Shown one piece after another: positions 1 through 64,000 of a stretch of 64,000 bases of DNA (its first letter is position 1; each line of letters starts with the position of its first letter). The stretch lies in the NCBI RefSeq assembly GCF_001593005.1, contig NZ_LQZQ01000002.1, forward strand, positions 310,001 through 374,000. Reading direction: 5' to 3'. The translations under genes and the position numbers were made by a program. The stretch is from Roseivirga ehrenbergii (GTDB lineage Bacteria; Bacteroidota; Bacteroidia; Cytophagales; Cyclobacteriaceae). The notes below the pieces were generated by a model that searched no databases, was not told the origin of the DNA, and was given only the letters and a program-made list of their open reading frames with translations.

Positions 1-573
1 AAATGGCAAGTGATTCCTTCCATGAGTTATATCAACCAGTTTATGGACCACCCTAAGTTTATTCAGGCTTTTGCGGAAAACGGACTTAAGCTAATGGAAA
101 CCACTAATTACGATCATGTGGTTTTCAGTTACCACGGCTTACCCGAACGCCAAATCAAAAAAGGTTCAGATGGAAACCAATGCCAACTGGGCAGTTGCTG
201 TAATAAGTTTCATGAAAAGAACCGTTACTGCTACAGAGCACAGTGTTTTTATACTTCGCGCCTTTTGGCTGAAAAACTGGGTTTAAGCGAAGATCAATAT
301 ACCATTAGCTTTCAATCAAGACTGGGCAAAGATCCTTGGATTAAGCCTTACACTGATGAAATTTTGAAAGACCTTCCCAAAAAAGGCATAAAGAAAGTGT
401 TAGCCTATTCCCCTGCTTTTATTGCCGATTGCCTTGAAACTACTGTTGAAGTAGGCGAACAATTTAAAGAAGATTTTATGGAAGCGGGCGGAGAAGTTTG
501 GGATTTAGTACCAAGCCTTAATAACTCCCCAACTTGGATTGAAGGACTGAAAGAAATGGTAGAAAACGCTTAA
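1..573 (+). CDS. hemH: Ferrochelatase, C-terminal part (5' end cut by window)
   Basis: The open frame runs from base 1, so the start lies outside the window; 190 residues of the C-terminal half are visible. Ferrochelatase inserts ferrous iron into protoporphyrin IX, the last step of protoheme synthesis. The motif SYHGLPER carries the conserved catalytic histidine, and SPAFIADCLETTVEV carries the conserved acidic residue of the active site. Several cysteines follow the first motif (CQLGSCC and further on), but whether they bind a metal cluster cannot be judged here. It converges on the lipoprotein gene on the other strand with only a few bases between the stops. The family call is secure. Confidence 0.95.
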   Translation, partial: KWQVIPSMSYINQFMDHPKFIQAFAENGLKLMETTNYDHVVFSYHGLPERQIKKGSDGNQCQLGSCCNKFHEKNRYCYRAQCFYTSRLLAEKLGLSEDQYTISFQSRLGKDPWIKPYTDEILKDLPKKGIKKVLAYSPAFIADCLETTVEVGEQFKEDFMEAGGEVWDLVPSLNNSPTWIEGLKEMVENA

Positions 574-578
574 GTCTA

Positions 579-923
579 CTAATTCGCAGTGCTGATTTGC
601 TCTATTCGGATAAAAGCTCCGTCCCCTGATAGGTTCGCGCAGTCAGAGAGTTCATCGAGAATTTCTCCTTTAATGAATACCAAAGCTCCATTTTGCTTGT
701 ATTGGGCGGGTAAAAATGTGGGAACATAATATCGGCCACCATCGGTTTGGAAAATATATTCGCAGCTCAAACTAACCGTAGCTCCTTCAACAATGGTACC
801 TCTGAGTTCAGAAATATAAATGTCCTCGTCAGAGCAACTGAAAAGAAAAAAAGAAAGCAAGGCCAACAGATATATTGGCCTTGTTGTAGTCTTATGTAAT
901 ATGGAACGAAATTCGTTCATCAA
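579..923 (-). CDS. Small lipoprotein, unknown function
   Basis: A 114-residue protein with a lipoprotein signal: a positive N-terminal region, a hydrophobic stretch and the lipobox LFSC with the acylated cysteine near residue 30, followed by SDEDIY, which would favour outer-membrane sorting. The mature part is about 85 residues, with two further cysteines that could form a disulfide. No family is recognised. It begins 2 bases after the stop of the cysteine desulfurase gene on the same strand, so it is probably the last gene of a glmM-desulfurase-lipoprotein transcript. The start could be either of two adjacent ATG codons. Confidence 0.75.
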   Translation of the reverse strand: MMNEFRSILHKTTTRPIYLLALLSFFLFSCSDEDIYISELRGTIVEGATVSLSCEYIFQTDGGRYYVPTFLPAQYKQNGALVFIKGEILDELSDCANLSGDGAFIRIEQISTAN

Positions 924-925
924 TT

Positions 926-2068
926 CTATGCGTGTACTGGGTTTAGAATCTCAACGAGTTTTTCCACAGTATAGTCTACTTCGTCTGCGGTAGAATACTT
1001 ACCAAAAGAAAAACGGATACCTTGTCTTTCTGGGTCTGCTTTTATTCCTGTTAGCACATGTGACCCCGTGTTGGCTCCACTAGAGCAGGCGCTTCCACCA
1101 GAAGCAGAAATTCCATTAATATCTAAATTGAAAAGCAGCATATCATTGTCTTCGTGGGCAGGAAAACTTGCGTTCAATACTGTGTAAAGGCTATGCCCTT
1201 CTCTGATGTCGCCATTAAATTCTATTCCAGAAATATTGTTTTTCAAGCCTTCAATCATTCTGGTTTTTAAACCTTGAATATGCTTTTGGTGGCTTTCCAT
1301 ATCGCGATAAGCAATTTCTAGCGCCTTGGCCAAACCAACAATGCCGTAAACATTTTCTGTTCCGCCTCGGTGGTTTCTTTCTTGGCCTCCGCCTTCTACA
1401 AAACGACCAATTTTTTTACTCTTACACACCCTTAAAAAGCCAACACCTTTAGGTCCATTGAATTTGTGCCCTGCACCAACAATAAAGTGACAAGCCAATG
1501 CCTGCAAATCATGTTTGAAATGCCCCATGGTTTGCACCGTATCGGAATGGAAAACGGCATCGTACTCTTTACACATCTCGCCAATTCTGGCAATGTCGTT
1601 TAATGTTCCAATTTCATTATTGGCGTGCATAATAGACACCATTGAGCGAGAATTGTCCTTAAGTAGGCTATTCAAATGGTCATAATCAATGTGGCCTTGG
1701 TGATCGAGATCTACAAAGCTCAACTTCACTTTACCTTGTGCTTCAAGCTTTTCTGCTGTTTGCAAAACCGCCTTGTGCTCAATTTTCGAAGTGATTAAAT
1801 GCTTTAAATCATAGGCTTCTACACTGCAAGTAATGGCAGTATTATCGGCCTCAGTTCCGCCAGAAGTAAAGAAGATTTCAGAAGGAGTTGTATTTAGCAA
1901 CTCGGCTACCGTTTTTCTTGCACGTTCAATCTTCGTTCTTACCTCACGGCCATGGGCATGAGTAGACGATGGATTACCATACATTTCAAGCATCATTGGC
2001 TTCATGGCCTCAAAAACCTCAGGATCCAATGGTGTTGTAGCAGCGTTGTCTAAATATATCCTTTTCAT
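926..2068 (-). CDS. Cysteine desulfurase (NifS/IscS family)
   Basis: A 380-residue PLP enzyme that removes sulfur from cysteine to feed Fe-S cluster or thiolated tRNA synthesis. The start chosen gives MKRIYLDNAATTPLD, the standard N-terminus of the family; the open frame extends 50 codons further upstream, but that part overlaps the glmM end and is not family-like. The PLP lysine is K202 in GAGHKFNG, and the persulfide cysteine is C328 in SACSSG. EHKA near residue 97 and HRGGTEN near residue 233 are also typical. It lies 4 bases downstream of glmM on the same strand. IscS, NifS and SufS-like roles cannot be separated without the scaffold partner, which is not nearby. Confidence 0.93.
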   Translation of the reverse strand: MKRIYLDNAATTPLDPEVFEAMKPMMLEMYGNPSSTHAHGREVRTKIERARKTVAELLNTTPSEIFFTSGGTEADNTAITCSVEAYDLKHLITSKIEHKAVLQTAEKLEAQGKVKLSFVDLDHQGHIDYDHLNSLLKDNSRSMVSIMHANNEIGTLNDIARIGEMCKEYDAVFHSDTVQTMGHFKHDLQALACHFIVGAGHKFNGPKGVGFLRVCKSKKIGRFVEGGGQERNHRGGTENVYGIVGLAKALEIAYRDMESHQKHIQGLKTRMIEGLKNNISGIEFNGDIREGHSLYTVLNASFPAHEDNDMLLFNLDINGISASGGSACSSGANTGSHVLTGIKADPERQGIRFSFGKYSTADEVDYTVEKLVEILNPVHA

Positions 2069-2072
2069 TCTA

Positions 2073-3464
2073 TCAAGATTTTGACGAAACGATTTCTTTA
2101 ATATCTGTAATAATTTTATTGGCCAAATATTCGGCAGTTGCTTGAGATTCAGACTCAGAATAAATACGAATAATCGGCTCTGTGTTCGACTTTCGCAAAT
2201 GTACCCATTCTTTGTCAAACTCTATTTTAACTCCGTCAATGGTGTTTACTGGCTGCTTAGCATAGCGCTTTTGCATGCCTTCTAGCACATTATCTACATC
2301 AATCTCTGGCGATAAATCAATTTTATTTTTTGAGATATGGTAGTTAGGGTAGCTGGCCCTCAATTGAGACATTTTCTTTCCACTTTTAGCCAAGTGAGTT
2401 AAGAAAAGGGCGATTCCTACTAGGGCATCTCTACCATAATGTAATTCAGGATAAATGATTCCACCATTTCCTTCACCACCAATTACCGCATTCGTTTCTT
2501 TCATTTTAGTGACCACGTTCACTTCGCCTACAGCAGCGGCTTCGTAAGTACCTCCTCTTTTTTCGGTTACATCCCTCAATGCTCTGGTTGAAGAAAGATT
2601 TGAAACAGTATTACCTTTGGTTTGCGATAGCACATAATCGGCCACCGCTACTAAGGTATATTCTTCGCCAAATGGGTCTCCATTTTCTGACACCATTGCC
2701 AAACGGTCTACATCAGGATCGACTACAAAACCAACGTCATAAATGCCTTTCTGCATAATTCTGGTAATGTCTCCTAAATGCTCAGGAAGCGGTTCGGGAT
2801 TATGAGGAAAATGCCCGTTTGGTTCGCAATAAAGTTCTTCAACTTGCACAACGCCCAGCGCTTTCAATAAGGGAGGAAGTGAAATACCACCTGTTGAGTT
2901 TACACAGTCAATGGCCACTTTGAATTTTGCCGCTTTTATCGCCTCAACATCTACCAATGGAAGTTTGAGAATAGCATCAATATGTTTTTGAATATACGTA
3001 TCGTCTGTTCTATACTTGCCTATAGACTTAACAGGGGCAAATTCGTAGGCATCGTTCTCTGCAATTTCTAATACTTCTTTTCCGTCATCACCGCTAATAA
3101 ACTCGCCTTTTGCATTCAAAAGTTTTAGCGCATTCCATTGCACAGGGTTATGACTGGCGGTTAGAATAATTCCTCCACAAGCATTTTCAGCTGCAACAGC
3201 CATTTCAACGGTTGGTGTTGTAGAAAGTCCGAGGTCAACCACGTTTAGGCCTAAACCCCTCAATGTAGAGGAAACTAAGTTAGAAACCATTTCACCAGAA
3301 GGTCTGGCATCTCGACCGATAACAATGGTGTTTTGCTTAGACTTTTGTTTTGCCCAAGTGCCAAAAGCAGCAGAAAATTTAACAACATCAATTGGTGTAA
3401 GTGATTCATTTACTTTACCACCAATGGTTCCTCTTATTCCTGAAATAGATTTGATTAAGGTCAC
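2073..3464 (-). CDS. glmM: Phosphoglucosamine mutase
   Basis: A 463-residue alpha-D-phosphohexomutase. GlmM converts glucosamine-6-phosphate to glucosamine-1-phosphate for UDP-GlcNAc and cell wall synthesis. The catalytic phosphoserine is S104 in TASHNP. The magnesium loop DPDVDRLA, the sugar-binding loop GEGNGG and the phosphate-binding loop KSNTEPIIR all appear in the expected order, and full length matches the family. A phosphomannomutase/phosphoglucomutase role is possible from the fold alone, but bacteroidetal proteins of this type are normally called GlmM. First gene of a probable three-gene transcript. A TAGCTTTG box on the minus strand at 3490-3497 could be its -7 promoter element, although no good -33 partner is visible. 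Confidence 0.9.
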   Translation of the reverse strand: MTLIKSISGIRGTIGGKVNESLTPIDVVKFSAAFGTWAKQKSKQNTIVIGRDARPSGEMVSNLVSSTLRGLGLNVVDLGLSTTPTVEMAVAAENACGGIILTASHNPVQWNALKLLNAKGEFISGDDGKEVLEIAENDAYEFAPVKSIGKYRTDDTYIQKHIDAILKLPLVDVEAIKAAKFKVAIDCVNSTGGISLPPLLKALGVVQVEELYCEPNGHFPHNPEPLPEHLGDITRIMQKGIYDVGFVVDPDVDRLAMVSENGDPFGEEYTLVAVADYVLSQTKGNTVSNLSSTRALRDVTEKRGGTYEAAAVGEVNVVTKMKETNAVIGGEGNGGIIYPELHYGRDALVGIALFLTHLAKSGKKMSQLRASYPNYHISKNKIDLSPEIDVDNVLEGMQKRYAKQPVNTIDGVKIEFDKEWVHLRKSNTEPIIRIYSESESQATAEYLANKIITDIKEIVSSKS

Positions 3465-3558
3465 GTATATATTTGGTTGATTGTAATTACAAAGCTAGCA
3501 AAAACAGAATATGACAGTCGCTTTTAATCGACTTTTGAAACCCTTGAAAAATCGAAGC

Positions 3559-3789
3559 TTACTTGAACTTAGAGAGCACTTTATCTACCTCATTATCGGG
3601 GTTTCCACAGCTTTCTCCTGCTTGTATAGTTTTGCCACAATATCCGCAAGGAGCTCCGGTTTTGTTTAAGAAAGGGTTTTGTGAAGCACAGGTGCCCTTA
3701 AACTCTCCATTCTTCAAGAAAATCAAGCGAACAGACATAAACACGAAAAACAATCCTACAAGTCCTAAGGTCAAATATAAAGTTGTCAT
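3559..3789 (-). CDS. Small single-span membrane protein with cysteine-rich tail (NqrM-like?)
   Basis: A 76-residue protein with one N-terminal membrane helix (residues about 3-25) and a cytoplasmic or periplasmic tail with four cysteines: KGTCASQN, then PCGYCG and SCGN. The layout recalls the NqrM/DUF539 family, short membrane proteins with a KGSC-type motif after the helix that help mature the sodium-pumping NADH:quinone reductase. The cysteine spacing is not identical to the classic members, so this is only a resemblance. No nqr genes are in the window. It is a lone gene between glmM and mazG. Confidence 0.65.
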   Translation of the reverse strand: MTTLYLTLGLVGLFFVFMSVRLIFLKNGEFKGTCASQNPFLNKTGAPCGYCGKTIQAGESCGNPDNEVDKVLSKFK

Positions 3790-3835
3790 AGTAGACTAAT
3801 TTTCTGCAAATTTAAGATAGTTGTGCGTAGAACGC

Positions 3836-3843
3836 TACCTTTG
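3836..3843 (+). promoter_or_regulatory. Possible -7 box (TACCTTTG) for mazG
   Basis: TACCTTTG matches the Bacteroidetes -7 consensus TAnnTTTG and ends 32 bases before the mazG ATG. No clear TTTG -33 box is seen at the right spacing, so this is weak support. Confidence 0.25.
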
Positions 3844-3875
3844 AACAGTAAGTTTCCCAAAAAGCCTTTATCTAA

Positions 3876-4685
3876 ATGCTTAAATCCGAAAAAGACCTTC
3901 GTAGAAAAGAAAAACTAGAAGCCTTCGATCGGCTGCTGACCATTATGGACGAGTTGCGCTTAAACTGCCCTTGGGACAAAAAGCAAACACTGGAAAGCCT
4001 CCGCCACTTAACCATCGAAGAAACATATGAGCTTTCAGAAGCCATACTTGAAAACAATTTGGATGAAATCAAAAAGGAAATTGGAGATGTAATGCTCCAT
4101 TTGGTCTTCTATTCTAAAATAGCCGATGAGCAAAATGCGTTTGACGTAGCTGATAGTATAAACTCCATTTGTGATAAGCTTATCCATCGCCACCCTCATA
4201 TTTATGGAGATGTAGAAGCCAAAGACGAACAGGCGGTAAAAGAAAATTGGGAGAAAATTAAGCTTAAAGAAAAAGGAAACACTTCCGTTTTAGGCGGTGT
4301 TCCGAAAGGCTTGCCAGCCATGGTAAAAGCCATGCGAATTCAAGACAAAGCCAGAGGTGTAGGCTTCGACTGGGAAAAGAAAGAGCAAGTTTGGGAAAAG
4401 GTAGAAGAGGAAATGCAGGAGTTCAAAGATGAATTTAACATAGAAGAAACTGCTAAAATTGATAAAGAAAAGGCCTCTGCCGAGTTTGGCGACCTGCTTT
4501 TCTCACTCATTAATTACTCACGATTTATAGACATTAATGCTGAAGAAGCCTTGGAGCGAACGAACCTTAAATTCATAAAGCGCTTTCAGTTTTTAGAGTC
4601 TGAGTCTAAAAAGGACGGAAAAAACATAGCGGACATGAGCCTACAGGAAATGGATAAATATTGGGAAAGGGCTAAGAAACTTTAG
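3876..4685 (+). CDS. mazG: Nucleoside triphosphate pyrophosphohydrolase MazG
   Basis: A 269-residue all-alpha NTP pyrophosphohydrolase that hydrolyses (d)NTPs to NMP and PPi, usually viewed as house-cleaning of damaged nucleotides. The first MazG domain shows CPWDKKQTLESL, then HLTIEETYELSEAI and EIGDVMLHLVFYS, which supply the Glu/Asp magnesium ligands. A second, more diverged MazG repeat follows (EEEMQEFKDE and EFGDLLFSLINYSRF, about residues 177-215). The length equals the E. coli enzyme (about 263). The next gene, a ClC transporter, begins 20 bases downstream, so the two may be co-transcribed without obvious functional link. Confidence 0.93.
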   Translation: MLKSEKDLRRKEKLEAFDRLLTIMDELRLNCPWDKKQTLESLRHLTIEETYELSEAILENNLDEIKKEIGDVMLHLVFYSKIADEQNAFDVADSINSICDKLIHRHPHIYGDVEAKDEQAVKENWEKIKLKEKGNTSVLGGVPKGLPAMVKAMRIQDKARGVGFDWEKKEQVWEKVEEEMQEFKDEFNIEETAKIDKEKASAEFGDLLFSLINYSRFIDINAEEALERTNLKFIKRFQFLESESKKDGKNIADMSLQEMDKYWERAKKL

Positions 4686-4705
4686 AGATTTGCATTGAAG
4701 TACTT

Positions 4706-6481
4706 ATGAAATTCAACAAGACCCTTTCAAAGTTTTTAATCTGGAGAATACGCCACATTAGCACGCGTAACTTCCTTATGATTCTGAGTGGAGTAATAGG
4801 GCTTGCAGGAGGAATTGCAGCTGTAATTCTAAAAAGTACCGTTCATTATATTCAGCATACCCTCAGTGATTTTAGGGAAGATGTCGCTCATTACCTCTTT
4901 TTAATTTACCCTCTTATCGGTATCGTAATTACTTCAATCGTAGCCGATAAGTTGCTAAAGGAAAAATTGGGCCATGGCATTACGAGTATTCTATACACTA
5001 TCTCGAAAAAGTCGAGCATTATCAGTCGAATAAAAACCTACAGTAGTATGGTAACTTCTGCCATTACAGTAGGCTTTGGTGGTTCGGTTGGATTAGAGGC
5101 ACCAATTGTGGTTACAGGCTCTGCCATTGGCTCTAATATAGGCCAATTAATGCACCTTAGTTATAAGCAGCGTACGCTGATGATTGGTTGTGGAGCTGCT
5201 GCTGCAATTTCAGGGATTTTCAATTCCCCAGTAGCTGGCGTTATTTTTAGTATCGAAGTTATTTTAACGGATGTTACTATTGCAGCCTTTATCCCCTTAT
5301 TAATTGCATCGGTAATAGGCTCTCTTGTATCTATGCTCACTTTAGGTTCAGATGTACTATTCTCTTTCAACCTTACAGACCCTTTTTTAGCCTCAGATTT
5401 TCCATACTTCTTGGTTTTAGGCGCTTTATGTGGCTTGGTTTCTGTTTATTTTACTCGGCTCACCCAGTTTACAGAATCGGTAGCTGTTAGAATTAAAAAT
5501 AAAACAGGCCGAGCCATTGTTGGTGGATTAGCATTGGGAATAATCATTTTCGTTTTTCATCCTATTTATGGAGAGGGCTATGATTCAATTACCACCATTT
5601 TGAATGGAAACCCTGAAGCACTTTTAAAAGAAAGCTTTTTTCTAAAGAATGAAGACAGCACAATATTTCTCATTCTTTTCTCATTAGGAATTTTACTCAT
5701 CAAACCAATTGCCACTGGACTTACTTTAGGGGCTGGAGGCAGTGGTGGAATTTTTGCTCCTTCGCTTTTTATTGGAGCGATTACGGGCTACATCTACTCT
5801 CAAACCATTAACTTTTTAGGTATAGGCAAAACCCTTTCGATTAGCAATTTTACATTGGTAGGCATGTGCGGGGTAATGAGTGGGGTATTGCATGCTCCTC
5901 TTACCGCCATATTTCTTATTGCTGAAATTACCAGTGGTTATACTCTGTTTTTACCTCTCATGTTGGTCTCAGCCATTGGCCTAAGTACCTCACGTTATTT
6001 CGAGCAGTATTCGTTTTATACAGGCCGCTTAATTAAAGCTGGTGACCTTATAACCAATGACAAAGACCGGCAGGTATTAAGCCTAATAAAAATTGAAAAG
6101 CTGATTGAAACCGATTTACTCACCATTCACCAAGGCAAAACGCTTGGAGATTTAGTGACCCTAGTAAGAAAATCGAAAAGGAATATTTTCCCTGTAGTGA
6201 ACGACAGGAATGAGCTCCAAGGAATAATAACCTTAGACGACATTCGAGAAATTATGTTTGACCCTGCTTCTCAAAAAAGTGTAATTGTTGCGACCTTAAT
6301 GCACAAACCCCCTGAAACGGTTTTTCTGAGTGATAAAATGGAGGAGGTAATGACCAAATTTGAAAAAACAGGTGCATGGAACCTCCCTGTGATTGAGGAT
6401 CATAAATACGTTGGAATTGTATCAAAGTCACGAATTTTCAATGCGTACCGCACTAAACTCAAGCGTCAAAATAAAGAATGA
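4706..6481 (+). CDS. ClC-family chloride channel/transporter with C-terminal CBS pair
   Basis: A 591-residue polytopic membrane protein. The ClC core spans residues about 25-435: GHGI (helix D region), GSVGLEAP with the gating glutamate at E131, and GSGGIFAPSLFIGA (helix N filter motif). Two CBS domains, possible nucleotide sensors, follow at about 450-580. At the place of the internal proton glutamate of ClC-ec1 (E203) the sequence FSIEVIL has V185, as in many ClC channels, so coupled proton exchange is uncertain. The motif alignment was made by eye. It lies 20 bases after mazG. Substrate (chloride, fluoride or other anion) cannot be fixed from the sequence; the long form with CBS domains is not the Fluc-like fluoride type. 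Confidence 0.9.
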   Translation: MKFNKTLSKFLIWRIRHISTRNFLMILSGVIGLAGGIAAVILKSTVHYIQHTLSDFREDVAHYLFLIYPLIGIVITSIVADKLLKEKLGHGITSILYTISKKSSIISRIKTYSSMVTSAITVGFGGSVGLEAPIVVTGSAIGSNIGQLMHLSYKQRTLMIGCGAAAAISGIFNSPVAGVIFSIEVILTDVTIAAFIPLLIASVIGSLVSMLTLGSDVLFSFNLTDPFLASDFPYFLVLGALCGLVSVYFTRLTQFTESVAVRIKNKTGRAIVGGLALGIIIFVFHPIYGEGYDSITTILNGNPEALLKESFFLKNEDSTIFLILFSLGILLIKPIATGLTLGAGGSGGIFAPSLFIGAITGYIYSQTINFLGIGKTLSISNFTLVGMCGVMSGVLHAPLTAIFLIAEITSGYTLFLPLMLVSAIGLSTSRYFEQYSFYTGRLIKAGDLITNDKDRQVLSLIKIEKLIETDLLTIHQGKTLGDLVTLVRKSKRNIFPVVNDRNELQGIITLDDIREIMFDPASQKSVIVATLMHKPPETVFLSDKMEEVMTKFEKTGAWNLPVIEDHKYVGIVSKSRIFNAYRTKLKRQNKE

Positions 6482-6873
6482 TTGCTCTGAAAATAACTAA
6501 CTGATTTTGGGATATTTTTTTCGCTGAAATTGGGAATACCTCGCCTCAGAATGCTACAGGCTCATTTTTTAAATACTTATCAACAAAAATCAAATTCCAC
6601 TTGTTTATTATACATATCTACTAATCAGATACTTACGTAGAAAGTCTCAAAAAGTGTGGACAACTTTTCCATTTTGTGGAAAAGATTATTTGATTTTCAT
6701 CAATCTTTGTTTTGTCTAAATAGTTTACCAATCATCGGTTTTTTAAAGTCTATTTCTGAACCAGAAATGCGCCTCTTCTTACAAATTTCAATTGTATTTT
6801 TGTGAGCAGGAGTTGACTCAAACCAAAACACAAATAGACCCGATTATTTTAACCACAATGTTAACCCAATATT
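6482..6873. other. Intergenic stretch, no gene seen
   Basis: An AT-rich gap of about 390 bases between the ClC gene and a possible gene remnant. It holds many short A/T runs and a TATTTTTG box at 6795-6802 that fits the TAnnTTTG -7 consensus. I see no convincing reading frame, RNA gene or strong hairpin. Confidence 0.6.
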
Positions 6874-7128
6874 ATGCCCATATGGCCACATTATCCTTTT
6901 GTAGATGGTATCCAAAAAAAGGGAAATGAAAGCGAACAAGGCGCTTTGAGCATATATTGGAATATTTATATTTTCAAATTCGGAATCGAAATACCATTGG
7001 GTTAAGTTAAATCAAAGTTTTACGAACAACAGTTTATAAAATATGTTGAATCAAAGAAGGATAATGACGAGCTTCAACGGTTGAAAACAGGATTGCCAAT
7101 AAATATCAAGTATTATGGTTTATACTAA
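6874..7128 (+). pseudogene. Possible gene remnant with one in-frame stop
   Basis: One frame reads 43 codons from ATG 6874 to TAA 7003-7005, then continues in the same frame for 40 more codons to TAA 7126-7128. The translation has coding-like composition: aromatic and beta-strand-like in the first part (SIYWNIYIFKFGIEIPLG), charged and helical in the second (FIKYVESKKDNDELQRLK). It could be a broken gene interrupted by the 7003 stop, a short 43-residue protein, or chance. No family is recognised. The second half overlaps the start of the thioredoxin-like gene by 14 bases. Confidence 0.3.
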
Positions 7129-7717
7129 AGCATTATTAATCTCTTTCCTTTTAATAGTTGGAGGCACAAGCCAGACTCCTCAAGGTGTTAAAATAGGAGA
7201 TATCGCTCCAGATTTTAATCTTAAAAACGTAGATGGCAAAATCGTTTCACTCAACACCAACAAGAATGCAAAAGGCTACATCATTGTTTTTACCTGCAAC
7301 ACCTGTCCCTACTCAGAAATGTATGAAGATAGAATCATCGCTTTACACAACAAGTACTCAGCTTTGGGCTATCCTGTAATTGCAATTCAGCCCAACAACC
7401 CGGAAGTATCTGTAGGAGATTCTTATTCTAAAATGAAAGAAAGGGCTAATGATAAGGAATTTCCATTTGCCTATTTAATAGACACCGATATCCAAGAAAC
7501 CACAGCCGCTTATGGAGCAACAAACACGCCTCAAGTGTTTGTGTTGAATAAGGAAACCTCTGGCTTTAGGGTTGGCTATATTGGAGCCATCGATAACAAC
7601 AGCCGCAATCCAGAAGCCGCGACTAAACGTTATGTAGAGAGTGCAGTAGATGCCCTTTTAAATGGGCAAAGCATTGAAACTAACAACACCAAGGCCATTG
7701 GCTGTACTATAAAATAA
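7115..7717 (+). CDS. Secreted thioredoxin-fold protein (AhpC/TSA-redoxin type)
   Basis: A 200-residue protein with a signal sequence (hydrophobic residues about 5-17) and a redoxin domain: GDIAPDFNLKNVDGKIVSL is the usual first strand of the AhpC/TSA-ResA group. The redox motif is C61-N-T-C64 in FTCNTCPYS, so it has a CxxC pair rather than a lone peroxidatic cysteine. NTPQVFVL provides the cis-proline loop. It likely works as a periplasmic thiol-disulfide or peroxide-handling protein; the exact partner is unknown. It is a lone gene converging on the GH3-family gene. Confidence 0.85.
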   Translation: MVYTKALLISFLLIVGGTSQTPQGVKIGDIAPDFNLKNVDGKIVSLNTNKNAKGYIIVFTCNTCPYSEMYEDRIIALHNKYSALGYPVIAIQPNNPEVSVGDSYSKMKERANDKEFPFAYLIDTDIQETTAAYGATNTPQVFVLNKETSGFRVGYIGAIDNNSRNPEAATKRYVESAVDALLNGQSIETNNTKAIGCTIK

Positions 7718-7721
7718 AAGG

Positions 7722-9257
7722 CTAAACTTGTGTAGAGTGTGTTTCTAGTATCTTCAAAATATCATCTAGATATTCTCGCGTATTCGAAAGTCGTGGTACT
7801 TTATTTTGGCCGCCCAACTTACCTCTACTCTTCATCCACTTATAAAAAGTGCCCACTTCGGCTTTATGAACTATAGGGGTGGTCAATGCCATGTCTTTAT
7901 AACGCTTGGCGTCATAATCTGAATTGATTTCGCGAAGCTTTTCATCCAAAAACCTTGTGAAATCCTCTAGACTAGAGGGCTCTTTTTCAAACTCGACCAC
8001 CCATTCGTGAGCAGCCTTTTCATCCTGGCTAAAGTATTTAGGAGCCGCAGTAAAATTGTTTATCAAAGCACCCGTTTTTTCTGCAGCTGAGGCAATACCT
8101 CTTTCAGCGTTTTCCACGACCAACTCTTCTCCAAATGCATTGATATAATGTTTTGTTCTACCTGAAATTCGAATTCTATAAGGTGAAATAGAGGTAAACT
8201 GAACAGTGTCTCCGATTTTATACCTCCATAAACCAGCGTTGGTAGAAATGAGTAAAGCATAATTTTCGCCTACCTCCACCTCTTCCAAACCTATTACCTT
8301 GGGAGAATCGCTGTGGATTTCAGCAAAGGGTATAAACTCATAAAAAATCCCATAATCAAGCATAAGTAACATCTCGTCAGAGTCCATTTGGTCTTGTATA
8401 CCAAAAAAGCCTTCCGATGCATTATAGGTTTCCATGTAGTGCATTTGGCTCGAAGGAATCATTTTCTGAAAGATGTTTTTGTAAGGGCCAAAAGCCACGG
8501 CCCCGTGAAAAAAGACCTCCAAGTTGGGCCAAACATCAAGAATATTATCTGTTCCTTTCAGCTCCATTATTTTCTGAAGCAAAATAATTGTCCAAGTAGG
8601 TACACCCGAAATACTGGTTACGTTCTCGTCCATGGTGGTTTTTGCCATCAACTCGATCTTCGCTTCCCATTCATCCATTAGGGCAATATCTAACGCAGGG
8701 GTACGGACAAATCTAGTCCAGTATGGAAGGTTGGACATGATTACTGCAGAAACATCTCCATAAAACGACTCTTGGCTGGTATCGAATTGGTTTACCTGCT
8801 GGCTTCCGCCAATCGTCAGCCCTTTGCCATCAAACATCCGGGTTTCAGGATTGTTATTGCAGTAAATAGAAAGCATATCCTTGCCTCCTTTAAAGTGGCA
8901 TTCTTCTAAAGCCTCATAAGAAACAGGGATGAATTTACTCCTTGCATTGGTAGTTCCCGATGATTTAGCAAACCACTTTATATCTGATGGCCAAAGCAAA
9001 TTTTGCTCACCCATCATATTCCTTTCTATGTAGGGGTTGATTTCTTCATAAGAGAAGATGGGAACGTTCTTTCTAAACTGCTCTTGATTTTGAATATCTG
9101 CGAAGCCGTGAGTACGACCAAATTCCGTATTTCTAGCCGTGGTAATCAGTTTTTTAAATAACTCATCTTGAACCTCCAAAGGGTATTTCATGAAAAGGCC
9201 GATTTGGTACATCCGCTTTTTCATTACCCATGTTAGTATCGAATTAATGATTGCCAC
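7722..9257 (-). CDS. GH3-family acyl-adenylating protein
   Basis: A 511-residue member of the GH3 family, the ANL-related enzymes best known in plants, where they link jasmonate or auxin to amino acids. The ATP-binding loop is SSGTTNARSKFIP (P-loop-like), with YNASEGFFG further on as the second ATP/substrate motif and RTKHYINAFGEELVVENAE near the hinge. Bacteroidetes carry GH3 proteins of this size widely, but I know of no established bacterial substrate. The start abuts the lptB stop on the same strand, so the two are likely co-transcribed, which might hint at a cell-envelope role; that is inference. Confidence 0.85.
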   Translation of the reverse strand: MAIINSILTWVMKKRMYQIGLFMKYPLEVQDELFKKLITTARNTEFGRTHGFADIQNQEQFRKNVPIFSYEEINPYIERNMMGEQNLLWPSDIKWFAKSSGTTNARSKFIPVSYEALEECHFKGGKDMLSIYCNNNPETRMFDGKGLTIGGSQQVNQFDTSQESFYGDVSAVIMSNLPYWTRFVRTPALDIALMDEWEAKIELMAKTTMDENVTSISGVPTWTIILLQKIMELKGTDNILDVWPNLEVFFHGAVAFGPYKNIFQKMIPSSQMHYMETYNASEGFFGIQDQMDSDEMLLMLDYGIFYEFIPFAEIHSDSPKVIGLEEVEVGENYALLISTNAGLWRYKIGDTVQFTSISPYRIRISGRTKHYINAFGEELVVENAERGIASAAEKTGALINNFTAAPKYFSQDEKAAHEWVVEFEKEPSSLEDFTRFLDEKLREINSDYDAKRYKDMALTTPIVHKAEVGTFYKWMKSRGKLGGQNKVPRLSNTREYLDDILKILETHSTQV

Positions 9258-9989
9258 TTATATTTTCCGCTTGAGTTCGAAATTTTTACCTAAATACACT
9301 TTTCTAACTTGTTCGTCAGCTGCTAATTCTTCTGCCGTACCGGCCTTCAAAAGTTTACCCTCAAACATTAGGTAGGCGCGGTCGGTAATGGATAGGGTTT
9401 CATTTACGTTGTGATCTGTAATCAGAATGCCTATGTTTCGTTGCTTCAACTTAAAAACTATAGACTGAATTTCCTCTACAGCAATGGGATCAACACCTGC
9501 AAAGGGTTCGTCAAGCAATACAAACTTAGGATCTACAGATAAGGCTCTTGCAATTTCTGTCCTTCTTCTTTCTCCTCCAGAAAGCACCTGTCCTTTGTTT
9601 TTTCTTACATGGGTAAGGCTAAATTCTTCCAAAAGAGATTCCATTTTTTCCTTCTGAAGCTTTTTAGGCAGCTTTGTCATTTCAAGTACTGCCATAATAT
9701 TTTCTTCTACCGTAAGTTTTCTGAAAACACTGGGTTCCTGGGCCAAATATCCAATACCTAATTTGGCTCTTTTAAACATAGGCAGAGGGGTAATATCTTC
9801 ATCTTCAAGATAGATATTTCCTTCATTTGGCTTAATCAAGCCCACAATCATATAGAATGTAGTGGTTTTTCCGGCTCCATTTGGCCCAAGTAAACCAACG
9901 ATTTCTCCTTGCTCTACTTGCACGGAAACATTGTTAACTACTTTTCTTTTTTTATATGTCTTGACGAGATTGTCGGCTCTTAACTTCAT
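9258..9989 (-). CDS. lptB: LPS export ABC transporter ATPase LptB
   Basis: A 243-residue ABC ATPase. LptB powers extraction of lipopolysaccharide from the inner membrane with LptF/LptG and LptC. Walker A is GPNGAGKT (residues 35-42), the Q-loop lies in [18 protein letters not shown] (typical of LptB), the signature is LSGGERRR and Walker B ends in [11 protein letters not shown]; the switch histidine is in ITDHNV. The length matches LptB (about 241). It is followed directly by the GH3-family gene and preceded 24 bases upstream by recJ on the same strand. Confidence 0.94.
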
Positions 9990-10013
9990 GATGGAATGGC
10001 AAAAATAGAATAA

Positions 10014-11714
10014 TCATTCAAACTTAATATCCTTAATGAAGAGTTGAAGACTTTTATGCCCTCTAAAATCGTTCTCTTCAATGGTATAGGCCATGTGAAA
10101 TTTCATGCCAGATTTTACCAAATCAAAATATTCGCCCAAACCAAAACCTATGGCGTCAATTGAAGCGTTAGTTCCCTCTTGTTTTACTGTAAACTTAAGG
10201 TGTTGTTCTTTCAACACTTTTACATTTTCAGCATGAACGTTTTCAGAAACAAAAACGGGTTGCATATTTTGCGGCCCAAATGGCCCCATCTGCCTAATAG
10301 TCTCATAAAATTTAAAATTGATGTCGTCTAAAAAAATGACCAAATCAATTTTGATGGCTGGAACAAGCTGTTCTTCGGAAATCGTACTAGCCACTACCGA
10401 CTCAAATCTTTCTTGAAAAGCTTCCACATTTTCAATTTCCATAGTGACACCAGCCGCATACATATGTCCACCATATTGATTGAGTAAATCGGCACATTCG
10501 GTTATGGCATTGTAAACATCGAAACCCATTACTGAACGAGCCGAACCCGTTACTTTTCCGTTGGACTCTGTCAAAATTACCGTTGGACGATAATGTTTTT
10601 CGATACAGCGAGAAGCAACAATACCTATCACTCCCTTATGCCAATCTTCTTTATACAGCACGGTTGATTTTGCATTAAGAAGCACCTCATTCGACTGAAT
10701 CATTTGTAATGCCTCTTCTGTAATTGTGTTATCGAAATCTCTACGGGCGTCATTCTTATCGTTGATAAGCGAGGCTTTCGCATCTGCATCTACTTCGGTT
10801 TTAGCTAAAAGTAGTTTTACCGAAGCTCTTGCGTGATCCATTCGGCCAGCGGCATTTATTCTTGGTCCAATACCAAAAACGATACTCGAAACCGTAAAAT
10901 CATTTTTATTCTTACAGAGATCTACCAAGGCCTTCAATCCAGGTCTTGGGTCTTGGTTTAGTTTTTTGAGACCGAAATAGGTGAGCACCCTGTTTTCCCC
11001 AGTAATTGGAACAATATCAGAAGCAATACTCACTGCCAGCAAATCGAGGTACTGAAAAAGGCCTTCTTGTGAAATTTCTTTCTTTTGGCAATAAGCCTGC
11101 AACAGCTTAAAGCCCACACCACAGCCCGAAAGTTCTTTATAAGGATATTCGCAGTCTGTTCGTTTAGGGTCTAATACAGCATAAGCCGCTGGAAGCTCAT
11201 CGCCTGGGGTATGGTGGTCACAAATGATCACATCAATCCCACCTGCTTGGGCTTGGGCAACTCTGTCGTGGGCTTTAATGCCACAATCTAACGTAACAAT
11301 AAGTGTAAAGCCGTTTTCAATGGCATACTCGATTCCGGTTTTAGAAACACCGTAGCCTTCTTTGTATCTATCTGGAATATAAAACTCAAGTGTATCGTGT
11401 GTCTCGGAAAGAAAACCGTAAAACGTGGCCACAGAAGTGGTTCCGTCTACATCGTAATCGCCATAAACGAGTATTTTCTCACCATTCTCGAGTGCCGAAG
11501 ACAACCGATCTACAGCACGATCCATGTCTTTCATCAGAAAAGGGTCGTGCAATTGATCTAACTGAGGCCTAAAATAAGCTTTGGCCTCTTCGTAATTTTT
11601 GATTCCCTTTTGAGCAAATAAAAAAGCTAGATTTTCTGATAGGCCAAGGTTTTCCTGAAGGGACTGTACCAACTCTGCATCTGCTTCATTATTAAATAGC
11701 CACCTCTTTTCCAT
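10014..11714 (-). CDS. recJ: Single-stranded-DNA-specific exonuclease RecJ
   Basis: A 566-residue DHH-family 5'-3' exonuclease for recombination and mismatch/base-excision repair. Metal-binding motifs appear in order: YGDYDVDGTTS (motif I), VTLDCGI (II), CDHHTPG (III, the DHH signature), GIGPRINAAGRMDHA, and the DHHA1 motif YGGHMYAAGVTM. The C-terminal OB-like domain (MGPFGPQNMQPVF onward) closes the protein. Length fits the family. The gene reads into lptB on the same strand. Confidence 0.95.
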   Translation of the reverse strand: MEKRWLFNNEADAELVQSLQENLGLSENLAFLFAQKGIKNYEEAKAYFRPQLDQLHDPFLMKDMDRAVDRLSSALENGEKILVYGDYDVDGTTSVATFYGFLSETHDTLEFYIPDRYKEGYGVSKTGIEYAIENGFTLIVTLDCGIKAHDRVAQAQAGGIDVIICDHHTPGDELPAAYAVLDPKRTDCEYPYKELSGCGVGFKLLQAYCQKKEISQEGLFQYLDLLAVSIASDIVPITGENRVLTYFGLKKLNQDPRPGLKALVDLCKNKNDFTVSSIVFGIGPRINAAGRMDHARASVKLLLAKTEVDADAKASLINDKNDARRDFDNTITEEALQMIQSNEVLLNAKSTVLYKEDWHKGVIGIVASRCIEKHYRPTVILTESNGKVTGSARSVMGFDVYNAITECADLLNQYGGHMYAAGVTMEIENVEAFQERFESVVASTISEEQLVPAIKIDLVIFLDDINFKFYETIRQMGPFGPQNMQPVFVSENVHAENVKVLKEQHLKFTVKQEGTNASIDAIGFGLGEYFDLVKSGMKFHMAYTIEENDFRGHKSLQLFIKDIKFE

Positions 11715-11749
11715 GTATAAAAATAGTAAATATTGAACCTAAAAAGGAT

Positions 11750-11785
11750 ATAAAAAAGCAGTGCTTCAATGAATAAAGCACTGCT
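11750..11785 (-). terminator. Rho-independent terminator after the SPOR-like gene
   Basis: A perfect 10-bp stem AGCAGTGCTT (11757-11766) / AAGCACTGCT (11776-11785) with a 9-base loop. Read on the minus strand it is followed by a T-rich run (TTTTTTA), as expected for the gene ending at 11807. Confidence 0.8.
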
Positions 11786-11806
11786 AATTTCTTATGTATG
11801 AAAAGT

Positions 11807-12469
11807 TTACTTCGTTTTTTCTGCAGTAGGAAGCACCTCTTTGAGTGGTACTCTTTTGCCATCTCTGTAAGGTACAATCCAAGCATCTTCAACACCCATT
11901 TCTCTTAGGTATCTCTTTAGAACATTGGCGTCCTCGTAATTCCTAAAGTTGCCAATAACATATTTGCGTAAATCATCCGCTCCTTCTTCTGCAAAATCTT
12001 TAGAAGTATCTGCGTATTTCTTTAAGTCTACTTTTCTAAAAGCACCTACTTGTACCTTGAATACAACACCAATGCTGAAATCTTCGCCATTGATGATGTC
12101 GGGGTTATAAGCAGGACGTTTGTCATTTTGAGCCTTCAGGTTCTCTACTTCTTTTTGGGAAGCTTGATAGGCGGCTTGCATTCTAGTTACTTGCTTTTGC
12201 AAATCACCAATCTGACCATCCTTAGCGCTCAGCTGTGTTTCAAGCGTTTGAATATCACTCAAAGCTCCAGCATTAGCTGCCTTTAGTTTAAGATGTTCCT
12301 CAGAAAGCGCCTTAAAATCTTCTGGAGACATGGCCTTTTTCTTCTTCTTCCAAATCTTCATTTCTTGTTTGAAAGCCTTTTTTTCAGCTTTGGTCATTTC
12401 TTGACCAATAGCGGCCGTGGCAATAAACATGCCCAGCAAAAGCGTGAAAAATACTTTAGAAGTTTTCAT
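11807..12469 (-). CDS. Secreted coiled-coil protein with SPOR-like C-terminal domain
   Basis: A 220-residue protein with a signal peptide (MKTSKVFFTLLLGMF... cleaved after AIGQ), a Lys-rich helix, a coiled coil at about residues 65-115 (ALSDIQTLETQLSAKDGQ), and a C-terminal domain of about 75 residues. The last part (FKVQVGAFRK ... YVIGNFRNYEDANVLKRYLR ... AWIVPYRDGKRV) has the two-repeat pattern of SPOR domains, which bind denuded peptidoglycan. It is likely a periplasmic wall-associated protein; no partner is evident. It is a single-gene unit with its own terminator, between fumC and recJ. Confidence 0.75.
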   Translation of the reverse strand: MKTSKVFFTLLLGMFIATAAIGQEMTKAEKKAFKQEMKIWKKKKKAMSPEDFKALSEEHLKLKAANAGALSDIQTLETQLSAKDGQIGDLQKQVTRMQAAYQASQKEVENLKAQNDKRPAYNPDIINGEDFSIGVVFKVQVGAFRKVDLKKYADTSKDFAEEGADDLRKYVIGNFRNYEDANVLKRYLREMGVEDAWIVPYRDGKRVPLKEVLPTAEKTK

Positions 12470-12525
12470 CTTATCTTTGATTTATTTGAGTGAAACCCAT
12501 TAAATGACAAATTATAACTTTAATG

Positions 12526-13926
12526 TCAGCTTTTCAAACTTCCGATCATATCTTCTGGTCTTACCCATTCGTCAAATTCTTCGGCTGTTAGGTATCCTAA
12601 ATTAACGGCTTCTTGCTTTAAGGTAGTTCCATTTTCATGCGCGGTTTTCGCAATTTTAGCGGCTTTTTCATAACCAATTTTGGTATTTAAGGCCGTAACC
12701 AACATTAGCGAATTATTCAAATGTTGTTGAATACTGTTATAGTTTGGTTCAATTCCAACTGCGCAATTCTCTGTGAAAGAAACGCAAGCATCACCAATTA
12801 AACGTGCCGACTGCAATACATTGTATGCCATCATTGGTTTGAACACATTCAGTTCATAATGCCCTTGTGCACCCCCAACAGAAACAGCCACATCATTACC
12901 CATTACCTGAGCACAAACCATGGTCATGGCCTCACACTGTGTTGGATTTACTTTACCCGGCATAATTGAAGAGCCAGGTTCGTTTGATGGTATAATGATT
13001 TCACCAATTCCCGAACGAGGCCCAGAGGCTAACATTCTAATATCATTGGCAATTTTATTCAATGAAACAGCCATTTGCTTCAAAGCTCCGTGGGTTTCTA
13101 CCAAGGCATCGTGGGCAGCTAGTGCTTCAAATTTATTTTCAGCAGTAATAAAAGGATGGCCTGTGAACTCTGCAATTTTCTGAGCTACCAGTTCCGAATA
13201 ACCTTCTGGAGTATTAATTCCCGTTCCTACTGCAGTACCCCCCAAAGCCAATTCTGAAAGGTGTTCTAAAGTATTTTTTAAGGCTTTTAAGCCATGATTC
13301 AATTGAGAAACGTAGCCCGAAAATTCTTGTCCTAAAGTAAGAGGTGTCGCGTCCATTAAGTGGGTACGGCCAATTTTCACCACCTTCATAAACTCTTTAG
13401 ATTTGGCCTGAAGCGTATCTCTTAACATTTCCACTCCCGGAATGGTAGTTTCTACAATCATTTTGTAGGCCGCTATGTGCATGCCTGTTGGGTAGGTATC
13501 GTTAGACGACTGCGACTTGTTCACATCATCATTTGGGTGAACTTCTGTTTTACCTTCACCTAATTTATGCCCAGCAATTACATGTGCGCGGTTGGCTACT
13601 ACTTCGTTCACATTCATATTTGATTGTGTACCCGAACCTGTTTGCCAAATTACCAACGGAAATTGGTCATCATGCTTTCCTTCTAAAATCTCATCGCACA
13701 CTTTTGAAATAAGGTCGCGCTTTTCTACCGACAAAACTCCTAAAGCGTGGTTGGTATGGGCTGCGGCTTTTTTAAGATATGCAAAACCATATACTACCTC
13801 AAGTGGCATACTGGCTTCTGGACCAATTTTAAAGTTGTTTCTAGAGCGCTCAGTTTGGGCTCCCCAATACTTGTCTGCAGGAACTTTAACGTCCCCCATG
13901 GTATCCTTTTCTATTCTATATTCCAT
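12526..13926 (-). CDS. fumC: Fumarate hydratase class II
   Basis: A 466-residue iron-independent fumarase of the TCA cycle, interconverting fumarate and malate. The superfamily signature [13 protein letters not shown] is present, together with [12 protein letters not shown] and [13 protein letters not shown] at the substrate site and [15 protein letters not shown] with the catalytic region. Length and motif order match E. coli FumC. Monocistronic; its promoter must lie in the gap shared with the divergent LiaF-like gene. Confidence 0.95.
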
Positions 13927-14187
13927 GTGATGAGATTTTATTCAATTCAAAATTAGGCAATGAAGCACTAGTTAGAAAGTAATTCGGAAATGTTATTCAC
14001 CGATTATTTAAAACTGCCGAATAAGATGGTCGAAAACATTGTGTGTTTACCGAGTTCAGGCGTTCGTTCACCGAATTCCGCCAACAAAGACAGGCTAAAG
14101 CCACGTACATTTGAATGTGTTTCAAGCCCAAAGGTCAAAAAACACTGGTCAATTAAACAACAACAATTACTCAAAACAACAACCACA
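13927..14187. other. Divergent intergenic region fumC / LiaF-like gene
   Basis: About 260 bases between divergent genes, followed by a hairpin at 14188-14211. Short frames on both strands are complementary shadows of each other and look non-coding, so I count this as promoter space for both genes. Confidence 0.55.
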
Positions 14188-14211
14188 GCAGGCAGAACTT
14201 TTTCTGCCTGC
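14188..14211 (+). promoter_or_regulatory. Perfect hairpin just before the LiaF-like start
   Basis: GCAGGCAGAA (14188-14197), loop CTTT, TTCTGCCTGC (14202-14211). The 10-bp perfect stem ends 17 bases before the ATG at 14229 and is followed by an A-rich run, not a T-run, so it is not a typical plus-strand terminator. It may be a 5' leader structure or an operator. Confidence 0.5.
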
Positions 14212-14228
14212 ATTTAACTAAAAAAATT

Positions 14229-14927
14229 ATGTCACAGTCAGCTAGTAAAAGGTACATAGTCGGAGCGCTATTTCTTGTCATCGGTTCTCTTTGGACTTTA
14301 GATAACATTGGTGTCCTTAACATTCGTCTTCCTTGGTACTTTACCGAATGGTATTCAATTCTAATTCTTATCGGTATTTTAATTGCCACAGTAAGAGAAA
14401 AAGTAGGTTTGGGCTTAACGTTGGTAGCCATAGGAGCCGCCTTCTTAATAAGAGATGTATACTATCTTGACTTTAGAGACATCTTCGAATTCTGGCCTGT
14501 TATCTTCATCATTATCGGTGGGTCGCTTCTTTTCAGAAGGGGGATAGATAAAGACGGTTCTAGTGAAAAAAAAAATACTGAGTCAGAAATAGATGGCGTA
14601 GATGAAATCGCGATTTTTTGTGGAGCAGAAAGAAAAGTTACCTCGAAACAGTTTAGAGGAGGAAAGTTGACTACCATTTTTGGTGGAACCGACTTGAACC
14701 TTCTAAACGCAGAACTTGCCAGCGGCACGAATATTTTGGATGTATTTGTATTGTTTGGCGGAACTGAAATTAGAGTTCCGTCCGACATGAATGTGAAAGT
14801 ACAGGTAACTGCAATTTTTGGTGGCTTTTCAGACGAAAGAAAGGTAATCACCGAAAACGAAGCCAACAACGGAAAAGAACTAGTAGTAAAAGGATTGGTG
14901 CTTTTTGGTGGAGGCGAAGTAAGGTAA
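14229..14927 (+). CDS. LiaF-like membrane protein (DUF5668 + LiaF C-terminal domain)
   Basis: A 232-residue protein. Residues about 8-100 hold four short membrane segments of the DUF5668/LiaI-LiaF-like type (GALFLVIGSLWTLDNIGVL, then FWPVIFIIIGGSLLF). After a polar linker, residues about 120-232 form the LiaF/cell-wall-active-antibiotic-response beta domain with repeated IFGG/LFGG turns (TTIFGGTDLNL, VLFGGTEIRVP, AIFGGFSDER, VLFGGGEVR). In Firmicutes LiaF restrains the LiaRS envelope-stress system. Here it lies upstream of a LytS/LytTR pair after a terminator-like hairpin, so a comparable envelope-stress circuit is plausible but unproven. Confidence 0.82.
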   Translation: MSQSASKRYIVGALFLVIGSLWTLDNIGVLNIRLPWYFTEWYSILILIGILIATVREKVGLGLTLVAIGAAFLIRDVYYLDFRDIFEFWPVIFIIIGGSLLFRRGIDKDGSSEKKNTESEIDGVDEIAIFCGAERKVTSKQFRGGKLTTIFGGTDLNLLNAELASGTNILDVFVLFGGTEIRVPSDMNVKVQVTAIFGGFSDERKVITENEANNGKELVVKGLVLFGGGEVR

Positions 14928-14944
14928 AACGGTAGCTTAAATCT

Positions 14945-14992
14945 AGAGTATTGAGTTAGAGTTGGTCGCTCTTGATTCAATACTCTTTTTAT
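14945..14992 (+). terminator. Terminator after the LiaF-like gene
   Basis: A 10-bp outer stem AGAGTATTGA (14945-14954) / TCAATACTCT (14977-14986), an inner AGAG/CTCT pairing and a following T-rich tail to about 14997. It separates, at least partly, the LiaF-like gene from the sensor kinase. Confidence 0.75.
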
Positions 14993-15045
14993 TTTTTACC
15001 AAAGCCTTAAAAGAAATCGCTAATTTTCGTTTCGTTTAGATTTCT

Positions 15046-16101
15046 ATGAATCACCCTTTTATAAAGAACAAAGGCATTATTTTTTATACCGCAGCGTGGT
15101 TATTCATTGCCATTCTATTTGGGCTGGCGCTAAGGTATTTTTACGATTTCAGTACAAAAGAGGCAAACATTGATAGCTTCATTTTTAACGGTACTTTCTA
15201 TTGTTTAGGCCTCGCCTTTTGGTTTGTAGTACGTTATAATTCATTTGATTCTTCCCAAATTCTCAACCTTATTGTAAGTCATTTGGCCGCAGCAGCACTT
15301 TCAGTAGCCGCTGGGGTTTTTATTACAATAACAGTTTTAAAAAACATATTACCACAAACTGAGGAATCGTTGATTTATCTGAATAGCTCTATCGTTTGGC
15401 GGTCGGGTTTAGGTTTGCTCTATTACGCGGTGCTTATTTTAGTCTATCACCTTATAAAATATTATGATGATTTAAGGGATAGAGGCCAACAGCAAGCCCA
15501 GCTTGAAACCATGCTCAAGGAGTCGGAGTTGGAGATGCTGAAGTCACAGATCAATCCGCACTTTATTTTTAATAGCCTTAACTCCATCGCATCGCTGACC
15601 ATAACTGCTCCAAACCAAGCACGCGAAATGGTGGTAAAGCTTTCTGATTTTCTTCGCTATTCCTTAGGTAAGGAAAACCATCAGCTGAATACTTTGGAAG
15701 AAGAAATGGCCAATCTGATGCTCTACCTAGAAATAGAGAAAGTCCGTTTTGGCGATCGACTTCAAGTAGAAACTCAAATTGAAATTGACGCTTTAAACCT
15801 CACTTTACCCAACCTGATATTACAGCCGTTAATTGAAAACGCTGTTAAGCATGGCATTTACGAAAGTTTAGAAGATGTGACCATTCGGGTAACAGCAAAA
15901 ACCGAAAATGGCATTCTTCGCCTTTCCATGACCAACGAGTTCGACCCGAAAGCCGTGAGCAAAAAAGGCAAAGGTATTGGGCTTAAAAATGTGCGCGAAC
16001 GTTTGCGCGTCATCTACGGTGTACCGAAATTGGTGTTTACCGAAACCAACGAAAATCTATTTACCGTCCGTTTGGACATTCCTCAACCCAGCGAAAAATG
16101 A
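15046..16101 (+). CDS. LytS/YehU-type sensor histidine kinase
   Basis: A 351-residue kinase. Four membrane helices (residues about 10-135) are followed by a short coiled coil and the His_kinase domain with the phosphoacceptor H172 in INPHFIFNSLNS. The ATPase part shows LILQPLIENAVKHGI (N box) and KGIGLKNVRERL (G box). There is no large extracytoplasmic domain, so the signal is probably read inside the membrane. It overlaps the LytTR regulator gene by 4 bases (ATGA), showing translational coupling. Confidence 0.92.
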   Translation: MNHPFIKNKGIIFYTAAWLFIAILFGLALRYFYDFSTKEANIDSFIFNGTFYCLGLAFWFVVRYNSFDSSQILNLIVSHLAAAALSVAAGVFITITVLKNILPQTEESLIYLNSSIVWRSGLGLLYYAVLILVYHLIKYYDDLRDRGQQQAQLETMLKESELEMLKSQINPHFIFNSLNSIASLTITAPNQAREMVVKLSDFLRYSLGKENHQLNTLEEEMANLMLYLEIEKVRFGDRLQVETQIEIDALNLTLPNLILQPLIENAVKHGIYESLEDVTIRVTAKTENGILRLSMTNEFDPKAVSKKGKGIGLKNVRERLRVIYGVPKLVFTETNENLFTVRLDIPQPSEK

Positions 16102-16844
16102 TCAAAGCCATAATAGTTGACGATGAAAAATTAGCCCGCGATATTATCAAGGCCTATTTGCAAAACTTTGCTCAAGTGGAAGTGATTGCAGAATGTGGTG
16201 ATGGTTTTCAGGGTTTAAAGGCCATTCAGGAACACGAACCTGATTTGCTTTTTCTGGACATTCAAATGCCCAAAATCACGGGTTTTGAAATGCTAGAGTT
16301 AATTGAAAACCCTCCAGTGGTCATCTTCAGCACCGCTTTCGATCAATATGCAATCAAAGCTTTTGAACTGAATGCCACCGATTATTTACTAAAGCCTTAT
16401 GCCGAAGAGCGTTTTAAAGGAGCGGTACAAAAGGCAATTGATAAAATTCAAACCAAAACTTCTGCCCAAAAAGAAATTGAATCCTTAACAGAAAAACGTG
16501 AAGAGCTTTCGGAAGGTATTGATCGTTTGGTGGTGAAAACTGGCAACAAAATCCATATCCTAGGCTTGGACCAAATTGCACATTTTGAGGCACAAGATGA
16601 TTACGTAGCCATTCATTCGGACCAAGGTAAATTTTTGAAATTGATGCGAATGAAGCACCTGGAAGATAATCTACCTTCTGGTGATTTTATTCGCGTCCAT
16701 CGTTCTCACATCGTTTCCATTAAGCACATTGAAAAACTGGAGCTCTACGAAAAGGACTCTTATTTACTCAGCCTAAAAACAGGCGCTCAATTGCCCGTAA
16801 GCCGCAGCGGCCACAGTAAGTTGAAAGAGGTGTTGAAGTATTGA
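16098..16844 (+). CDS. LytTR-type response regulator
   Basis: A 248-residue regulator. The receiver domain (1-120) has the acidic pair D8-D9, phosphoacceptor D54 in LLFLDIQMP, and K at LLKPYAEER. The LytTR DNA-binding domain occupies about 145-248 (VVKTGNKIHILGLDQIAHFEAQDDYV, then FIRVHRSHIVSI). LytTR proteins bind paired direct repeats upstream of target genes. Partner of the kinase at 15046-16101, with which it overlaps. Confidence 0.92.
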   Translation: MIKAIIVDDEKLARDIIKAYLQNFAQVEVIAECGDGFQGLKAIQEHEPDLLFLDIQMPKITGFEMLELIENPPVVIFSTAFDQYAIKAFELNATDYLLKPYAEERFKGAVQKAIDKIQTKTSAQKEIESLTEKREELSEGIDRLVVKTGNKIHILGLDQIAHFEAQDDYVAIHSDQGKFLKLMRMKHLEDNLPSGDFIRVHRSHIVSIKHIEKLELYEKDSYLLSLKTGAQLPVSRSGHSKLKEVLKY

Positions 16845-16921
16845 GGTGTTTGTGTGTTGAGGTGTAGATGTACCGTTTTAAGCTTTTCAACCTATTTTAG
16901 GACAAGAAAGTCCAGCCACTG

Positions 16922-17028
16922 CCCCCGCCAGCGGGGAATAATTAAATCAGATTCAGTTGATACTTTTGTGTTCCACCTTTTTTGTCAACTCTCATAGCAG
17001 TCCCTCCTTGAGGAGGGTTGGGAGGTGA
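16922..17028. repeat. REP-like GC-rich palindromes in intergenic DNA
   Basis: Two GC-rich palindromes stand out from the AT-rich gap: CCCCGCCAGCGGGG (16923-16936) and CCCTCCTTGAGGAGGG (17002-17017), the second followed by TTGGGAGGTG. The latter resembles dispersed CCCTCCT-GAGGAGGG repeats I know from Bacteroidetes genomes and from RAYT-associated REP sequences. No second copy occurs in this window and no transposase is nearby, so the repeat status is inference. Confidence 0.45.
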
Positions 17029-17064
17029 ACAATCTGAATATGCCTTTCAAAACCAATTTTTCAA

Positions 17065-17099
17065 ACAAAAAAACCCCTTCCAATTTCTTGAAAGGGGTT
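17065..17099 (-). terminator. Terminator of the lemA-TPM operon
   Basis: Stem AACCCCTT (17072-17079) / AAGGGGTT (17092-17099). Read on the minus strand the hairpin is followed by a run of seven T (17065-17071). It sits 27 bases after the stop of the last operon gene. Confidence 0.85.
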
Positions 17100-17125
17100 C
17101 AAATATCTTTTTAAGTGAATTAAGT

Positions 17126-17926
17126 TTACCAACTTCCGCCAGAACCGCCTCCTCCGAAGCTTCCACCTCCGAAACCGCCAAAGCCGCCTCCGCCACCGAA
17201 GCCAGAGCCTCCGCCAAATGAGCCTCCGCCTCCACGGAAATTGTCCCATTTGTCGTTATGGTTTCCTCCACCACTGCCCATCATAAGCCAAGCCCACCAT
17301 GGAATACCTCGCGAACCATGACTATTACCTCTTCTTTTTCCCACCAAAGCCGGAATGATAAAGAAGAAAAGAATAACCAGCGTGAAGAATGGAAAACCAC
17401 CACCGCCATCACCAGTTCTTCCGCTCGCTACATCATCAGAAGTATATTCGCCAGAAGCCAGTTTGAAAATAACGGTTGTCGCATCGTCCAAACCTTGATA
17501 GAAGTTGCCTTCTCTAAAACGTGGATTCATATAGTCTTCACGAATGGTATAAGTAGCAGCATCGGTAATAGCACCTTCCATACCGTAGCCTGTTACGATG
17601 GCCGCTTTTCTATCATTAATGGATACAACTATAAAGATCCCATTATCTTTATTCGCTTGGCCAACACCCCATTTTTCGGCTGTTTGCTGTGCGAAATCTA
17701 CTACCTCGTATCCACCCAGTGACTCTACAATCAGAATTGACACTTGAGTTGAAGTGGTGTCCTCGTAATTCAAAAGCTTTTGCTCAAGCGCATTGGCCTC
17801 AGCGGTCGATAAGGTTGTGCCCGTAAAGTCATTCACTAATCGCTTTTGGCTGGGTTTCTCTGGGATTCCCTGCGCAAAAGCAAGTGCTTGGCTGAAGATT
17901 AAGGCTATCGTAAGTAAGTATCGCAT
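17126..17926 (-). CDS. TPM-domain protein with glycine-rich tail (YgcG-like)
   Basis: A 266-residue protein. The start at 17926 gives the signal peptide MRYLLTIALIFSQALAFAQ; the longer frame to 18145 overlaps the next gene and is not used. The TPM (TPM_phosphatase/YgcG) domain covers about 25-165, with VNDFTG, STQVSILIVESLGGYEVVDFA and KDNGIFIVVSINDRKAAIVTGYGMEG. A membrane helix follows (about 178-195), then a very Gly/Ser/Phe-rich tail ending in SGGSW, common in this family. Third gene of a lemA-TPM-TPM operon; 1 base separates it from the preceding gene. Such sets are linked to membrane or envelope processes, but no biochemical role is fixed. Confidence 0.88.
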   Translation of the reverse strand: MRYLLTIALIFSQALAFAQGIPEKPSQKRLVNDFTGTTLSTAEANALEQKLLNYEDTTSTQVSILIVESLGGYEVVDFAQQTAEKWGVGQANKDNGIFIVVSINDRKAAIVTGYGMEGAITDAATYTIREDYMNPRFREGNFYQGLDDATTVIFKLASGEYTSDDVASGRTGDGGGGFPFFTLVILFFFIIPALVGKRRGNSHGSRGIPWWAWLMMGSGGGNHNDKWDNFRGGGGSFGGGSGFGGGGGFGGFGGGSFGGGGSGGSW

Positions 17927-17927
17927 A

Positions 17928-18368
17928 TTAGTTTTTTCCGAATGAGATATCATCTGACAGTTCGTTTTTGTCGTCCTTTTGGTAAGGGAAATGCTCTTTA
18001 AGCTTTTCTCCCGCACATAGGATTCCTTCCACCAAACCCATAGTAAGATTCCCGTTTTTGAAATGGGCCAACATTTTATCCTTGGTGGCATCCCAAAAAT
18101 CGTCCCCCACTTTTTGATTAATGCCGGCATCACCAATAATGGCAAAGCGGTGATCTTTCACCGCCATGTAAATCAATACGCCATTTCTAGCATCCGTTTT
18201 ATGCATTTGCAACTTAGAAAACATTTGGGAGGCTCTATCGAGTACATTTTCCGTTTTGCAATGGTTTTCTAAATGTACTCGAACCTCTCCGCTGGTGTTC
18301 AATTCAGCTTCCTGAATTGCCGCTTTGATTCTCTTTTTCTGGTCGCTACTGAATAAATCCTCGGCCAT
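17928..18368 (-). CDS. TPM-domain protein, short form
   Basis: A 146-residue protein of the TPM family without a signal peptide. The domain runs over most of the length: SGEVRVHLENHC near the start, then NGVLIYMAVKDHRFAIIGDAGINQKVG and FKNGNLTMGLVEGI. In lemA operons a short cytoplasmic TPM protein often accompanies a membrane-bound long one, as seen here. Its start codon overlaps the LemA stop by one base. Confidence 0.85.
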   Translation of the reverse strand: MAEDLFSSDQKKRIKAAIQEAELNTSGEVRVHLENHCKTENVLDRASQMFSKLQMHKTDARNGVLIYMAVKDHRFAIIGDAGINQKVGDDFWDATKDKMLAHFKNGNLTMGLVEGILCAGEKLKEHFPYQKDDKNELSDDISFGKN

Positions 18369-18961
18369 TAGTCAAAAGTTACTTCTGGTGCTACATCAGA
18401 CCCTGGCTTTGACTCAAAGTATCCTTTCTGCTCAAAGCCAAACATACCCGCAATGATGTTTTTAGGGAAGGTTTTGATGAAAGTATTGTATCCTTGAACC
18501 GCTGTGTTGAAATTTCTTCTTTCTACAGCAATTCTATTTTCTGTTCCTTCTAATTGAACTTGAAGCTGGCTAAACTGTGTGCTAGCCTTTAAATCAGGGT
18601 AACGTTCTACCGTTACTAAAAGTCTGCTCAAAGCTGAACTCACGCCTTGTTGTGCTTGCTCAAATTGGGCAATGGCATCTGGGCTTAAGTTTTCTGGGTT
18701 GATGCTAACCGAAGTAGCTTTGGCCCTCGCTTCAATAACACCTGTTAAAGTTTCTTGCTCAAAATCGGCATAGCCTTTTACAGTGTTTACTAAGTTGGGG
18801 ATAAGGTCTGACCTTCTTTGATATTGGTTTTCAACTTGCGCCCAAGCACCACTGATGCTTTCTTCGCGTTGAACCATTCCGTTATAAGATCCTTTAAAAG
18901 TAGAGTAACCGATGATGACCACAAGAGCAACAACGATTAAAACAATCCATTTCGTTTTCAT
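18368..18961 (-). CDS. lemA: LemA family protein
   Basis: A 197-residue protein with an N-terminal membrane helix (WIVLIVVALVVIIGYSTF) and a long helical LemA domain. The family signature YQRRSDLIPNLVNTVKGYA is clear (residues about 48-66), followed by EARAKATSV, YPDLKAS and the RIAVERRNFNTAVQGYNTFI segment. LemA proteins are anchored helical bundles whose function is not settled. First gene of the operon with two TPM proteins. Confidence 0.93.
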   Translation of the reverse strand: MKTKWIVLIVVALVVIIGYSTFKGSYNGMVQREESISGAWAQVENQYQRRSDLIPNLVNTVKGYADFEQETLTGVIEARAKATSVSINPENLSPDAIAQFEQAQQGVSSALSRLLVTVERYPDLKASTQFSQLQVQLEGTENRIAVERRNFNTAVQGYNTFIKTFPKNIIAGMFGFEQKGYFESKPGSDVAPEVTFD

Positions 18962-19086
18962 AATTTTTAGTGCTTTAGATTAAAGTACGTTCTTAGGCCT
19001 GCAAGATATATGCTAACTTTGTTTTCGGACAATATGGCGGATAAACGTATTGAAAACAGAGTTGTGATCGCTGTAATAGTTAAAGA

Positions 19087-19383
19087 TTATCCTTTCAATG
19101 GTTTTCTTCTTGCCGAACGAATATTGATAAGTTGTATTTGATTCGTTTTCTTAACTAGCCTGTAAGTGAGTATGGTGTATTTATTAATTGGGCCTCGATA
19201 AACGTTTTCTTGCTTTTCCGTTTTTTCAAGCATTTCTGGATAGAGTTTAAGCAACTCAAAAAATTCTGTGGATTGTTTAACAAAGCGTTTTACTTCCTTA
19301 TCAGTAAAGTTCTTCTCTAAATATTTAATGGTATTATCGAAGCCAGCAATTGCGCGCTTTGTCCAAACTATCTCTAACGCCAT
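19087..19383 (-). CDS. ParE/RelE-superfamily toxin
   Basis: A 98-residue basic protein: VWTKRAIAGFDNTIKYLEKNF at the N-terminus and YRGPINKYTILTYRLVKKTNQIQLINIRSARRKP at the C-terminus, the usual ParE/RelE core with the terminal strand and basic end. ParE members poison gyrase, RelE members cleave mRNA; the sequence alone does not decide. It overlaps the upstream antitoxin gene by 10 bases. Confidence 0.85.
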   Translation of the reverse strand: MALEIVWTKRAIAGFDNTIKYLEKNFTDKEVKRFVKQSTEFFELLKLYPEMLEKTEKQENVYRGPINKYTILTYRLVKKTNQIQLINIRSARRKPLKG

Positions 19384-19601
19384 TTGTCGTATTTAGACAT
19401 TACCTTATCATGTGGTATTAGCTCTCCTTTGTCAGCCTGCGCCATACCTTCGTTTATTTCAGACTTTTCATCCTCACTAATTTCATCCCACCAATCTATT
19501 TCTTTAGATTTTTTAAAAGCCACTAACTCAGAAATAGTATTCGAATCCCTCAAACTAGCCAGCCATTCAATCAACCTTAATTTTTCCGCCTGAATATCCA
19601 T
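19374..19601 (-). CDS. Antitoxin of the ParE-type pair
   Basis: A 75-residue acidic protein (MDIQAEKLRLIEWLASLRD, then EISEDEKSEINEGMAQADKGE and HDKVMSKYDKW). The pattern of a short N-terminal dimerisation helix followed by an acidic toxin-binding tail fits addiction-module antitoxins common beside ParE toxins in Bacteroidetes. First gene of the pair; the toxin start lies inside its last codons. No recognisable DNA-binding fold, so autoregulation is uncertain. Confidence 0.8.
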   Translation of the reverse strand: MDIQAEKLRLIEWLASLRDSNTISELVAFKKSKEIDWWDEISEDEKSEINEGMAQADKGELIPHDKVMSKYDKWR

Positions 19602-19674
19602 ACATCAAAGTAACGAATTCTATGGAAAATAGTAAATCGAAAGTTTGAAGCCGATTCCATTAAGTATCTTCAGT

Positions 19675-19682
19675 TATCTTTG
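19675..19682 (+). promoter_or_regulatory. Possible -7 box (TATCTTTG) for the decarboxylase gene
   Basis: TATCTTTG fits the TAnnTTTG -7 consensus and lies 35 bases before the ATG at 19718. A TTTG at 19644-19647 is at a longer spacing than usual. Confidence 0.3.
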
Positions 19683-19717
19683 GTCACATTCAATATTGAG
19701 TAGAAAGCAATAAAATA

Positions 19718-21142
19718 ATGGATAACGATTCTTTTAGAAAACACGCCCACAGCCTTGTGGACTGGATGGCCGATTACCTACAAAATGTAGAGGAATATCC
19801 TGTTTTACCCAATGTAAAGCCGGGCGATATAAAAAAACAGTTTCCGAAACTCCCTCCCGAGCAGTCGGAGCAATTTGAGGCCATTTTTGCCGATTTCAAG
19901 CAACAAATTGTGCCAGGAATGACCCACTGGGAGAGCCCCAATTTTATGGCTTACTTCCCAGGCAATAAAAGTATGCCTTCCATTTTGGGCGAAATGCTCA
20001 CTGCTACTTTAGGTGCGCAATGCATGATTTGGCTTACCTCGCCTGCCGCAGCCGAGCTTGAAGAACAAATGATGGAGTGGATGAAAGAAATGCTGGCCTT
20101 GCCAAAGCATTTTACTGGTGTAATTCAAGATACGGCTTCTACCGCTACGCTTTGTGCCATTCTTACTGCGCGAGAAAAAGCTTCGGGTTATAAAGTGAAT
20201 GAAGAAGGCTTCTCTGGAGCGGAGAAATACATAGTGTACGCTTCAAACCAAATTCATTCTTCCATTGATAAGGCAGTAAAAATTGCAGGCATAGGTTCGA
20301 ATAATCTTCGCAAGGTAAATGTAGATGATGCCTTTGCTTTAGACCCAGCGCATTTAGAAAAATTGATAGAAAAAGATATTGCTGAAGGAAGAAAGCCACT
20401 TTGTGTAGTGTCTGCCATAGGCACCACCAGCACAACGGCCATCGACCCAATAATGGCCATTAGCAAAATTTGCCAGAAGTATGATATTTGGCATCATGTA
20501 GACGCGGCTTATGCAGGCACCGCTTTGGTATTACCTGAAATGCGTTGGATGGCAGAGGGTGTTGAATTGGCAGATTCCTTCGTTTTCAACCCACATAAAT
20601 GGATGTTCACCAATTTTGACTGCACGGCTTATTACGTAAAAGACCCTCGTGCCTTAATCAATACCTTCGCTATTTCACCCGATTACTTAAAAACCTCAGT
20701 AGACGATGAGGTAAAAAATTACCGTGATTGGGGCGTGCCTTTAGGGAGAAGATTCCGAGCACTCAAACTCTGGTTTGTAATTCGCGAAATGGGTGTTGAA
20801 GGCATTCAAGCCAAAATCAGAAAGCATATTGCACTTGGTCAATGGCTGAAAACCGAAATTGAAAAGCACCCTGATTTTGAGCTTTTAGCGCCAGTTCCGC
20901 TAAATACGGTATGCTTTAGGTTCGCTCCAAATATTAGCGAGGACAAACTGGATAGTTTGAATGAAGAAATAATGAACAGGGTGAATGCTACTGGAAAGCT
21001 CTTTTTTGCCCAAACCAAATTGAACAATAAGTTTTCGTTACGACTGGCCTTTGGAAATACAAACCTTGAAGCCAAACATGTAGAAAACGCTTGGGCTTTA
21101 ATTCAAGAAAAAGCAAAAGAAGTTTTGGCCAGCAAATACTAG
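19718..21142 (+). CDS. PLP-dependent aromatic L-amino-acid decarboxylase family protein
   Basis: A 474-residue group II decarboxylase. The PLP lysine is in NPHKWMFTNFDC, the PLP-binding aspartate in HVDAAYAGTALVLPE, and SPNFMAYFPGNKS near the N-terminus is the substrate-side motif of DOPA/tryptophan decarboxylases. The length matches aromatic amino acid decarboxylases (about 470-480). It would release CO2 from an aromatic amino acid to give the amine; which one is not decided by motifs. It is a stand-alone gene with a possible own promoter. Confidence 0.9.
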   Translation: MDNDSFRKHAHSLVDWMADYLQNVEEYPVLPNVKPGDIKKQFPKLPPEQSEQFEAIFADFKQQIVPGMTHWESPNFMAYFPGNKSMPSILGEMLTATLGAQCMIWLTSPAAAELEEQMMEWMKEMLALPKHFTGVIQDTASTATLCAILTAREKASGYKVNEEGFSGAEKYIVYASNQIHSSIDKAVKIAGIGSNNLRKVNVDDAFALDPAHLEKLIEKDIAEGRKPLCVVSAIGTTSTTAIDPIMAISKICQKYDIWHHVDAAYAGTALVLPEMRWMAEGVELADSFVFNPHKWMFTNFDCTAYYVKDPRALINTFAISPDYLKTSVDDEVKNYRDWGVPLGRRFRALKLWFVIREMGVEGIQAKIRKHIALGQWLKTEIEKHPDFELLAPVPLNTVCFRFAPNISEDKLDSLNEEIMNRVNATGKLFFAQTKLNNKFSLRLAFGNTNLEAKHVENAWALIQEKAKEVLASKY

Positions 21143-21210
21143 CCAGAAGGTTGTGGTTAAAGGCCAATTTTAAGTTGACCTATGCAATAAAGAAATGGAG
21201 AGGAATAGAC

Positions 21211-21348
21211 TTAGTGCTCTCCTTCTTTCTTCTTCTTTCCTTTAAATAGGGCATCATGCTGGCTTAAAGCAGCAACAAATCCGATAAGGACAACAACAAT
21301 CCAAAGAAAGGTATTTGCTCCAGAAGCAATTGGTGGGTCGAATAACAT
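21211..21348 (-). CDS. 45-residue single-span membrane protein
   Basis: A short frame starting at ATG 21348 and stopping at 21211. The protein has a polar start (MLFDPPIASGAN), one membrane helix (TFLWIVVVLIGFVAAL) and a Lys-rich tail (KGKKKKEGEH). An A/G-rich stretch, AAAGAAGAAA, sits just before the ATG as a ribosome-binding site. The helix-plus-basic-tail pattern is typical of real small membrane proteins. No family is recognised; it lies in the otherwise empty gap between the decarboxylase and the HTH regulator. Confidence 0.65.
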   Translation of the reverse strand: MLFDPPIASGANTFLWIVVVLIGFVAALSQHDALFKGKKKKEGEH

Positions 21349-21536
21349 AGTTTCTTCTTTTATTATGGGGGGCAAAGATAAATCAAAATGCCAATGTTAA
21401 GAAACTGTTCACGAATTTTTAACAGGCTTGTAACATTCTGTTCGTTTTAGGAACAAAAATGTAATATAAACTTAACTAATTAAAAGGCCGTTCAAAGGGC
21501 TGATCGTTCTAGTTTTACGTGAGAATTGGAATCAAA

Positions 21537-21749
21537 ATGAAAAACACACTCCGCGAAGAGCGCAAGCGAAAAAAAATAACTCAGGAACAATTGGCCAGCC
21601 TTGCAGGAGTATCGCGACAAAGCATCAATGCCATTGAGCGCGGTAAATACACGCCATCTACCACTCTGGCCCTTAAAATTTCTGAGATTTTCAATACTAC
21701 AGTAAACCGATTGTTCGAGCTTGAACCAATGGATTACCAAGCTAAGTAA
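21537..21749 (+). CDS. XRE-family HTH regulator (YozG-like)
   Basis: A 70-residue protein that is almost only an HTH_3 domain: REERKRKKITQEQLASLAGV, SRQSINAIERGKYTPSTTLA and the final helix ISEIFNTTVNRLFEL. Such short XRE proteins typically bind DNA as dimers and often accompany a membrane protein gene; here the small membrane protein gene lies divergently upstream. The start MKNTLREE is chosen over a GTG six codons upstream. It converges tightly on prfA. Confidence 0.9.
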   Translation: MKNTLREERKRKKITQEQLASLAGVSRQSINAIERGKYTPSTTLALKISEIFNTTVNRLFELEPMDYQAK

Positions 21750-22823
21750 TTAAACCATACTGTCTTGGGCCATTTTTTCAGAGGCTTCGGCCATTCTTAA
21801 ACGTTCTACAAACTCGCCAATTTCGCCATCCATTACGGTCGGTAAATTGTGTTGAGAATAACCAATTCTGTGATCTGTAACACGGCCCTGAGGATAGTTG
21901 TAAGTTCTAATTTTATCGGACCTATCGGCACTGCCTACTAAAGATTTACGTTTTCCTGCCTGTTCGTCTTCCTGCTTTTTCAACTCAATTTCGTACATAC
22001 GTGAGCGCAAAACGCTCAGTGCCTTATCGAAGTTTTTATGTTGGGAACGCCCATCTTGGCATTCTACCACAATACCCGTAGGTATGTGCGTCAGTCGAAC
22101 AGCGGATTCCGTTTTGTTTACGTGCTGACCACCCGCACCTGACGAACGATAGGTGTCTTTTCGAACATCTTTCATATCGAGGTGAACATCCACATCTTCC
22201 ACTTCGGGTAAAACTGCTACTGAAGCAGCTGAAGTATGTACTCGCCCTTGCGACTCGGTTACAGGAACACGTTGCACACGGTGAACGCCCGATTCAAATT
22301 TTAACGCTCCGTAAACATCTTCACCAGAAACGCCAAAAGTGATTTCTTTAAAACCACCAGAAGCCGCCTCGTTTACATTGATGAGTTCCTTCTTCCAGCC
22401 TTTGCTTTCAATGTACCTGTCATACATTCGGTATAAATCACCAGCAAAAATTGCAGCTTCATCACCACCAGCACCTGCTCTAATTTCCATGATTACATCC
22501 TTAGAGTCATCAGGGTCTTTAGGGATAAGCATTACTTTTAGCTCTTCTTCTATTTCCTCTTTTCGCTCAGACAGTTCACTGATTTCCATTTTGGCCATCT
22601 CACGAAACTCTTCATCTTTTTCAGTTTTCAGAAGTTCTTTAGAAGACTCAATATTTTCATTCACATTGATATACTCATCATAGACCGTCACAATCTTCTC
22701 TAAGTCCTTGTATTCCTTGTTCAGTTTAGAGTAATGCTTCATGTCTGTCATGGCATCAGGCTGTACAAGGAGCTGACCTACTTCTTCGAATCGTGCTTTG
22801 AGTGTCTCTAGCTTGTCAATCAT
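21750..22823 (-). CDS. prfA: Peptide chain release factor 1
   Basis: A 357-residue class I release factor. The UAA/UAG recognition motif is PVT in [14 protein letters not shown], the PxT element of RF1 rather than the SPF of RF2. The catalytic GGQ is in [18 protein letters not shown]. The length fits RF1 (about 360). Its stop codon directly follows the stop of the XRE gene on the other strand. Confidence 0.96.
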
Positions 22824-22906
22824 ATTTATGCGAATTAATCCACAAAATTAACAAACAATTGACAAGGCTGTTAATTTTACACCCAACTGAGTAAATATTT
22901 TATTTC

Positions 22907-23374
22907 ATGAAAAAGCTTAGCATCGTAATTCTCGCTCTTTTGGCTTTCAACTGTTCTAACCAAAAGGTAGATACAAAAAAGGCGCTTCAAGACATGAAAA
23001 GCCAGGAAATTCAGGTGGTGTCGGATGTGCAAATCATTGAAAAAGCTAAGGATATAGGTGATAGTATTTCCGCTAAACTCAAGGTAAATCTTGAAGAAGA
23101 AAAAGTAGTCTGGACAGCAGTCGAATCAGAAAATATTGAAGTAAGAGGTTTTCCTTTCAATGAAGAAAATAGCTTAGAGGGAAAAGGAAAAGCCATTTAT
23201 GAAGCCTATCAATACAATAGTCAAAACCACATTAAATCGCCTGCAAACGTGCAGTTTATGGAAGACACTCAATTTGTGTTGTATTCATCTGCTATGGTAG
23301 CAGAAGGCAAAGAAGTGGGAATGTGGTACATAAAAATTCCGCGTAAAACGATTGTTTTGAGCGTTTCCCAATAA
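22907..23374 (+). CDS. Lipoprotein, unknown function
   Basis: A 155-residue protein with a lipoprotein signal (MKKLSIVILALLAFNC, Cys16) and a mature part of about 140 residues. The mature sequence starts with helical, charged text (VDTKKALQDMKSQEIQVVSD) and ends in beta-like segments (TQFVLYSSAMVAEGKEVGMWYIKIP). It slightly recalls small heme-free relatives of the DUF3365 sensor-like domain (no CxxCH seen), but I would not name it. Convergent with tag, 3 bases apart. Confidence 0.75.
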   Translation: MKKLSIVILALLAFNCSNQKVDTKKALQDMKSQEIQVVSDVQIIEKAKDIGDSISAKLKVNLEEEKVVWTAVESENIEVRGFPFNEENSLEGKGKAIYEAYQYNSQNHIKSPANVQFMEDTQFVLYSSAMVAEGKEVGMWYIKIPRKTIVLSVSQ

Positions 23375-23377
23375 AGG

Positions 23378-23950
23378 CTATTTTTCGCTTAGCGCCTTGT
23401 ATCTAAAACAGTCTGTGGTATGATCCATTACCAAGCCGCAGGCCTGCATATAGGCGTACATTATTGTACTGCCAACAAATTTAAAACCTCGCTTTTTCAA
23501 ATCCTTACTCAGTGCATCCGACTCAGGGGTAGTGGCAGGCACTTGCTTCATGCTTTCCCAAGAATTCACAATGGGCTTTCCGCCTACAAAAGACCATACG
23601 TATTTGTCGAAAGAACCGAACTCTTTTTGCACTGCTATAAATTTCTGGGCATTAATCACCGTTCCAGCCACCTTTAGTCGGTTTCGAATAATGGCGGGGT
23701 TTTGAAGTATAATTTCTACTTCAGCTGGAGTAAATTCCGCAACGGCCTCCACATTAAAATCAGCAAATAGCTGACGATAGCCGTCTCGCTTTTTAAGAAT
23801 GGTTGACCAACTTAAACCTGCTTGTGCACCTTCTAAAGTTAAAAACTCGAAATGCGTTTTATCGTCATGCACAGGCACGCCCCATTCCTCATCGTGGTAT
23901 TTCTCGTATTCTTCAAAGGTGTTTTCGCACCAAGTGCAGCGTTTTTCCAT
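23378..23950 (-). CDS. tag: DNA-3-methyladenine glycosylase I
   Basis: A 190-residue HhH glycosylase that removes 3-methyladenine from alkylated DNA. The zinc-binding residues are visible: CTWC near the start, H in YHDEEWGVPVHDD and H-T-T-D-C near the C-terminus. The family markers FEFLTLEGAQAGLSW and KFVGSTIMYAYMQACGLVMDH are in the expected places. Length matches E. coli Tag (187). Confidence 0.95.
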   Translation of the reverse strand: MEKRCTWCENTFEEYEKYHDEEWGVPVHDDKTHFEFLTLEGAQAGLSWSTILKKRDGYRQLFADFNVEAVAEFTPAEVEIILQNPAIIRNRLKVAGTVINAQKFIAVQKEFGSFDKYVWSFVGGKPIVNSWESMKQVPATTPESDALSKDLKKRGFKFVGSTIMYAYMQACGLVMDHTTDCFRYKALSEK

Positions 23951-24029
23951 ATTATGAAATTAAGGAATATTAATCTGAATTTAAGCTAGTTTTAATAAGA
24001 GTGTTTTAGGTTCGAAGAAAATTAAGGTT

Positions 24030-25406
24030 ATGAAAAATCGGTTTACTTTTTTGTTATTCGCTTTACTACTTTCTATTCCAATAGTGGGTCAAGAAATTCC
24101 TTCTAAAATGCTTGATTATGCAAAACGCTTTAATGATAAGTCTAAGCATATAGAGGTAACCTACCGTGGAAAGTTTATCAAATCCATTTATGGTGATAGG
24201 ACTATAGAAAGTTATTTAATTGGTACTGTTTTCCAAAAAGAAAATGGAGACTTATTAAGCCTAACCTTCCCGGCTGAAAATGGGGCAATGATGAAACCTC
24301 TTATTGCTTTAAAGGAAACTGTTGAGATTAAAGTAAGTGGAGACCAAGAGTTTTTAGAAAAAGCTCCCTATAAAACCACTTCTACAAGAAAAGCAGAAAA
24401 AGAGCTGAGTAAAAAGATTTCAGGAATAGGTTCTTTACTAGAAGTGAGAACGAAAAAAGAAGTTTTTTTAATCGAACGAAACAGTATTGAAGCAAATAAA
24501 ACAGGTTTAAGAAATAGTCAAACTTTTGAAACAGTGATAGCGGCTAAAGTATTAAGTAGCGCAAAAATTAAAGGACGTGAATATTTACTGTTTTTGGAAA
24601 ACGGAGATAGTTTGCTCGCCAAAAAGTCTATATCAAACAATGACGATCATATTGAATCAGCTTTTGTAAGCTATGTTCGCCCAGTTAAAAACTATATTGC
24701 TGGTTCTGTAGTAAAAACTAAGAACACCCTAGAAATGGCTCATGGAATGATCATTGGCACAAAGTATGGAAGTTCTATAATGCCTTCTTTCGGACAAATT
24801 TCTATGTTCTTAGATCATAAAACAGGCATTGCAAATGACCTTGTTCCGAATGAACTTGGGCTAATTTCTTATTTGGAAACGAAATCAGACAGTGAAAAGG
24901 TTACTTATAGGTTTAGTGAAAACGATGCAAAAGCAATTGATTCTTTCATTCAGAACCACAAAAACGAAGAGCTTTCACTTTTCTATCGTAACCGCACAAA
25001 CAATGGCTATTTCCGTAGTGAACACTATAATTTTCTTTATGCCTTATGTACAAATAAGGACACCCTCCGTTTATACGGTTTTGCCCAAGGAAGAGAAAAT
25101 TACGAAACTGAGTCTGAAGAAGTAAATGGAGTGATAACCAGCATTGACTTGGAGCGAGTAAATAAAGATGATGTATTAAGAGGCGTGGTTTTAGATGACA
25201 AGTCTTACATTAAGATTAGTACCCGAATCGCTTCTTCTATTTCAAACCTAATTAAAGAGGGCAAAACGATTAAAATCGAAGGTTGGAAAAGAAAAGGGCT
25301 TGAGGGAGAAATTAATAAATTGGGCTACAGTATTTTTATCCCTTCCAAAATCACTGTAGACGGAACAACTTTTAAAGACCAAGTAAACCTTACTCGCTCC
25401 CTATGA
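24030..25406 (+). CDS. Secreted protein of unknown function, coupled to a two-component system
   Basis: A 458-residue protein with a signal peptide (MKNRFTFLLFALLLSIPIVGQ). I do not recognise a family. The sequence contains at least two similar stretches with an OB-like pattern (IGTVFQKENGDLLSLTFP ... ALKETVEIKVSGD and RGVVLDDKSYIKI ... KEGKTIKIEGW), so an internally duplicated beta fold is possible. The last residues overlap the response-regulator start by 4 bases (ATGA), so it is translationally coupled to an OmpR-type regulator and its kinase. It could be a sensor partner or an output protein of that system; this is inference. Confidence 0.7.
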   Translation: MKNRFTFLLFALLLSIPIVGQEIPSKMLDYAKRFNDKSKHIEVTYRGKFIKSIYGDRTIESYLIGTVFQKENGDLLSLTFPAENGAMMKPLIALKETVEIKVSGDQEFLEKAPYKTTSTRKAEKELSKKISGIGSLLEVRTKKEVFLIERNSIEANKTGLRNSQTFETVIAAKVLSSAKIKGREYLLFLENGDSLLAKKSISNNDDHIESAFVSYVRPVKNYIAGSVVKTKNTLEMAHGMIIGTKYGSSIMPSFGQISMFLDHKTGIANDLVPNELGLISYLETKSDSEKVTYRFSENDAKAIDSFIQNHKNEELSLFYRNRTNNGYFRSEHYNFLYALCTNKDTLRLYGFAQGRENYETESEEVNGVITSIDLERVNKDDVLRGVVLDDKSYIKISTRIASSISNLIKEGKTIKIEGWKRKGLEGEINKLGYSIFIPSKITVDGTTFKDQVNLTRSL

Positions 25407-26086
25407 AAATTCTGTTGATTGAAGACGAAGTTAAGCTGGGTAATTTTTTAGTAAAAGGCTTAGAAGAGGAAGGCTATTCCGTTGCGCATGAAACCAATGG
25501 CAGCGAAGCATTAGAAACCGCAGCCACCAACGATTTCGACCTGATTCTTTTAGACATTATGCTGCCTGGGCAAAGTGGTTTTGAAGTATTGAAAAACATG
25601 CGTGAGTTTTCCATTCATACGCCCATCATTTTTATGAGTGCTTTGAATGAAAGTGAACACGTAATCAAGGGGCTGGATTTAGGTGCGATTGATTACGTAA
25701 AAAAGCCTTTCGATTTTGAAGAGTTAAAGGCCAGGGTAAGAAATGTGCAAAGGAAATTCGGCTCAACACGGGCTTCAATTCTTCAGGTAAAAGACCTTAA
25801 AGTAGATTTAATCAAGCGCGAAGTAACCCGAGCCGATCAATTAATCGAGTTAAGTAAGCGAGAGTTCTCTATCTTAGAACTGCTGTTGAGCAACACCAAT
25901 CGCGTGCTTTCTAAATCAGAGATTACCCAGAAAATCTGGAACATTAATTTCGATCGAGGAAGCAATGTGGTAGAAGTGCATATGCATCAACTCAGAAAAA
26001 AAATAGACTTTGATTTTGAGCCCAAGCTGATTGAAACACAAGTAGGTTACGGCTATAAAATTCAAGGTGAACTCGTAAAAAGTTAA
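25403..26086 (+). CDS. OmpR/PhoB-family response regulator
   Basis: A 227-residue regulator. The receiver carries the acidic pair E7-D8, phosphoacceptor D51 in LILLDIMLPG and the KPF loop at YVKKPFDFEELKAR. The winged-helix Trans_reg_C domain (about 130-225) shows LSKREFSILELLLSNTNRVLSKSEI and VVEVHMHQLRKKID, then YGYKI. It starts inside the stop of the preceding secreted-protein gene and is followed 2 bases later by its kinase. Confidence 0.95.
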   Translation: MKILLIEDEVKLGNFLVKGLEEEGYSVAHETNGSEALETAATNDFDLILLDIMLPGQSGFEVLKNMREFSIHTPIIFMSALNESEHVIKGLDLGAIDYVKKPFDFEELKARVRNVQRKFGSTRASILQVKDLKVDLIKREVTRADQLIELSKREFSILELLLSNTNRVLSKSEITQKIWNINFDRGSNVVEVHMHQLRKKIDFDFEPKLIETQVGYGYKIQGELVKS

Positions 26087-26088
26087 GC

Positions 26089-27420
26089 TTGCCGCAGATT
26101 CAATTTTTTAAAAGTATTCGGTTTAAGATTGCTGCGGCCTTCTTCGTTGTCTTTTTCGGCATTTCGCTCGCCTTTAACTATTCCCTTTTTCAATCCATCC
26201 GAAACAGCCTCATCAATGCTTTTCAGAATAGTGGAAAAGTTGAAGCTCTAAGTATTTTAAACGGGGTGGATGATGAGCTGACACAAATCCCCGTTACGCA
26301 AGAAGACCAGCCCATTCAACTATGGTTTGGCAACATGTTCGAAAGCCAAATGGTGTATGAGCGGCCCGATTTCCCCGAAATATTCTCTTCTGTTTTTATT
26401 GAAATAGAACAACCCACCTCAGACGAGCAGGTTTCGCTGATGGAATTCATCAAGATCGATTCGTTCACTTATTGCATTGCTCGAAGACCTTTGGATGAAA
26501 GCACTAGTGCGCAAATCAGTTTGGTGCTGGCCAAAAACAATCAAGTTGTCTATGATGAAATTTCAGCCTTAAAGTCCAGGTTGATTTTTGCCAACTTTGG
26601 TGCCGCGCTAATTGCATTTATCGCTGCCGTTTTAATTGCTCATTTCACTTTAGCCCCACTACAAAAATTAATTGCCAAGGCTCAAAGTGTAAAGGCCTCG
26701 CCTCAAATGGATCGTTTACCCGTTTCTTCTGCCAATGACGAAATCACTCAGCTTTCGGCTACGATGAACGAAATGATTTCAAGAATTGAAACTTCTATTC
26801 GTAGCCAGAATCAGTTTTTTGCCATGGCCGCCCACGAACTGCGAACGCCTTTGGCCAATATGCAGTCGGAATTGGAGTACCGAATGGGTTCGTCTGAAAA
26901 AGAACTAAGCCAGGATACTCTCAATAGCTTACGCGAAGAAGTGATTAGGCTCAAAAACATTGTCCAAGATTTTCTACTGATGAGTCAGCTCAAATCTGAA
27001 ACGCTAGTGTTACGCAAATCCAATTTCAGATTAGACGATTTGATTTACGACATGTTGGAAAGAATGCGCCCGACTTTATCCACCAAGAATTTCGACATCA
27101 AGCTTTCCATCAATGCCAATCCTGAGGGTCTAACGATAAATGCAGATAGAGAAAAGCTAGAAGGAGTATTGGTCAACCTCTTCGATAACATCCGAAAATA
27201 TGGAGCAAGTAAACAGCCCGTTTCGGTGGAAATTTCGGAACAAAACGAGGCGCTTACCTTACATATTCAAAATGGAATTGCCGAAAATATCGATTCGCTT
27301 CAGAAAGGAATGGGGCTTGGATTACAGATTGCGAAGCAGGTGATAGAAAAGCATAACTACCAGTTTTTACTTTCAAAAAGTAAAATATGCTTTACTATTG
27401 AAATAATATTTACTAGTTAA
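26089..27420 (+). CDS. HAMP-type sensor histidine kinase (TTG start)
   Basis: A 443-residue kinase read from a TTG at 26089, two bases after the regulator stop. Membrane helices at about 13-32 and 168-188 enclose a periplasmic sensor domain of about 135 residues. HAMP follows (LAPLQKLIAKAQSV), then HisKA with H249 in FAMAAHELRTPL, and the ATPase domain with LVNLFDNIRKYG (N box) and KGMGLGLQIAKQVIEKH (G box). It is the kinase for the OmpR-type regulator, and the secreted protein of this operon is a candidate partner. Confidence 0.92.
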   Translation: MPQIQFFKSIRFKIAAAFFVVFFGISLAFNYSLFQSIRNSLINAFQNSGKVEALSILNGVDDELTQIPVTQEDQPIQLWFGNMFESQMVYERPDFPEIFSSVFIEIEQPTSDEQVSLMEFIKIDSFTYCIARRPLDESTSAQISLVLAKNNQVVYDEISALKSRLIFANFGAALIAFIAAVLIAHFTLAPLQKLIAKAQSVKASPQMDRLPVSSANDEITQLSATMNEMISRIETSIRSQNQFFAMAAHELRTPLANMQSELEYRMGSSEKELSQDTLNSLREEVIRLKNIVQDFLLMSQLKSETLVLRKSNFRLDDLIYDMLERMRPTLSTKNFDIKLSINANPEGLTINADREKLEGVLVNLFDNIRKYGASKQPVSVEISEQNEALTLHIQNGIAENIDSLQKGMGLGLQIAKQVIEKHNYQFLLSKSKICFTIEIIFTS

Positions 27421-28175
27421 TGCACATAACTGGCGGCATTCACATCAATCGTGCAACCCGTTGCATGGTCCATTAATCCGCTGGCCATCAACGTAACCAA
27501 GGGTGCCAAATCCTTCGGCTCAGTCAATTGATTCAATGCAATATCGTTCAGGGCAAACCCTTCGCCATATTGATCCATAAAATCTTGCGCCATGTCGGTT
27601 CTTACAAAACCAGGCGCAATGGTAAATGCTTTAATTTCATTTTTTCCATAAGCCCGAGCTATCGAACGCGTAAGCGCCACTACTCCACCTTTGGAAGCCG
27701 CATAGGCCAAGTAATCCGAAGTATCTCCACGAAAAGCAGCGCGAGATGAAATATTGATAATTCTTCCTCCTCCATTCTCCAAGAAATGCTCAATGCCCTT
27801 TTTGCACAGAAGTCCTGTTGCTCTTAGGTTCACGTCCATTGTAAACTGCCAGTCGCTTAGCCAGTCGTCATCCTTTTTTGTTAAATCCGAATAAATGGCT
27901 ACTCCAGCATTGTTAATCAACACATCTAAACCATTCATTTTTTCAACTACTTGTTTAAACAAGTTTATCGTTTCCGATGCATCAGAAAGGTTGGCTTGAA
28001 AAAGCTGACTATCGGAATTCAACTCTTTTAGAATGGATTGTGCCTGTTCTTTATTTGAATTATAGTGAACAGCCACTGCAGCGCCAGAGTCTGAAAGCTG
28101 TTTTGAAATGGCGCGGCCAATGCCCCTCGAACCGCCCGTGACCAATATTACTTTGCCTTTTAATGAAACCTCCAT
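27417..28175 (-). CDS. Short-chain dehydrogenase/reductase (FabG-like)
   Basis: A 252-residue classical SDR. NAD(P)-binding motif GGSRGIGRAI, structural NNAG in VLINNAGVA, catalytic Ser in INISSRAAF and the YxxxK pair in YAASKGG. The length equals FabG-type enzymes. Substrate unknown; the absence of fatty-acid-synthesis neighbours makes FabG itself unlikely to be proven here. The 3' end overlaps the kinase gene on the other strand by 4 bases. Confidence 0.9.
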   Translation of the reverse strand: MEVSLKGKVILVTGGSRGIGRAISKQLSDSGAAVAVHYNSNKEQAQSILKELNSDSQLFQANLSDASETINLFKQVVEKMNGLDVLINNAGVAIYSDLTKKDDDWLSDWQFTMDVNLRATGLLCKKGIEHFLENGGGRIINISSRAAFRGDTSDYLAYAASKGGVVALTRSIARAYGKNEIKAFTIAPGFVRTDMAQDFMDQYGEGFALNDIALNQLTEPKDLAPLVTLMASGLMDHATGCTIDVNAASYVH

Positions 28176-28270
28176 GATTCAATCTATTTATTCCTTTCAA
28201 ATTAATTGAAAAACTAGGCTTCTTTCTTACCGTCAAAATCATTTCTTGGTTTAGAAAAGGCTGAATCATT

Positions 28271-28355
28271 CTATCTTAAGCAGTTGTTTTCATTTTGATC
28301 ACAAGCGCAAAACCTTTAATATTCTACTTCGATTAAGCTAAAAACTATCTTAAGC
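28271..28355 (+). repeat. Direct repeat CTATCTTAAGC upstream of the amidohydrolase
   Basis: An 11-bp sequence, CTATCTTAAGC, occurs at 28271-28281 and again at 28345-28355, 74 bases apart, with the second copy touching the ATG at 28357. This spacing is close to seven helical turns, so a protein-binding pair is possible; it could also be chance in AT-rich DNA. Confidence 0.35.
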
Positions 28356-28356
28356 C

Positions 28357-29442
28357 ATGAAAATCAAATTGATTGCCTGCTCCATTGGTCTATTTTTCGG
28401 AACCACAATAACCGCTCAAACAATGGACTTTGAGGGTTATAATCCACCATCAACACTCGTTGTTCCTGAACACCCGATCACCCGATCTAAATTTCCTTTT
28501 ATCGACATCCATAGTCATCAAAGAAGAATGGGTGAACAGGATTTAAATGCACTTGCAGCCGAAATGGATGGAATCAATATGGGGCTTATGGTTAACCTAA
28601 GTGGTGGTAGCGGCAAATCAATTGCAGACGCCTCCACAAATATAAAAGCCAATCAACCCAAACGTTTTATTGTTTTCGCCAATGTAAATTTTATTAATGT
28701 AGGCGAAGAAGGCTGGGGAGAAAGGGCCGCTGCCCAACTAGAAAGGGATTATAACCAAGGTGCACGGGGACTTAAAATATTCAAAAGCTTAGGCTTCTCC
28801 GTAAAAGATATAGACGGTAATCGCGTAGCGGTGGACGACCCAAGGCTTGACCCGATTTGGGCAAAATGTGGCGAGTTGGGCATTCCTGTACTTATCCACA
28901 CTGCAGATCCAAAACAGTTTTGGGCACCTTTTGACGCTGAAAATGAAAGATGGTTGGAGTTGAAAACACATCCCAATAGAAAAAGAGAAGATGATAATCC
29001 CGTGCCTTGGGAAACCCTAATTCAAGAACAACACAACGTTTTCAAAAAGCATAAAAATACGCAATTTATTGCAGCGCACTTAGGTTGGTATGGTAACGAC
29101 TTAGCCCATTTAGGGAAACTATTGGACGAAATGCCAAACATGAATGTGGAAATTGGAGCGGTAATCGCTGAGTTAGGTCGCCAACCACGTATGGCAAATG
29201 CTTTCCTCACCAAATATCAGGACCGCGTGTTGTTTGGAAAAGATGCTTACAACCCTGAGGAGTACGCCACCTATTTTAGAGTGCTGGAAACGAACGATGA
29301 ATATTTTCCTTATTACAAAAAGTACCACGCCTATTGGAAAATGTACGGCCTCGGCTTGTCTGATGAAGTGCTAAAAAAGATCTATTACAAGAATGCAATT
29401 CGCTTAGTACCCGGTATTGACGCTTCTGCTTTTCCGAGATAG
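28357..29442 (+). CDS. Secreted amidohydrolase (Amidohydro_2 type)
   Basis: A 361-residue TIM-barrel hydrolase with a signal peptide (MKIKLIACSIGLFFGTTITAQ). The metal motif HxH is in IDIHSHQRR, further candidate ligands are in LIHTADPKQF and FIAAHLGWYG, and the final aspartate in VLFGKDAYNP. This is the Amidohydro_2 (PF04909) layout of ACMSD/resorcylate-decarboxylase relatives. Bacteroidetes carry secreted members of this type with no assigned substrate. Lone gene upstream of the triple-repeat cassette. Confidence 0.88.
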   Translation: MKIKLIACSIGLFFGTTITAQTMDFEGYNPPSTLVVPEHPITRSKFPFIDIHSHQRRMGEQDLNALAAEMDGINMGLMVNLSGGSGKSIADASTNIKANQPKRFIVFANVNFINVGEEGWGERAAAQLERDYNQGARGLKIFKSLGFSVKDIDGNRVAVDDPRLDPIWAKCGELGIPVLIHTADPKQFWAPFDAENERWLELKTHPNRKREDDNPVPWETLIQEQHNVFKKHKNTQFIAAHLGWYGNDLAHLGKLLDEMPNMNVEIGAVIAELGRQPRMANAFLTKYQDRVLFGKDAYNPEEYATYFRVLETNDEYFPYYKKYHAYWKMYGLGLSDEVLKKIYYKNAIRLVPGIDASAFPR

Positions 29443-29529
29443 AAATTATTTGAAGTGGCACTTTTCCCGATTCAGGGTTTGAATATGCTAGTACAGTCTG
29501 GAAACGTTTTTTCTACCGACAATTCAAAT

Positions 29530-29537
29530 TACGTTTG
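29530..29537 (+). promoter_or_regulatory. Possible -7 box (TACGTTTG) of the triple-repeat cassette
   Basis: TACGTTTG matches TAnnTTTG and would start transcription near 29544, before the ATG at 29578 preferred for the first triple-repeat protein. It is inside an upstream extension of that reading frame, which argues for the later start. Confidence 0.3.
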
Positions 29538-29577
29538 TTGCATGGGTAGTCTGCAACATAACGTTGAGAGAAAGGTG

Positions 29578-30837
29578 ATGCTCTGGATTGGCATTGCGGT
29601 GGGTTTGCTGATTATGGTTTCTGAAGCCAAGTCGCAGGAAAAAAACATTTACCTCTACGGAAAAGTGACCACCATTAATGGAGACAAATACCAAGGTGCT
29701 TTGCGTTGGGGAGGTGATGAGGTGTATTGGGTCGACCTTTTTAATGCACAAAAAACCTCAAGCGATTTTTTAAAATTCCTTTCAAAAAAAGAAATACAAC
29801 AGATTTCAGATCAAGAAGGCGGAAGCTCATGGCTAGGCATTGACCTTGGTATACTGAGCATTTGGGACGATAAATATAGTCGCACAGCTCACCAATTCGA
29901 TACCCGTTTTGGCGACATTAAAAGCATTAAACCTACGGGCAGAAGTCGGGCGCAAGTGGCGTTAAAAAATGGAGTAATTGTCGAAGTAAGTGGTAGTGGT
30001 TTCGAAGATGTTAGCGCAAGCGTTAGCGTGTACGATGAAGAATTAGGTATCGTAAAGTTAGATTGGGCAAGAATAGAAAAAGTTGAGTTTTTAGAAAGTG
30101 GTAAAAGACCGAAATCGCTCTTTGGTGAAGCCATTTACGGAAAAGTAAAAGCCGGCAGAAGAGGCGTATTTGAAGGAACTATTCAGTGGGACCAAGGCAC
30201 AAGCAAAAACACTCACAATGAGCGTTTTTTAGAAGACATTCTGAATGGTAAAGACCGTGATGGCGATAAAAACATTCCATTCAGGTCGATTACCAAAATT
30301 GTAAAAAACCGAAATGGGGTAGATGTTACCCTAAAATCGGGAAGAGAATTCTTTTTAACTGGCTCGAACGATGTAAATAGCGAAAACTCAGGCGTTTTAA
30401 TCAACGATAAAGAAATTGGTCAAATCGTGGTTCCTTGGCGCGATTTCGAAGAACTGGAAATTATTGAATCGAACAACCAAGGACCTTCTTATAGTGAATT
30501 CCCACCCTCCACTGGATTACGAGGAACGGTAATTAACCGAGATGGTGAAAAAATAAGCGGCCTCATTGCCTATGATTTAGATGAGGCTTGGGAATATGAA
30601 ACTTTAGATGGGCAAGATGACAGAGTGGTTTACAAAATCCCGTTCAGAAATATCAAAAACATCATTCCTAAGAATTACAGCTATTCAATGGTCATTCTGA
30701 GAAATGGCAAAGAGCTATTACTGGGAGAAAGTCGCGATGTGTCAGAAGACAATGATGGAGTGCTTATATTTACTTCGAAAGACGCCAAACCAACTTACAT
30801 ACGTTGGTCACAAATTGACGAAATCATCTTTGATTGA
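29578..30837 (+). CDS. Secreted triple-repeat beta protein, copy A
   Basis: A 419-residue protein with a signal sequence (MLWIGIAVGLLIMVSEAKSQ) and three related beta-rich repeats at about 26-185, 195-300 and 315-419. Each repeat ends in a G-R/K-E-L type strand (SGREFFLTGSNDV, NGKELLLGESRDV) and an acidic D-V loop before a W..I..I.F strand. The start at 29578 has an A/G-rich ribosome site (GAGAGAAAGG); the frame stays open to 29455, including an ATG at 29542 that would add a more basic N-terminus. It is a paralogue of the protein at 32870-34105; the LytS/LytTR pair lies between them. Family unknown to me. Confidence 0.75.
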   Translation: MLWIGIAVGLLIMVSEAKSQEKNIYLYGKVTTINGDKYQGALRWGGDEVYWVDLFNAQKTSSDFLKFLSKKEIQQISDQEGGSSWLGIDLGILSIWDDKYSRTAHQFDTRFGDIKSIKPTGRSRAQVALKNGVIVEVSGSGFEDVSASVSVYDEELGIVKLDWARIEKVEFLESGKRPKSLFGEAIYGKVKAGRRGVFEGTIQWDQGTSKNTHNERFLEDILNGKDRDGDKNIPFRSITKIVKNRNGVDVTLKSGREFFLTGSNDVNSENSGVLINDKEIGQIVVPWRDFEELEIIESNNQGPSYSEFPPSTGLRGTVINRDGEKISGLIAYDLDEAWEYETLDGQDDRVVYKIPFRNIKNIIPKNYSYSMVILRNGKELLLGESRDVSEDNDGVLIFTSKDAKPTYIRWSQIDEIIFD

Positions 30838-30847
30838 GTAAAACACA

Positions 30848-31867
30848 TTGAAATTTAGTCGCGGTCAAATCATCCAAAACAGTATTGCCATCAGTTTGGT
30901 GGTGGGCGTTTTTGTTTTTCTATACGCCACTTCAGCACCCCGAGAACTTTACCTAACAGCAGGACTCATTGTTGCGGTGTTGCTTTTGATTTTGTTGGCC
31001 AACCGTGCTTTAACTATTTCCTTAGACCGAAAACTGCCTTGGCTTACCCACGGCAATAAGCGTTTTTACTCCCAATTGGGTATAGGTGTATTGGTCTCTT
31101 TAGTCATCATCAACATTAGTTATTTTCTGTTCAAGATTACCCTCACCGAAGACCCTCCTGTTGGAAGTCAAATTGCGACCATCAACGCATTATCAATTTT
31201 AATTCTTCTGCCCATCATTTCAATCAATTTTGGAATTCAGTTTTTGAAACGCTGGAAAAACGCTCAATTGGCTTCGGAAGAATTTCAGAAAGAATCAATC
31301 AAAGCAGAGCTTAACACTTTAAAAAATCACCTAGATCCGCATTTTCTTTTCAACAACCTCAACATTCTTTCTTCACTCATTTCTAAAGACCAAAAGCAAT
31401 CACAGGCTTATCTGGAAAAGTTTGCGGAAGTCTATCGTATTATTCTTCAAAGCAATTCCGAAGAATTGGTGGAGTTGAAACAGGAGCTCAGTTTTATAAG
31501 TGCATATATGTATTTGTTAGAAATTCGGTTTGAAGACACCATTCAGCTGAGCATGGCCATAGATAAAAAAGACGAAGCTTTATACTTGCCTCCGCTTACC
31601 CTGCAAATGCTTATTGAGAATGCCATTAAGCACAATACTATCTCGGAATTACGCCCATTAAAAATTCATGTTGAAAGTCAGAAAGGCTATATCTCAGTAA
31701 AAAATAACCTGCAGGAAAAGAAAGTTGAATTGCCGAACAGCGGGCAAACTGGTTTAGAAAACATTAAACGCAGGTATTCCTACTTTACTTCAAAACAAGT
31801 TGAAGTGATTAAGAATCCAAACTCATTCATCGTTCGTGTTCCTCTCATCAATATTTCTGAAATTTAA
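30848..31867 (+). CDS. LytS-type sensor histidine kinase (TTG start)
   Basis: A 339-residue kinase read from TTG 30848. Four membrane helices fill residues about 10-135; then comes the His_kinase domain with H165 in HLDPHFLFNNLNILSS and the ATPase part with LQMLIENAIKHN. The variant HLDPHF in place of INPHF is common in bacteroidetal members. The start lies 10 bases after the stop of copy A of the triple-repeat protein, so both are probably on one transcript. Its sensor part is only membrane helices; the flanking secreted proteins may supply the signal. Confidence 0.9.
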   Translation: MKFSRGQIIQNSIAISLVVGVFVFLYATSAPRELYLTAGLIVAVLLLILLANRALTISLDRKLPWLTHGNKRFYSQLGIGVLVSLVIINISYFLFKITLTEDPPVGSQIATINALSILILLPIISINFGIQFLKRWKNAQLASEEFQKESIKAELNTLKNHLDPHFLFNNLNILSSLISKDQKQSQAYLEKFAEVYRIILQSNSEELVELKQELSFISAYMYLLEIRFEDTIQLSMAIDKKDEALYLPPLTLQMLIENAIKHNTISELRPLKIHVESQKGYISVKNNLQEKKVELPNSGQTGLENIKRRYSYFTSKQVEVIKNPNSFIVRVPLINISEI

Positions 31868-31884
31868 CCTTAAAAGCTAAGCGA

Positions 31885-32646
31885 ATGAAAGTACTGATAA
31901 TCGAAGACGAAAGGCTGGCATCAGAAAGGTTAATTGAACTGCTAAAAGAACTCAAACCTGAACTGGAAATCTTAGGAACCATCAGATCGGTAGAAGCTGG
32001 TTTGCTTTGGTTCGAAAATAATGAGCCTCCCAAATTCATTGTCAGCGACATTCAGTTGCTTGACGGAACGAGCTTTGAAATTTTTGAACAACACAAACCA
32101 AAATGTAAAGTAATCTTTACAACAGCATACAATCAATATGCGATTAAAGCATTTGAAGTAAATAGTGTGGATTACTTGCTTAAACCCATTCAGCGCGAAA
32201 AGCTGGCCACAGCCCTAGAAAAAATTGAAGAGCAATCCGCCATTTCTTCTTCTCCAGCGTTCGATCTTAACCAAATCAAAGCGCTAATTAACGAACAGAA
32301 CAAAGAATATAAATCACGGTTCCTCACCAAAATTGGTCAGCGAATTCGTGCCATTCCTACAGAAAAAATCGCCTATTTCTATACCCACAATAAGCTTACC
32401 TACATCGTCACCTTTGAAAAGCAAAAGTATATTATCGATAACACGCTTGAAGAAGTAGATCAAATGCTCAACCCAAAACAGTTCTTTAGGGTAAACCGTA
32501 AATTCTTGGTGCATTTCGATGCCGTGAGCGACATTCACCCTTACTTTAAAGGCCGAGTAAAACTGAGCCTTAGCCCAGAAATTGATGAAGACATTGTGGT
32601 GAGTTCGGAAAAGACACCGCTTTTCAAACAGTGGTTAGATAACTAA
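31885..32646 (+). CDS. LytTR-type response regulator
   Basis: A 253-residue regulator with receiver (E7-D8, D55 in FIVSDIQLLDG, conserved KPI loop at LLKPIQREK) and a LytTR DNA-binding domain (about 150-250: FLTKIGQRIRAIPTEKIAYF, then FFRVNRKFLVHF). It lies 17 bases after the LytS-type kinase and is its partner. The downstream gap of 223 bases before copy B is a likely target region. Confidence 0.92.
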   Translation: MKVLIIEDERLASERLIELLKELKPELEILGTIRSVEAGLLWFENNEPPKFIVSDIQLLDGTSFEIFEQHKPKCKVIFTTAYNQYAIKAFEVNSVDYLLKPIQREKLATALEKIEEQSAISSSPAFDLNQIKALINEQNKEYKSRFLTKIGQRIRAIPTEKIAYFYTHNKLTYIVTFEKQKYIIDNTLEEVDQMLNPKQFFRVNRKFLVHFDAVSDIHPYFKGRVKLSLSPEIDEDIVVSSEKTPLFKQWLDN

Positions 32647-32652
32647 AAACAC

Positions 32653-32727
32653 CTCTCCAAAAGTTGGTGTCATAATTCCCTAATGGCTATCTTTTTCTCA
32701 GAATCTAGAATCAAAGCTTTTGGAGAG
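32653..32727 (+). repeat. Long-range inverted repeat before copy B
   Basis: CTCTCCAAAAG (32653-32663) and its reverse complement CTTTTGGAGAG (32717-32727), 11-bp perfect arms separated by 53 bases. It lies in the 223-base gap between the LytTR gene and copy B. It could fold in RNA or bind a protein dimer; no T-run follows, so a simple terminator is unlikely. Confidence 0.45.
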
Positions 32728-32869
32728 TTCAACCATCATTTCCAGTTCAGTAAGTTCTCCTCCCGTTTCGGTTAAAGAATAACTAGATAGAGCCAATCCG
32801 CATTTCTTGGCAAGATGTCATTCTACATCTTTGATTCGTCAAAATGAATCAAACTCAAACAACACAACC

Positions 32870-34105
32870 ATGATCAAATCAATTATTTCAAAATCTGCCC
32901 TTTTTCTCGGGCTCATTGCAGCCCCATTTCTTACGGCCAATGCACAAGATGAAGGATTCATCTATGGAAAACTTACAACCATTGATGGCAAGAGCTACAC
33001 AGGTCAAATGCGCTGGGGCGATCGCGGAGAAGGCTATTGGACAGACCATTTTAATGGAAACAAGGAAGAAAACGATAATTATCGTCACCTGACGAGAGAA
33101 GAAAAAAACGATTTAAGGGACGAACAAAGAAGAAGAAATAGCAGCTGGGGCAGCTTCACTATTAGTTGGGGAAACAGCAGCTGGGAAACTACGCACGAAT
33201 TCAGAACGGAATTTGGCAACATTTCCAGAATCGATATTAACAGACGTTCCGAAGTAGAGTTAACGCTTCGCAATGGGGATAGAGTTTTTGTAAAAGATGG
33301 CTCAGACGATATGGGAGGAACAATCACAGTTCTTGATCAAGAATTAGGAAGCATGAAATTCAACTGGAGCAGAATTGAAACCATAGAGTTTATCGATACG
33401 CCAAGCAAGCTCACTAGCAGAATTGGCGATCCTCTGTACGGAACGGTTGAATATTACGGGGGTTCAATAACCGGGTTTGTTCAATGGGATCACGATGAGC
33501 GCTATACCACAAATGTACTCGATGGCGATACCCGCGATGGCGACATGAAAATCGAATTTGGCAATATTAAATCCATCGAAAGAGATCGCTCTGGTAGTAA
33601 TGTGGTGACTAAATCTGGCAGAGAGCTTTATTTGAGAGGTTCGAATGATGTTGACAATTCGAACGGTGGAATTATCGTTAGTACCGATTTCGGGAGAGTA
33701 GATATTCCATGGAAAGAATTTAAGCGTGTTGAATTTACAAATGCACCAAATTCTGGAAAAGCTTATTCGGATTACGAAGTCAAGAAAATCTCAGGAACAG
33801 TAGAAACAACCAAAGGAGAAAGCCTTTCTGGCGAGATCATTTTTGATCTAGATGAAGAATACAATTTCGAGATAATTCAAGGAGAGGACGATAACATTGA
33901 ATACTTTATTCCAATTGCAAACATCAAATCCTTCAGCCCAAGAAATTACGATAACGCAAGAATTGTGTTGAAAAGCGGTAAAGAATTAACCCTTGGTTCG
34001 GGCAGAGATGTAAGCGATGAAAATGAAGGCGTTTTGGTTTTCAATTCAAGCGGAAAGCCCACTTACGTGAAATACGAAAACATTAAGCAGATCAACTTTA
34101 ACTAA
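32870..34105 (+). CDS. Secreted triple-repeat beta protein, copy B
   Basis: A 411-residue paralogue of the protein at 29578-30837, with signal peptide MIKSIISKSALFLGLIAAPF and cleavage near TANAQ. Three repeats at about 31-174, 189-289 and 308-411 share the pattern of copy A (NGDRVFVKDGSDD, SGRELYLRGSNDV, SGKELTLGSGRDV, each followed by an acidic loop and a W/Y..I..I.F strand). The first repeat has a Ser/Trp/Arg-rich insert. The ATG at 32870 is chosen because it begins the signal peptide; the longer frame is out of character. It has its own upstream region and a terminator after it. Confidence 0.75.
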   Translation: MIKSIISKSALFLGLIAAPFLTANAQDEGFIYGKLTTIDGKSYTGQMRWGDRGEGYWTDHFNGNKEENDNYRHLTREEKNDLRDEQRRRNSSWGSFTISWGNSSWETTHEFRTEFGNISRIDINRRSEVELTLRNGDRVFVKDGSDDMGGTITVLDQELGSMKFNWSRIETIEFIDTPSKLTSRIGDPLYGTVEYYGGSITGFVQWDHDERYTTNVLDGDTRDGDMKIEFGNIKSIERDRSGSNVVTKSGRELYLRGSNDVDNSNGGIIVSTDFGRVDIPWKEFKRVEFTNAPNSGKAYSDYEVKKISGTVETTKGESLSGEIIFDLDEEYNFEIIQGEDDNIEYFIPIANIKSFSPRNYDNARIVLKSGKELTLGSGRDVSDENEGVLVFNSSGKPTYVKYENIKQINFN

Positions 34106-34139
34106 GCCCAAAAGTCAGAAACATATACAGGTCATTTGG

Positions 34140-34171
34140 AAGGCTGCAACTACGTTGTGGCCTTTTTTTTT
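34140..34171 (+). terminator. Terminator after copy B
   Basis: AAGGCTGCAAC and GTTGTGGCCTT pair with two mismatches around a TACG loop, followed by a run of nine T. It overlaps the stop codon of the convergent oxidase gene. Confidence 0.75.
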
Positions 34172-34796
34172 AAAAACTAAACAGCAAATAGAAGAATAAC
34201 AGCAGCCAAAGTACATCTACAAAGTGCCAGAAGTCTGTGAGCATTTTGAACCTGATTTTTTGGTAAGGATTGGTGCAGTAGATCAAACTTTGCACAGCAT
34301 CGAGCGAAACTTTATTACACTTTACCAGCAATCGAACCGCGTAAAGTAAAATAGCCAACACATGTATTACGTGTAAGCCAGTAATTACATAGAGATAAGC
34401 GCCAGAGCGTACTCCGCTAAAAAGAATCTGATTTTCTTGTAGTTCGCGCCATCCTAAAAACTGCGAGGTGGCAAAAGCCAAACCCAGTAAAAAAGTAATT
34501 CCAAGCCATTTTTTCAGCTCTTCCAGCTCGTCCTTTTCATAAGCCGGAATAATTTTGGACACCGAAAAACTCGAAAGGAGCATCAGTACCGTACTTACCA
34601 CAAAGAATTTAGGAAATTCAATTTTAAGGAAATCACTATGAATCGGTCTGCTAGCCGTAAAAGCAACCACTAAAAAGAGGAAAAGCACAGAGCTACCAAT
34701 CAAAGCTACATAGAGCATTATTTGATGCGGATGTATCTGCTCCATTTTATTAAAGGCTTCGCGCCTCAAGCCGATTCTAACTTTTTCTTTTTTCAC
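34170..34796 (-). CDS. Cytochrome c oxidase subunit III-like protein
   Basis: A 208-residue membrane protein of the heme-copper oxidase subunit III family with five membrane helices. HPHQIMLYVALIGSSVLF at the start, SGAYLYVITGLHVIHVLAILL and the last TDFWHFVDVLWLLLFFYLLF are typical family segments. Subunits I and II are not in the window, so it is either an orphan subunit or one assembled with a distant operon. It converges on copy B of the triple-repeat protein. Confidence 0.85.
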   Translation of the reverse strand: MKKEKVRIGLRREAFNKMEQIHPHQIMLYVALIGSSVLFLFLVVAFTASRPIHSDFLKIEFPKFFVVSTVLMLLSSFSVSKIIPAYEKDELEELKKWLGITFLLGLAFATSQFLGWRELQENQILFSGVRSGAYLYVITGLHVIHVLAILLYAVRLLVKCNKVSLDAVQSLIYCTNPYQKIRFKMLTDFWHFVDVLWLLLFFYLLFSF

Positions 34797-34871
34797 TACA
34801 AATGCTCTAACAATAAAAGCAATTAAAGAGTTGGGTTAAATGTCGGTTAATTTATTGATTGCTTACACTGT

Positions 34872-34906
34872 TTTGTCACGAATGGCTTCAGAATTATTTA
34901 CATTTG
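34872..34906 (+). promoter_or_regulatory. Possible promoter of mfd
   Basis: A TTTG at 34872-34875 and TACATTTG (34899-34906) resemble the -33 and -7 elements of the Bacteroidetes sigma factor (TTTG and TAnnTTTG); the spacer, 23 bases, is slightly long. Transcription would start around 34913, giving a very short leader before the TTG at 34929. Confidence 0.35.
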
Positions 34907-34928
34907 CCCCCTCTTTTTAGCAAAAACC

Positions 34929-37900
34929 TTGAAAGTAAAAGACTTCATAAAAATTTATAGGGAAGACCCTATCATTCAAACCATTGCCGAGCGAATCAAG
35001 CCCAATGAGGGAAATACCATTCAGCTTAGGGGATTGGTAGGTAGTTTAGATGCCGTTGTGGCGGCTGCCATATATCAACACAATAAGCAAACTTGCCTTT
35101 TTGTAATGCACGATAAAGAAGAAGCTGCTTATTTTCATAACGACATGCAGAATTTGGTAGGTGAAAAAGAGGTTTTGCTTTTCCCTACTTCCTACAAAAG
35201 GCCTTATCAGTTTGATGAAACCGAGAATGCCAACATTCTCATGCGTGCCGAAATCCTAAACAGGATTAACCATAAGGCTTCCACAGGTGAAATCATCGTT
35301 ACTTACCCCGAAGCGCTTACAGAAAAGGTGATTAACAAAAAGGCCCTAGCCACCAATACTTTTTCTACCAAAGTGGGGGAAGAAATTGATGTGGAGTTTT
35401 TGGCAGAGCTGCTGATGACCTACGATTTCGAAAAAACCGACTTTGTTTATGAAGCAGGCCAGTTTTCGGTGCGAGGTGGTATTGTAGATGTATATTCTTA
35501 CGCTCACGATTTGCCCTACAGAATCGAGCTTTTTGGCAACGAAGTAGAAAGCATTAGAACTTTCGATCCCGTTTCTCAACTCAGTCAGGAGAGCGTAAAA
35601 CACATCAACATCATTCCGAATATTCAAACCCGATTGTTGCAAGAAGTGAGGCAATCGTTTTTAGACTTTATTCCGAACAACACCAAAATCTGGTTTAAGG
35701 ATTACCAACAAACCTTAGACACGATCGAAAAATACTTCGAAAAAGCATCTGCGAATTTTGACGAAGTACTTTCCGTTACCGATGCCCAAGTAGTGCTCAG
35801 CCCAGATGCGCTTTTCGAAACTCAAAAATCATTTAAAAAGGGAATCGCTAGTCTTGCTCAAATCGAATTTGGAAATCGCTTTACCAAAAAATCTGGTTTT
35901 GAATATCGCTTCGAAGCAGAAGTACAGCAATCCTTCAACAAAAATTTCGACCTCATTGCCGATAACCTTGCCGGTTGGCAAATGAAGAATCATACGCTTT
36001 TAATTTCTGCGGAATCTGAAACTCAAATTGGCCGATTAGAAAAAATATTTACGGAGTTGAATCCTATCATCAAGATTCAACCCCTTAATATCGGCCTCAG
36101 GCAAGGATTTATCGATAAAACGCTCCAGATGCTCTGCTATACAGATCATCAGCTTTTCGATAGATTTCACAAATACAAAAGCCGAACAAAACACAGTAAA
36201 TCGAAGGCTTTAACCCTGAAAGAACTGCGCTCTTTGCACCCAGGAGATTACGTTACCCACATTGATTATGGCGTAGGGCGTTTTGCGGGAATGGAAAAAG
36301 TGGAAGTGAATGGAAATCAACAAGAATCCATTCGTTTGGTCTATCGCGATGACGATTTGCTTTATGTCAGTCTCCATGCCCTTCATAAAATTTCAAAATA
36401 TTCTGGCAAAGAAGGCACACCGCCTACGATGAGTAAATTGGGCTCTCCTGAATGGGAAACCAAGAAATCGAAGGTTAAAAAGAAGGTTAAAGACATAGCC
36501 AAAGACCTGATTGCACTTTACGCGAAAAGGAAAGGTGCGAGCGGTTTTGCTTTTCAGCCTGACGGTTTTATGCAGGCCGAACTGGAATCCTCTTTTATTT
36601 ATGAGGACACTCCTGATCAAGCCAAAGCGACCGAAGATGTTAAAGCCGATATGGAATTGCCTCACCCAATGGACCGATTGGTTTGTGGCGATGTAGGTTT
36701 TGGTAAAACAGAAGTGGCCATTCGTGCAGCTTTTAAAGCTTGCGCCAACGGAAAACAGGTGGCGGTTTTAGTACCTACCACAATTTTGGCCATGCAGCAC
36801 TACCGTACTTTTGCTGAAAGACTGGAGAATTTCCCGGTCAATGTGGAATACATCAACCGATTTAAAACCGCCAAAGAAATTAAAGAAACCCTTCAACGGG
36901 TAAAAGAAGGAAAAACCGAAATATTGGTCGGTACGCACAGAATCGTAAATAAGGATGTTCAGTTCAAGGATTTAGGCCTTCTAATTATTGATGAAGAGCA
37001 GAAATTTGGGGTACGGGTAAAAGATAAACTGAAAGAGTTTAAAGTAGATGTGGATGTGCTTACCCTTACAGCTACGCCAATTCCTAGAACTTTGCATTTC
37101 TCTTTAATGGGCGCCAGAGATTTAAGCGTGATTGCTACGCCTCCTCCAAATCGTCAGCCTGTTACTACGGAAATTCACACTTTTGATGAAACCGTTATTC
37201 GCGATGCCATCAGTTTTGAGTTAAGGCGTGGAGGTCAGGTTTTCTTTGTGCATAACCGAATTAAAGACATTGTTCAGGTAGGAAATATTATTCTGAAGCT
37301 TGTGCCAGATGCCCGAATTGGCGTGGCGCACGGTCAAATGGAAGGAAGTGTTCTTGAAAAGCGCATGGTAAAATTCATTGAGGGCGAATACGATGTACTG
37401 ATTTCTACCAATATCATTGAATCTGGCCTAGATATTCCGAACGCCAATACGATTATAATTAATCATGCACACATGTTTGGGCTTTCCGACTTACACCAAA
37501 TGCGTGGACGAGTCGGGCGTTCTAACCGAAAAGCCTTCTGTTACTTATTAACTCCTCCGTCTATCGGGCTTAGTTCCGATTCCAGAAAACGTTTGAGCGC
37601 TTTGGAAGAATTTTCTGATTTAGGCGATGGCTTTAAAGTGGCCATGCGCGATTTAGATATTCGCGGAGCAGGTAATTTATTAGGAGCCGAACAAACGGGT
37701 TTCATTACCGATTTGGGTTTTGAGATGTACCACAAAATTCTAGACGAAGCCGTTCAAGAATTGAAAGAAACAGAATTCAAGGACCTGTTTTACAAGGATT
37801 TGGTGAAAGAAGCGGCTGAAGCAGTGAAGGTAGATACTTCGATTGAAACCGATTTAGAAATTCTAATTCCAGAGACTTACGTTTCGAATATTTCGGAACG

Positions 37901-38279
37901 ACTTGGCCTCTATTCCAAAATCGATAACATTAAAAATGAAGAAGGATTGGCCAAGTTTACGGCCAGCATTAAAGATCGTTTTGGACCTATTCCTGTGCCT
38001 GTTTTAGATTTAATCGAAACGGTGAGACTACGTTGGTTGGCTGAAAATCTGGGTTTTGAAAAAGTGGTTATCAAAAACGAATCGATGAAATGCTACTTTT
38101 TACCTTCTGACAATGAGCGCTATTTCCAATCGGCTGCCTTCGGAAAAGTAATTGCTTATGTTCAATCGCATCCAAAAAGCTGCCATATGAAGGAGCATAA
38201 AACCCGATTGATTCTACGAATTGACGAGGTACTATCTATCGGAAAAGCAATAGAGGTTTTACAAAATATGAGTGCTTAG
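34929..38279 (+). CDS. mfd: Transcription-repair coupling factor (TTG start)
   Basis: A 1116-residue protein that frees stalled RNA polymerase and recruits UvrA. The start is TTG at 34929; the first ATG is far downstream and would remove conserved sequence. The RNA-polymerase-interacting domain is seen at HPGDYVTHIDYGVGRFAG, Walker A at CGDVGFGKTE (near residue 586), DEEQ (near 687), TATPIPRTL and the RecG-like translocation motif in GRVGRSNRKAFCYLL. The C-terminal TRCF domain completes it. Length is standard. Confidence 0.96.
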   Translation: MKVKDFIKIYREDPIIQTIAERIKPNEGNTIQLRGLVGSLDAVVAAAIYQHNKQTCLFVMHDKEEAAYFHNDMQNLVGEKEVLLFPTSYKRPYQFDETENANILMRAEILNRINHKASTGEIIVTYPEALTEKVINKKALATNTFSTKVGEEIDVEFLAELLMTYDFEKTDFVYEAGQFSVRGGIVDVYSYAHDLPYRIELFGNEVESIRTFDPVSQLSQESVKHINIIPNIQTRLLQEVRQSFLDFIPNNTKIWFKDYQQTLDTIEKYFEKASANFDEVLSVTDAQVVLSPDALFETQKSFKKGIASLAQIEFGNRFTKKSGFEYRFEAEVQQSFNKNFDLIADNLAGWQMKNHTLLISAESETQIGRLEKIFTELNPIIKIQPLNIGLRQGFIDKTLQMLCYTDHQLFDRFHKYKSRTKHSKSKALTLKELRSLHPGDYVTHIDYGVGRFAGMEKVEVNGNQQESIRLVYRDDDLLYVSLHALHKISKYSGKEGTPPTMSKLGSPEWETKKSKVKKKVKDIAKDLIALYAKRKGASGFAFQPDGFMQAELESSFIYEDTPDQAKATEDVKADMELPHPMDRLVCGDVGFGKTEVAIRAAFKACANGKQVAVLVPTTILAMQHYRTFAERLENFPVNVEYINRFKTAKEIKETLQRVKEGKTEILVGTHRIVNKDVQFKDLGLLIIDEEQKFGVRVKDKLKEFKVDVDVLTLTATPIPRTLHFSLMGARDLSVIATPPPNRQPVTTEIHTFDETVIRDAISFELRRGGQVFFVHNRIKDIVQVGNIILKLVPDARIGVAHGQMEGSVLEKRMVKFIEGEYDVLISTNIIESGLDIPNANTIIINHAHMFGLSDLHQMRGRVGRSNRKAFCYLLTPPSIGLSSDSRKRLSALEEFSDLGDGFKVAMRDLDIRGAGNLLGAEQTGFITDLGFEMYHKILDEAVQELKETEFKDLFYKDLVKEAAEAVKVDTSIETDLEILIPETYVSNISERLGLYSKIDNIKNEEGLAKFTASIKDRFGPIPVPVLDLIETVRLRWLAENLGFEKVVIKNESMKCYFLPSDNERYFQSAAFGKVIAYVQSHPKSCHMKEHKTRLILRIDEVLSIGKAIEVLQNMSA

Positions 38280-38282
38280 GTT

Positions 38283-38321
38283 AAAAAGAAAAACGCTCCA
38301 AAATTTACATTTGGAGCGTTT
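38283..38321 (-). terminator. Terminator between mfd and the LytTR gene
   Basis: A 12-bp perfect stem AAACGCTCCAAA (38291-38302) / TTTGGAGCGTTT (38310-38321). On the minus strand it is followed by a T-rich run, fitting the LytTR gene that ends at 38343; it may also stop mfd transcripts from the other side. Confidence 0.8.
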
Positions 38322-38342
38322 GAATATGATTAGCAGCAAAAT

Positions 38343-39065
38343 CTAGAAACTCATAATATCTTTAAACTTCAGGGTTTGCCTACGCGAAACATCGATTTCT
38401 TCGCCCCCTTTCATGTAGATTCTTAAGCTACCGCTAAACCAAGGTTCAATTCTTTCTATCCATTTTAAGTTGATGATTTGTTGACGATTAGCCCTAAAGA
38501 AGGTTTTCTCGTCTAGTCTTGATTCTAAATAGTTTAGCGTTCGGGTAATCATCGGTTTCGATTTGTCGAAATACACGGTGGTGTAGTTTCCGCTTACCTC
38601 AAAAAGGCGGATATCGGCCAACTGAACAAACCAGCATTTTTCGCCATCTTTTACAAAAACCTGATCGTGGATTGTAAGTTTATCGCTTCCGTTTTCTTTA
38701 TCTCTTTCCTTTTTCTCTACTTTTTCAATCACCTTAGAAATGGCTCCCGCCAACCGATCTTTCTGAACGGGCTTTACCAAATAATCAAGTGCATTGTATT
38801 CGAAAGCTTTTAGCGCATATTCGTCATAGGCAGTTGAAAAAATTACCTCTGGCACAATTTCGAGCTCCTCAAGCAAATCAAAACCTGTTTTGCCTGGCAT
38901 TTGAATATCCAAGAAAATTAAGTCGGGCTTTAGTTCGGTGATTTTTTCAATTGCTTCATCAACACTTGCCGCTTCTCCAACAACCTGAACATTATCAAAC
39001 TCTTTGAGCAGTCTTTTTAATTCGTTTCTGGCAAGTCTTGAATCGTCTATTACTAAAGTTTTCAT
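38343..39065 (-). CDS. LytTR-type response regulator
   Basis: A 240-residue regulator: receiver domain with D7-D8, phosphoacceptor D53 in LIFLDIQMPG and the KP loop in YLVKPVQKDRL, then a LytTR domain (about 135-238: VFVKDGEKCWFVQLADIRLFE, FFRANRQQIINL). Partner of the kinase encoded just upstream at 39085. The third LytS/LytTR pair in this window. Confidence 0.92.
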   Translation of the reverse strand: MKTLVIDDSRLARNELKRLLKEFDNVQVVGEAASVDEAIEKITELKPDLIFLDIQMPGKTGFDLLEELEIVPEVIFSTAYDEYALKAFEYNALDYLVKPVQKDRLAGAISKVIEKVEKKERDKENGSDKLTIHDQVFVKDGEKCWFVQLADIRLFEVSGNYTTVYFDKSKPMITRTLNYLESRLDEKTFFRANRQQIINLKWIERIEPWFSGSLRIYMKGGEEIDVSRRQTLKFKDIMSF

Positions 39066-39084
39066 ATCGCTTAATTTTGAGGTT

Positions 39085-40224
39085 TTAATTTAATGGAATT
39101 TTGACCGTTGCACAGACCATGTGCTCATTCATATTTTCAATATTTAAAGAAGCTTTATCTCCATATAGCAAGCGTAGTCTTTCTCTCGCGTTTCCAATTC
39201 CAATTCCTTTTCGCTTAGTACCATTTGGCCCTTTCAATTGGCCTGTGTTTTTCACAAAAATACTTAGGAAGTTATTTGTCATTTTTGACTCCACTATGAT
39301 TTCTCCTCCTTCAGGTAAATTATTGATACAATGTTTAATGGCGTTTTCAACCAAGGTTTGAATAATCATTGGCGGAACAACGACATCTTTACTTTCACTA
39401 TCAATCAAAAACTGGTACCTCAGTCGATCTTCTAACTGAATAGATTCAAGGTTTAAATAATGAGCCACAACTTCCATTTCCTTCTCAAGGCTCACTTTTT
39501 CGTAATGATCGAATTGAATGGAAAATCTTAAAAGATCAGAAAGGTGTGTAATTGAATCTCTAGCTTTTTCGGCATCTTCTACTACCAAAGATCTAATATT
39601 GTTGAGGCTATTGAATATAAAGTGTGGGTTGATCTGAGACTTTAAAGCACTCAGTTCTGCATCCTTAACTGTAGCTTGAAGTTTCCATTTTTCAATTTCA
39701 ACCTCTCTATTCTTCTGAAGAAACTGGTACGCAAAATAGATAGACGACCAACTAATAAAATATACCGAATAGCTGCCAATAAAGCTTACCGCCATTATAA
39801 TTAGGGTGCTGGGCGTAAATATGCCACGATTTACTTCTCTTAATTTTTCAAGGGTGGCTTCATCCACACCTTCCATTTTAGAAAGTCCTGTAAAATGATC
39901 CATTAAATTGGGATCTACCTTGATCAATAACATAACAGAACCAATAGCAACCAAAAAGGTAAGAATGGCCAAGAGCGCCCCCTGAATAATACTACTAAAA
40001 AATACGCGAGGAATAAGCTTTACGATTTTTAAGTCTTTCCACTTTTTCTTTTTTGCGTAAAGCCTGTACAAATGACTAATAAGAACAGCACAAAGAACAC
40101 TGACTATGGTAGAAATGACAGAGGCCCAAAAAGGCAGAACAAAAGCAATAGCCAAAAAGCTGGTTATATGGAGCCCGCCCCAACCTCCAATTTGGAGCAT
40201 CCAATACAGCTGATTCTTTTTCAT
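39085..40224 (-). CDS. LytS-type sensor histidine kinase
   Basis: A 379-residue kinase with four membrane helices (residues about 10-165) and a soluble stretch of about 30 residues between helices 3 and 4. The His_kinase domain has H201 in INPHFIFNSLNN; ATPase motifs are IIQTLVENAIKHCI and KGIGIGNARERL. It is followed after 19 bases by its LytTR partner. Its promoter must lie in the gap shared with gldJ. Confidence 0.9.
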   Translation of the reverse strand: MKKNQLYWMLQIGGWGGLHITSFLAIAFVLPFWASVISTIVSVLCAVLISHLYRLYAKKKKWKDLKIVKLIPRVFFSSIIQGALLAILTFLVAIGSVMLLIKVDPNLMDHFTGLSKMEGVDEATLEKLREVNRGIFTPSTLIIMAVSFIGSYSVYFISWSSIYFAYQFLQKNREVEIEKWKLQATVKDAELSALKSQINPHFIFNSLNNIRSLVVEDAEKARDSITHLSDLLRFSIQFDHYEKVSLEKEMEVVAHYLNLESIQLEDRLRYQFLIDSESKDVVVPPMIIQTLVENAIKHCINNLPEGGEIIVESKMTNNFLSIFVKNTGQLKGPNGTKRKGIGIGNARERLRLLYGDKASLNIENMNEHMVCATVKIPLN

Positions 40225-40549
40225 AACCTAAAGCAAATACATTTATTCAACACCTCTCCGATCATTTTACTGAAAGGTTTAATATTCGGATTAACCATAA
40301 AATAAGCCCGATCAGAAATAGAAAGGCTCATTGATTAACCTGTTCGGGTTAAATAATGGTTAATTATACGCTGTCTTTTCATCCATTGTATTATTTTCAA
40401 TCTTGCATTTTGATGCTGAATTGTAAAATATGTAATTAGAACCAACGTTTAGGCATAACAATGAGTGAATTACACCTTTGTTAAACATAAGGGATAAGTG
40501 TATATTAGCCCCCTTAATTCACCTAAAAGGTCTGAATAAAAACACTAAC
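40225..40549. other. Regulatory gap with four GGTTAA/TTAACC motifs
   Basis: The 325-base gap between divergent kinase and gldJ genes holds TTAACC at 40291-40296 and 40335-40340 and GGTTAA at 40347-40352 and 40358-40363. The middle two form an inverted repeat (TTAACC-N6-GGTTAA); copies 1-2 are 44 bases and copies 3-4 are 11 bases apart. No gene is seen here. Confidence 0.45.
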
Positions 40550-42010
40550 ATGAAAAATACAGCTGGGTTTTTGAAGGTTTCAGTATTTATACTACTGTCA
40601 ACCTCATTATTATCTTCTTGCTTCCTTTTTAATAAAAATAAAGGAGGAGTGAGTTCTACAACTGGTATGGCTTATGGTAACTCAAAAGACACCCTCAGTT
40701 TTACCCCATTCGATACAAAAAACTTACCTAACCCTCCAGGAATGGTTTATATTCAAGGAGGTAGAACCGTTTTAGGTTCTTTTGAAGAAGATTTGTTAGG
40801 CACCAGAGACAACATAGAAAGAACCGTAACAGTGAATTCTTTCTATATGGACGAAACTGAAGTGACGAACAAGGATTGGAAAGAATATGTTTTTTACCAA
40901 TTCAACCCTATACCACTAAGCTTAGGCAAGGATATTGAAATAGTGGATGATCCTGCTAACCCATTTCTTCCGCCAACTACTTCGCATAACGGACAAACAC
41001 TTGAAGACTTAATTCCAAACGATAGCGTTTGGTCTAGTGATTTTTCTTTCAATGATGTGTATAGCGAAAATTATTATAGCAACCCGGGTTACAATAACCA
41101 CCCAGTTGTTGGAGTTACTTGGAGACAGGCTGTAGACTACTGTAAATGGAGAACGGATTTTGTTAATTACATTACTATCAGCCAGTTACCATTCGAAGAT
41201 CTTCCCGATGCTTATAAATTACAGTTTTATGACCCGGATGGAACACTACAAATTCTTGGAAGTGCTGGAGGAAATAGCTCTACTGGTGGTGCTCAAATTA
41301 CACCACAAGAATTAGATGATCTTCAGCAAGATCAAATCGCCTTTATCAATGCGAATAAAAAGTTGTTTATCGAAAGAGGTATTTACCTACCTGAATTTAG
41401 GTTACCAAATGAAGCCGAATGGGAATATGCTGCTAAAGCGACTATCGGAACTCAATACCTAGATGAAAACGAAGAATATGGTAGAATTTACCCTTGGGAT
41501 GGCAGAGGAGTAAGAAATCCATACGGTAAAAGAAGAGGTGAGCTTTTGGCCAACTTTAAAAGAGGCCGAGGCGATTATGCTGGTATTGCCGGAAATATTA
41601 ATAATGACGGAGATGTAATTCCACGCCCGGTTGGAGGATATGAGCCAAACGATTTCGGTTTATTCAACATGGCGGGTAACGTAAGCGAGTGGGTAAACGA
41701 TACCTACCGACCACTTTCATTCCAAGCAGTAGACGATCTAAACCCAGTTAGAAAAGATGGAACGGCCGATGGGGAGCAACTTTACGGTTGGGATGGAGAT
41801 AGAACCGACTTCAGATCATTAATTAACGACAGAGCGAAAGTATACAAGGGCGGTTCTTGGAAAGATGTAGCTTACTGGATGTCGCCAGGAACAAGAAGAT
41901 TTTTAGATCAAGATAAAGCCACAAATACCATTGGTTTTAGATGTGCTATGATTTCTATTGGTTTCGAACCGAAATCTAGTGGTGGTGGAATTTTTGGAGG
42001 TAAAGAATAA
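40550..42010 (+). CDS. gldJ: Gliding motility lipoprotein GldJ
   Basis: A 486-residue lipoprotein of the FGE-sulfatase (SUMF1) family. The start at 40550 gives the signal MKNTAGFLKVSVFILLSTSLLSSC with the lipid cysteine at about residue 24. Family markers for GldJ rather than a plain FGE protein are PGMVYIQGG, SFYMDETEVTN, HPVVGVTWRQAVDYCKWRTD, RIYPWDGRGVRNPYG, NFKRGRGDYAGIAG and NMAGNVSEWV. In Flavobacterium GldJ is essential for gliding and for stability of the type IX secretion machine. The nearby genes are not other gld genes. Confidence 0.85.
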   Translation: MKNTAGFLKVSVFILLSTSLLSSCFLFNKNKGGVSSTTGMAYGNSKDTLSFTPFDTKNLPNPPGMVYIQGGRTVLGSFEEDLLGTRDNIERTVTVNSFYMDETEVTNKDWKEYVFYQFNPIPLSLGKDIEIVDDPANPFLPPTTSHNGQTLEDLIPNDSVWSSDFSFNDVYSENYYSNPGYNNHPVVGVTWRQAVDYCKWRTDFVNYITISQLPFEDLPDAYKLQFYDPDGTLQILGSAGGNSSTGGAQITPQELDDLQQDQIAFINANKKLFIERGIYLPEFRLPNEAEWEYAAKATIGTQYLDENEEYGRIYPWDGRGVRNPYGKRRGELLANFKRGRGDYAGIAGNINNDGDVIPRPVGGYEPNDFGLFNMAGNVSEWVNDTYRPLSFQAVDDLNPVRKDGTADGEQLYGWDGDRTDFRSLINDRAKVYKGGSWKDVAYWMSPGTRRFLDQDKATNTIGFRCAMISIGFEPKSSGGGIFGGKE

Positions 42011-42027
42011 ATAGAAGAAAAGTTATT

Positions 42028-42066
42028 AAAAGGCCGTTTCTACAAAGGAATCGGCCTTTTTTGTTT
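42028..42066. terminator. Bidirectional terminator between gldJ and comF
   Basis: AAAAGGCCG (42028-42036) and CGGCCTTTT (42052-42060) form a 9-bp stem followed by T-rich DNA on the plus strand, and the mirrored layout gives a weaker T-run on the minus strand. It serves the convergent gldJ and comF genes. Confidence 0.75.
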
Positions 42067-42074
42067 TACACCCG

Positions 42075-42773
42075 TCAGCGAGTAGCAGCAATTACAGCAA
42101 AGCTGAGTTCTTTAATACCTGCTTCGATTAATACATTTCCGCAAGCCAACAAAGTAGCACCCGTAGTAATTACATCGTCCACCAAAAGAACCCGTTTACC
42201 ATGAAGTTCCGAGGCGTTTACTATTTCAAAAATTGATTTCACATTTTCCAGTCTTTCGACCCTACTCTTTCTCGTTTGCGTTTCACTGGCAGCCACCCTA
42301 CTAAGCCCAAGACAAACTTCTGCTTTCAATACTTCTGAAAGCCCTTTGGCAAAAGCCTCACTTTGGTTATAGCCCCTTTTTCTTTGCTTAGACGAGTGTA
42401 ATGGAACTGGAATAATCAGATCGAACTCGTTGGTAAAGCCGGCTAGCAATAAATCGTGACCATACCATCGACCCATCATAAGGCCAACATCCTCTTTATG
42501 GTTATATTTTAATTCATGCAAAATATGCTGAACAATTCCCTTTTTCTGGAAATGGAGGTAAGCTAGCATGTGATTAAACCGAATAGAGCCGGCCAATTTT
42601 TGATAAATATGCGGAACCTCTTCCTTATAGTTATTTGTTTTCGGCAAATCGTATTGACAAGTCGGACAAATATGATTCATACCATTGGGTAACGACCCTT
42701 TACACCCAATACAAATGTTTGGGAAAAAGAGAGCAACAAAGTCGTTCAAGATTAAATTTATCTTGCTAGGCAT
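42075..42773 (-). CDS. ComF-family phosphoribosyltransferase-like protein
   Basis: A 232-residue protein with an N-terminal four-cysteine zinc motif (CIGCKGSLP and CPTC) and a C-terminal PRTase domain whose PRPP loop is VLLVDDVITTGATL. ComF proteins are linked to DNA uptake in some bacteria, but in most lineages their job is not shown. It converges on gldJ. Confidence 0.88.
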   Translation of the reverse strand: MPSKINLILNDFVALFFPNICIGCKGSLPNGMNHICPTCQYDLPKTNNYKEEVPHIYQKLAGSIRFNHMLAYLHFQKKGIVQHILHELKYNHKEDVGLMMGRWYGHDLLLAGFTNEFDLIIPVPLHSSKQRKRGYNQSEAFAKGLSEVLKAEVCLGLSRVAASETQTRKSRVERLENVKSIFEIVNASELHGKRVLLVDDVITTGATLLACGNVLIEAGIKELSFAVIAATR

Positions 42774-42811
42774 TCAGAAAACGAAACTATATTTGACGAA
42801 ATATTAAGGTA

Positions 42812-43150
42812 ATGACTATTGTAGAAGAATTCAATGATTATCGCGCCAAGATGAACGGAAAAATCTTGGAAGAGAACAACACTGTGTTGAAAAGATTATT
42901 TAATCTAGACACTAATGCCTTTGCTCCTGGTGCATTGGATGGAAAAGTAAAGGAACTAATCGGGCTTTCTAGCTCTATGGTATTAAGGTGTGACGACTGC
43001 ATCAAATACCATTTAGGAAAATGCCACGAATTGGGAGTGACCACTAAAGAAGTGTTCGAAGTCTTTTCAATTGCAAACTTGATTGGCGGAACCATTGTAA
43101 TTCCTCACCTTAGAAGGGCAGTTGAATTTTGGGAGGAGCTCAATAAATAA
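42812..43150 (+). CDS. Carboxymuconolactone decarboxylase/AhpD-like protein
   Basis: A 112-residue all-helical protein of the CMD/AhpD family with the redox-type motif RCDDCIKYHLGKC (CxxC with nearby His), typical of the AhpD-like peroxidase or alkylhydroperoxide-related group. The next gene starts at its stop codon (TAATG), so a short operon with 43150-44270 is likely. No AhpC-like gene is adjacent. Confidence 0.85.
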   Translation: MTIVEEFNDYRAKMNGKILEENNTVLKRLFNLDTNAFAPGALDGKVKELIGLSSSMVLRCDDCIKYHLGKCHELGVTTKEVFEVFSIANLIGGTIVIPHLRRAVEFWEELNK

Positions 43151-43512
43151 TGTATAAAAAAGATTTAGAACTTCAGAGAAGTTGGGCAAGGTTGCTTACC
43201 CATTTAGAGCAGCTTTTGGGCAAAAGGCCCAAAGATCTTAATGGGGTTCTATTTCTTATTGGGGTACAAGAGCTTGGCAACGGCAAACAAAATTTCACTA
43301 AGGAAGAAAAGCAAGATTTGATGCACATTGCTATTTGCAAAGTATTAAGTCTTTCAGGGTTTTATGAACTAGAGGGAATTGATGTTGAAGGTTGGCCTCA
43401 CTGGAAAAAAACAGATGTTTCCCTGCCTCATTTCGACCTAATGGACCAAGAAAAGCTTCTCAAAATGCATGTAATTGAATATTTTGAGACGGAATTAAAA
43501 ATTGAATTATGA
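43150..43512 (+). CDS. Conserved small protein, unknown function
   Basis: A 120-residue soluble protein. It has helical, charged sequence and short aromatic segments (GVLFLIGVQELG, DVEGWPHWKK) with no motif I can name. It overlaps the AhpD-like stop and the exonuclease start (4-base ATGA), so it is certainly expressed within this operon. Tight coupling to both neighbours suggests a housekeeping role. Confidence 0.8.
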   Translation: MYKKDLELQRSWARLLTHLEQLLGKRPKDLNGVLFLIGVQELGNGKQNFTKEEKQDLMHIAICKVLSLSGFYELEGIDVEGWPHWKKTDVSLPHFDLMDQEKLLKMHVIEYFETELKIEL

Positions 43513-44270
43513 AGATTATCAGCTATAACGTAAACGGAATTAGAGCCGCCATGAAAAAAGACTTTGTGGGCTGGCTAAAAACCGAAAACCCTGATATTCT
43601 TTGTTTGCAAGAACTAAAAGCATTACCCGATCAAGTAGATACTTCTGAATTTGAGGCTTTGGGCTACCATTTATATTGGGAGCCTGCACAAAAAAAAGGT
43701 TACAGTGGAGTAGCGATCTTCAGTAAAATTGAACCGCTTCACGTGGAACATGGTTGCGGAAACCCTTTATATGATACTGAAGGAAGGGTAATCAGAGCCG
43801 ATTATGAAAATTTCTCGGTTATGAGCGTTTATATGCCAAGCGGAACAAGCGGAGACATTCGCCAAGACTTCAAATATGAATGGCTCGACTTCTTTTTTGA
43901 GTACGCTAATGAATTAAGAAAAACCATTCCTAACTTAATTATCAGCGGAGATTACAATATTGCTCACAAGGCCATTGATATTCATAACCCCGTTTCAAAC
44001 AAAAACTCATCTGGCTTCTTGCCTGAAGAAAGAGAATGGCTGACAAAATATACAGAAGCGGGTTTTATTGATTCCTTCCGAATTTTTAATCAAAACCCGC
44101 ACGAATATTCTTGGTGGAGCTACAGAGCAAACTCAAGAGCAAATAACAAGGGCTGGAGAATCGATTATCACATGGCCACAGCTGAAATGCAAGACCGATT
44201 AGTGAGTGCATCTATCTTAAACGATGCTATTCATTCAGACCACTGCCCGATACTCCTAGAAATTCGATAA
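43509..44270 (+). CDS. xth: Exodeoxyribonuclease III / AP endonuclease
   Basis: A 253-residue EEP-family nuclease of base excision repair. Motifs: MKIISYNVNGIRAA, CLQELKAL (metal Glu), GYSGVAIFSK, SVYMPSG, ISGDYNIAH, WSYRANSRANNKGWRIDY and the final SDHCPI with the catalytic His. The length and motif set match ExoA/Xth. Its start overlaps the unknown gene upstream. Confidence 0.95.
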   Translation: MKIISYNVNGIRAAMKKDFVGWLKTENPDILCLQELKALPDQVDTSEFEALGYHLYWEPAQKKGYSGVAIFSKIEPLHVEHGCGNPLYDTEGRVIRADYENFSVMSVYMPSGTSGDIRQDFKYEWLDFFFEYANELRKTIPNLIISGDYNIAHKAIDIHNPVSNKNSSGFLPEEREWLTKYTEAGFIDSFRIFNQNPHEYSWWSYRANSRANNKGWRIDYHMATAEMQDRLVSASILNDAIHSDHCPILLEIR

Positions 44271-44360
44271 TTTAAATCGTATATTTCTCCTTTAGTCAAT
44301 TGTTATACAATCAAATACGTTTTAATCACGTATGAGTATTTACAAGTTTAAATTCAGGAG

Positions 44361-47300
44361 ATGGGATCTAACCAATTACTAAAGCAGCAACTTCAGGCAT
44401 ATAAAAAAAAGTTCTACACTAACCGGTTGATCAAAGGCTCTATTCTGTTCTTAGCCTTTTTTCTTAGCCTTTTTATTTTAGCCAATGCTTTTGAGTTTTC
44501 AGCGCGCCTAAGTGGCGGAGGTAGAGCTATTCTTTTCTTTTCTTTCGTTTTTGGAAGCTTATTAGCTTTCTTCTGGTTTGTTGGTAAAAATTTATATCAC
44601 TTAAGAAACGCACAAAAACACTTATCGAATGAAGAGGCCTCTAAACAAATTGGAGCCCATTTTCCAGAAATTTCGGACAAGCTTTTAAACATAATTCAGT
44701 TAGAAAAGCTCAATACAGTACAAAACGAGTTGCTTCTAGCCAGTATAGAGCAGAAAAGCAAAGAAGTTGGTAAGATTTCATTTGTGAATGCCATAGACTA
44801 TAAAGGAAATCGAAAATACCTCCGATATGTGATTGGGCCGGGTGCCATTATCGTTATTCTACTACTTTTCATTCCCCAGTTTCTTACAGAAAGTTCTACA
44901 AGAATAATCAACTATAATACTGAGTTCCTTCCTGAAGCTCCATTTTCTTTTGCTATTAAAAACACCGATTTTAAAGCCTTTAAGGGTGAAAACTTTACAT
45001 TAGAAGTAAATACTGAAGGACGTTCTATTCCTCAAAATCTTTATGTATGGACAAATAACCGTAAGGTAAAAGCCAATAAAACAGGCCCAGAAAGCTTTGA
45101 GTACACATTCACCAGAGTTCAAGCAGATACCAAGTTTTCGTTAGAAGCGGAAAGTATTACTTCCTCAGAATATAAAATTGAAGTTGTTTCTAGACCTTCA
45201 CTCTCACTATTCAACCTTGAACTTGAGTTTCCGAAGTATTTAAAACGAGAAAAAGAGCAGTTAGAAAACTCTGGAAACGTTTCTGTACCCGAAGGCACCA
45301 TTGTTAAATGGAAATTCGATACCGATAATACAGATGAAGTAAAGCTCAATTTTCCAGAGCTTGACATATATGAAAAGGCAAAAAGGAGTTCAAACGGCAC
45401 TTTCAGCTACGAACAAAAAATCCGTAAATCTAGCCGTTATTCCATCCAACTCAAGAATGAATATAGCCTCAACCGCGACTCGCTTGCTTTCGCAGTTGAA
45501 GCAGTAAAAGATCGTTATCCCGAAATCACCTTAGATCAATATCAAGATACCATCTTATTCAAATCTCTAGTTTTAGGTGGAAATATTACTGATGATCATG
45601 GCTTTTCTCGTCTTTCTATTTTCTACCAATATCAGAACGACCAAAACTTTGAAGAACTTCCTTTAGAACTGAATAAAGATTTGAATAACCAGAGTTACTA
45701 CAAAGTTTTCAACTTAGATTCAGCTAAAATCACTGCTGGTGCAGAAATCAAATATTATGTACAAGTTTCTGATAATGATGGAGTTAATGGGTCAAAATCT
45801 GTAAAAACAAGTACCTATTCTTTCAAAATACCTTCAAAGGAAGAAATTGAAGAAGAAATTGATCGCACCTCACAAAAGGTTCAGAAAGACATAGATAAAA
45901 CCTTAAAAGAGGCCAAAGAGCTTAATGAAAAACTAAGTGAGGTAGATGAACGCTTGAAGACTAAAAAAGAATTGGATTGGCAAGACGAAAAATTGATGCA
46001 AGATATTCTTAAGCAGAAAGATCAACTAGCAGAGAAGTTGGAGGAGTTAAAGAAAGAAAATCAGCTCAACAACATGAAGAAAGAACAATTCTCTCCTCAA
46101 AACGATAAGATTCAAGAAAAAATGAATCAACTACAAGAGTTGATGAACGAAATCCTAGATGATGAAACCAAAAAACTCTATGATGAATTGAAAGAACTTC
46201 TTGAAGAACAAGGTGATATTTCTGAGTTCAGAGATAAAATAGAAGAGATGAAAAACAAGGGTGGCGACCTTGAAAAGGAGATAGAAAGAACTTTAGAATT
46301 ATTCAAAAAACTTCAGTTCGATATGAAATTGGAGCAAAACATAAAGGAATTAGAGCAAGCCATTAAAGACCAAGAACAGCTGATTGAAGAAACTCAAAAC
46401 GAAAAATCAAGTTCAGATTCTCTCAGCCAAAAACAAGCTCAAGAAAAGAAAGACCTCGAAAAACTTCAAGAGCAAATGGAGAAGCTAAATGAGCTAAACG
46501 AAGAAAGAAAAACTCCAGATGACCTACCTAGCGACTTAAAAGAACAATTTGAGGAAATAAAGGAAGAGCAAGAAAAAGCGCAAGAAGAACTTCAACAGGA
46601 ATCTGAGCAAGAAAATAGCCAAGAGAAATCTGAAGGAGAACAGGAAAAAGGACAAGAAGAGCAAAACGAGAAGAGTGAACAGGAACAACAAAAGGGTAAA
46701 CCTTCGCAGCAAAGACAAAACGCAACAAAAGCTCAGCAAAAAGCAGCTGAGAAAATGAAGGAAATGAAAAAGAACCTTGAATCAATGCAAGGTGGTATGG
46801 AAATGGAACAGCAGCAAGAAAACCTAGAGTTCTTAAAAGAGCTTGTAGATAACCTTGTTACGCTTTCTTTCAATCAGGAAGACCTGATGAATTCTTTCCG
46901 TGAAATACGCGAGAGTGACCCTCGATTTGTAGATCTTACTCAAAAGCAACTCAAGCTTAAAGACGACTCTAAAATCGTTCAGGATAGCTTAATTTCCCTT
47001 TCTCAACGGGTATTCCAAATCTCGTCATTTGTAATGAGAGAGGTAAGTGAAATGAACCGACAGATGGATGGCGCTTTGGACGAATTGAAAGAAAAAAGAA
47101 TCAATCAAGCTACTGGAAAACAGCAGTTTACAATGACTTCTATCAACAATTTGGCCTTGTTATTAGATGATATCGTTCAGCAAATGCAAAACCAAATGGC
47201 CAGTTCTTCTAACAAAGGCAATAAAAAGAATAAGCCAATGCCTGGTGGTTTAAGTGAACTTCAGAAACAGCTTAGTGAACAAATAAGTGAACTAAAACAA

Positions 47301-47747
47301 AGCGGAAAATCTGGAAGACAACTTTCTGAAGAATTAGCAAAACTAGCAGCAGAGCAGCAACGTTTGAGAAATACACTTGAAAATTTTGAAACCGGAGTTG
47401 ATGGAGATAATTTAGGCGAGAAAATTGATAAGCTCATTAACCAGATGGAAAAGAATGAGGAAGACCTTATCAATAAAAACCTGACGGAAGAAACTGTAGA
47501 AAGACAACAAGAAATACTTACCCGTTTGTTAGAAGCTGAAAACGCAATGAACGAAAGGGGTGAAGATGAAGAAAGAAAAGGAGAGACGGCAACTGACTAT
47601 GACATATCAGTACCAGAATCTTTAAACGAATACCTTAAGGCAAAGGAAAAAGAAATTGAATTGTTAAAAACTATTCCTGCTGTTCTTAATCCATATTACA
47701 AGCAAGAAACCAATAAGTATTTCAAAAAAATAAAGCAGAAGAATTAA
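44361..47747 (+). CDS. Giant coiled-coil membrane protein (DUF4175 family)
   Basis: A 1128-residue protein with two N-terminal membrane helices (about 26-47 and 53-75), a third near 155-172, a beta-rich extracellular region (about 185-490) and then about 400 residues of highly charged Lys/Glu/Gln coiled coil (for example EEQGDISEFRDKIEEMKNKG and a Gln/Glu-rich low-complexity part at about 720-800). The C-terminal part returns to a mixed fold. This architecture matches DUF4175 proteins of Bacteroidetes, whose role is unknown. It is followed 8 bases later by a kinase-like ATPase gene. Confidence 0.8.
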   Translation: MGSNQLLKQQLQAYKKKFYTNRLIKGSILFLAFFLSLFILANAFEFSARLSGGGRAILFFSFVFGSLLAFFWFVGKNLYHLRNAQKHLSNEEASKQIGAHFPEISDKLLNIIQLEKLNTVQNELLLASIEQKSKEVGKISFVNAIDYKGNRKYLRYVIGPGAIIVILLLFIPQFLTESSTRIINYNTEFLPEAPFSFAIKNTDFKAFKGENFTLEVNTEGRSIPQNLYVWTNNRKVKANKTGPESFEYTFTRVQADTKFSLEAESITSSEYKIEVVSRPSLSLFNLELEFPKYLKREKEQLENSGNVSVPEGTIVKWKFDTDNTDEVKLNFPELDIYEKAKRSSNGTFSYEQKIRKSSRYSIQLKNEYSLNRDSLAFAVEAVKDRYPEITLDQYQDTILFKSLVLGGNITDDHGFSRLSIFYQYQNDQNFEELPLELNKDLNNQSYYKVFNLDSAKITAGAEIKYYVQVSDNDGVNGSKSVKTSTYSFKIPSKEEIEEEIDRTSQKVQKDIDKTLKEAKELNEKLSEVDERLKTKKELDWQDEKLMQDILKQKDQLAEKLEELKKENQLNNMKKEQFSPQNDKIQEKMNQLQELMNEILDDETKKLYDELKELLEEQGDISEFRDKIEEMKNKGGDLEKEIERTLELFKKLQFDMKLEQNIKELEQAIKDQEQLIEETQNEKSSSDSLSQKQAQEKKDLEKLQEQMEKLNELNEERKTPDDLPSDLKEQFEEIKEEQEKAQEELQQESEQENSQEKSEGEQEKGQEEQNEKSEQEQQKGKPSQQRQNATKAQQKAAEKMKEMKKNLESMQGGMEMEQQQENLEFLKELVDNLVTLSFNQEDLMNSFREIRESDPRFVDLTQKQLKLKDDSKIVQDSLISLSQRVFQISSFVMREVSEMNRQMDGALDELKEKRINQATGKQQFTMTSINNLALLLDDIVQQMQNQMASSSNKGNKKNKPMPGGLSELQKQLSEQISELKQSGKSGRQLSEELAKLAAEQQRLRNTLENFETGVDGDNLGEKIDKLINQMEKNEEDLINKNLTEETVERQQEILTRLLEAENAMNERGEDEERKGETATDYDISVPESLNEYLKAKEKEIELLKTIPAVLNPYYKQETNKYFKKIKQKN

Positions 47748-47755
47748 TTCTCTAC

Positions 47756-48157
47756 ATGAACACTATTAGCATTGAAATTCCTTCTCTAGTTGAGAACATT
47801 CGGATTGTCGAAAGTTTTATAGACAACGCCAAAGAAAAGTATCAGTTAGATGATGACCTTTACGGAAACATCATGATTGCCGTCATTGAATCGGTTAACA
47901 ATGCCATTATTCATGGTAACCAATTAGAGAAAAGCAAGTTCGTGCATCTTTCTATGATTTTAGAAGAAACTTCGGTTACATTTTTAATAAAAGACGAAGG
48001 TAAAGGATTCGTTATCAATGACTTACCAGACCCAACAGCACCTGAAAACTTAGCTAAACCAGGTGGAAGAGGTATCTTCTTAATGAAGCATTTGGCTGAT
48101 GAAGTAGCTTTTAATGATAACGGCCAAGAAGTTAAACTTACCTTTTACCTCAATTAA
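47756..48157 (+). CDS. RsbW-like anti-sigma/ATP-binding protein
   Basis: A 133-residue GHKL ATPase of the HATPase_c_2 type. The N box is SVNNAIIHGNQ, with DEGKGF and GRGIFLMKHLAD as further ATP-lid motifs, giving the RsbW/SpoIIAB-like pattern. It is a single-domain protein; no anti-anti-sigma partner or sigma factor is in the window. It sits between the DUF4175 protein and ybeY and its stop overlaps the ybeY start. Confidence 0.88.
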   Translation: MNTISIEIPSLVENIRIVESFIDNAKEKYQLDDDLYGNIMIAVIESVNNAIIHGNQLEKSKFVHLSMILEETSVTFLIKDEGKGFVINDLPDPTAPENLAKPGGRGIFLMKHLADEVAFNDNGQEVKLTFYLN

Positions 48158-48585
48158 TGGACAACATTAACTTCTTCTCTGAAGACATAGACTTCAGCCT
48201 AAAAAAAGAAGATCAAATTGCTATTTGGCTTCAACGCATTGCAGAGGCCGAAAACAGTTCCATAGAAGAGATTAGCTATGTTTTCTGCTCCGATGATTAT
48301 CTATTAAAAATCAATCAAGAGTATTTAGATCACGATTATTATACAGACATTATCACATTTGATAATCGTGATAACCCTGAAGACCCGATAGAATCTGACA
48401 TTTTCATCTCGATTGACAGAGTAACAGAAAATGCCTCTGATCAAAATGTATCCTTCGAACTTGAGCTCAAAAGAGTTCTCGCCCATGGCTTGCTTCATCT
48501 TATTGGTTATAATGACAAGACAGAAGAAGAGCAACAGCTCATGAGAGAAAAAGAAGAAGCTTATCTATCTTTGCAAATCAATTAA
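48157..48585 (+). CDS. ybeY: Endoribonuclease YbeY
   Basis: A 142-residue UPF0054 metalloprotein that matures 16S rRNA ends. The metal motif is H110-GLL-H114 followed by GYND with D120 where most bacteria have the third His; Bacteroidetes members often have this Asp version. DHDYYTDIITFD near residues 58-69 is the family's DTDVLSF segment. Start overlaps the RsbW-like stop. The two parS sites follow directly. Confidence 0.93.
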   Translation: MDNINFFSEDIDFSLKKEDQIAIWLQRIAEAENSSIEEISYVFCSDDYLLKINQEYLDHDYYTDIITFDNRDNPEDPIESDIFISIDRVTENASDQNVSFELELKRVLAHGLLHLIGYNDKTEEEQQLMREKEEAYLSLQIN

Positions 48586-48594
48586 TAAATCAAC

Positions 48595-48610
48595 TGTTCC
48601 ACGTGAAACA
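48595..48610. promoter_or_regulatory. parS: parS site 1 (ParB binding site)
   Basis: TGTTCCACGTGAAACA matches the parS consensus TGTTNCACGTGAAACA at every position. It lies between ybeY and mnmG. ParB loads here and recruits SMC and ParA to segregate the origin region. Confidence 0.9.
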
Positions 48611-48640
48611 CTATAAAGCAATCAACTAGCATTGTAGAAC

Positions 48641-48656
48641 TGTTCCACGTGAAACA
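48641..48656. promoter_or_regulatory. parS: parS site 2 (ParB binding site)
   Basis: A second identical TGTTCCACGTGAAACA, 46 bases after the first and 17 bases before the mnmG ATG. Two perfect copies of a 16-base palindromic site cannot reasonably be chance. Confidence 0.9.
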
Positions 48657-48672
48657 TCAAGAAGAAAATTAT

Positions 48673-50538
48673 ATGTTCAATCAATACGATGTCATAGTTG
48701 TTGGTGCTGGCCACGCTGGTTGTGAAGCTGCAAATGCTGCTGCAACTATGGGTTCAAAGGTTCTTTTAGTAACCATGAACATGAATACCATAGCTCAAAT
48801 GTCGTGTAACCCCGCAATGGGCGGAGTGGCAAAAGGGCAAATTGTAAGAGAAATAGATGCACTTGGAGGTATGTCGGGAATCATTACCGATAAATCTATG
48901 ATTCAATTCCGTATGCTCAACAAGTCCAAAGGTCCGGCAATGTGGAGCCCACGTACTCAAAGTGACCGAATGAGGTTTGCGGAAGAATGGCGACTAGCAT
49001 TAGAGCGCAATCCTAATATCGATTTTTGGCAAGAAATGGTCACAGGTATTATTGTAGAAAACAATACTGCAGTCGGTATCACCACAGGAATGGGTATTGA
49101 GATTAGATCAAAATCCGTTGTGCTTACGAATGGCACTTTTTTAAATGGACTCATTCATATTGGTGAAAAACAATTTGGCGGTGGTAGAACAGGAGAAGGA
49201 GCATCTAAAGGAATCACTGAACAACTCGTTCAACTTGGGTTTGAATCAGGAAGAATGAAGACCGGAACACCTCCAAGAGTAGACGGACGATCTTTAGACT
49301 ATTCCAAAATGGAAGAACAAAAGGGAGATGAGGTACCAGGGAAATTCTCTTTTTCTCCTTCAACCACACCATTGCTTCAACAGAAAAGTTGCTATATCAC
49401 CTATACCAACCCAGAAGTACACGCAATTTTGGAGACTGGTTTTGACAGATCGCCAATGTTCAATGGTAGAATTCAAGGTTTAGGACCACGCTATTGCCCA
49501 TCTATTGAAGATAAAATCAATCGTTTTTCCGAAAGAACGAGACATCAAATCTTTGTTGAACCAGAAGGGTGGGACACAGTTGAAATCTATGTCAATGGAT
49601 TTTCAACATCATTACCAGAAGACGTACAGTTCAAGGCAATACGTAAAATAGCCGGTTTTGAAAATGCCAAAATGTTCAGACCAGGTTACGCTATCGAGTA
49701 TGACTACTTTCCCCCAACACAGTTAAGTACTACTCTCGAAACCAACCTTATTCAAAACCTGTACTTTGCTGGTCAAATTAACGGAACCACCGGTTACGAA
49801 GAAGCAGCTTGCCAAGGATTGATGGCTGGAATTAATGCGCATAATAAAACACACGATAAAGAACCTTTTGTTTTAGGAAGGTCTGAAGCCTATATCGGAG
49901 TATTAATTGATGATTTGATTAATAAAGGTACCGATGAACCTTACAGAATGTTCACTTCTAGAGCCGAATACAGAATACTCTTGCGCCAAGATAACGCAGA
50001 TATTCGCCTTACGGCTAAAGGTCATAAGCTTGGATTAGCCTCAGACGAAAGACTTAAAAATGTTGAAGAGAAAAAGAGGTCTGTTTCGAAACTGCTAAAT
50101 GATATTCGACAAAAGAAGATCGATCCAGATAAAGCCAACCCAGCTCTCGCTGCGCTTGGTACAGCAATCATAGAACACAGAACCAATTATGCCAAGCTGT
50201 TAAAGCGACCACAAATCAATATTTATGATCTACCTTCATTCGATGAAGAGCTTGCAAACTACTTGGCAAAGTATGATCATGAAGTTTTAGAGCAAGTTGA
50301 TATTCTTATCAAATACGAAGACTATATAGATAAAGAAGAAAAGTTGGCTGATAAAATCAGTAGCTTAGAAAACCATACTATTCAAAACGATTTTGACTTT
50401 GATTCCATTAGTGCTTTATCTGCAGAAGCTCGAGAGAAATTCAAGAAAATAAAGCCATCTACAATTGGGCAAGCTTCAAGAATAAGTGGAGTTTCACCAG
50501 CAGATATTTCAGTACTTATGGTTTATATGGGTAAATAA
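48673..50538 (+). CDS. mnmG: tRNA uridine 5-carboxymethylaminomethyl modification enzyme MnmG
   Basis: A 621-residue FAD enzyme that with MnmE modifies wobble uridines of tRNAs. The start at 48673 gives MFNQYDVIVVGAGHAGCEAA, the FAD dinucleotide fold; a GTG eight codons upstream lies within parS 2 and is rejected. CNPAMGGVAKGQIVREIDAL, KTGTPPRVDGRS, AGQINGTTGYEEAACQGLMAG and FTSRAEYRILLRQDNAD are family signatures. mnmG (gidA) is often close to oriC in bacteria, in keeping with the parS sites here. Confidence 0.96.
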   Translation: MFNQYDVIVVGAGHAGCEAANAAATMGSKVLLVTMNMNTIAQMSCNPAMGGVAKGQIVREIDALGGMSGIITDKSMIQFRMLNKSKGPAMWSPRTQSDRMRFAEEWRLALERNPNIDFWQEMVTGIIVENNTAVGITTGMGIEIRSKSVVLTNGTFLNGLIHIGEKQFGGGRTGEGASKGITEQLVQLGFESGRMKTGTPPRVDGRSLDYSKMEEQKGDEVPGKFSFSPSTTPLLQQKSCYITYTNPEVHAILETGFDRSPMFNGRIQGLGPRYCPSIEDKINRFSERTRHQIFVEPEGWDTVEIYVNGFSTSLPEDVQFKAIRKIAGFENAKMFRPGYAIEYDYFPPTQLSTTLETNLIQNLYFAGQINGTTGYEEAACQGLMAGINAHNKTHDKEPFVLGRSEAYIGVLIDDLINKGTDEPYRMFTSRAEYRILLRQDNADIRLTAKGHKLGLASDERLKNVEEKKRSVSKLLNDIRQKKIDPDKANPALAALGTAIIEHRTNYAKLLKRPQINIYDLPSFDEELANYLAKYDHEVLEQVDILIKYEDYIDKEEKLADKISSLENHTIQNDFDFDSISALSAEAREKFKKIKPSTIGQASRISGVSPADISVLMVYMGK

Positions 50539-50541
50539 AAA

Positions 50542-51423
50542 ATGGAAAGATTAGAGGAATGTCCACTCTGTGGAAATGCCCAGTTTGAAAGCTATTTGAA
50601 AATCAATGATCATTTCTTGAGCCATGAAGAGTTTCAACTTCAGAAGTGCTCTTCATGCGATTTAGTCTTTACCAATCCAAGACCTACACAAGCTGAAATA
50701 GCCCCGTATTATAAATCCTTAGATTATATTTCGCATTCCAATAAAACCAAAAGTCTTTCTAGTCTTCTATACAAACTAGTAAGATCATATACTCTTGGCA
50801 AAAAATATAGACTCATTAAATCGCAGCTCCACCAGACCTCACAAGTCCATCATTTGGATTACGGTTCTGGAACTGGCCACTTTATAGATTATACTTCAAA
50901 TAAAGGTTGGATATCTAAAGGCTACGAACCAGATCAAAATGCCTTATCGCATAATAATAAATCAATTCAGAAATTGATTTTACATAATTTCGAGTCAATT
51001 CAACATAATACTTACGATGTAATCACCTTATTTCATGTTTTGGAACACGTACATGATCTCAATTCTGTATTAGAATTACTAATCAAACAACTCAAACCAA
51101 AGGGAATATTATTATTAGCACTTCCTAATCATAAATCATATGATGCTCAACACTACAAACAGCATTGGGCTGGTTATGATGTACCCAGACATCTTTATCA
51201 TTTCGATAGAAAAAGTGTAAATCAATTAGCTAAACAACATGGCCTAAAAATTGATAAAATCGAACCAATGGTGTTCGATGCTTTTTACGTAAGTATGCTT
51301 TCAGAAAAATATGTGGGAAATTCCATGACCTTAGTCCGCGGAATGTTAAATGGATTTAAATCCAATAGCAAAGCAAACAACAGTGGCGAATACAGTAGCT
51401 TAATCTATATCCTCAGAAAATGA
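50542..51423 (+). CDS. Zinc-ribbon class I SAM methyltransferase
   Basis: A 293-residue protein with an N-terminal zinc ribbon (CPLCGNAQFES and CSSCDLVFTNPRP) and a methyltransferase core: HLDYGSGTGHFIDYT (SAM loop), DVITLFHVLEHVHDL and GILLLALPNHKS. Zinc-ribbon methyltransferases of this type act on sugars, lipids or tRNA; the target is open. It starts 3 bases after mnmG and overlaps the next lipoprotein gene by 4 bases, so all three form a chain. Confidence 0.87.
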   Translation: MERLEECPLCGNAQFESYLKINDHFLSHEEFQLQKCSSCDLVFTNPRPTQAEIAPYYKSLDYISHSNKTKSLSSLLYKLVRSYTLGKKYRLIKSQLHQTSQVHHLDYGSGTGHFIDYTSNKGWISKGYEPDQNALSHNNKSIQKLILHNFESIQHNTYDVITLFHVLEHVHDLNSVLELLIKQLKPKGILLLALPNHKSYDAQHYKQHWAGYDVPRHLYHFDRKSVNQLAKQHGLKIDKIEPMVFDAFYVSMLSEKYVGNSMTLVRGMLNGFKSNSKANNSGEYSSLIYILRK

Positions 51424-53051
51424 CCAGAATACAGATTCTTTTCACTGCCATACTATTATCACTACTAGGTTGTGCCCGTATATCATCACCAACTGGGGGA
51501 CCGGAAGATAAAGATCCACCCATACTAATTTCTTCCAACCCAAGTGATGGTCAAACTCAATTCAATCAAAAAACAGTAACACTAGTTTTTAACGAAGCAG
51601 TTACTACAAAATCTATTGAGAACAACCTGATCATTACACCTTCAATAGGCGGTAACTTCAAGACAAGAATCAAACGTAATACAGTCCAATTGCTATTCGA
51701 TAGCGCGTGGAGAGAAAACACTACTTATTCCCTTAACTTCGGAAATACAATAGTAGACCTAAATGAAGGCAATATTCCTAAAAACCTTTATCTCAGTTTT
51801 TCAACTGGTGAAACAATTGACTCATTATCCATTTCAGGAAAAATAACCAATTTATATACATCTGAACCAGTAAAACAAGCACTTGTTTCATTGTATCCAG
51901 CTTCAGACACATTGAATATAACTTCTGGAGCAGCTCTATACTTAACAAAAACCGACACGGCAGGAAACTATAAATTTCAAAACCTTCCTTCTGGAAATTT
52001 CTTAGTGTATGCAGCACTCGATAAAAACAATAATTCTAAAGCCGATACTGATAAAGAGCTTTATGGTTTTCTGATGGACACGGTAAATCTAACAGAGAAT
52101 ATCGCTCAACAATCATTCTCATTACAAAGACTCAATGTTCTTCCTTTGTCTATTAAAACAAATCGCCATTTCGGAAAATACTACGATATCACTTTCAACA
52201 AACCAATTACATCTTATGAATTAGAAAGTGATATACCTCTAGCCCATCATTTATATAGTCCGGACAAAATTAGAATTTACAATACGATGGAAACTTATGG
52301 TGATTCCACCAACTTGGTCATAAATGCAAATGATTCTATCGACAGTAGATTGAAACAAATTGTCAAACTCTATTTCAACGAATCTAATTTGGAAGGAGAT
52401 AAACTAACACACAATATATATCCATCAAGCCCCTATATTTCTAATATCTTCAATCTTAAAGTAGCCTTTAACAAACCCATCATAACTTATAATTCTGAGA
52501 AAGTAATCCTTCAAAAAGATAGTCTCAATCAATTTTCTATACCTGATTCATTGATGACATGGAACACATCAAAAACAGAAATTTCCTGGATCTTAAATGG
52601 AAGCAACTATATCAAACCTGGTGAGCAATTACAAGCCATATTCGAAAAAGGAGCATTTGTAAGTGTTGAAGCAGATACATCATCTCTCATTCAAAAAACA
52701 TTTCAAGTAGCCAAATCAGAAGACTCCGGGCTAATTCAAGGAACCATAACAACAGATGCGCCTCACTTCATTATACAATTATTAAATAATCAAGGAAACG
52801 TAATTCGTGAGCTGTACAACAATAAGAACTACACCTTCAACAACCTTGATGCAGGTAATTATAAAGTGAGAATGATTATCGATACCAACAATAATAAAAG
52901 ACATGATGTTGGAAATATACTTACAAGAACACCTTCAGAATCCATAATATTCTACACAGATCCCATTTCAAAAAGCAAAACCATTAGCGTTAAAAAGAAC
53001 TGGGAAATAGGCGATATCAATATTTCTCACACTGTGAATAACAAGGATTAA
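51420..53051 (+). CDS. Ig-like domain lipoprotein (Big_5 type)
   Basis: A 543-residue lipoprotein. The signal ends in LLSLLGC (Cys near residue 17), followed by the motif SSPTGGPEDKDPP, typical of this bacteroidetal family. Residues about 35-130 form an SbsA-type Ig-like (Big_5) domain (VTLVFNEAV, YSLNFGNTIVDLNEGN), then a carboxypeptidase-regulatory-like segment (ISGKITNLYTSEPVKQALVSL), and two more Ig-like parts. Probably cell-surface anchored. The last codons carry one TTATTCACA DnaA box, showing the origin reaches into the gene. Confidence 0.82.
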   Translation: MTRIQILFTAILLSLLGCARISSPTGGPEDKDPPILISSNPSDGQTQFNQKTVTLVFNEAVTTKSIENNLIITPSIGGNFKTRIKRNTVQLLFDSAWRENTTYSLNFGNTIVDLNEGNIPKNLYLSFSTGETIDSLSISGKITNLYTSEPVKQALVSLYPASDTLNITSGAALYLTKTDTAGNYKFQNLPSGNFLVYAALDKNNNSKADTDKELYGFLMDTVNLTENIAQQSFSLQRLNVLPLSIKTNRHFGKYYDITFNKPITSYELESDIPLAHHLYSPDKIRIYNTMETYGDSTNLVINANDSIDSRLKQIVKLYFNESNLEGDKLTHNIYPSSPYISNIFNLKVAFNKPIITYNSEKVILQKDSLNQFSIPDSLMTWNTSKTEISWILNGSNYIKPGEQLQAIFEKGAFVSVEADTSSLIQKTFQVAKSEDSGLIQGTITTDAPHFIIQLLNNQGNVIRELYNNKNYTFNNLDAGNYKVRMIIDTNNNKRHDVGNILTRTPSESIIFYTDPISKSKTISVKKNWEIGDINISHTVNNKD

Positions 53052-53403
53052 CTGTGAATAAGAACGAGGATAGACCAACCTCAATCCACACTACTCCACA
53101 TTCTTCAGTACCCACTTAGAGCCAAGTGGATAAATTCGTAACCTTTCAAGTAATTTTCAGAACCCCATCCACATTTTAAAAGTCAGTATTTATTATCCAC
53201 AAAATCGATCGATATTCACAGAAAAAAATTAACTGATTATTAATCAATAAATTAGAAGTTGATAAGATGTTTATAAACGAAATGCTCTGTACAACTTACC
53301 AACAGTTTTAAAGAACTTATGTGGGGAATCAAGTTGTACACATATCCACAGTCTTAATAGAGAATAATTATCTTTAATCAATTAACTATATTTAATTACT
53401 AGC
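53033..53403. other. oriC: Putative chromosomal replication origin (oriC)
   Basis: A perfect DnaA box TTATCCACA lies at 53193-53201. Two reverse TTATTCACA boxes lie at 53033-53041 (in the last codons of the lipoprotein gene) and 53053-53061, 20 bases apart. One-mismatch boxes are at 53125-53133 (reverse), 53212-53220 (ATATTCACA) and 53342-53350 (ATATCCACA); weaker ones are at 53082, 53092, 53165 and 53320. AT-rich stretches suited to duplex opening are 53221-53280 and 53353-53400. ATCGATCGAT (53204-53213) sits between two boxes, and TGTACAACTT / AAGTTGTACA flanks 33 bases at 53298-53330. No gene lies in this gap. With the parS pair 4.5 kb away this is strong circumstantial evidence for oriC. 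Confidence 0.8.
53288..53340. repeat. Inverted repeat TGTACAACTT / AAGTTGTACA within oriC
   Basis: Perfect 10-bp arms at 53288-53297 and 53331-53340 with a 33-base spacer that contains a weak DnaA-like box. It may be a cruciform, a regulator binding site or part of the unwinding element. Confidence 0.55.
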
Positions 53404-53424
53404 GTGTTGAAAATGTTAACAACT

Positions 53425-55248
53425 ATGAGGAAGACAGCTCTTTTGCTATTTATGATACTGATGACTAGTGCCGCATTTTCGCAGGTCGATGCTATTGCAC
53501 TTGCAAATGAATACTATGAGCAAGGAGAGTTTGAGAAAGCATTAACTGAGTATAAAAAATTAGCCAAGAACAACTCAAACATTCCTAGAATACACGACAA
53601 CTATTTAAAATTACTTTTAAGCGAAGAAGAATTTAAAGAAGCCGAAAAGTACTTAAAGGGTGTAATTAAAGATAATCCAGAAAACTTCTTCTATCAGGTA
53701 GATTTGGGAATGCTCTACAAAAGTCAAAAAGAAGAAGAGAAATCAGAGAAAGTATTTAATGACATAATTGCTGAACAAGCGAAAGATGCCGGAGAAAATC
53801 AGAAAACAAATGGCATAAGATTTTTAGCTCAGGTATTCTTTGAAAAAAACCTGAGAGAAAAAGCGCTAGAAACTTATCAAGAAGGAAGAAAAGCAATGAA
53901 TCGGCCTGATATGTTTTCACTAGAATTGGCCAACGCGTATCAGCTGATGAATCAAAAGCAGGAGATGGTTTTGGAATATCTCATTTTTTCAAAATCGCAG
54001 CCCCAAAATCTGAGCTATGTTAAAAATTCATTTCAAAGAGTACTTACAGAACCTGAAGATTTAGATACACTTGAAACAACGCTTTACGATTTCATTCAGA
54101 AAGACGCAGGTAACCCTATTTACAACGATCTATTGGTTTGGACCCACCTACAACAGAAAAATTTTGCGGCTGCCTTACGGCAGGCTAGAGCCTTAGATAG
54201 AAGGCTTCAGAATAATGCAGAAAATATTATTAACGTGGGTTTGATCGCGTTCAGAAATCAAGAATACAAAACAGCGCAAAAAGCATTTGATTATGTTCTT
54301 ACGGAGTTTCCTGATAGTCCGAGTAAAAATTTAGCACAGCGTTATGTTTTATTGGCCGATGAAGAAGTGGTAAAGCAAACCTATCCTGTGGATACTACTG
54401 CAATTAGGAGTTTAATTGTGAAATATGATGCCTATAAGGAAAACTTAAGAGACGTATTTAATATCATTGATGCCAATAGGAGAGTTGCCCATTTGTATGC
54501 TTTTTATTTAAACGAAATACCAAAAGCCATCGAAATTCTTACAGAGAATGTGAACCAACCAGTTGGTAAACATCGGGTAATTGCAGAATCAAAAATGGAT
54601 TTGGCAGATATCTATTTACTTAATGAAGAACCTTGGGAATCTATTTTACTCTATGCTCAGGTAGAAAGAATGTTTAAAGATGAGCCTTTAGGTTATGAGG
54701 CAAAACTGAAGAGTGCCAAGCTTTCTTACTTCAAAGGAGAGTTTGAGCTTGCCCAAAGTCACCTAGATATTCTAAAACTTGCTACATCTCGAGAAATTGC
54801 AAATGATGCCTTAAACCTCAGTATTCTAATTAAAAATAATACCGTTTTTGATTCTACAGATGTGGTGATGCAAGAATACGCCAATATTGAATTACAACTC
54901 TTTCAGAATCAAAAAAATGAAGCTATTGTTGCCTTAAACCAAATGATTGAAAAATATCCTAAACACTCAATTATTGATGAGGTATATTTTTTAATGGCGA
55001 AAACAGAAAGAGAGCTTGGCCATTTTGATAAAGCTTTAGCTGCTTTAGGTGTTATAAATCAGACGCATTATTTCGAAATTTTAGGAGATGACGCTCTTTT
55101 TCTAACGGGGGTTATTTTAGAAGATGACTTGAAGGACAATGAAAAAGCAATGGAAGTTTACCTTCAACTGCTGGAAAAATATAAGGGAAGCATATTCGTT
55201 TCCGAAGCCAGAAAAAGGCTGCGAGAACTGCGAGGAGACTTTGGTTAA
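53425..55248 (+). CDS. Secreted TPR-repeat protein
   Basis: A 607-residue protein. The start ATG at 53425 begins the signal peptide MRKTALLLFMILMTSAAFSQ; earlier starts at 53404 and 53413 only add a few codons. The rest is mostly TPR-like helical pairs (ALANEYYEQGEFEKALTEYKKLA, then many similar pairs to the end: FDKALAALGVINQTHYF). Such proteins are periplasmic or outer-membrane scaffolds in Bacteroidetes. It is the first gene right of the putative origin. Confidence 0.85.
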   Translation: MRKTALLLFMILMTSAAFSQVDAIALANEYYEQGEFEKALTEYKKLAKNNSNIPRIHDNYLKLLLSEEEFKEAEKYLKGVIKDNPENFFYQVDLGMLYKSQKEEEKSEKVFNDIIAEQAKDAGENQKTNGIRFLAQVFFEKNLREKALETYQEGRKAMNRPDMFSLELANAYQLMNQKQEMVLEYLIFSKSQPQNLSYVKNSFQRVLTEPEDLDTLETTLYDFIQKDAGNPIYNDLLVWTHLQQKNFAAALRQARALDRRLQNNAENIINVGLIAFRNQEYKTAQKAFDYVLTEFPDSPSKNLAQRYVLLADEEVVKQTYPVDTTAIRSLIVKYDAYKENLRDVFNIIDANRRVAHLYAFYLNEIPKAIEILTENVNQPVGKHRVIAESKMDLADIYLLNEEPWESILLYAQVERMFKDEPLGYEAKLKSAKLSYFKGEFELAQSHLDILKLATSREIANDALNLSILIKNNTVFDSTDVVMQEYANIELQLFQNQKNEAIVALNQMIEKYPKHSIIDEVYFLMAKTERELGHFDKALAALGVINQTHYFEILGDDALFLTGVILEDDLKDNEKAMEVYLQLLEKYKGSIFVSEARKRLRELRGDFG

Positions 55249-55298
55249 TTTTTACTGCTCCCATATTTTATTATCTTGATCAACATTAGTCGATAATT

Positions 55299-57062
55299 AT
55301 GAACACTGCTACCCGCCTTTTTGAACTGCTTCCTAAGCAGTTAGAACAGTATAATCTTGATGTTTGCCTTGCCGATAAAAAAAATGGCAAGTGGAGAAAA
55401 TTTTCTACTCAGGAAGTAATAGATAAATCAACTCAACTTTCGTTTGGCTTGATGAATAAGGGCATCCGACCCGGAGAAAAAGTAGCCATTATAAGTGAGA
55501 ATAGAACAGAATGGAATTTTGCAGATGTAGCCATTCAGCAAATCGGAGCCATCAGCGTACCGATGTATCCCACCATTTCTGATGACGATTACGCTTTTAT
55601 TTTTGAACACTCCGAAACAAAGCTGGTCTTCGTTTCTACAGAAGAGATATACCTTAAAGCGAAAAACGGTGCACAAAAGGCAAATCTTGATTTACCGATT
55701 TATATTTTTGATGAGTCTAAACTTACAGAGCATTGGTCTTCACTTTTAGCCGATGGTTCTGCAGAACAGAAAAAGGAAATGGCTGAGATACAAGGTCAAA
55801 TTACCGAACTCGACCTTGTTACTATCATTTATACTTCTGGCACCACTGGTCGTCCTAAAGGAGTAATGCTTAATCATAAAAACATTATTTCTAACGCCAC
55901 AGCAGTTTCAGAAAGAGCGGAGTATAACAATGGTCATGACAGAGTGCTTAGTTTTTTGCCTTTGTGCCATATTTTTGAGCGAACCGCAATTTACTTCTAC
56001 TTTCAGCTTGGCTTATCTGTTCATTATGCCGAAAGCTTAGAAACGATTAGTGATAATCTGCAAGAAATTAAGCCGCATGGCTTCAATACAGTTCCTAGGC
56101 TCATCGAAAAAATTTACGATAAAATTATCGCCAAGGGTTTCGCACTTTCTGGAATCAAGAAGCAGTTATTCTTTTGGGCTGTAAATTTGGGTCTTAAATA
56201 TAATCCAGATCAGCAAATGGGATTTGCATATGATTTTAAACTGAAGATAGCACGAAAACTTATTTTCAGTAAATGGAAAGCAGCTTTAGGAGGAAATGTT
56301 AGGCATATAATAGTTGGAGCATCTGCAATTCAACCCCGATTAAAAAGAGTGTTTTGGGCGGCAGATATTAAAATTTTAGAAGGTTACGGACTTACCGAAA
56401 CATCTCCAGGTATTAGTATTGGTATGCCAGACCCGATTCAGGCTAAACTGGATTACGTTGGCCCACTACTTACAGGTGTGCAAGTTAAAATAGCCGATGA
56501 CGGAGAAATTTTAGTAAAAGGACCTAACGTAATGATGGGTTATTACAAAGACCCAGAAAAAACAGATGAGGTAATTGTAGATGGCTGGTTTCATACGGGC
56601 GATATTGGGGAGTTAACAGATGATAATTTTTTAAAAATCACCGACCGAAAAAAGGAAATGTTTAAAACCTCAGGAGGTAAATACATAGCCCCACAGGTAA
56701 TGGAAAACAAACTGAAAGAGTCCGTTCTTATAGAACAAGTAATGGTTATAGGTGAAAACAGAAAATTTCCAGCAGCACTCATAGTTCCTAATTTAGAAGC
56801 AGTTGGAGCTTGGGCAGAACGTCATGGTTTGAACAAAACCGATCCCGAATTATTGAAAAATACTGAGGTCATAAATAAGTTTAAAACAGAAGTAGATGCT
56901 ACTAATCAGAGTTTTGGCCATTGGGAACAGGTGAAGAAATTTGAAATAATAAACGATCAATGGGGTATAGCATCTGGAGAGCTTACACCAACATTAAAAC
57001 TCAAAAGGCGCATTATAAAAGAAAAATATGCCGATCTAATACAGAAGATTTACTCAGTGTAA
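55299..57062 (+). CDS. Long-chain fatty acid--CoA ligase
   Basis: A 587-residue ANL enzyme that activates fatty acids to acyl-CoA. ATP motifs: YTSGTTGRPKGVMLNH (P-loop), GYGLTETSPGISIG, GWFHTGDIGE and the catalytic lysine-bearing C-terminal lobe with the DRKKEMFKTSGGKYIAP hinge and LTPTLKLKRR. The long-chain (FadD-like FAA) subtype is supported by length and the LSFLPLCHIFERTA segment. It fits with the beta-oxidation operon about 3 kb to the right, though not co-transcribed with it. Confidence 0.92.
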   Translation: MNTATRLFELLPKQLEQYNLDVCLADKKNGKWRKFSTQEVIDKSTQLSFGLMNKGIRPGEKVAIISENRTEWNFADVAIQQIGAISVPMYPTISDDDYAFIFEHSETKLVFVSTEEIYLKAKNGAQKANLDLPIYIFDESKLTEHWSSLLADGSAEQKKEMAEIQGQITELDLVTIIYTSGTTGRPKGVMLNHKNIISNATAVSERAEYNNGHDRVLSFLPLCHIFERTAIYFYFQLGLSVHYAESLETISDNLQEIKPHGFNTVPRLIEKIYDKIIAKGFALSGIKKQLFFWAVNLGLKYNPDQQMGFAYDFKLKIARKLIFSKWKAALGGNVRHIIVGASAIQPRLKRVFWAADIKILEGYGLTETSPGISIGMPDPIQAKLDYVGPLLTGVQVKIADDGEILVKGPNVMMGYYKDPEKTDEVIVDGWFHTGDIGELTDDNFLKITDRKKEMFKTSGGKYIAPQVMENKLKESVLIEQVMVIGENRKFPAALIVPNLEAVGAWAERHGLNKTDPELLKNTEVINKFKTEVDATNQSFGHWEQVKKFEIINDQWGIASGELTPTLKLKRRIIKEKYADLIQKIYSV

Positions 57063-57074
57063 TACCTTCGCCCA

Positions 57075-57281
57075 ATGGCAAAATCGTTTAATAATTTAAG
57101 AGTAGGGAAAAAATTCACGCTTCTCAATTTTTTAGAGACTTTTGAATTTGAAGTAATAGAGATATTTGAAAATGGAGATTGTCGTTTGAAGGATATAAAT
57201 ACATTAGAATACTATAATCTTTTTAGCTTAATTCAATATGGAAAAGGAGATGATTTCGATATTGATGAATTGAATATATGA
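57075..57281 (+). CDS. Small protein, unknown function
   Basis: A 68-residue protein (KSFNNLRVGKKFTLLNFLE, FEVIEIFENGDCRLKD, then an acidic end). It looks like a small beta domain and starts 12 bases after the CoA-ligase stop, suggesting co-transcription. No family recognised. Confidence 0.7.
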   Translation: MAKSFNNLRVGKKFTLLNFLETFEFEVIEIFENGDCRLKDINTLEYYNLFSLIQYGKGDDFDIDELNI

Positions 57282-57365
57282 TTAAATATCTGTTATCAAA
57301 TGGCTGTACTAATAAAATTGCTTTAGTTACAGATCTTTTTTTGCTAATTTGATGCAGAATATTGC

Positions 57366-57410
57366 ATCTCACATTTGTGAGATACATACCTCAGATACCA
57401 AACAGATACC
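57366..57410 (+). promoter_or_regulatory. Operator-like palindrome and direct repeats before the SLBB gene
   Basis: ATCTCACA-TT-TGTGAGAT (57366-57383) is a perfect 8-bp inverted repeat. It is followed by two direct copies of CAGATACC at 57392-57399 and 57403-57410, 11 bases apart, ending 6 bases before the TTG start. This clustering suggests a regulator binding site. Confidence 0.45.
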
Positions 57411-57415
57411 GAACC

Positions 57416-60088
57416 TTGAAAATAACGAGAACAAAATCTTCGTTTACCTGCCTGTTATTGCTTTTGCTGACCATATGCTCAAATGGATATTCACAGTCTG
57501 AACAGCAAGTAAAACAAGAACTTGAAAAACGAGGTATCAATACCCAAGAAGAAATACTTTCCGAACTGAGAAAGCGAGGAATGTCAGAAGATGACGCACG
57601 TAGGCAAGCCCGCCTCTATGGTTTAGATTATGATGAGTACATAAGAAAGTATATCTCAAAAAATGAAGAACCAACTTCTTTAGAGTCAATACAGAAAATA
57701 GAAAGAGACACTATTGATTACAATAGTGAAAGGCAAGACAATAACAGTCAAAAAGCTGAGACAATTCAGATAGAGCAGAAACAGGAAGGGTTGGATTATT
57801 TCGGTTACAATATTTTCAACAATAACCCTTTCGCAAACGAACAAGCATTAGTGGGCAATATTGACCCAGGTTATTTGATCGGGCCTGGAGACGAATTAAG
57901 AGTTTACCTTTGGGGAGAAGCGGAATTTCAATTTGAAGGAAAAGTAGATATTAATGGTAATCTATTTATTCCAAATGTAGGGCAGGTATTTGTAGCTGGC
58001 ACCTCATATGAAGGGCTGAATGTAAGAATGAAAGAATTTCTTTCTAAGTTTTATTCAGGCTTAAAGAAAGATCCCCCAAAAATATTTTTAGATGTTTCGC
58101 TAACCAAACTAAGACCCATAAGAATTGTGGTAATGGGGGAATCGAAAAACCCAGGATCACACCTTATCAACTCTTTTGCTACCACCTTAAATTCACTCTA
58201 TGTTTCTGGAGGAATTCAAACCTCAGGGTCTCTTCGTGATATTAAGGTTTTCAGAAACAACCGTTTTATTTCCAATGTCGATTTATACGATTATTTAGTA
58301 AAAGGAGCGCTTCGTGAAGACTTAAGATTAATGAATAATGATGTGATTTTCATTCCTACCAGAATGAATGCCATCAGGCTTAAAGGTGAAGTAAATAAAC
58401 CTGCGATTTATGAATTAAAAGATAATGAAGGCTTACTCGATTTAATTGGTTTTGCTGGAGGCCTTAAGCCAACTGCTTTTACAAAAACAGTAACAGTAAA
58501 GAGAATTCGTGCTACTAATAATCGTTCAAATGGTAGCTCTTTTGATCGAGAAATCGTTTCTGTGAACTATGATAGTCTTTTAAGAAACGGAATAAACTTT
58601 AGGTTACAAGATGGAGATGAAGTAACGTTTGGTGAGGTACTTGACAAATATGATAATTTGGTCACAATAGCTGGCTCAGTGTTCAGGCCAGGTGATTATC
58701 AATTAAATAATGACTTAAAAATCCGAGAACTCATTAATTCTGCTGGGGGTATTAGGCCAAATACGTATCTCGATAAAATAGATGTGTTTCGAAAAGATCG
58801 AAATGGAGAACTTAAGTTTTTGTCTTTCTCCTTATCCGAAATTATGGCAGATGTTAATTCATCACAAAACATTGTTCTTCAGGCAGACGACTCACTAAAA
58901 GTATATAATAATGAAGAGCTTAAGTCTTTAGAAACGGTTTCAATAGAAGGGTTTTTATCGGAGCCTAAAACTATTTTATGGAGAAAAGATTTGAGTCTCT
59001 ATGATCTCATTTTCATGTCGGCCAATGTAGAGGATTTAGAATATAGAAACCGTATTCTAACCAGTAGAGCTGATTTATTGCGATATCAGCAAGGTAAACT
59101 TGAATATCAAGTTATTCCTTTTAATCTAGATGAAGTGTTGGATAAGAAGTTCAATGCTGTACTCAAACCAAAGGATAGAGTGATTTTATATAGTAAGGAC
59201 ATTACAGAGACTTTGGATAAATATGTATTTGTCAAAGGAGCAGTTAAGAATGAAGGAAAGTACTTACTCACCGATAGCATGACTGTCGAAGACTTAATAA
59301 TCCAATCGGGTGGCTTTCTTAAAAAGTCATATCGTGAGAGCGTGACTGTATCACGTGAAAATTTTGATTTTACCGGAAATAAAATTGCCTTCAACACAGA
59401 TGTTGATTTAGACCTGAATTATCTTTTGGGATCAAGTAAAAAGTCGTCATCAAACTATATTCTTCAAGACAATGATCAAGTTTCAGTAAGCTACATCCCT
59501 GGTTCATCAGAACAAAGAGCGGTGCAGCTGACAGGTGAGATTAAGTTTCCGGGAACTTACTATTTAGAGTCAAAAGGGGATATGCTTACGGAAGTTATAG
59601 AAAGAGCGGGAGGGGTATCTCCTAATGTGTATTTGGCGGGTGCTCGTTTATACAGAAATGGCCAACAACTGGCATTTGATTTTCAAAAAGCCTTGGGGGA
59701 ACAAAACGAAAAATTTGATATCATCCTCCAAAATGCAGATAGCATTTACTTTCCTGAGTCTATTTATACTGTTAAGGTGGAAGGAGAAGTTGCCAATCCA
59801 TCGCTTCAAAAGTATCTTGAAAATAAAACGGTTCGAGCTTACGTGAAGAATGCCGGAGGTAAAACAAAAAATGGTGAAAGTATTTATTTAACTCAACCCA
59901 ATGGCTTTACCCGAAAGGTTGGCTTCCTTTCTAACCCAAAAGTTTTGGACGGATCAGTTATTACAGTTTCAGCTAAACCCCCTAAAGAACCCCGTGATAA
60001 CGGTAAGTTTTTGGAAAATTTTGGGACAATTGCCGCAATCGTAAGCTCTACCTTAACCACCATTGTCCTGGTTCAGAGTATAAAATAA
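57416..60088 (+). CDS. SLBB-domain polysaccharide export protein (TTG start)
   Basis: An 890-residue outer-membrane-type export protein. The TTG at 57416 is chosen because it starts the signal peptide LKITRTKSSFTCLLLLLLT; the longer frame begins with a TTG inside the operator region. After an acidic helical region comes the Poly_export domain (GPGDELRVYLWGEAEF, VDINGNLFIPNVGQVFVAG), then six or more SLBB repeats (for example VVMGESKNPGSHLI, VFVKGAVKNEGKYLL, VQLTGEIKFPGTYYL), and a final helix (TIAAIVSSTLTTIVLVQS). This is the Wza-like group used for capsule or exopolysaccharide secretion. No Wzz/Wzc or glycosyltransferase genes are nearby. Confidence 0.9.
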   Translation: MKITRTKSSFTCLLLLLLTICSNGYSQSEQQVKQELEKRGINTQEEILSELRKRGMSEDDARRQARLYGLDYDEYIRKYISKNEEPTSLESIQKIERDTIDYNSERQDNNSQKAETIQIEQKQEGLDYFGYNIFNNNPFANEQALVGNIDPGYLIGPGDELRVYLWGEAEFQFEGKVDINGNLFIPNVGQVFVAGTSYEGLNVRMKEFLSKFYSGLKKDPPKIFLDVSLTKLRPIRIVVMGESKNPGSHLINSFATTLNSLYVSGGIQTSGSLRDIKVFRNNRFISNVDLYDYLVKGALREDLRLMNNDVIFIPTRMNAIRLKGEVNKPAIYELKDNEGLLDLIGFAGGLKPTAFTKTVTVKRIRATNNRSNGSSFDREIVSVNYDSLLRNGINFRLQDGDEVTFGEVLDKYDNLVTIAGSVFRPGDYQLNNDLKIRELINSAGGIRPNTYLDKIDVFRKDRNGELKFLSFSLSEIMADVNSSQNIVLQADDSLKVYNNEELKSLETVSIEGFLSEPKTILWRKDLSLYDLIFMSANVEDLEYRNRILTSRADLLRYQQGKLEYQVIPFNLDEVLDKKFNAVLKPKDRVILYSKDITETLDKYVFVKGAVKNEGKYLLTDSMTVEDLIIQSGGFLKKSYRESVTVSRENFDFTGNKIAFNTDVDLDLNYLLGSSKKSSSNYILQDNDQVSVSYIPGSSEQRAVQLTGEIKFPGTYYLESKGDMLTEVIERAGGVSPNVYLAGARLYRNGQQLAFDFQKALGEQNEKFDIILQNADSIYFPESIYTVKVEGEVANPSLQKYLENKTVRAYVKNAGGKTKNGESIYLTQPNGFTRKVGFLSNPKVLDGSVITVSAKPPKEPRDNGKFLENFGTIAAIVSSTLTTIVLVQSIK

Positions 60089-60134
60089 GCAAACGTATTC
60101 ATAATTTAGTAACATACTTTTTTCTAATAAATAG

Positions 60135-60146
60135 TATGCATGCATA
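60135..60146. promoter_or_regulatory. Palindrome TATGCATGCATA, candidate MarR operator
   Basis: A perfect 12-bp palindrome 36 bases before the MarR-family start. MarR proteins bind such inverted repeats to control their own operon; here that would be the beta-oxidation genes downstream. Confidence 0.5.
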
Positions 60147-60182
60147 ACAAATTTTCTTTAACTTCGTAACCCTTACAGGATT

Positions 60183-60617
60183 ATGAAGAGAGAAGAAACC
60201 ATAGACCACAACGTAAAAATGCTTTGGCATGCGATTTACCGCATGTATAACCAGCAAGCAGTTAAACACGATATTACCACTTCAATTGGTTTTGTTCTTC
60301 TTATTATAAATAGTAAAGAAGGTACACCTGCAACCAAAATTGCACCTCTTATGGGGCTTGAGTCTCGTAGCCTTACTCGTATGTTGAAGAGTATGGAGGA
60401 AAAAGGTTTTATCTACAGAGAGAAAGACCCTAATGACGGCAGATCCGTTAGAATATTCTTGACTGACTTAGGAAAGCAAAAGAGAGAGATATCTCGAGCC
60501 ACGGTTTTGGAGTTTAATACCACTGCCAGTCAGTTAATAGACAAAGAAAAATTAGATACCTTTTTCGAGGTAATAGAACAGATAAATAATCTTATAGATA
60601 AAAAATCAATCTTTTAG
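60183..60617 (+). CDS. MarR-family transcriptional regulator
   Basis: A 144-residue winged-helix regulator: TKIAPLMGLESRSLTRMLKSMEEKGFI is the recognition and wing region, followed by EKDPNDGRSVRIFLTD with the wing tip. It is the first gene of a likely operon with the fadN-type and fadA-type genes, 5 bases upstream of the former. A ligand such as an acyl-CoA is a plausible effector, but this is inference from context. Confidence 0.92.
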   Translation: MKREETIDHNVKMLWHAIYRMYNQQAVKHDITTSIGFVLLIINSKEGTPATKIAPLMGLESRSLTRMLKSMEEKGFIYREKDPNDGRSVRIFLTDLGKQKREISRATVLEFNTTASQLIDKEKLDTFFEVIEQINNLIDKKSIF

Positions 60618-60622
60618 AACAC

Positions 60623-63007
60623 ATGAACAGATCGATTAGAAAAGTCGCGGTATTAGGTTCTGGAGTGATGGGCTCTCGAATAGCTTGCCATTTCGCTAAT
60701 ATCGGAGTAGAAGTATTGTTATTGGATATGGTACCCAGGGATTTACCTGAAGATCAAAAATCCAATAAGGCGGCCAGAAATAAACTGGTAAACGATGCAT
60801 TAGTAACGGCATTAAAATCAAAGCCATCTCCCATTTATGACTTGAGTTTTTCAAATAGAATTTCTACTGGAAATTTTGAAGACGATATGTCTAAAATTGC
60901 TGAAGTGGATTGGATTATTGAAGTGGTGGTAGAAAGACTCGATATTAAGAAGATCATCTTCGATCAAGTTGAAAAACACAGAAAGCCAGGCACGCTCATT
61001 ACATCGAATACATCGGGTATTCCTATGCATTTGATGTGCGAAGGTAGAAGCGAAGATTTCCAGAAACACTTCTGTGGTTCTCACTTCTTCAACCCCCCAA
61101 GGTATTTACGTTTGTTGGAAATTATTCCTGGACCAAAAACAGATCCAGCAATCATTGATTTCTTAATGCATTACGGAGACCTTTTCTTAGGAAAGGAAAC
61201 CGTGCTTTGTAAAGATACCCCAGCGTTTATTGCCAACAGAATTGGTATTTATGCCATCATGTCGGCAATGCATACCATTGAAGAAATGGGGCTTACAGTG
61301 GGCGAAGTTGATAGATTGACTGGACCAATTATCGGTCGTGCAAAATCTGCCACTTTCCGTACTATGGATGTTGTTGGTCTTGACACTACGGTTAATGTTG
61401 CCAACAACTTGTATAAAGGCTTGCAGAATGACGAGGCCAGAGAAAAGTTTGTTCTCCCTGGTATTGTTGAAGAAGTACATAAAAGAGGTTGGTTTGGCGA
61501 TAAGTCTAAACAAGGCTATTTCAAGAAAACGAAAGACGCCAACGGTAAAACAGAAATTCTTGAGCTTGACTTAAAAACTTACGAATACGGTGAAAGAACA
61601 AGAGCGAATTTTAAAGCGCTTGAGGCCGTTAAGGAGGAAGAAAATCTAAAAGCAAGAATCAAAACACTCGTTAATTTTGATGACAAAGCGGGCGAATTCT
61701 ACAGAACAACCTTCTACGATACTTTCAAATACGTTTCGTTTAGAATTCCAGAAATTTCAGACGAACTCTACAGAATAGATCAAGCCGTTTGTGCTGGTTT
61801 TGGTTGGGAATTAGGGCCTTATGAAACTTGGGATTTATTGGGTGTTAAAGCTACCGTTGATAAAATGGAAGGCATGGACCTAAAGCCAGCGGCTTGGGTA
61901 TATGAAATGCTTGAAGCGGGGAATGATTCCTTCTACAAAATCGAAAAAGGAATTAAGCACTATTACGACATTCCTTCAAAATCATACAAAGTTATTCCTG
62001 GCTTGGATGAGCTCATCATCTTAGAAAATATCCGTGAAACCAATAAGGTTTGGGGTAATGCGGGTGCATCTGTTTTCGATATCGGAGATGGAGTACTTTG
62101 TTTAGAATTCCATACCAAAATGAATTCAATGGGTGCCGAGGTCATTGAAGGAATCCAAACGGCTATTTCTATGGCAGAGAAGGATTATAAAGGTTTGGTA
62201 ATTGGAAATGAAGGGCCAAACTTCTCGGCAGGTGCAAACTTGGCCATGCTGTTTATGTATGCAGGTGATCAGGATTTTGACGAAATCAACTTAATGATTG
62301 CGCAATTTCAGAATACAATGAGGTTGGCTAAATTTTCATCAATACCGGTAGTGGCCGCACCAGCTGGCCTAGCGCTCGGTGGAGGTTGTGAATTGTCATT
62401 GCATTGTGATGCCATTCAAGCCCATGCTGAAACCTACATTGGTTTGGTTGAGGTAGGCGTTGGCCTTATCCCTGGTGGTGGAGGAACTAAGGAGCTTGCT
62501 TTAAGAGCTGCAGATTCTTACGTAGCTGGCGACCCTGAACTGAACAGACTTCAAGAAGCCTTTATGAATATCGCGACTGCTAAGGTTGCTACTTCAGCTG
62601 AAGAAGCCAGAGGAATGAACATTCTTCGACCTACAGATGGCATTACAATGAACAGAAAACGATTGATTTCTGATGCCAAGAAAAAAGTGCTCGAACTTTA
62701 TGAAGCGGGATATACCCAGCCAGTGGAAAGAACAGACATTAAGGTACAAGGCGTTACAGGTTTAGCATTGTTCGAAGCGGGGATTAATGGAATGCTTTTC
62801 GGTAATTATATTTCTGAGCACGATGCTAAAATTGCTAGAAAAGTCGGTTACGTAATGTGTGGAGGAGATTTAACTGTTCCTCAAGAAGTTTCAGAACAAT
62901 ACCTTCTTGATTTAGAGCGTGAAGCTTTCTTGGCACTTACTGCCGAGCCAAAAACCTTAGAGCGAATTCACAGCATTCTATTTAAAGGTAAGCCACTTAG
63001 AAACTAA
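60623..63007 (+). CDS. fadN: 3-hydroxyacyl-CoA dehydrogenase/enoyl-CoA hydratase, FadN-type
   Basis: A 794-residue bifunctional beta-oxidation enzyme. The dehydrogenase comes first (VAVLGSGVMGSRIACHFANIG, the NAD fold; HFFNPPRYLRLLEIIPG; KDTPAFIANRIG) and the hydratase/isomerase is C-terminal (LAKFSSIPVVAAPAGLALGG, GLVEVGVGLIPGGGGTKE). This order is that of B. subtilis FadN; E. coli FadB is the reverse. It lies between the MarR regulator and the thiolase. Confidence 0.92.
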   Translation: MNRSIRKVAVLGSGVMGSRIACHFANIGVEVLLLDMVPRDLPEDQKSNKAARNKLVNDALVTALKSKPSPIYDLSFSNRISTGNFEDDMSKIAEVDWIIEVVVERLDIKKIIFDQVEKHRKPGTLITSNTSGIPMHLMCEGRSEDFQKHFCGSHFFNPPRYLRLLEIIPGPKTDPAIIDFLMHYGDLFLGKETVLCKDTPAFIANRIGIYAIMSAMHTIEEMGLTVGEVDRLTGPIIGRAKSATFRTMDVVGLDTTVNVANNLYKGLQNDEAREKFVLPGIVEEVHKRGWFGDKSKQGYFKKTKDANGKTEILELDLKTYEYGERTRANFKALEAVKEEENLKARIKTLVNFDDKAGEFYRTTFYDTFKYVSFRIPEISDELYRIDQAVCAGFGWELGPYETWDLLGVKATVDKMEGMDLKPAAWVYEMLEAGNDSFYKIEKGIKHYYDIPSKSYKVIPGLDELIILENIRETNKVWGNAGASVFDIGDGVLCLEFHTKMNSMGAEVIEGIQTAISMAEKDYKGLVIGNEGPNFSAGANLAMLFMYAGDQDFDEINLMIAQFQNTMRLAKFSSIPVVAAPAGLALGGGCELSLHCDAIQAHAETYIGLVEVGVGLIPGGGGTKELALRAADSYVAGDPELNRLQEAFMNIATAKVATSAEEARGMNILRPTDGITMNRKRLISDAKKKVLELYEAGYTQPVERTDIKVQGVTGLALFEAGINGMLFGNYISEHDAKIARKVGYVMCGGDLTVPQEVSEQYLLDLEREAFLALTAEPKTLERIHSILFKGKPLRN

Positions 63008-63065
63008 AATCGATCATTAAAAAATTAGTCTGACATCTAATGTCTGACCTCTAAAATCTAAAAAT

Positions 63066-64000
63066 ATGGACGCATATATAGTTGCAGGATATAGAACAGC
63101 CGTAGGACGTGGCAAGCGCAGTGTACTCAAAAGTGTACGTTCTGACGACATGGCTGCTGAAGTAATTAAACACTTGGTGGGTCAGGTGGCCAACTTCGAC
63201 CCAACCAGAGTAGATGACCTGATTGTGGGTAACGCTGTGCCAGAAGCAGAGCAAGGTATGCAAATGGGAAGAATGATTTCATTGTTGTCATTACCTATTC
63301 CTGTGCCAGGCGTAACGGTTAACCGTTATTGTGGCTCTGGTCTAGAAGCTATTGCATTGGCTTCATCTAGAATTCATGCAGGTACTGCAGATTGTATTAT
63401 CGCTGGTGGAACGGAATCTATGAGCCAAGTGCCGGTAATGGGTTATAAAACGGCTTTGAATTACAAGCTGGCTACAGAGCATAAAGATTACTACTTGAGT
63501 ATGGGCTTAACTGCCGAGCAAGTTGGAAAAGAGTTCAACATTACCAGAGAAGAATCTGACCAATTTGCTTTTGAGTCACACCAAAAGGCTGTGAAAGCCC
63601 AAGCAGATGGCAAGTTCGATGATGAAATCGTTCCGATTAAAGTGAAGGAAAAATTCGTTGACGCTAATGGTAAGGTGGCTGAAAAGTCTTACACCGTAGA
63701 TAAAGATGAAGGTCCAAGAGCAGACACTTCAATGGAAGTATTGGCAGGATTAAGACCTGTATTTGCGCAAGGTGGTCAGGTTACGGCTGGTAATTCTTCT
63801 CCGGTTTCAGATGGTGCATCTTTCGTGATGGTAATGTCTGAGAAAATGGTAAAAGAACTCGGTTTAGAGCCTATCGCCCGAATGGTTACTTACACTGCGG
63901 TGGGAGTTCACCCAAGAATTATGGGAATTGGTCCAGTAGATGCAGTGCCAAAAGCACTAAAGCAAGCCGGTTTGAAACAGTCTGATCTTGATCTAATTGA
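63066..64000 (+). CDS. Acetyl-CoA acyltransferase (thiolase), 3' end cut
   Basis: The frame runs off the right edge; 311 codons are visible. Start MDAYIVAGYRTAVGRGK is the thiolase N-terminus. The acylated cysteine is C89 in NRYCGSGLEA, and GGTESMS, SPVSDGAS and GVHPRIMGIGPV are further thiolase motifs. The C-terminal GHP and CG catalytic motifs lie beyond the edge. Third gene of the likely MarR-fadN-fadA operon; it completes a beta-oxidation cycle with the upstream genes. Confidence 0.93.
   Translation, partial: MDAYIVAGYRTAVGRGKRSVLKSVRSDDMAAEVIKHLVGQVANFDPTRVDDLIVGNAVPEAEQGMQMGRMISLLSLPIPVPGVTVNRYCGSGLEAIALASSRIHAGTADCIIAGGTESMSQVPVMGYKTALNYKLATEHKDYYLSMGLTAEQVGKEFNITREESDQFAFESHQKAVKAQADGKFDDEIVPIKVKEKFVDANGKVAEKSYTVDKDEGPRADTSMEVLAGLRPVFAQGGQVTAGNSSPVSDGASFVMVMSEKMVKELGLEPIARMVTYTAVGVHPRIMGIGPVDAVPKALKQAGLKQSDLDLI

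Follow-up and report, generated by a model that had tools for sequence, protein, structure and literature searches.

Does the short gap between an Ig-like lipoprotein gene and a TPR gene in Roseivirga ehrenbergii, remote from dnaA, hold the chromosomal origin of replication (oriC)? The original prediction, made from the letters of this DNA, had read it so. We analysed the gap within a window of 64,000 nucleotides (C2:310001-374000, part of a 502-kb contig, C2, in a draft genome of 4.24 Mb and 52 contigs) and in its relatives, and we consider it highly probable, at roughly 95%, that this marine bacterium initiates the replication of its chromosome within the gap, as far as such a function can be read from sequence. 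We adopt this reading because the cluster of DnaA boxes is far above chance and unique on the 452 kb sampled; because the GC skew changes sign at the junction of the two genes in C2, G001, G016, G018 and G030; because the weakest DNA duplex adjoins a tandem pair of boxes; because both strong parS sites are near; because the cluster and a 45-bp profile derived from it track the lipoprotein/TPR junction; and because the organism has a DnaA with domain IV (Bac_DnaA_C), which bears the motif GGRDHSTV, the surroundings of its dnaA being devoid of such a cluster. The box cluster, the skew switch and the conserved junction thus bear out the original prediction. The features concerned are collected in Table 1.

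Table 1. Features of the probable Roseivirga origin, its neighbourhood and the companion element (positions in the window)
Feature	Position	Strand	Remarks
Probable oriC	53031..53403	+	intergenic DnaA-box cluster and unwinding region; skew switch; position kept in relatives
DnaA boxes, at most one mismatch	53033(-), 53053(-), 53125(-), 53193(+, perfect), 53342(+)		TTATCCACA scan
DnaA boxes, two mismatches (n=9)	53082, 53092, 53165, 53212, 53257, 53268, 53296, 53320, 53334		TTATCCACA scan
Two direct DnaA boxes TTATTCACA	53033-53041, 53053-53061	-	20 bp apart
DnaA box TTATCCACT	53125..53133	-	box scan
Perfect DnaA box TTATCCACA	53193..53201	+	opens the segment box/IHF-like site/inverted box
AT-rich near-dyad TAACTGATTATTAATCAATAAATTA	53230..53254	.	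contains the perfect IHF-consensus site
Weak inverted DnaA box TTATAAACA	53268..53276	-	perfect TGTGGATAA in L007, L008
Tandem DnaA boxes TTGTACACA and ATATCCACA	53334..53350	+	start-to-start 8 bp
TTAATAGA	53354..53361	+	(C/T)TAATA in relatives; putative DnaA-trio-like start of the unwinding region, by analogy with BUS
DNA unwinding element candidate	53353..53402	.	nearest-neighbour duplex energies
parS TGTTCCACGTGAAACA	48595..48610	+	near-perfect site
parS TGTTCCACGTGAAACA, second copy	48641..48656	+	overlaps annotated mnmG start
mnmG (gidA)	48649..50538	+	TIGR00136; end 2.5 kb from gap
Left neighbour, Ig-like (Big_5) lipoprotein	51420..53051	+	PF13205
Right neighbour, TPR protein	53404..55248	+	
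Companion element	6577..6683	+	boxes 6577-6585(+), 6655-6663(-), 6675-6683(-); IHF-consensus-like site 6623-6635

Boxes were sought with the consensus TTATCCACA, those with at most one mismatch being called strong and those with two mismatches weak. From the lipoprotein stop at 53051 to the TPR start at 53404 the gap measures 352 bp (53052-53403), and 14 boxes with at most two mismatches, five of them with at most one, are packed into 371 bp. It had been claimed that six strong and several weaker boxes occupy some 370 gene-free bases: the cluster of strong boxes is real, but their number by the one-mismatch scan is five; the weaker ones number nine; the gene-free stretch is the 352-bp gap; and the leftmost box (53033-53041) falls inside the final codons of the lipoprotein gene. 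The stop codon of that gene is overlapped or abutted by the two leftmost boxes, a direct pair that is kept in loci L003 and L004 and partly in L005/L006. From the contig average one would expect 0.12 strong boxes, or 1.4 when up to two mismatches are allowed, and dinucleotide shuffles of the gap contain, on average, 0.16 and 1.9 +/- 1.3, respectively; none of 2000 such shuffles equalled the observed counts. Over the 452 kb of contig sampled, boxes are nowhere so dense as in the gap, and the runner-up among the non-overlapping clusters listed for the same 452 kb has 8.

The best-conserved part of the gap is its right end, in which the tandem boxes are followed within a few bases by CTAATA or TTAATA and then by AT-rich DNA. 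These boxes overlap each other by 1 bp and are kept in nearly all the junction origins examined. Directly after them, at 53353-53402, comes the 50-bp stretch whose duplex is the weakest anywhere in the window, as computed from nearest-neighbour energies, and it is to this easily unwound, AT-rich stretch that the unwinding candidates of the original prediction can be assigned. Farther to the left, in the stretch bounded by the perfect box (53193) and the inverted one (53268), the sequence AATCAATAAATTA (53242-53254) matches perfectly the E. coli IHF consensus WATCAANNNNTTR as quoted in PMC10380432; judging from this match, a protein of the IHF/HU family probably binds there. Among 17 aligned oriC sequences, seven have a perfect IHF site in place (A or G being allowed as the sixth base); several of the remainder have one mismatch, and the rest are degenerate.

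Other symmetrical elements of the gap did not withstand comparison. The palindrome ATCGATCGAT is present as predicted (53204-53213), but R. seohaensis already has it in broken form; the 10-bp inverted repeat (53288-53297 / 53331-53340) is likewise real but is not conserved in the Roseivirga relatives. Because they are altered or absent in those relatives, we reject both as functional parts and regard them as probably incidental. A 25-bp dyad, TAAnTnnYTGATnATCARnnAnTTA, was rejected as a unique origin signal; as it occurs 53 times in the genome at up to three mismatches, against 22 occurrences of its reversed control, we take it for no more than a protein site of moderate enrichment.

The position of the cluster was followed through 80 loci that encode a homologue of the lipoprotein, the closest named matches of which are from Roseivirga seohaensis (96% identity) and then R. 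echinicomitans (82%). A TPR neighbour is found in 20 of these loci, all 20 of which also have mnmG and ybeY upstream, and in 19 of the 20 the gap contains 9-16 boxes; the conserved order of the block is ybeY-parS-mnmG-methyltransferase-lipoprotein-oriC-TPR. In the other 60 the TPR neighbour was not seen (L146 is cut off at this point by the end of its contig), and at the lipoprotein gene such a cluster is missing from all 60. A 45-position profile of the right end of the origin, built from 12 Roseivirga origins and run on 79 whole genomes, finds a single match in its own genome (E 5e-11) and matches 18 of 19 Roseivirga. Among the 30 best loci of these blind whole-genome searches, 28 lie beside the lipoprotein gene, and 27 of the 28, which include genera outside the profile set, have the TPR gene on the other side.

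This junction is not the universal position of the origin, since G056 and some other order-level relatives have the lipoprotein gene with no box cluster near it, and G045 keeps the junction with few boxes, a weak cluster; such differences suggest that origins have moved or changed in some Cytophagales. In L081, L127 and the loci L151-L209 the lipoprotein gene is located elsewhere, without a DnaA-box cluster. A phylum-wide position was also considered and rejected: in Flavobacteriia, Bacteroidales, Saprospiraceae and Chitinophagaceae the lipoprotein homologues are accompanied neither by the TPR gene nor by the boxes.

The original prediction had proposed that the skew minimum of the chromosome should coincide with the gap, and as far as the data allow it does. 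As the genome is a 52-contig draft, its own skew was followed, in sampled stretches, on the 502-kb contig: on the left of the gap it is for the most part below or close to zero (close to zero over 1-160 kb, at the far left), on the right for the most part above zero, and the skew at four-fold degenerate sites, which is corrected for gene direction, agrees with the raw values. The sign changes at the junction in four Roseivirga genomes (the window's own, G000, and G001, G016 and G018). In G001, a near-complete Roseivirga chromosome on a 4.576-Mb contig from which 27 places were sampled, a two-state model fits best with a negative arm from 1.20 to 3.34 Mb and a positive arm that starts at 3.37 Mb and continues past the contig end to 0.96 Mb; the junction is at 3.378 Mb, the split falls between the samples at 3.34 and 3.37 Mb, and the opposite switch is about half a chromosome away. 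A relative of another genus with a single-contig chromosome of 5.49 Mb (G030) has at its junction an origin-type switch, near 1.75 Mb, and the opposite one near 4.5 Mb, again about half a chromosome distant. The skew minimum thus lies at the junction in the sampled chromosomes of G001 and G030, and on partial contigs the same is seen in G000, G016 and G018; G040, a relative with a 9-Mb genome, is not clear, having the box cluster at the junction yet a coarse skew sign change some 0.8-1.2 Mb away.

The two parS copies, 4.4 kb to the left, are the only near-perfect ones in the 4.24-Mb genome; the distance of 4.5 kb that had been given for both parS and mnmG is close for the former, while the end of mnmG is in fact much nearer (Table 1). 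Both parS sites stand beside mnmG, and parB is on another contig (G000:C12:103957-104235). No Rfam RNA or tRNA was found in the window. That dnaA is not near, as originally remarked, is correct: the gene is 191 kb distant on the same contig.

Could the cluster instead be a site of DnaA titration or regulation, akin to datA or DARS, with the true origin elsewhere? DnaA-box clusters do occur outside origins, and the window itself contains a second DnaA-box element, but the skew switches exactly at this place in several genomes, a strongly duplex-weak region adjoins the cluster, parS is nearby, and the 452 kb sampled on the contig, the surroundings of dnaA included, hold no competing cluster; we therefore consider this explanation very improbable. 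Still harder to credit is that the boxes serve to control transcription of the TPR gene, with DnaA acting as a transcription factor and without any origin function: the gap is indeed the upstream region of that gene in all junction-bearing relatives, but the number and spread of the boxes, the skew switch, parS and the conserved unwinding module are unexpected for a simple promoter. Other phyla are known to have bipartite origins in which some boxes lie beside dnaA, but an origin of which the other half lies at dnaA is equally implausible here, and an origin wholly at dnaA was likewise rejected, the 20 kb around that gene having no box cluster (the densest 400 bp hold 5 boxes with at most two mismatches) and no clear skew switch.

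Taking the gap, then, as oriC, we infer protein binding, the site of unwinding and the order of events from what was computed, namely the box cluster and its conservation, the skew switch, the duplex weakness and the position of parS. DnaA would bind the box cluster, and a DNA-bending protein of the IHF/HU family at 53242-53254 would probably fold the DnaA-bound arms together. From the tandem boxes DnaA could then be loaded onto one strand of the TTAATA/AT-rich stretch, and the opened segment would serve for helicase loading and bidirectional replication. ParB at the two parS sites would presumably mark the newly copied origin for segregation.

The second DnaA-box element, 46 kb to the left of oriC, is built on the same plan as the oriC segment 53193-53276; it is intergenic and lies downstream of a ClC channel gene. 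When the two spacings of a three-box pattern were left free (55-85 and 8-14), each of the 19 Roseivirga genomes gave a single copy and 99 other genomes gave none. Despite this freedom all the copies have the same length of 107 bp, and all 19 have an IHF-like site, with at most two mismatches, at the identical offset; at the other offsets tested such a site occurs in no more than three copies. Where the companion and oriC share a contig they are separated by 46 to about 200 kb. When the pattern is relaxed to a box, 34-44 bp, an IHF-like site and an inverted box, it is found in 37 out of 118 genomes from the family and order, against 0 of 118 for its reversed control; many of its matches are away from oriC, and flanking bases outside the pattern are also conserved. 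Arrangements of a box, about 46 bp, an IHF-like site and an inverted box, mostly about 87 bp long, are seen outside oriC in many genera of Cytophagales (for example G027:C244:65617-65703, G035:C9:372921-373007 and G063:C20:128776-128862). The genome has a single PF00216 (HU/IHF) gene (C2:378770-379036; L046:4737-5036, minus strand), about 15 kb from oriC, and the best NCBIfam scores of its product are with IHF models, below their cut-offs.

We regard the companion as a candidate datA/DARS-like regulator of DnaA activity. It is a tentative proposition, with chances a little under even, that Roseivirga and its relatives possess a stand-alone locus for DnaA control that is built from the same kind of segment as lies inside oriC, a Bacteroidota counterpart of datA or DARS served by the single IHF/HU-family protein. 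The companion and its kinship with oriC are the most novel part of this work, and the shared segment of box, IHF-like site and box offers a direct way into datA/DARS-type control of DnaA in Bacteroidota.

For the origin itself, we found no description in the literature of a position between lipoprotein and TPR genes in this order (DoriC was outside the search), nor any paper on DnaA-trios in Bacteroidetes. The Bacteroidota origins that we did find in the literature come from prediction software, and a program that takes dnaA as its default may put them in the wrong place. What is added here is an origin that is conserved and can be aligned, and whose 45-bp signature recovers the right junction in blind genome searches and therefore makes possible the placement of origins in draft Cytophagales genomes as well as growth-rate (peak-to-trough) estimates.

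Among known systems, the closest in location are the predicted origins of Flavobacteriaceae beside mnmG (Mariniflexile litorale, PMC11278836; Algorimicrobium, PMC12843772), which are likewise away from dnaA and in agreement with GC skew; one of these two reports states that dnaA is not aligned with the skew plot. Both are software predictions given without an architecture, and the Roseivirga origin differs from them in lying two genes downstream of mnmG, between the lipoprotein and TPR genes. With E. coli oriC it shares a DnaA-box cluster, an IHF site between boxes, an AT-rich unwinding element at one end and mnmG (gidA) nearby, but it has no GATC enrichment, the order and spacing of its boxes and its flanking genes are different, and it is not beside mioC.

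The right end of the origin recalls the basal unwinding system (BUS) of B. subtilis and other bacteria, in which DnaA is loaded from tandem boxes, the commonest arrangement in the BUS survey, onto single-strand trinucleotides (PMC6669920, PMC8287927). In Roseivirga, too, tandem boxes lead after a few bases into an AT-rich strand that begins with (C/T)TAATA, that is, 3'-(G/A)AT-TAT-5' on the complement. The published rule asks for three or more NAN trios no farther than 16 bp from a DnaA box with at most two mismatches (PMC8287927); in the window 3'-CAG AAT TAT-5' right after the box formally has this form, but such runs are common in AT-rich DNA. The Roseivirga origin differs in that most Roseivirga have two clear consensus-like trios only, the third repeat not being kept in the relatives, and in that the boxes overlap by 1 bp; as two trio-like repeats alone are kept in the genus, we say, from a reading of the sequence, that this end may work like BUS and not that it is BUS. 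The companion, finally, resembles E. coli datA and DARS2 in being intergenic and in combining, outside oriC, a few DnaA boxes with one IHF-consensus site at fixed spacing. The resemblance is one of layout, with box orientation and spacing not matched to those of E. coli; for datA the spacing matters, and boxes 2, 3 and 7 are required together with one IHF site (PMC10380432).
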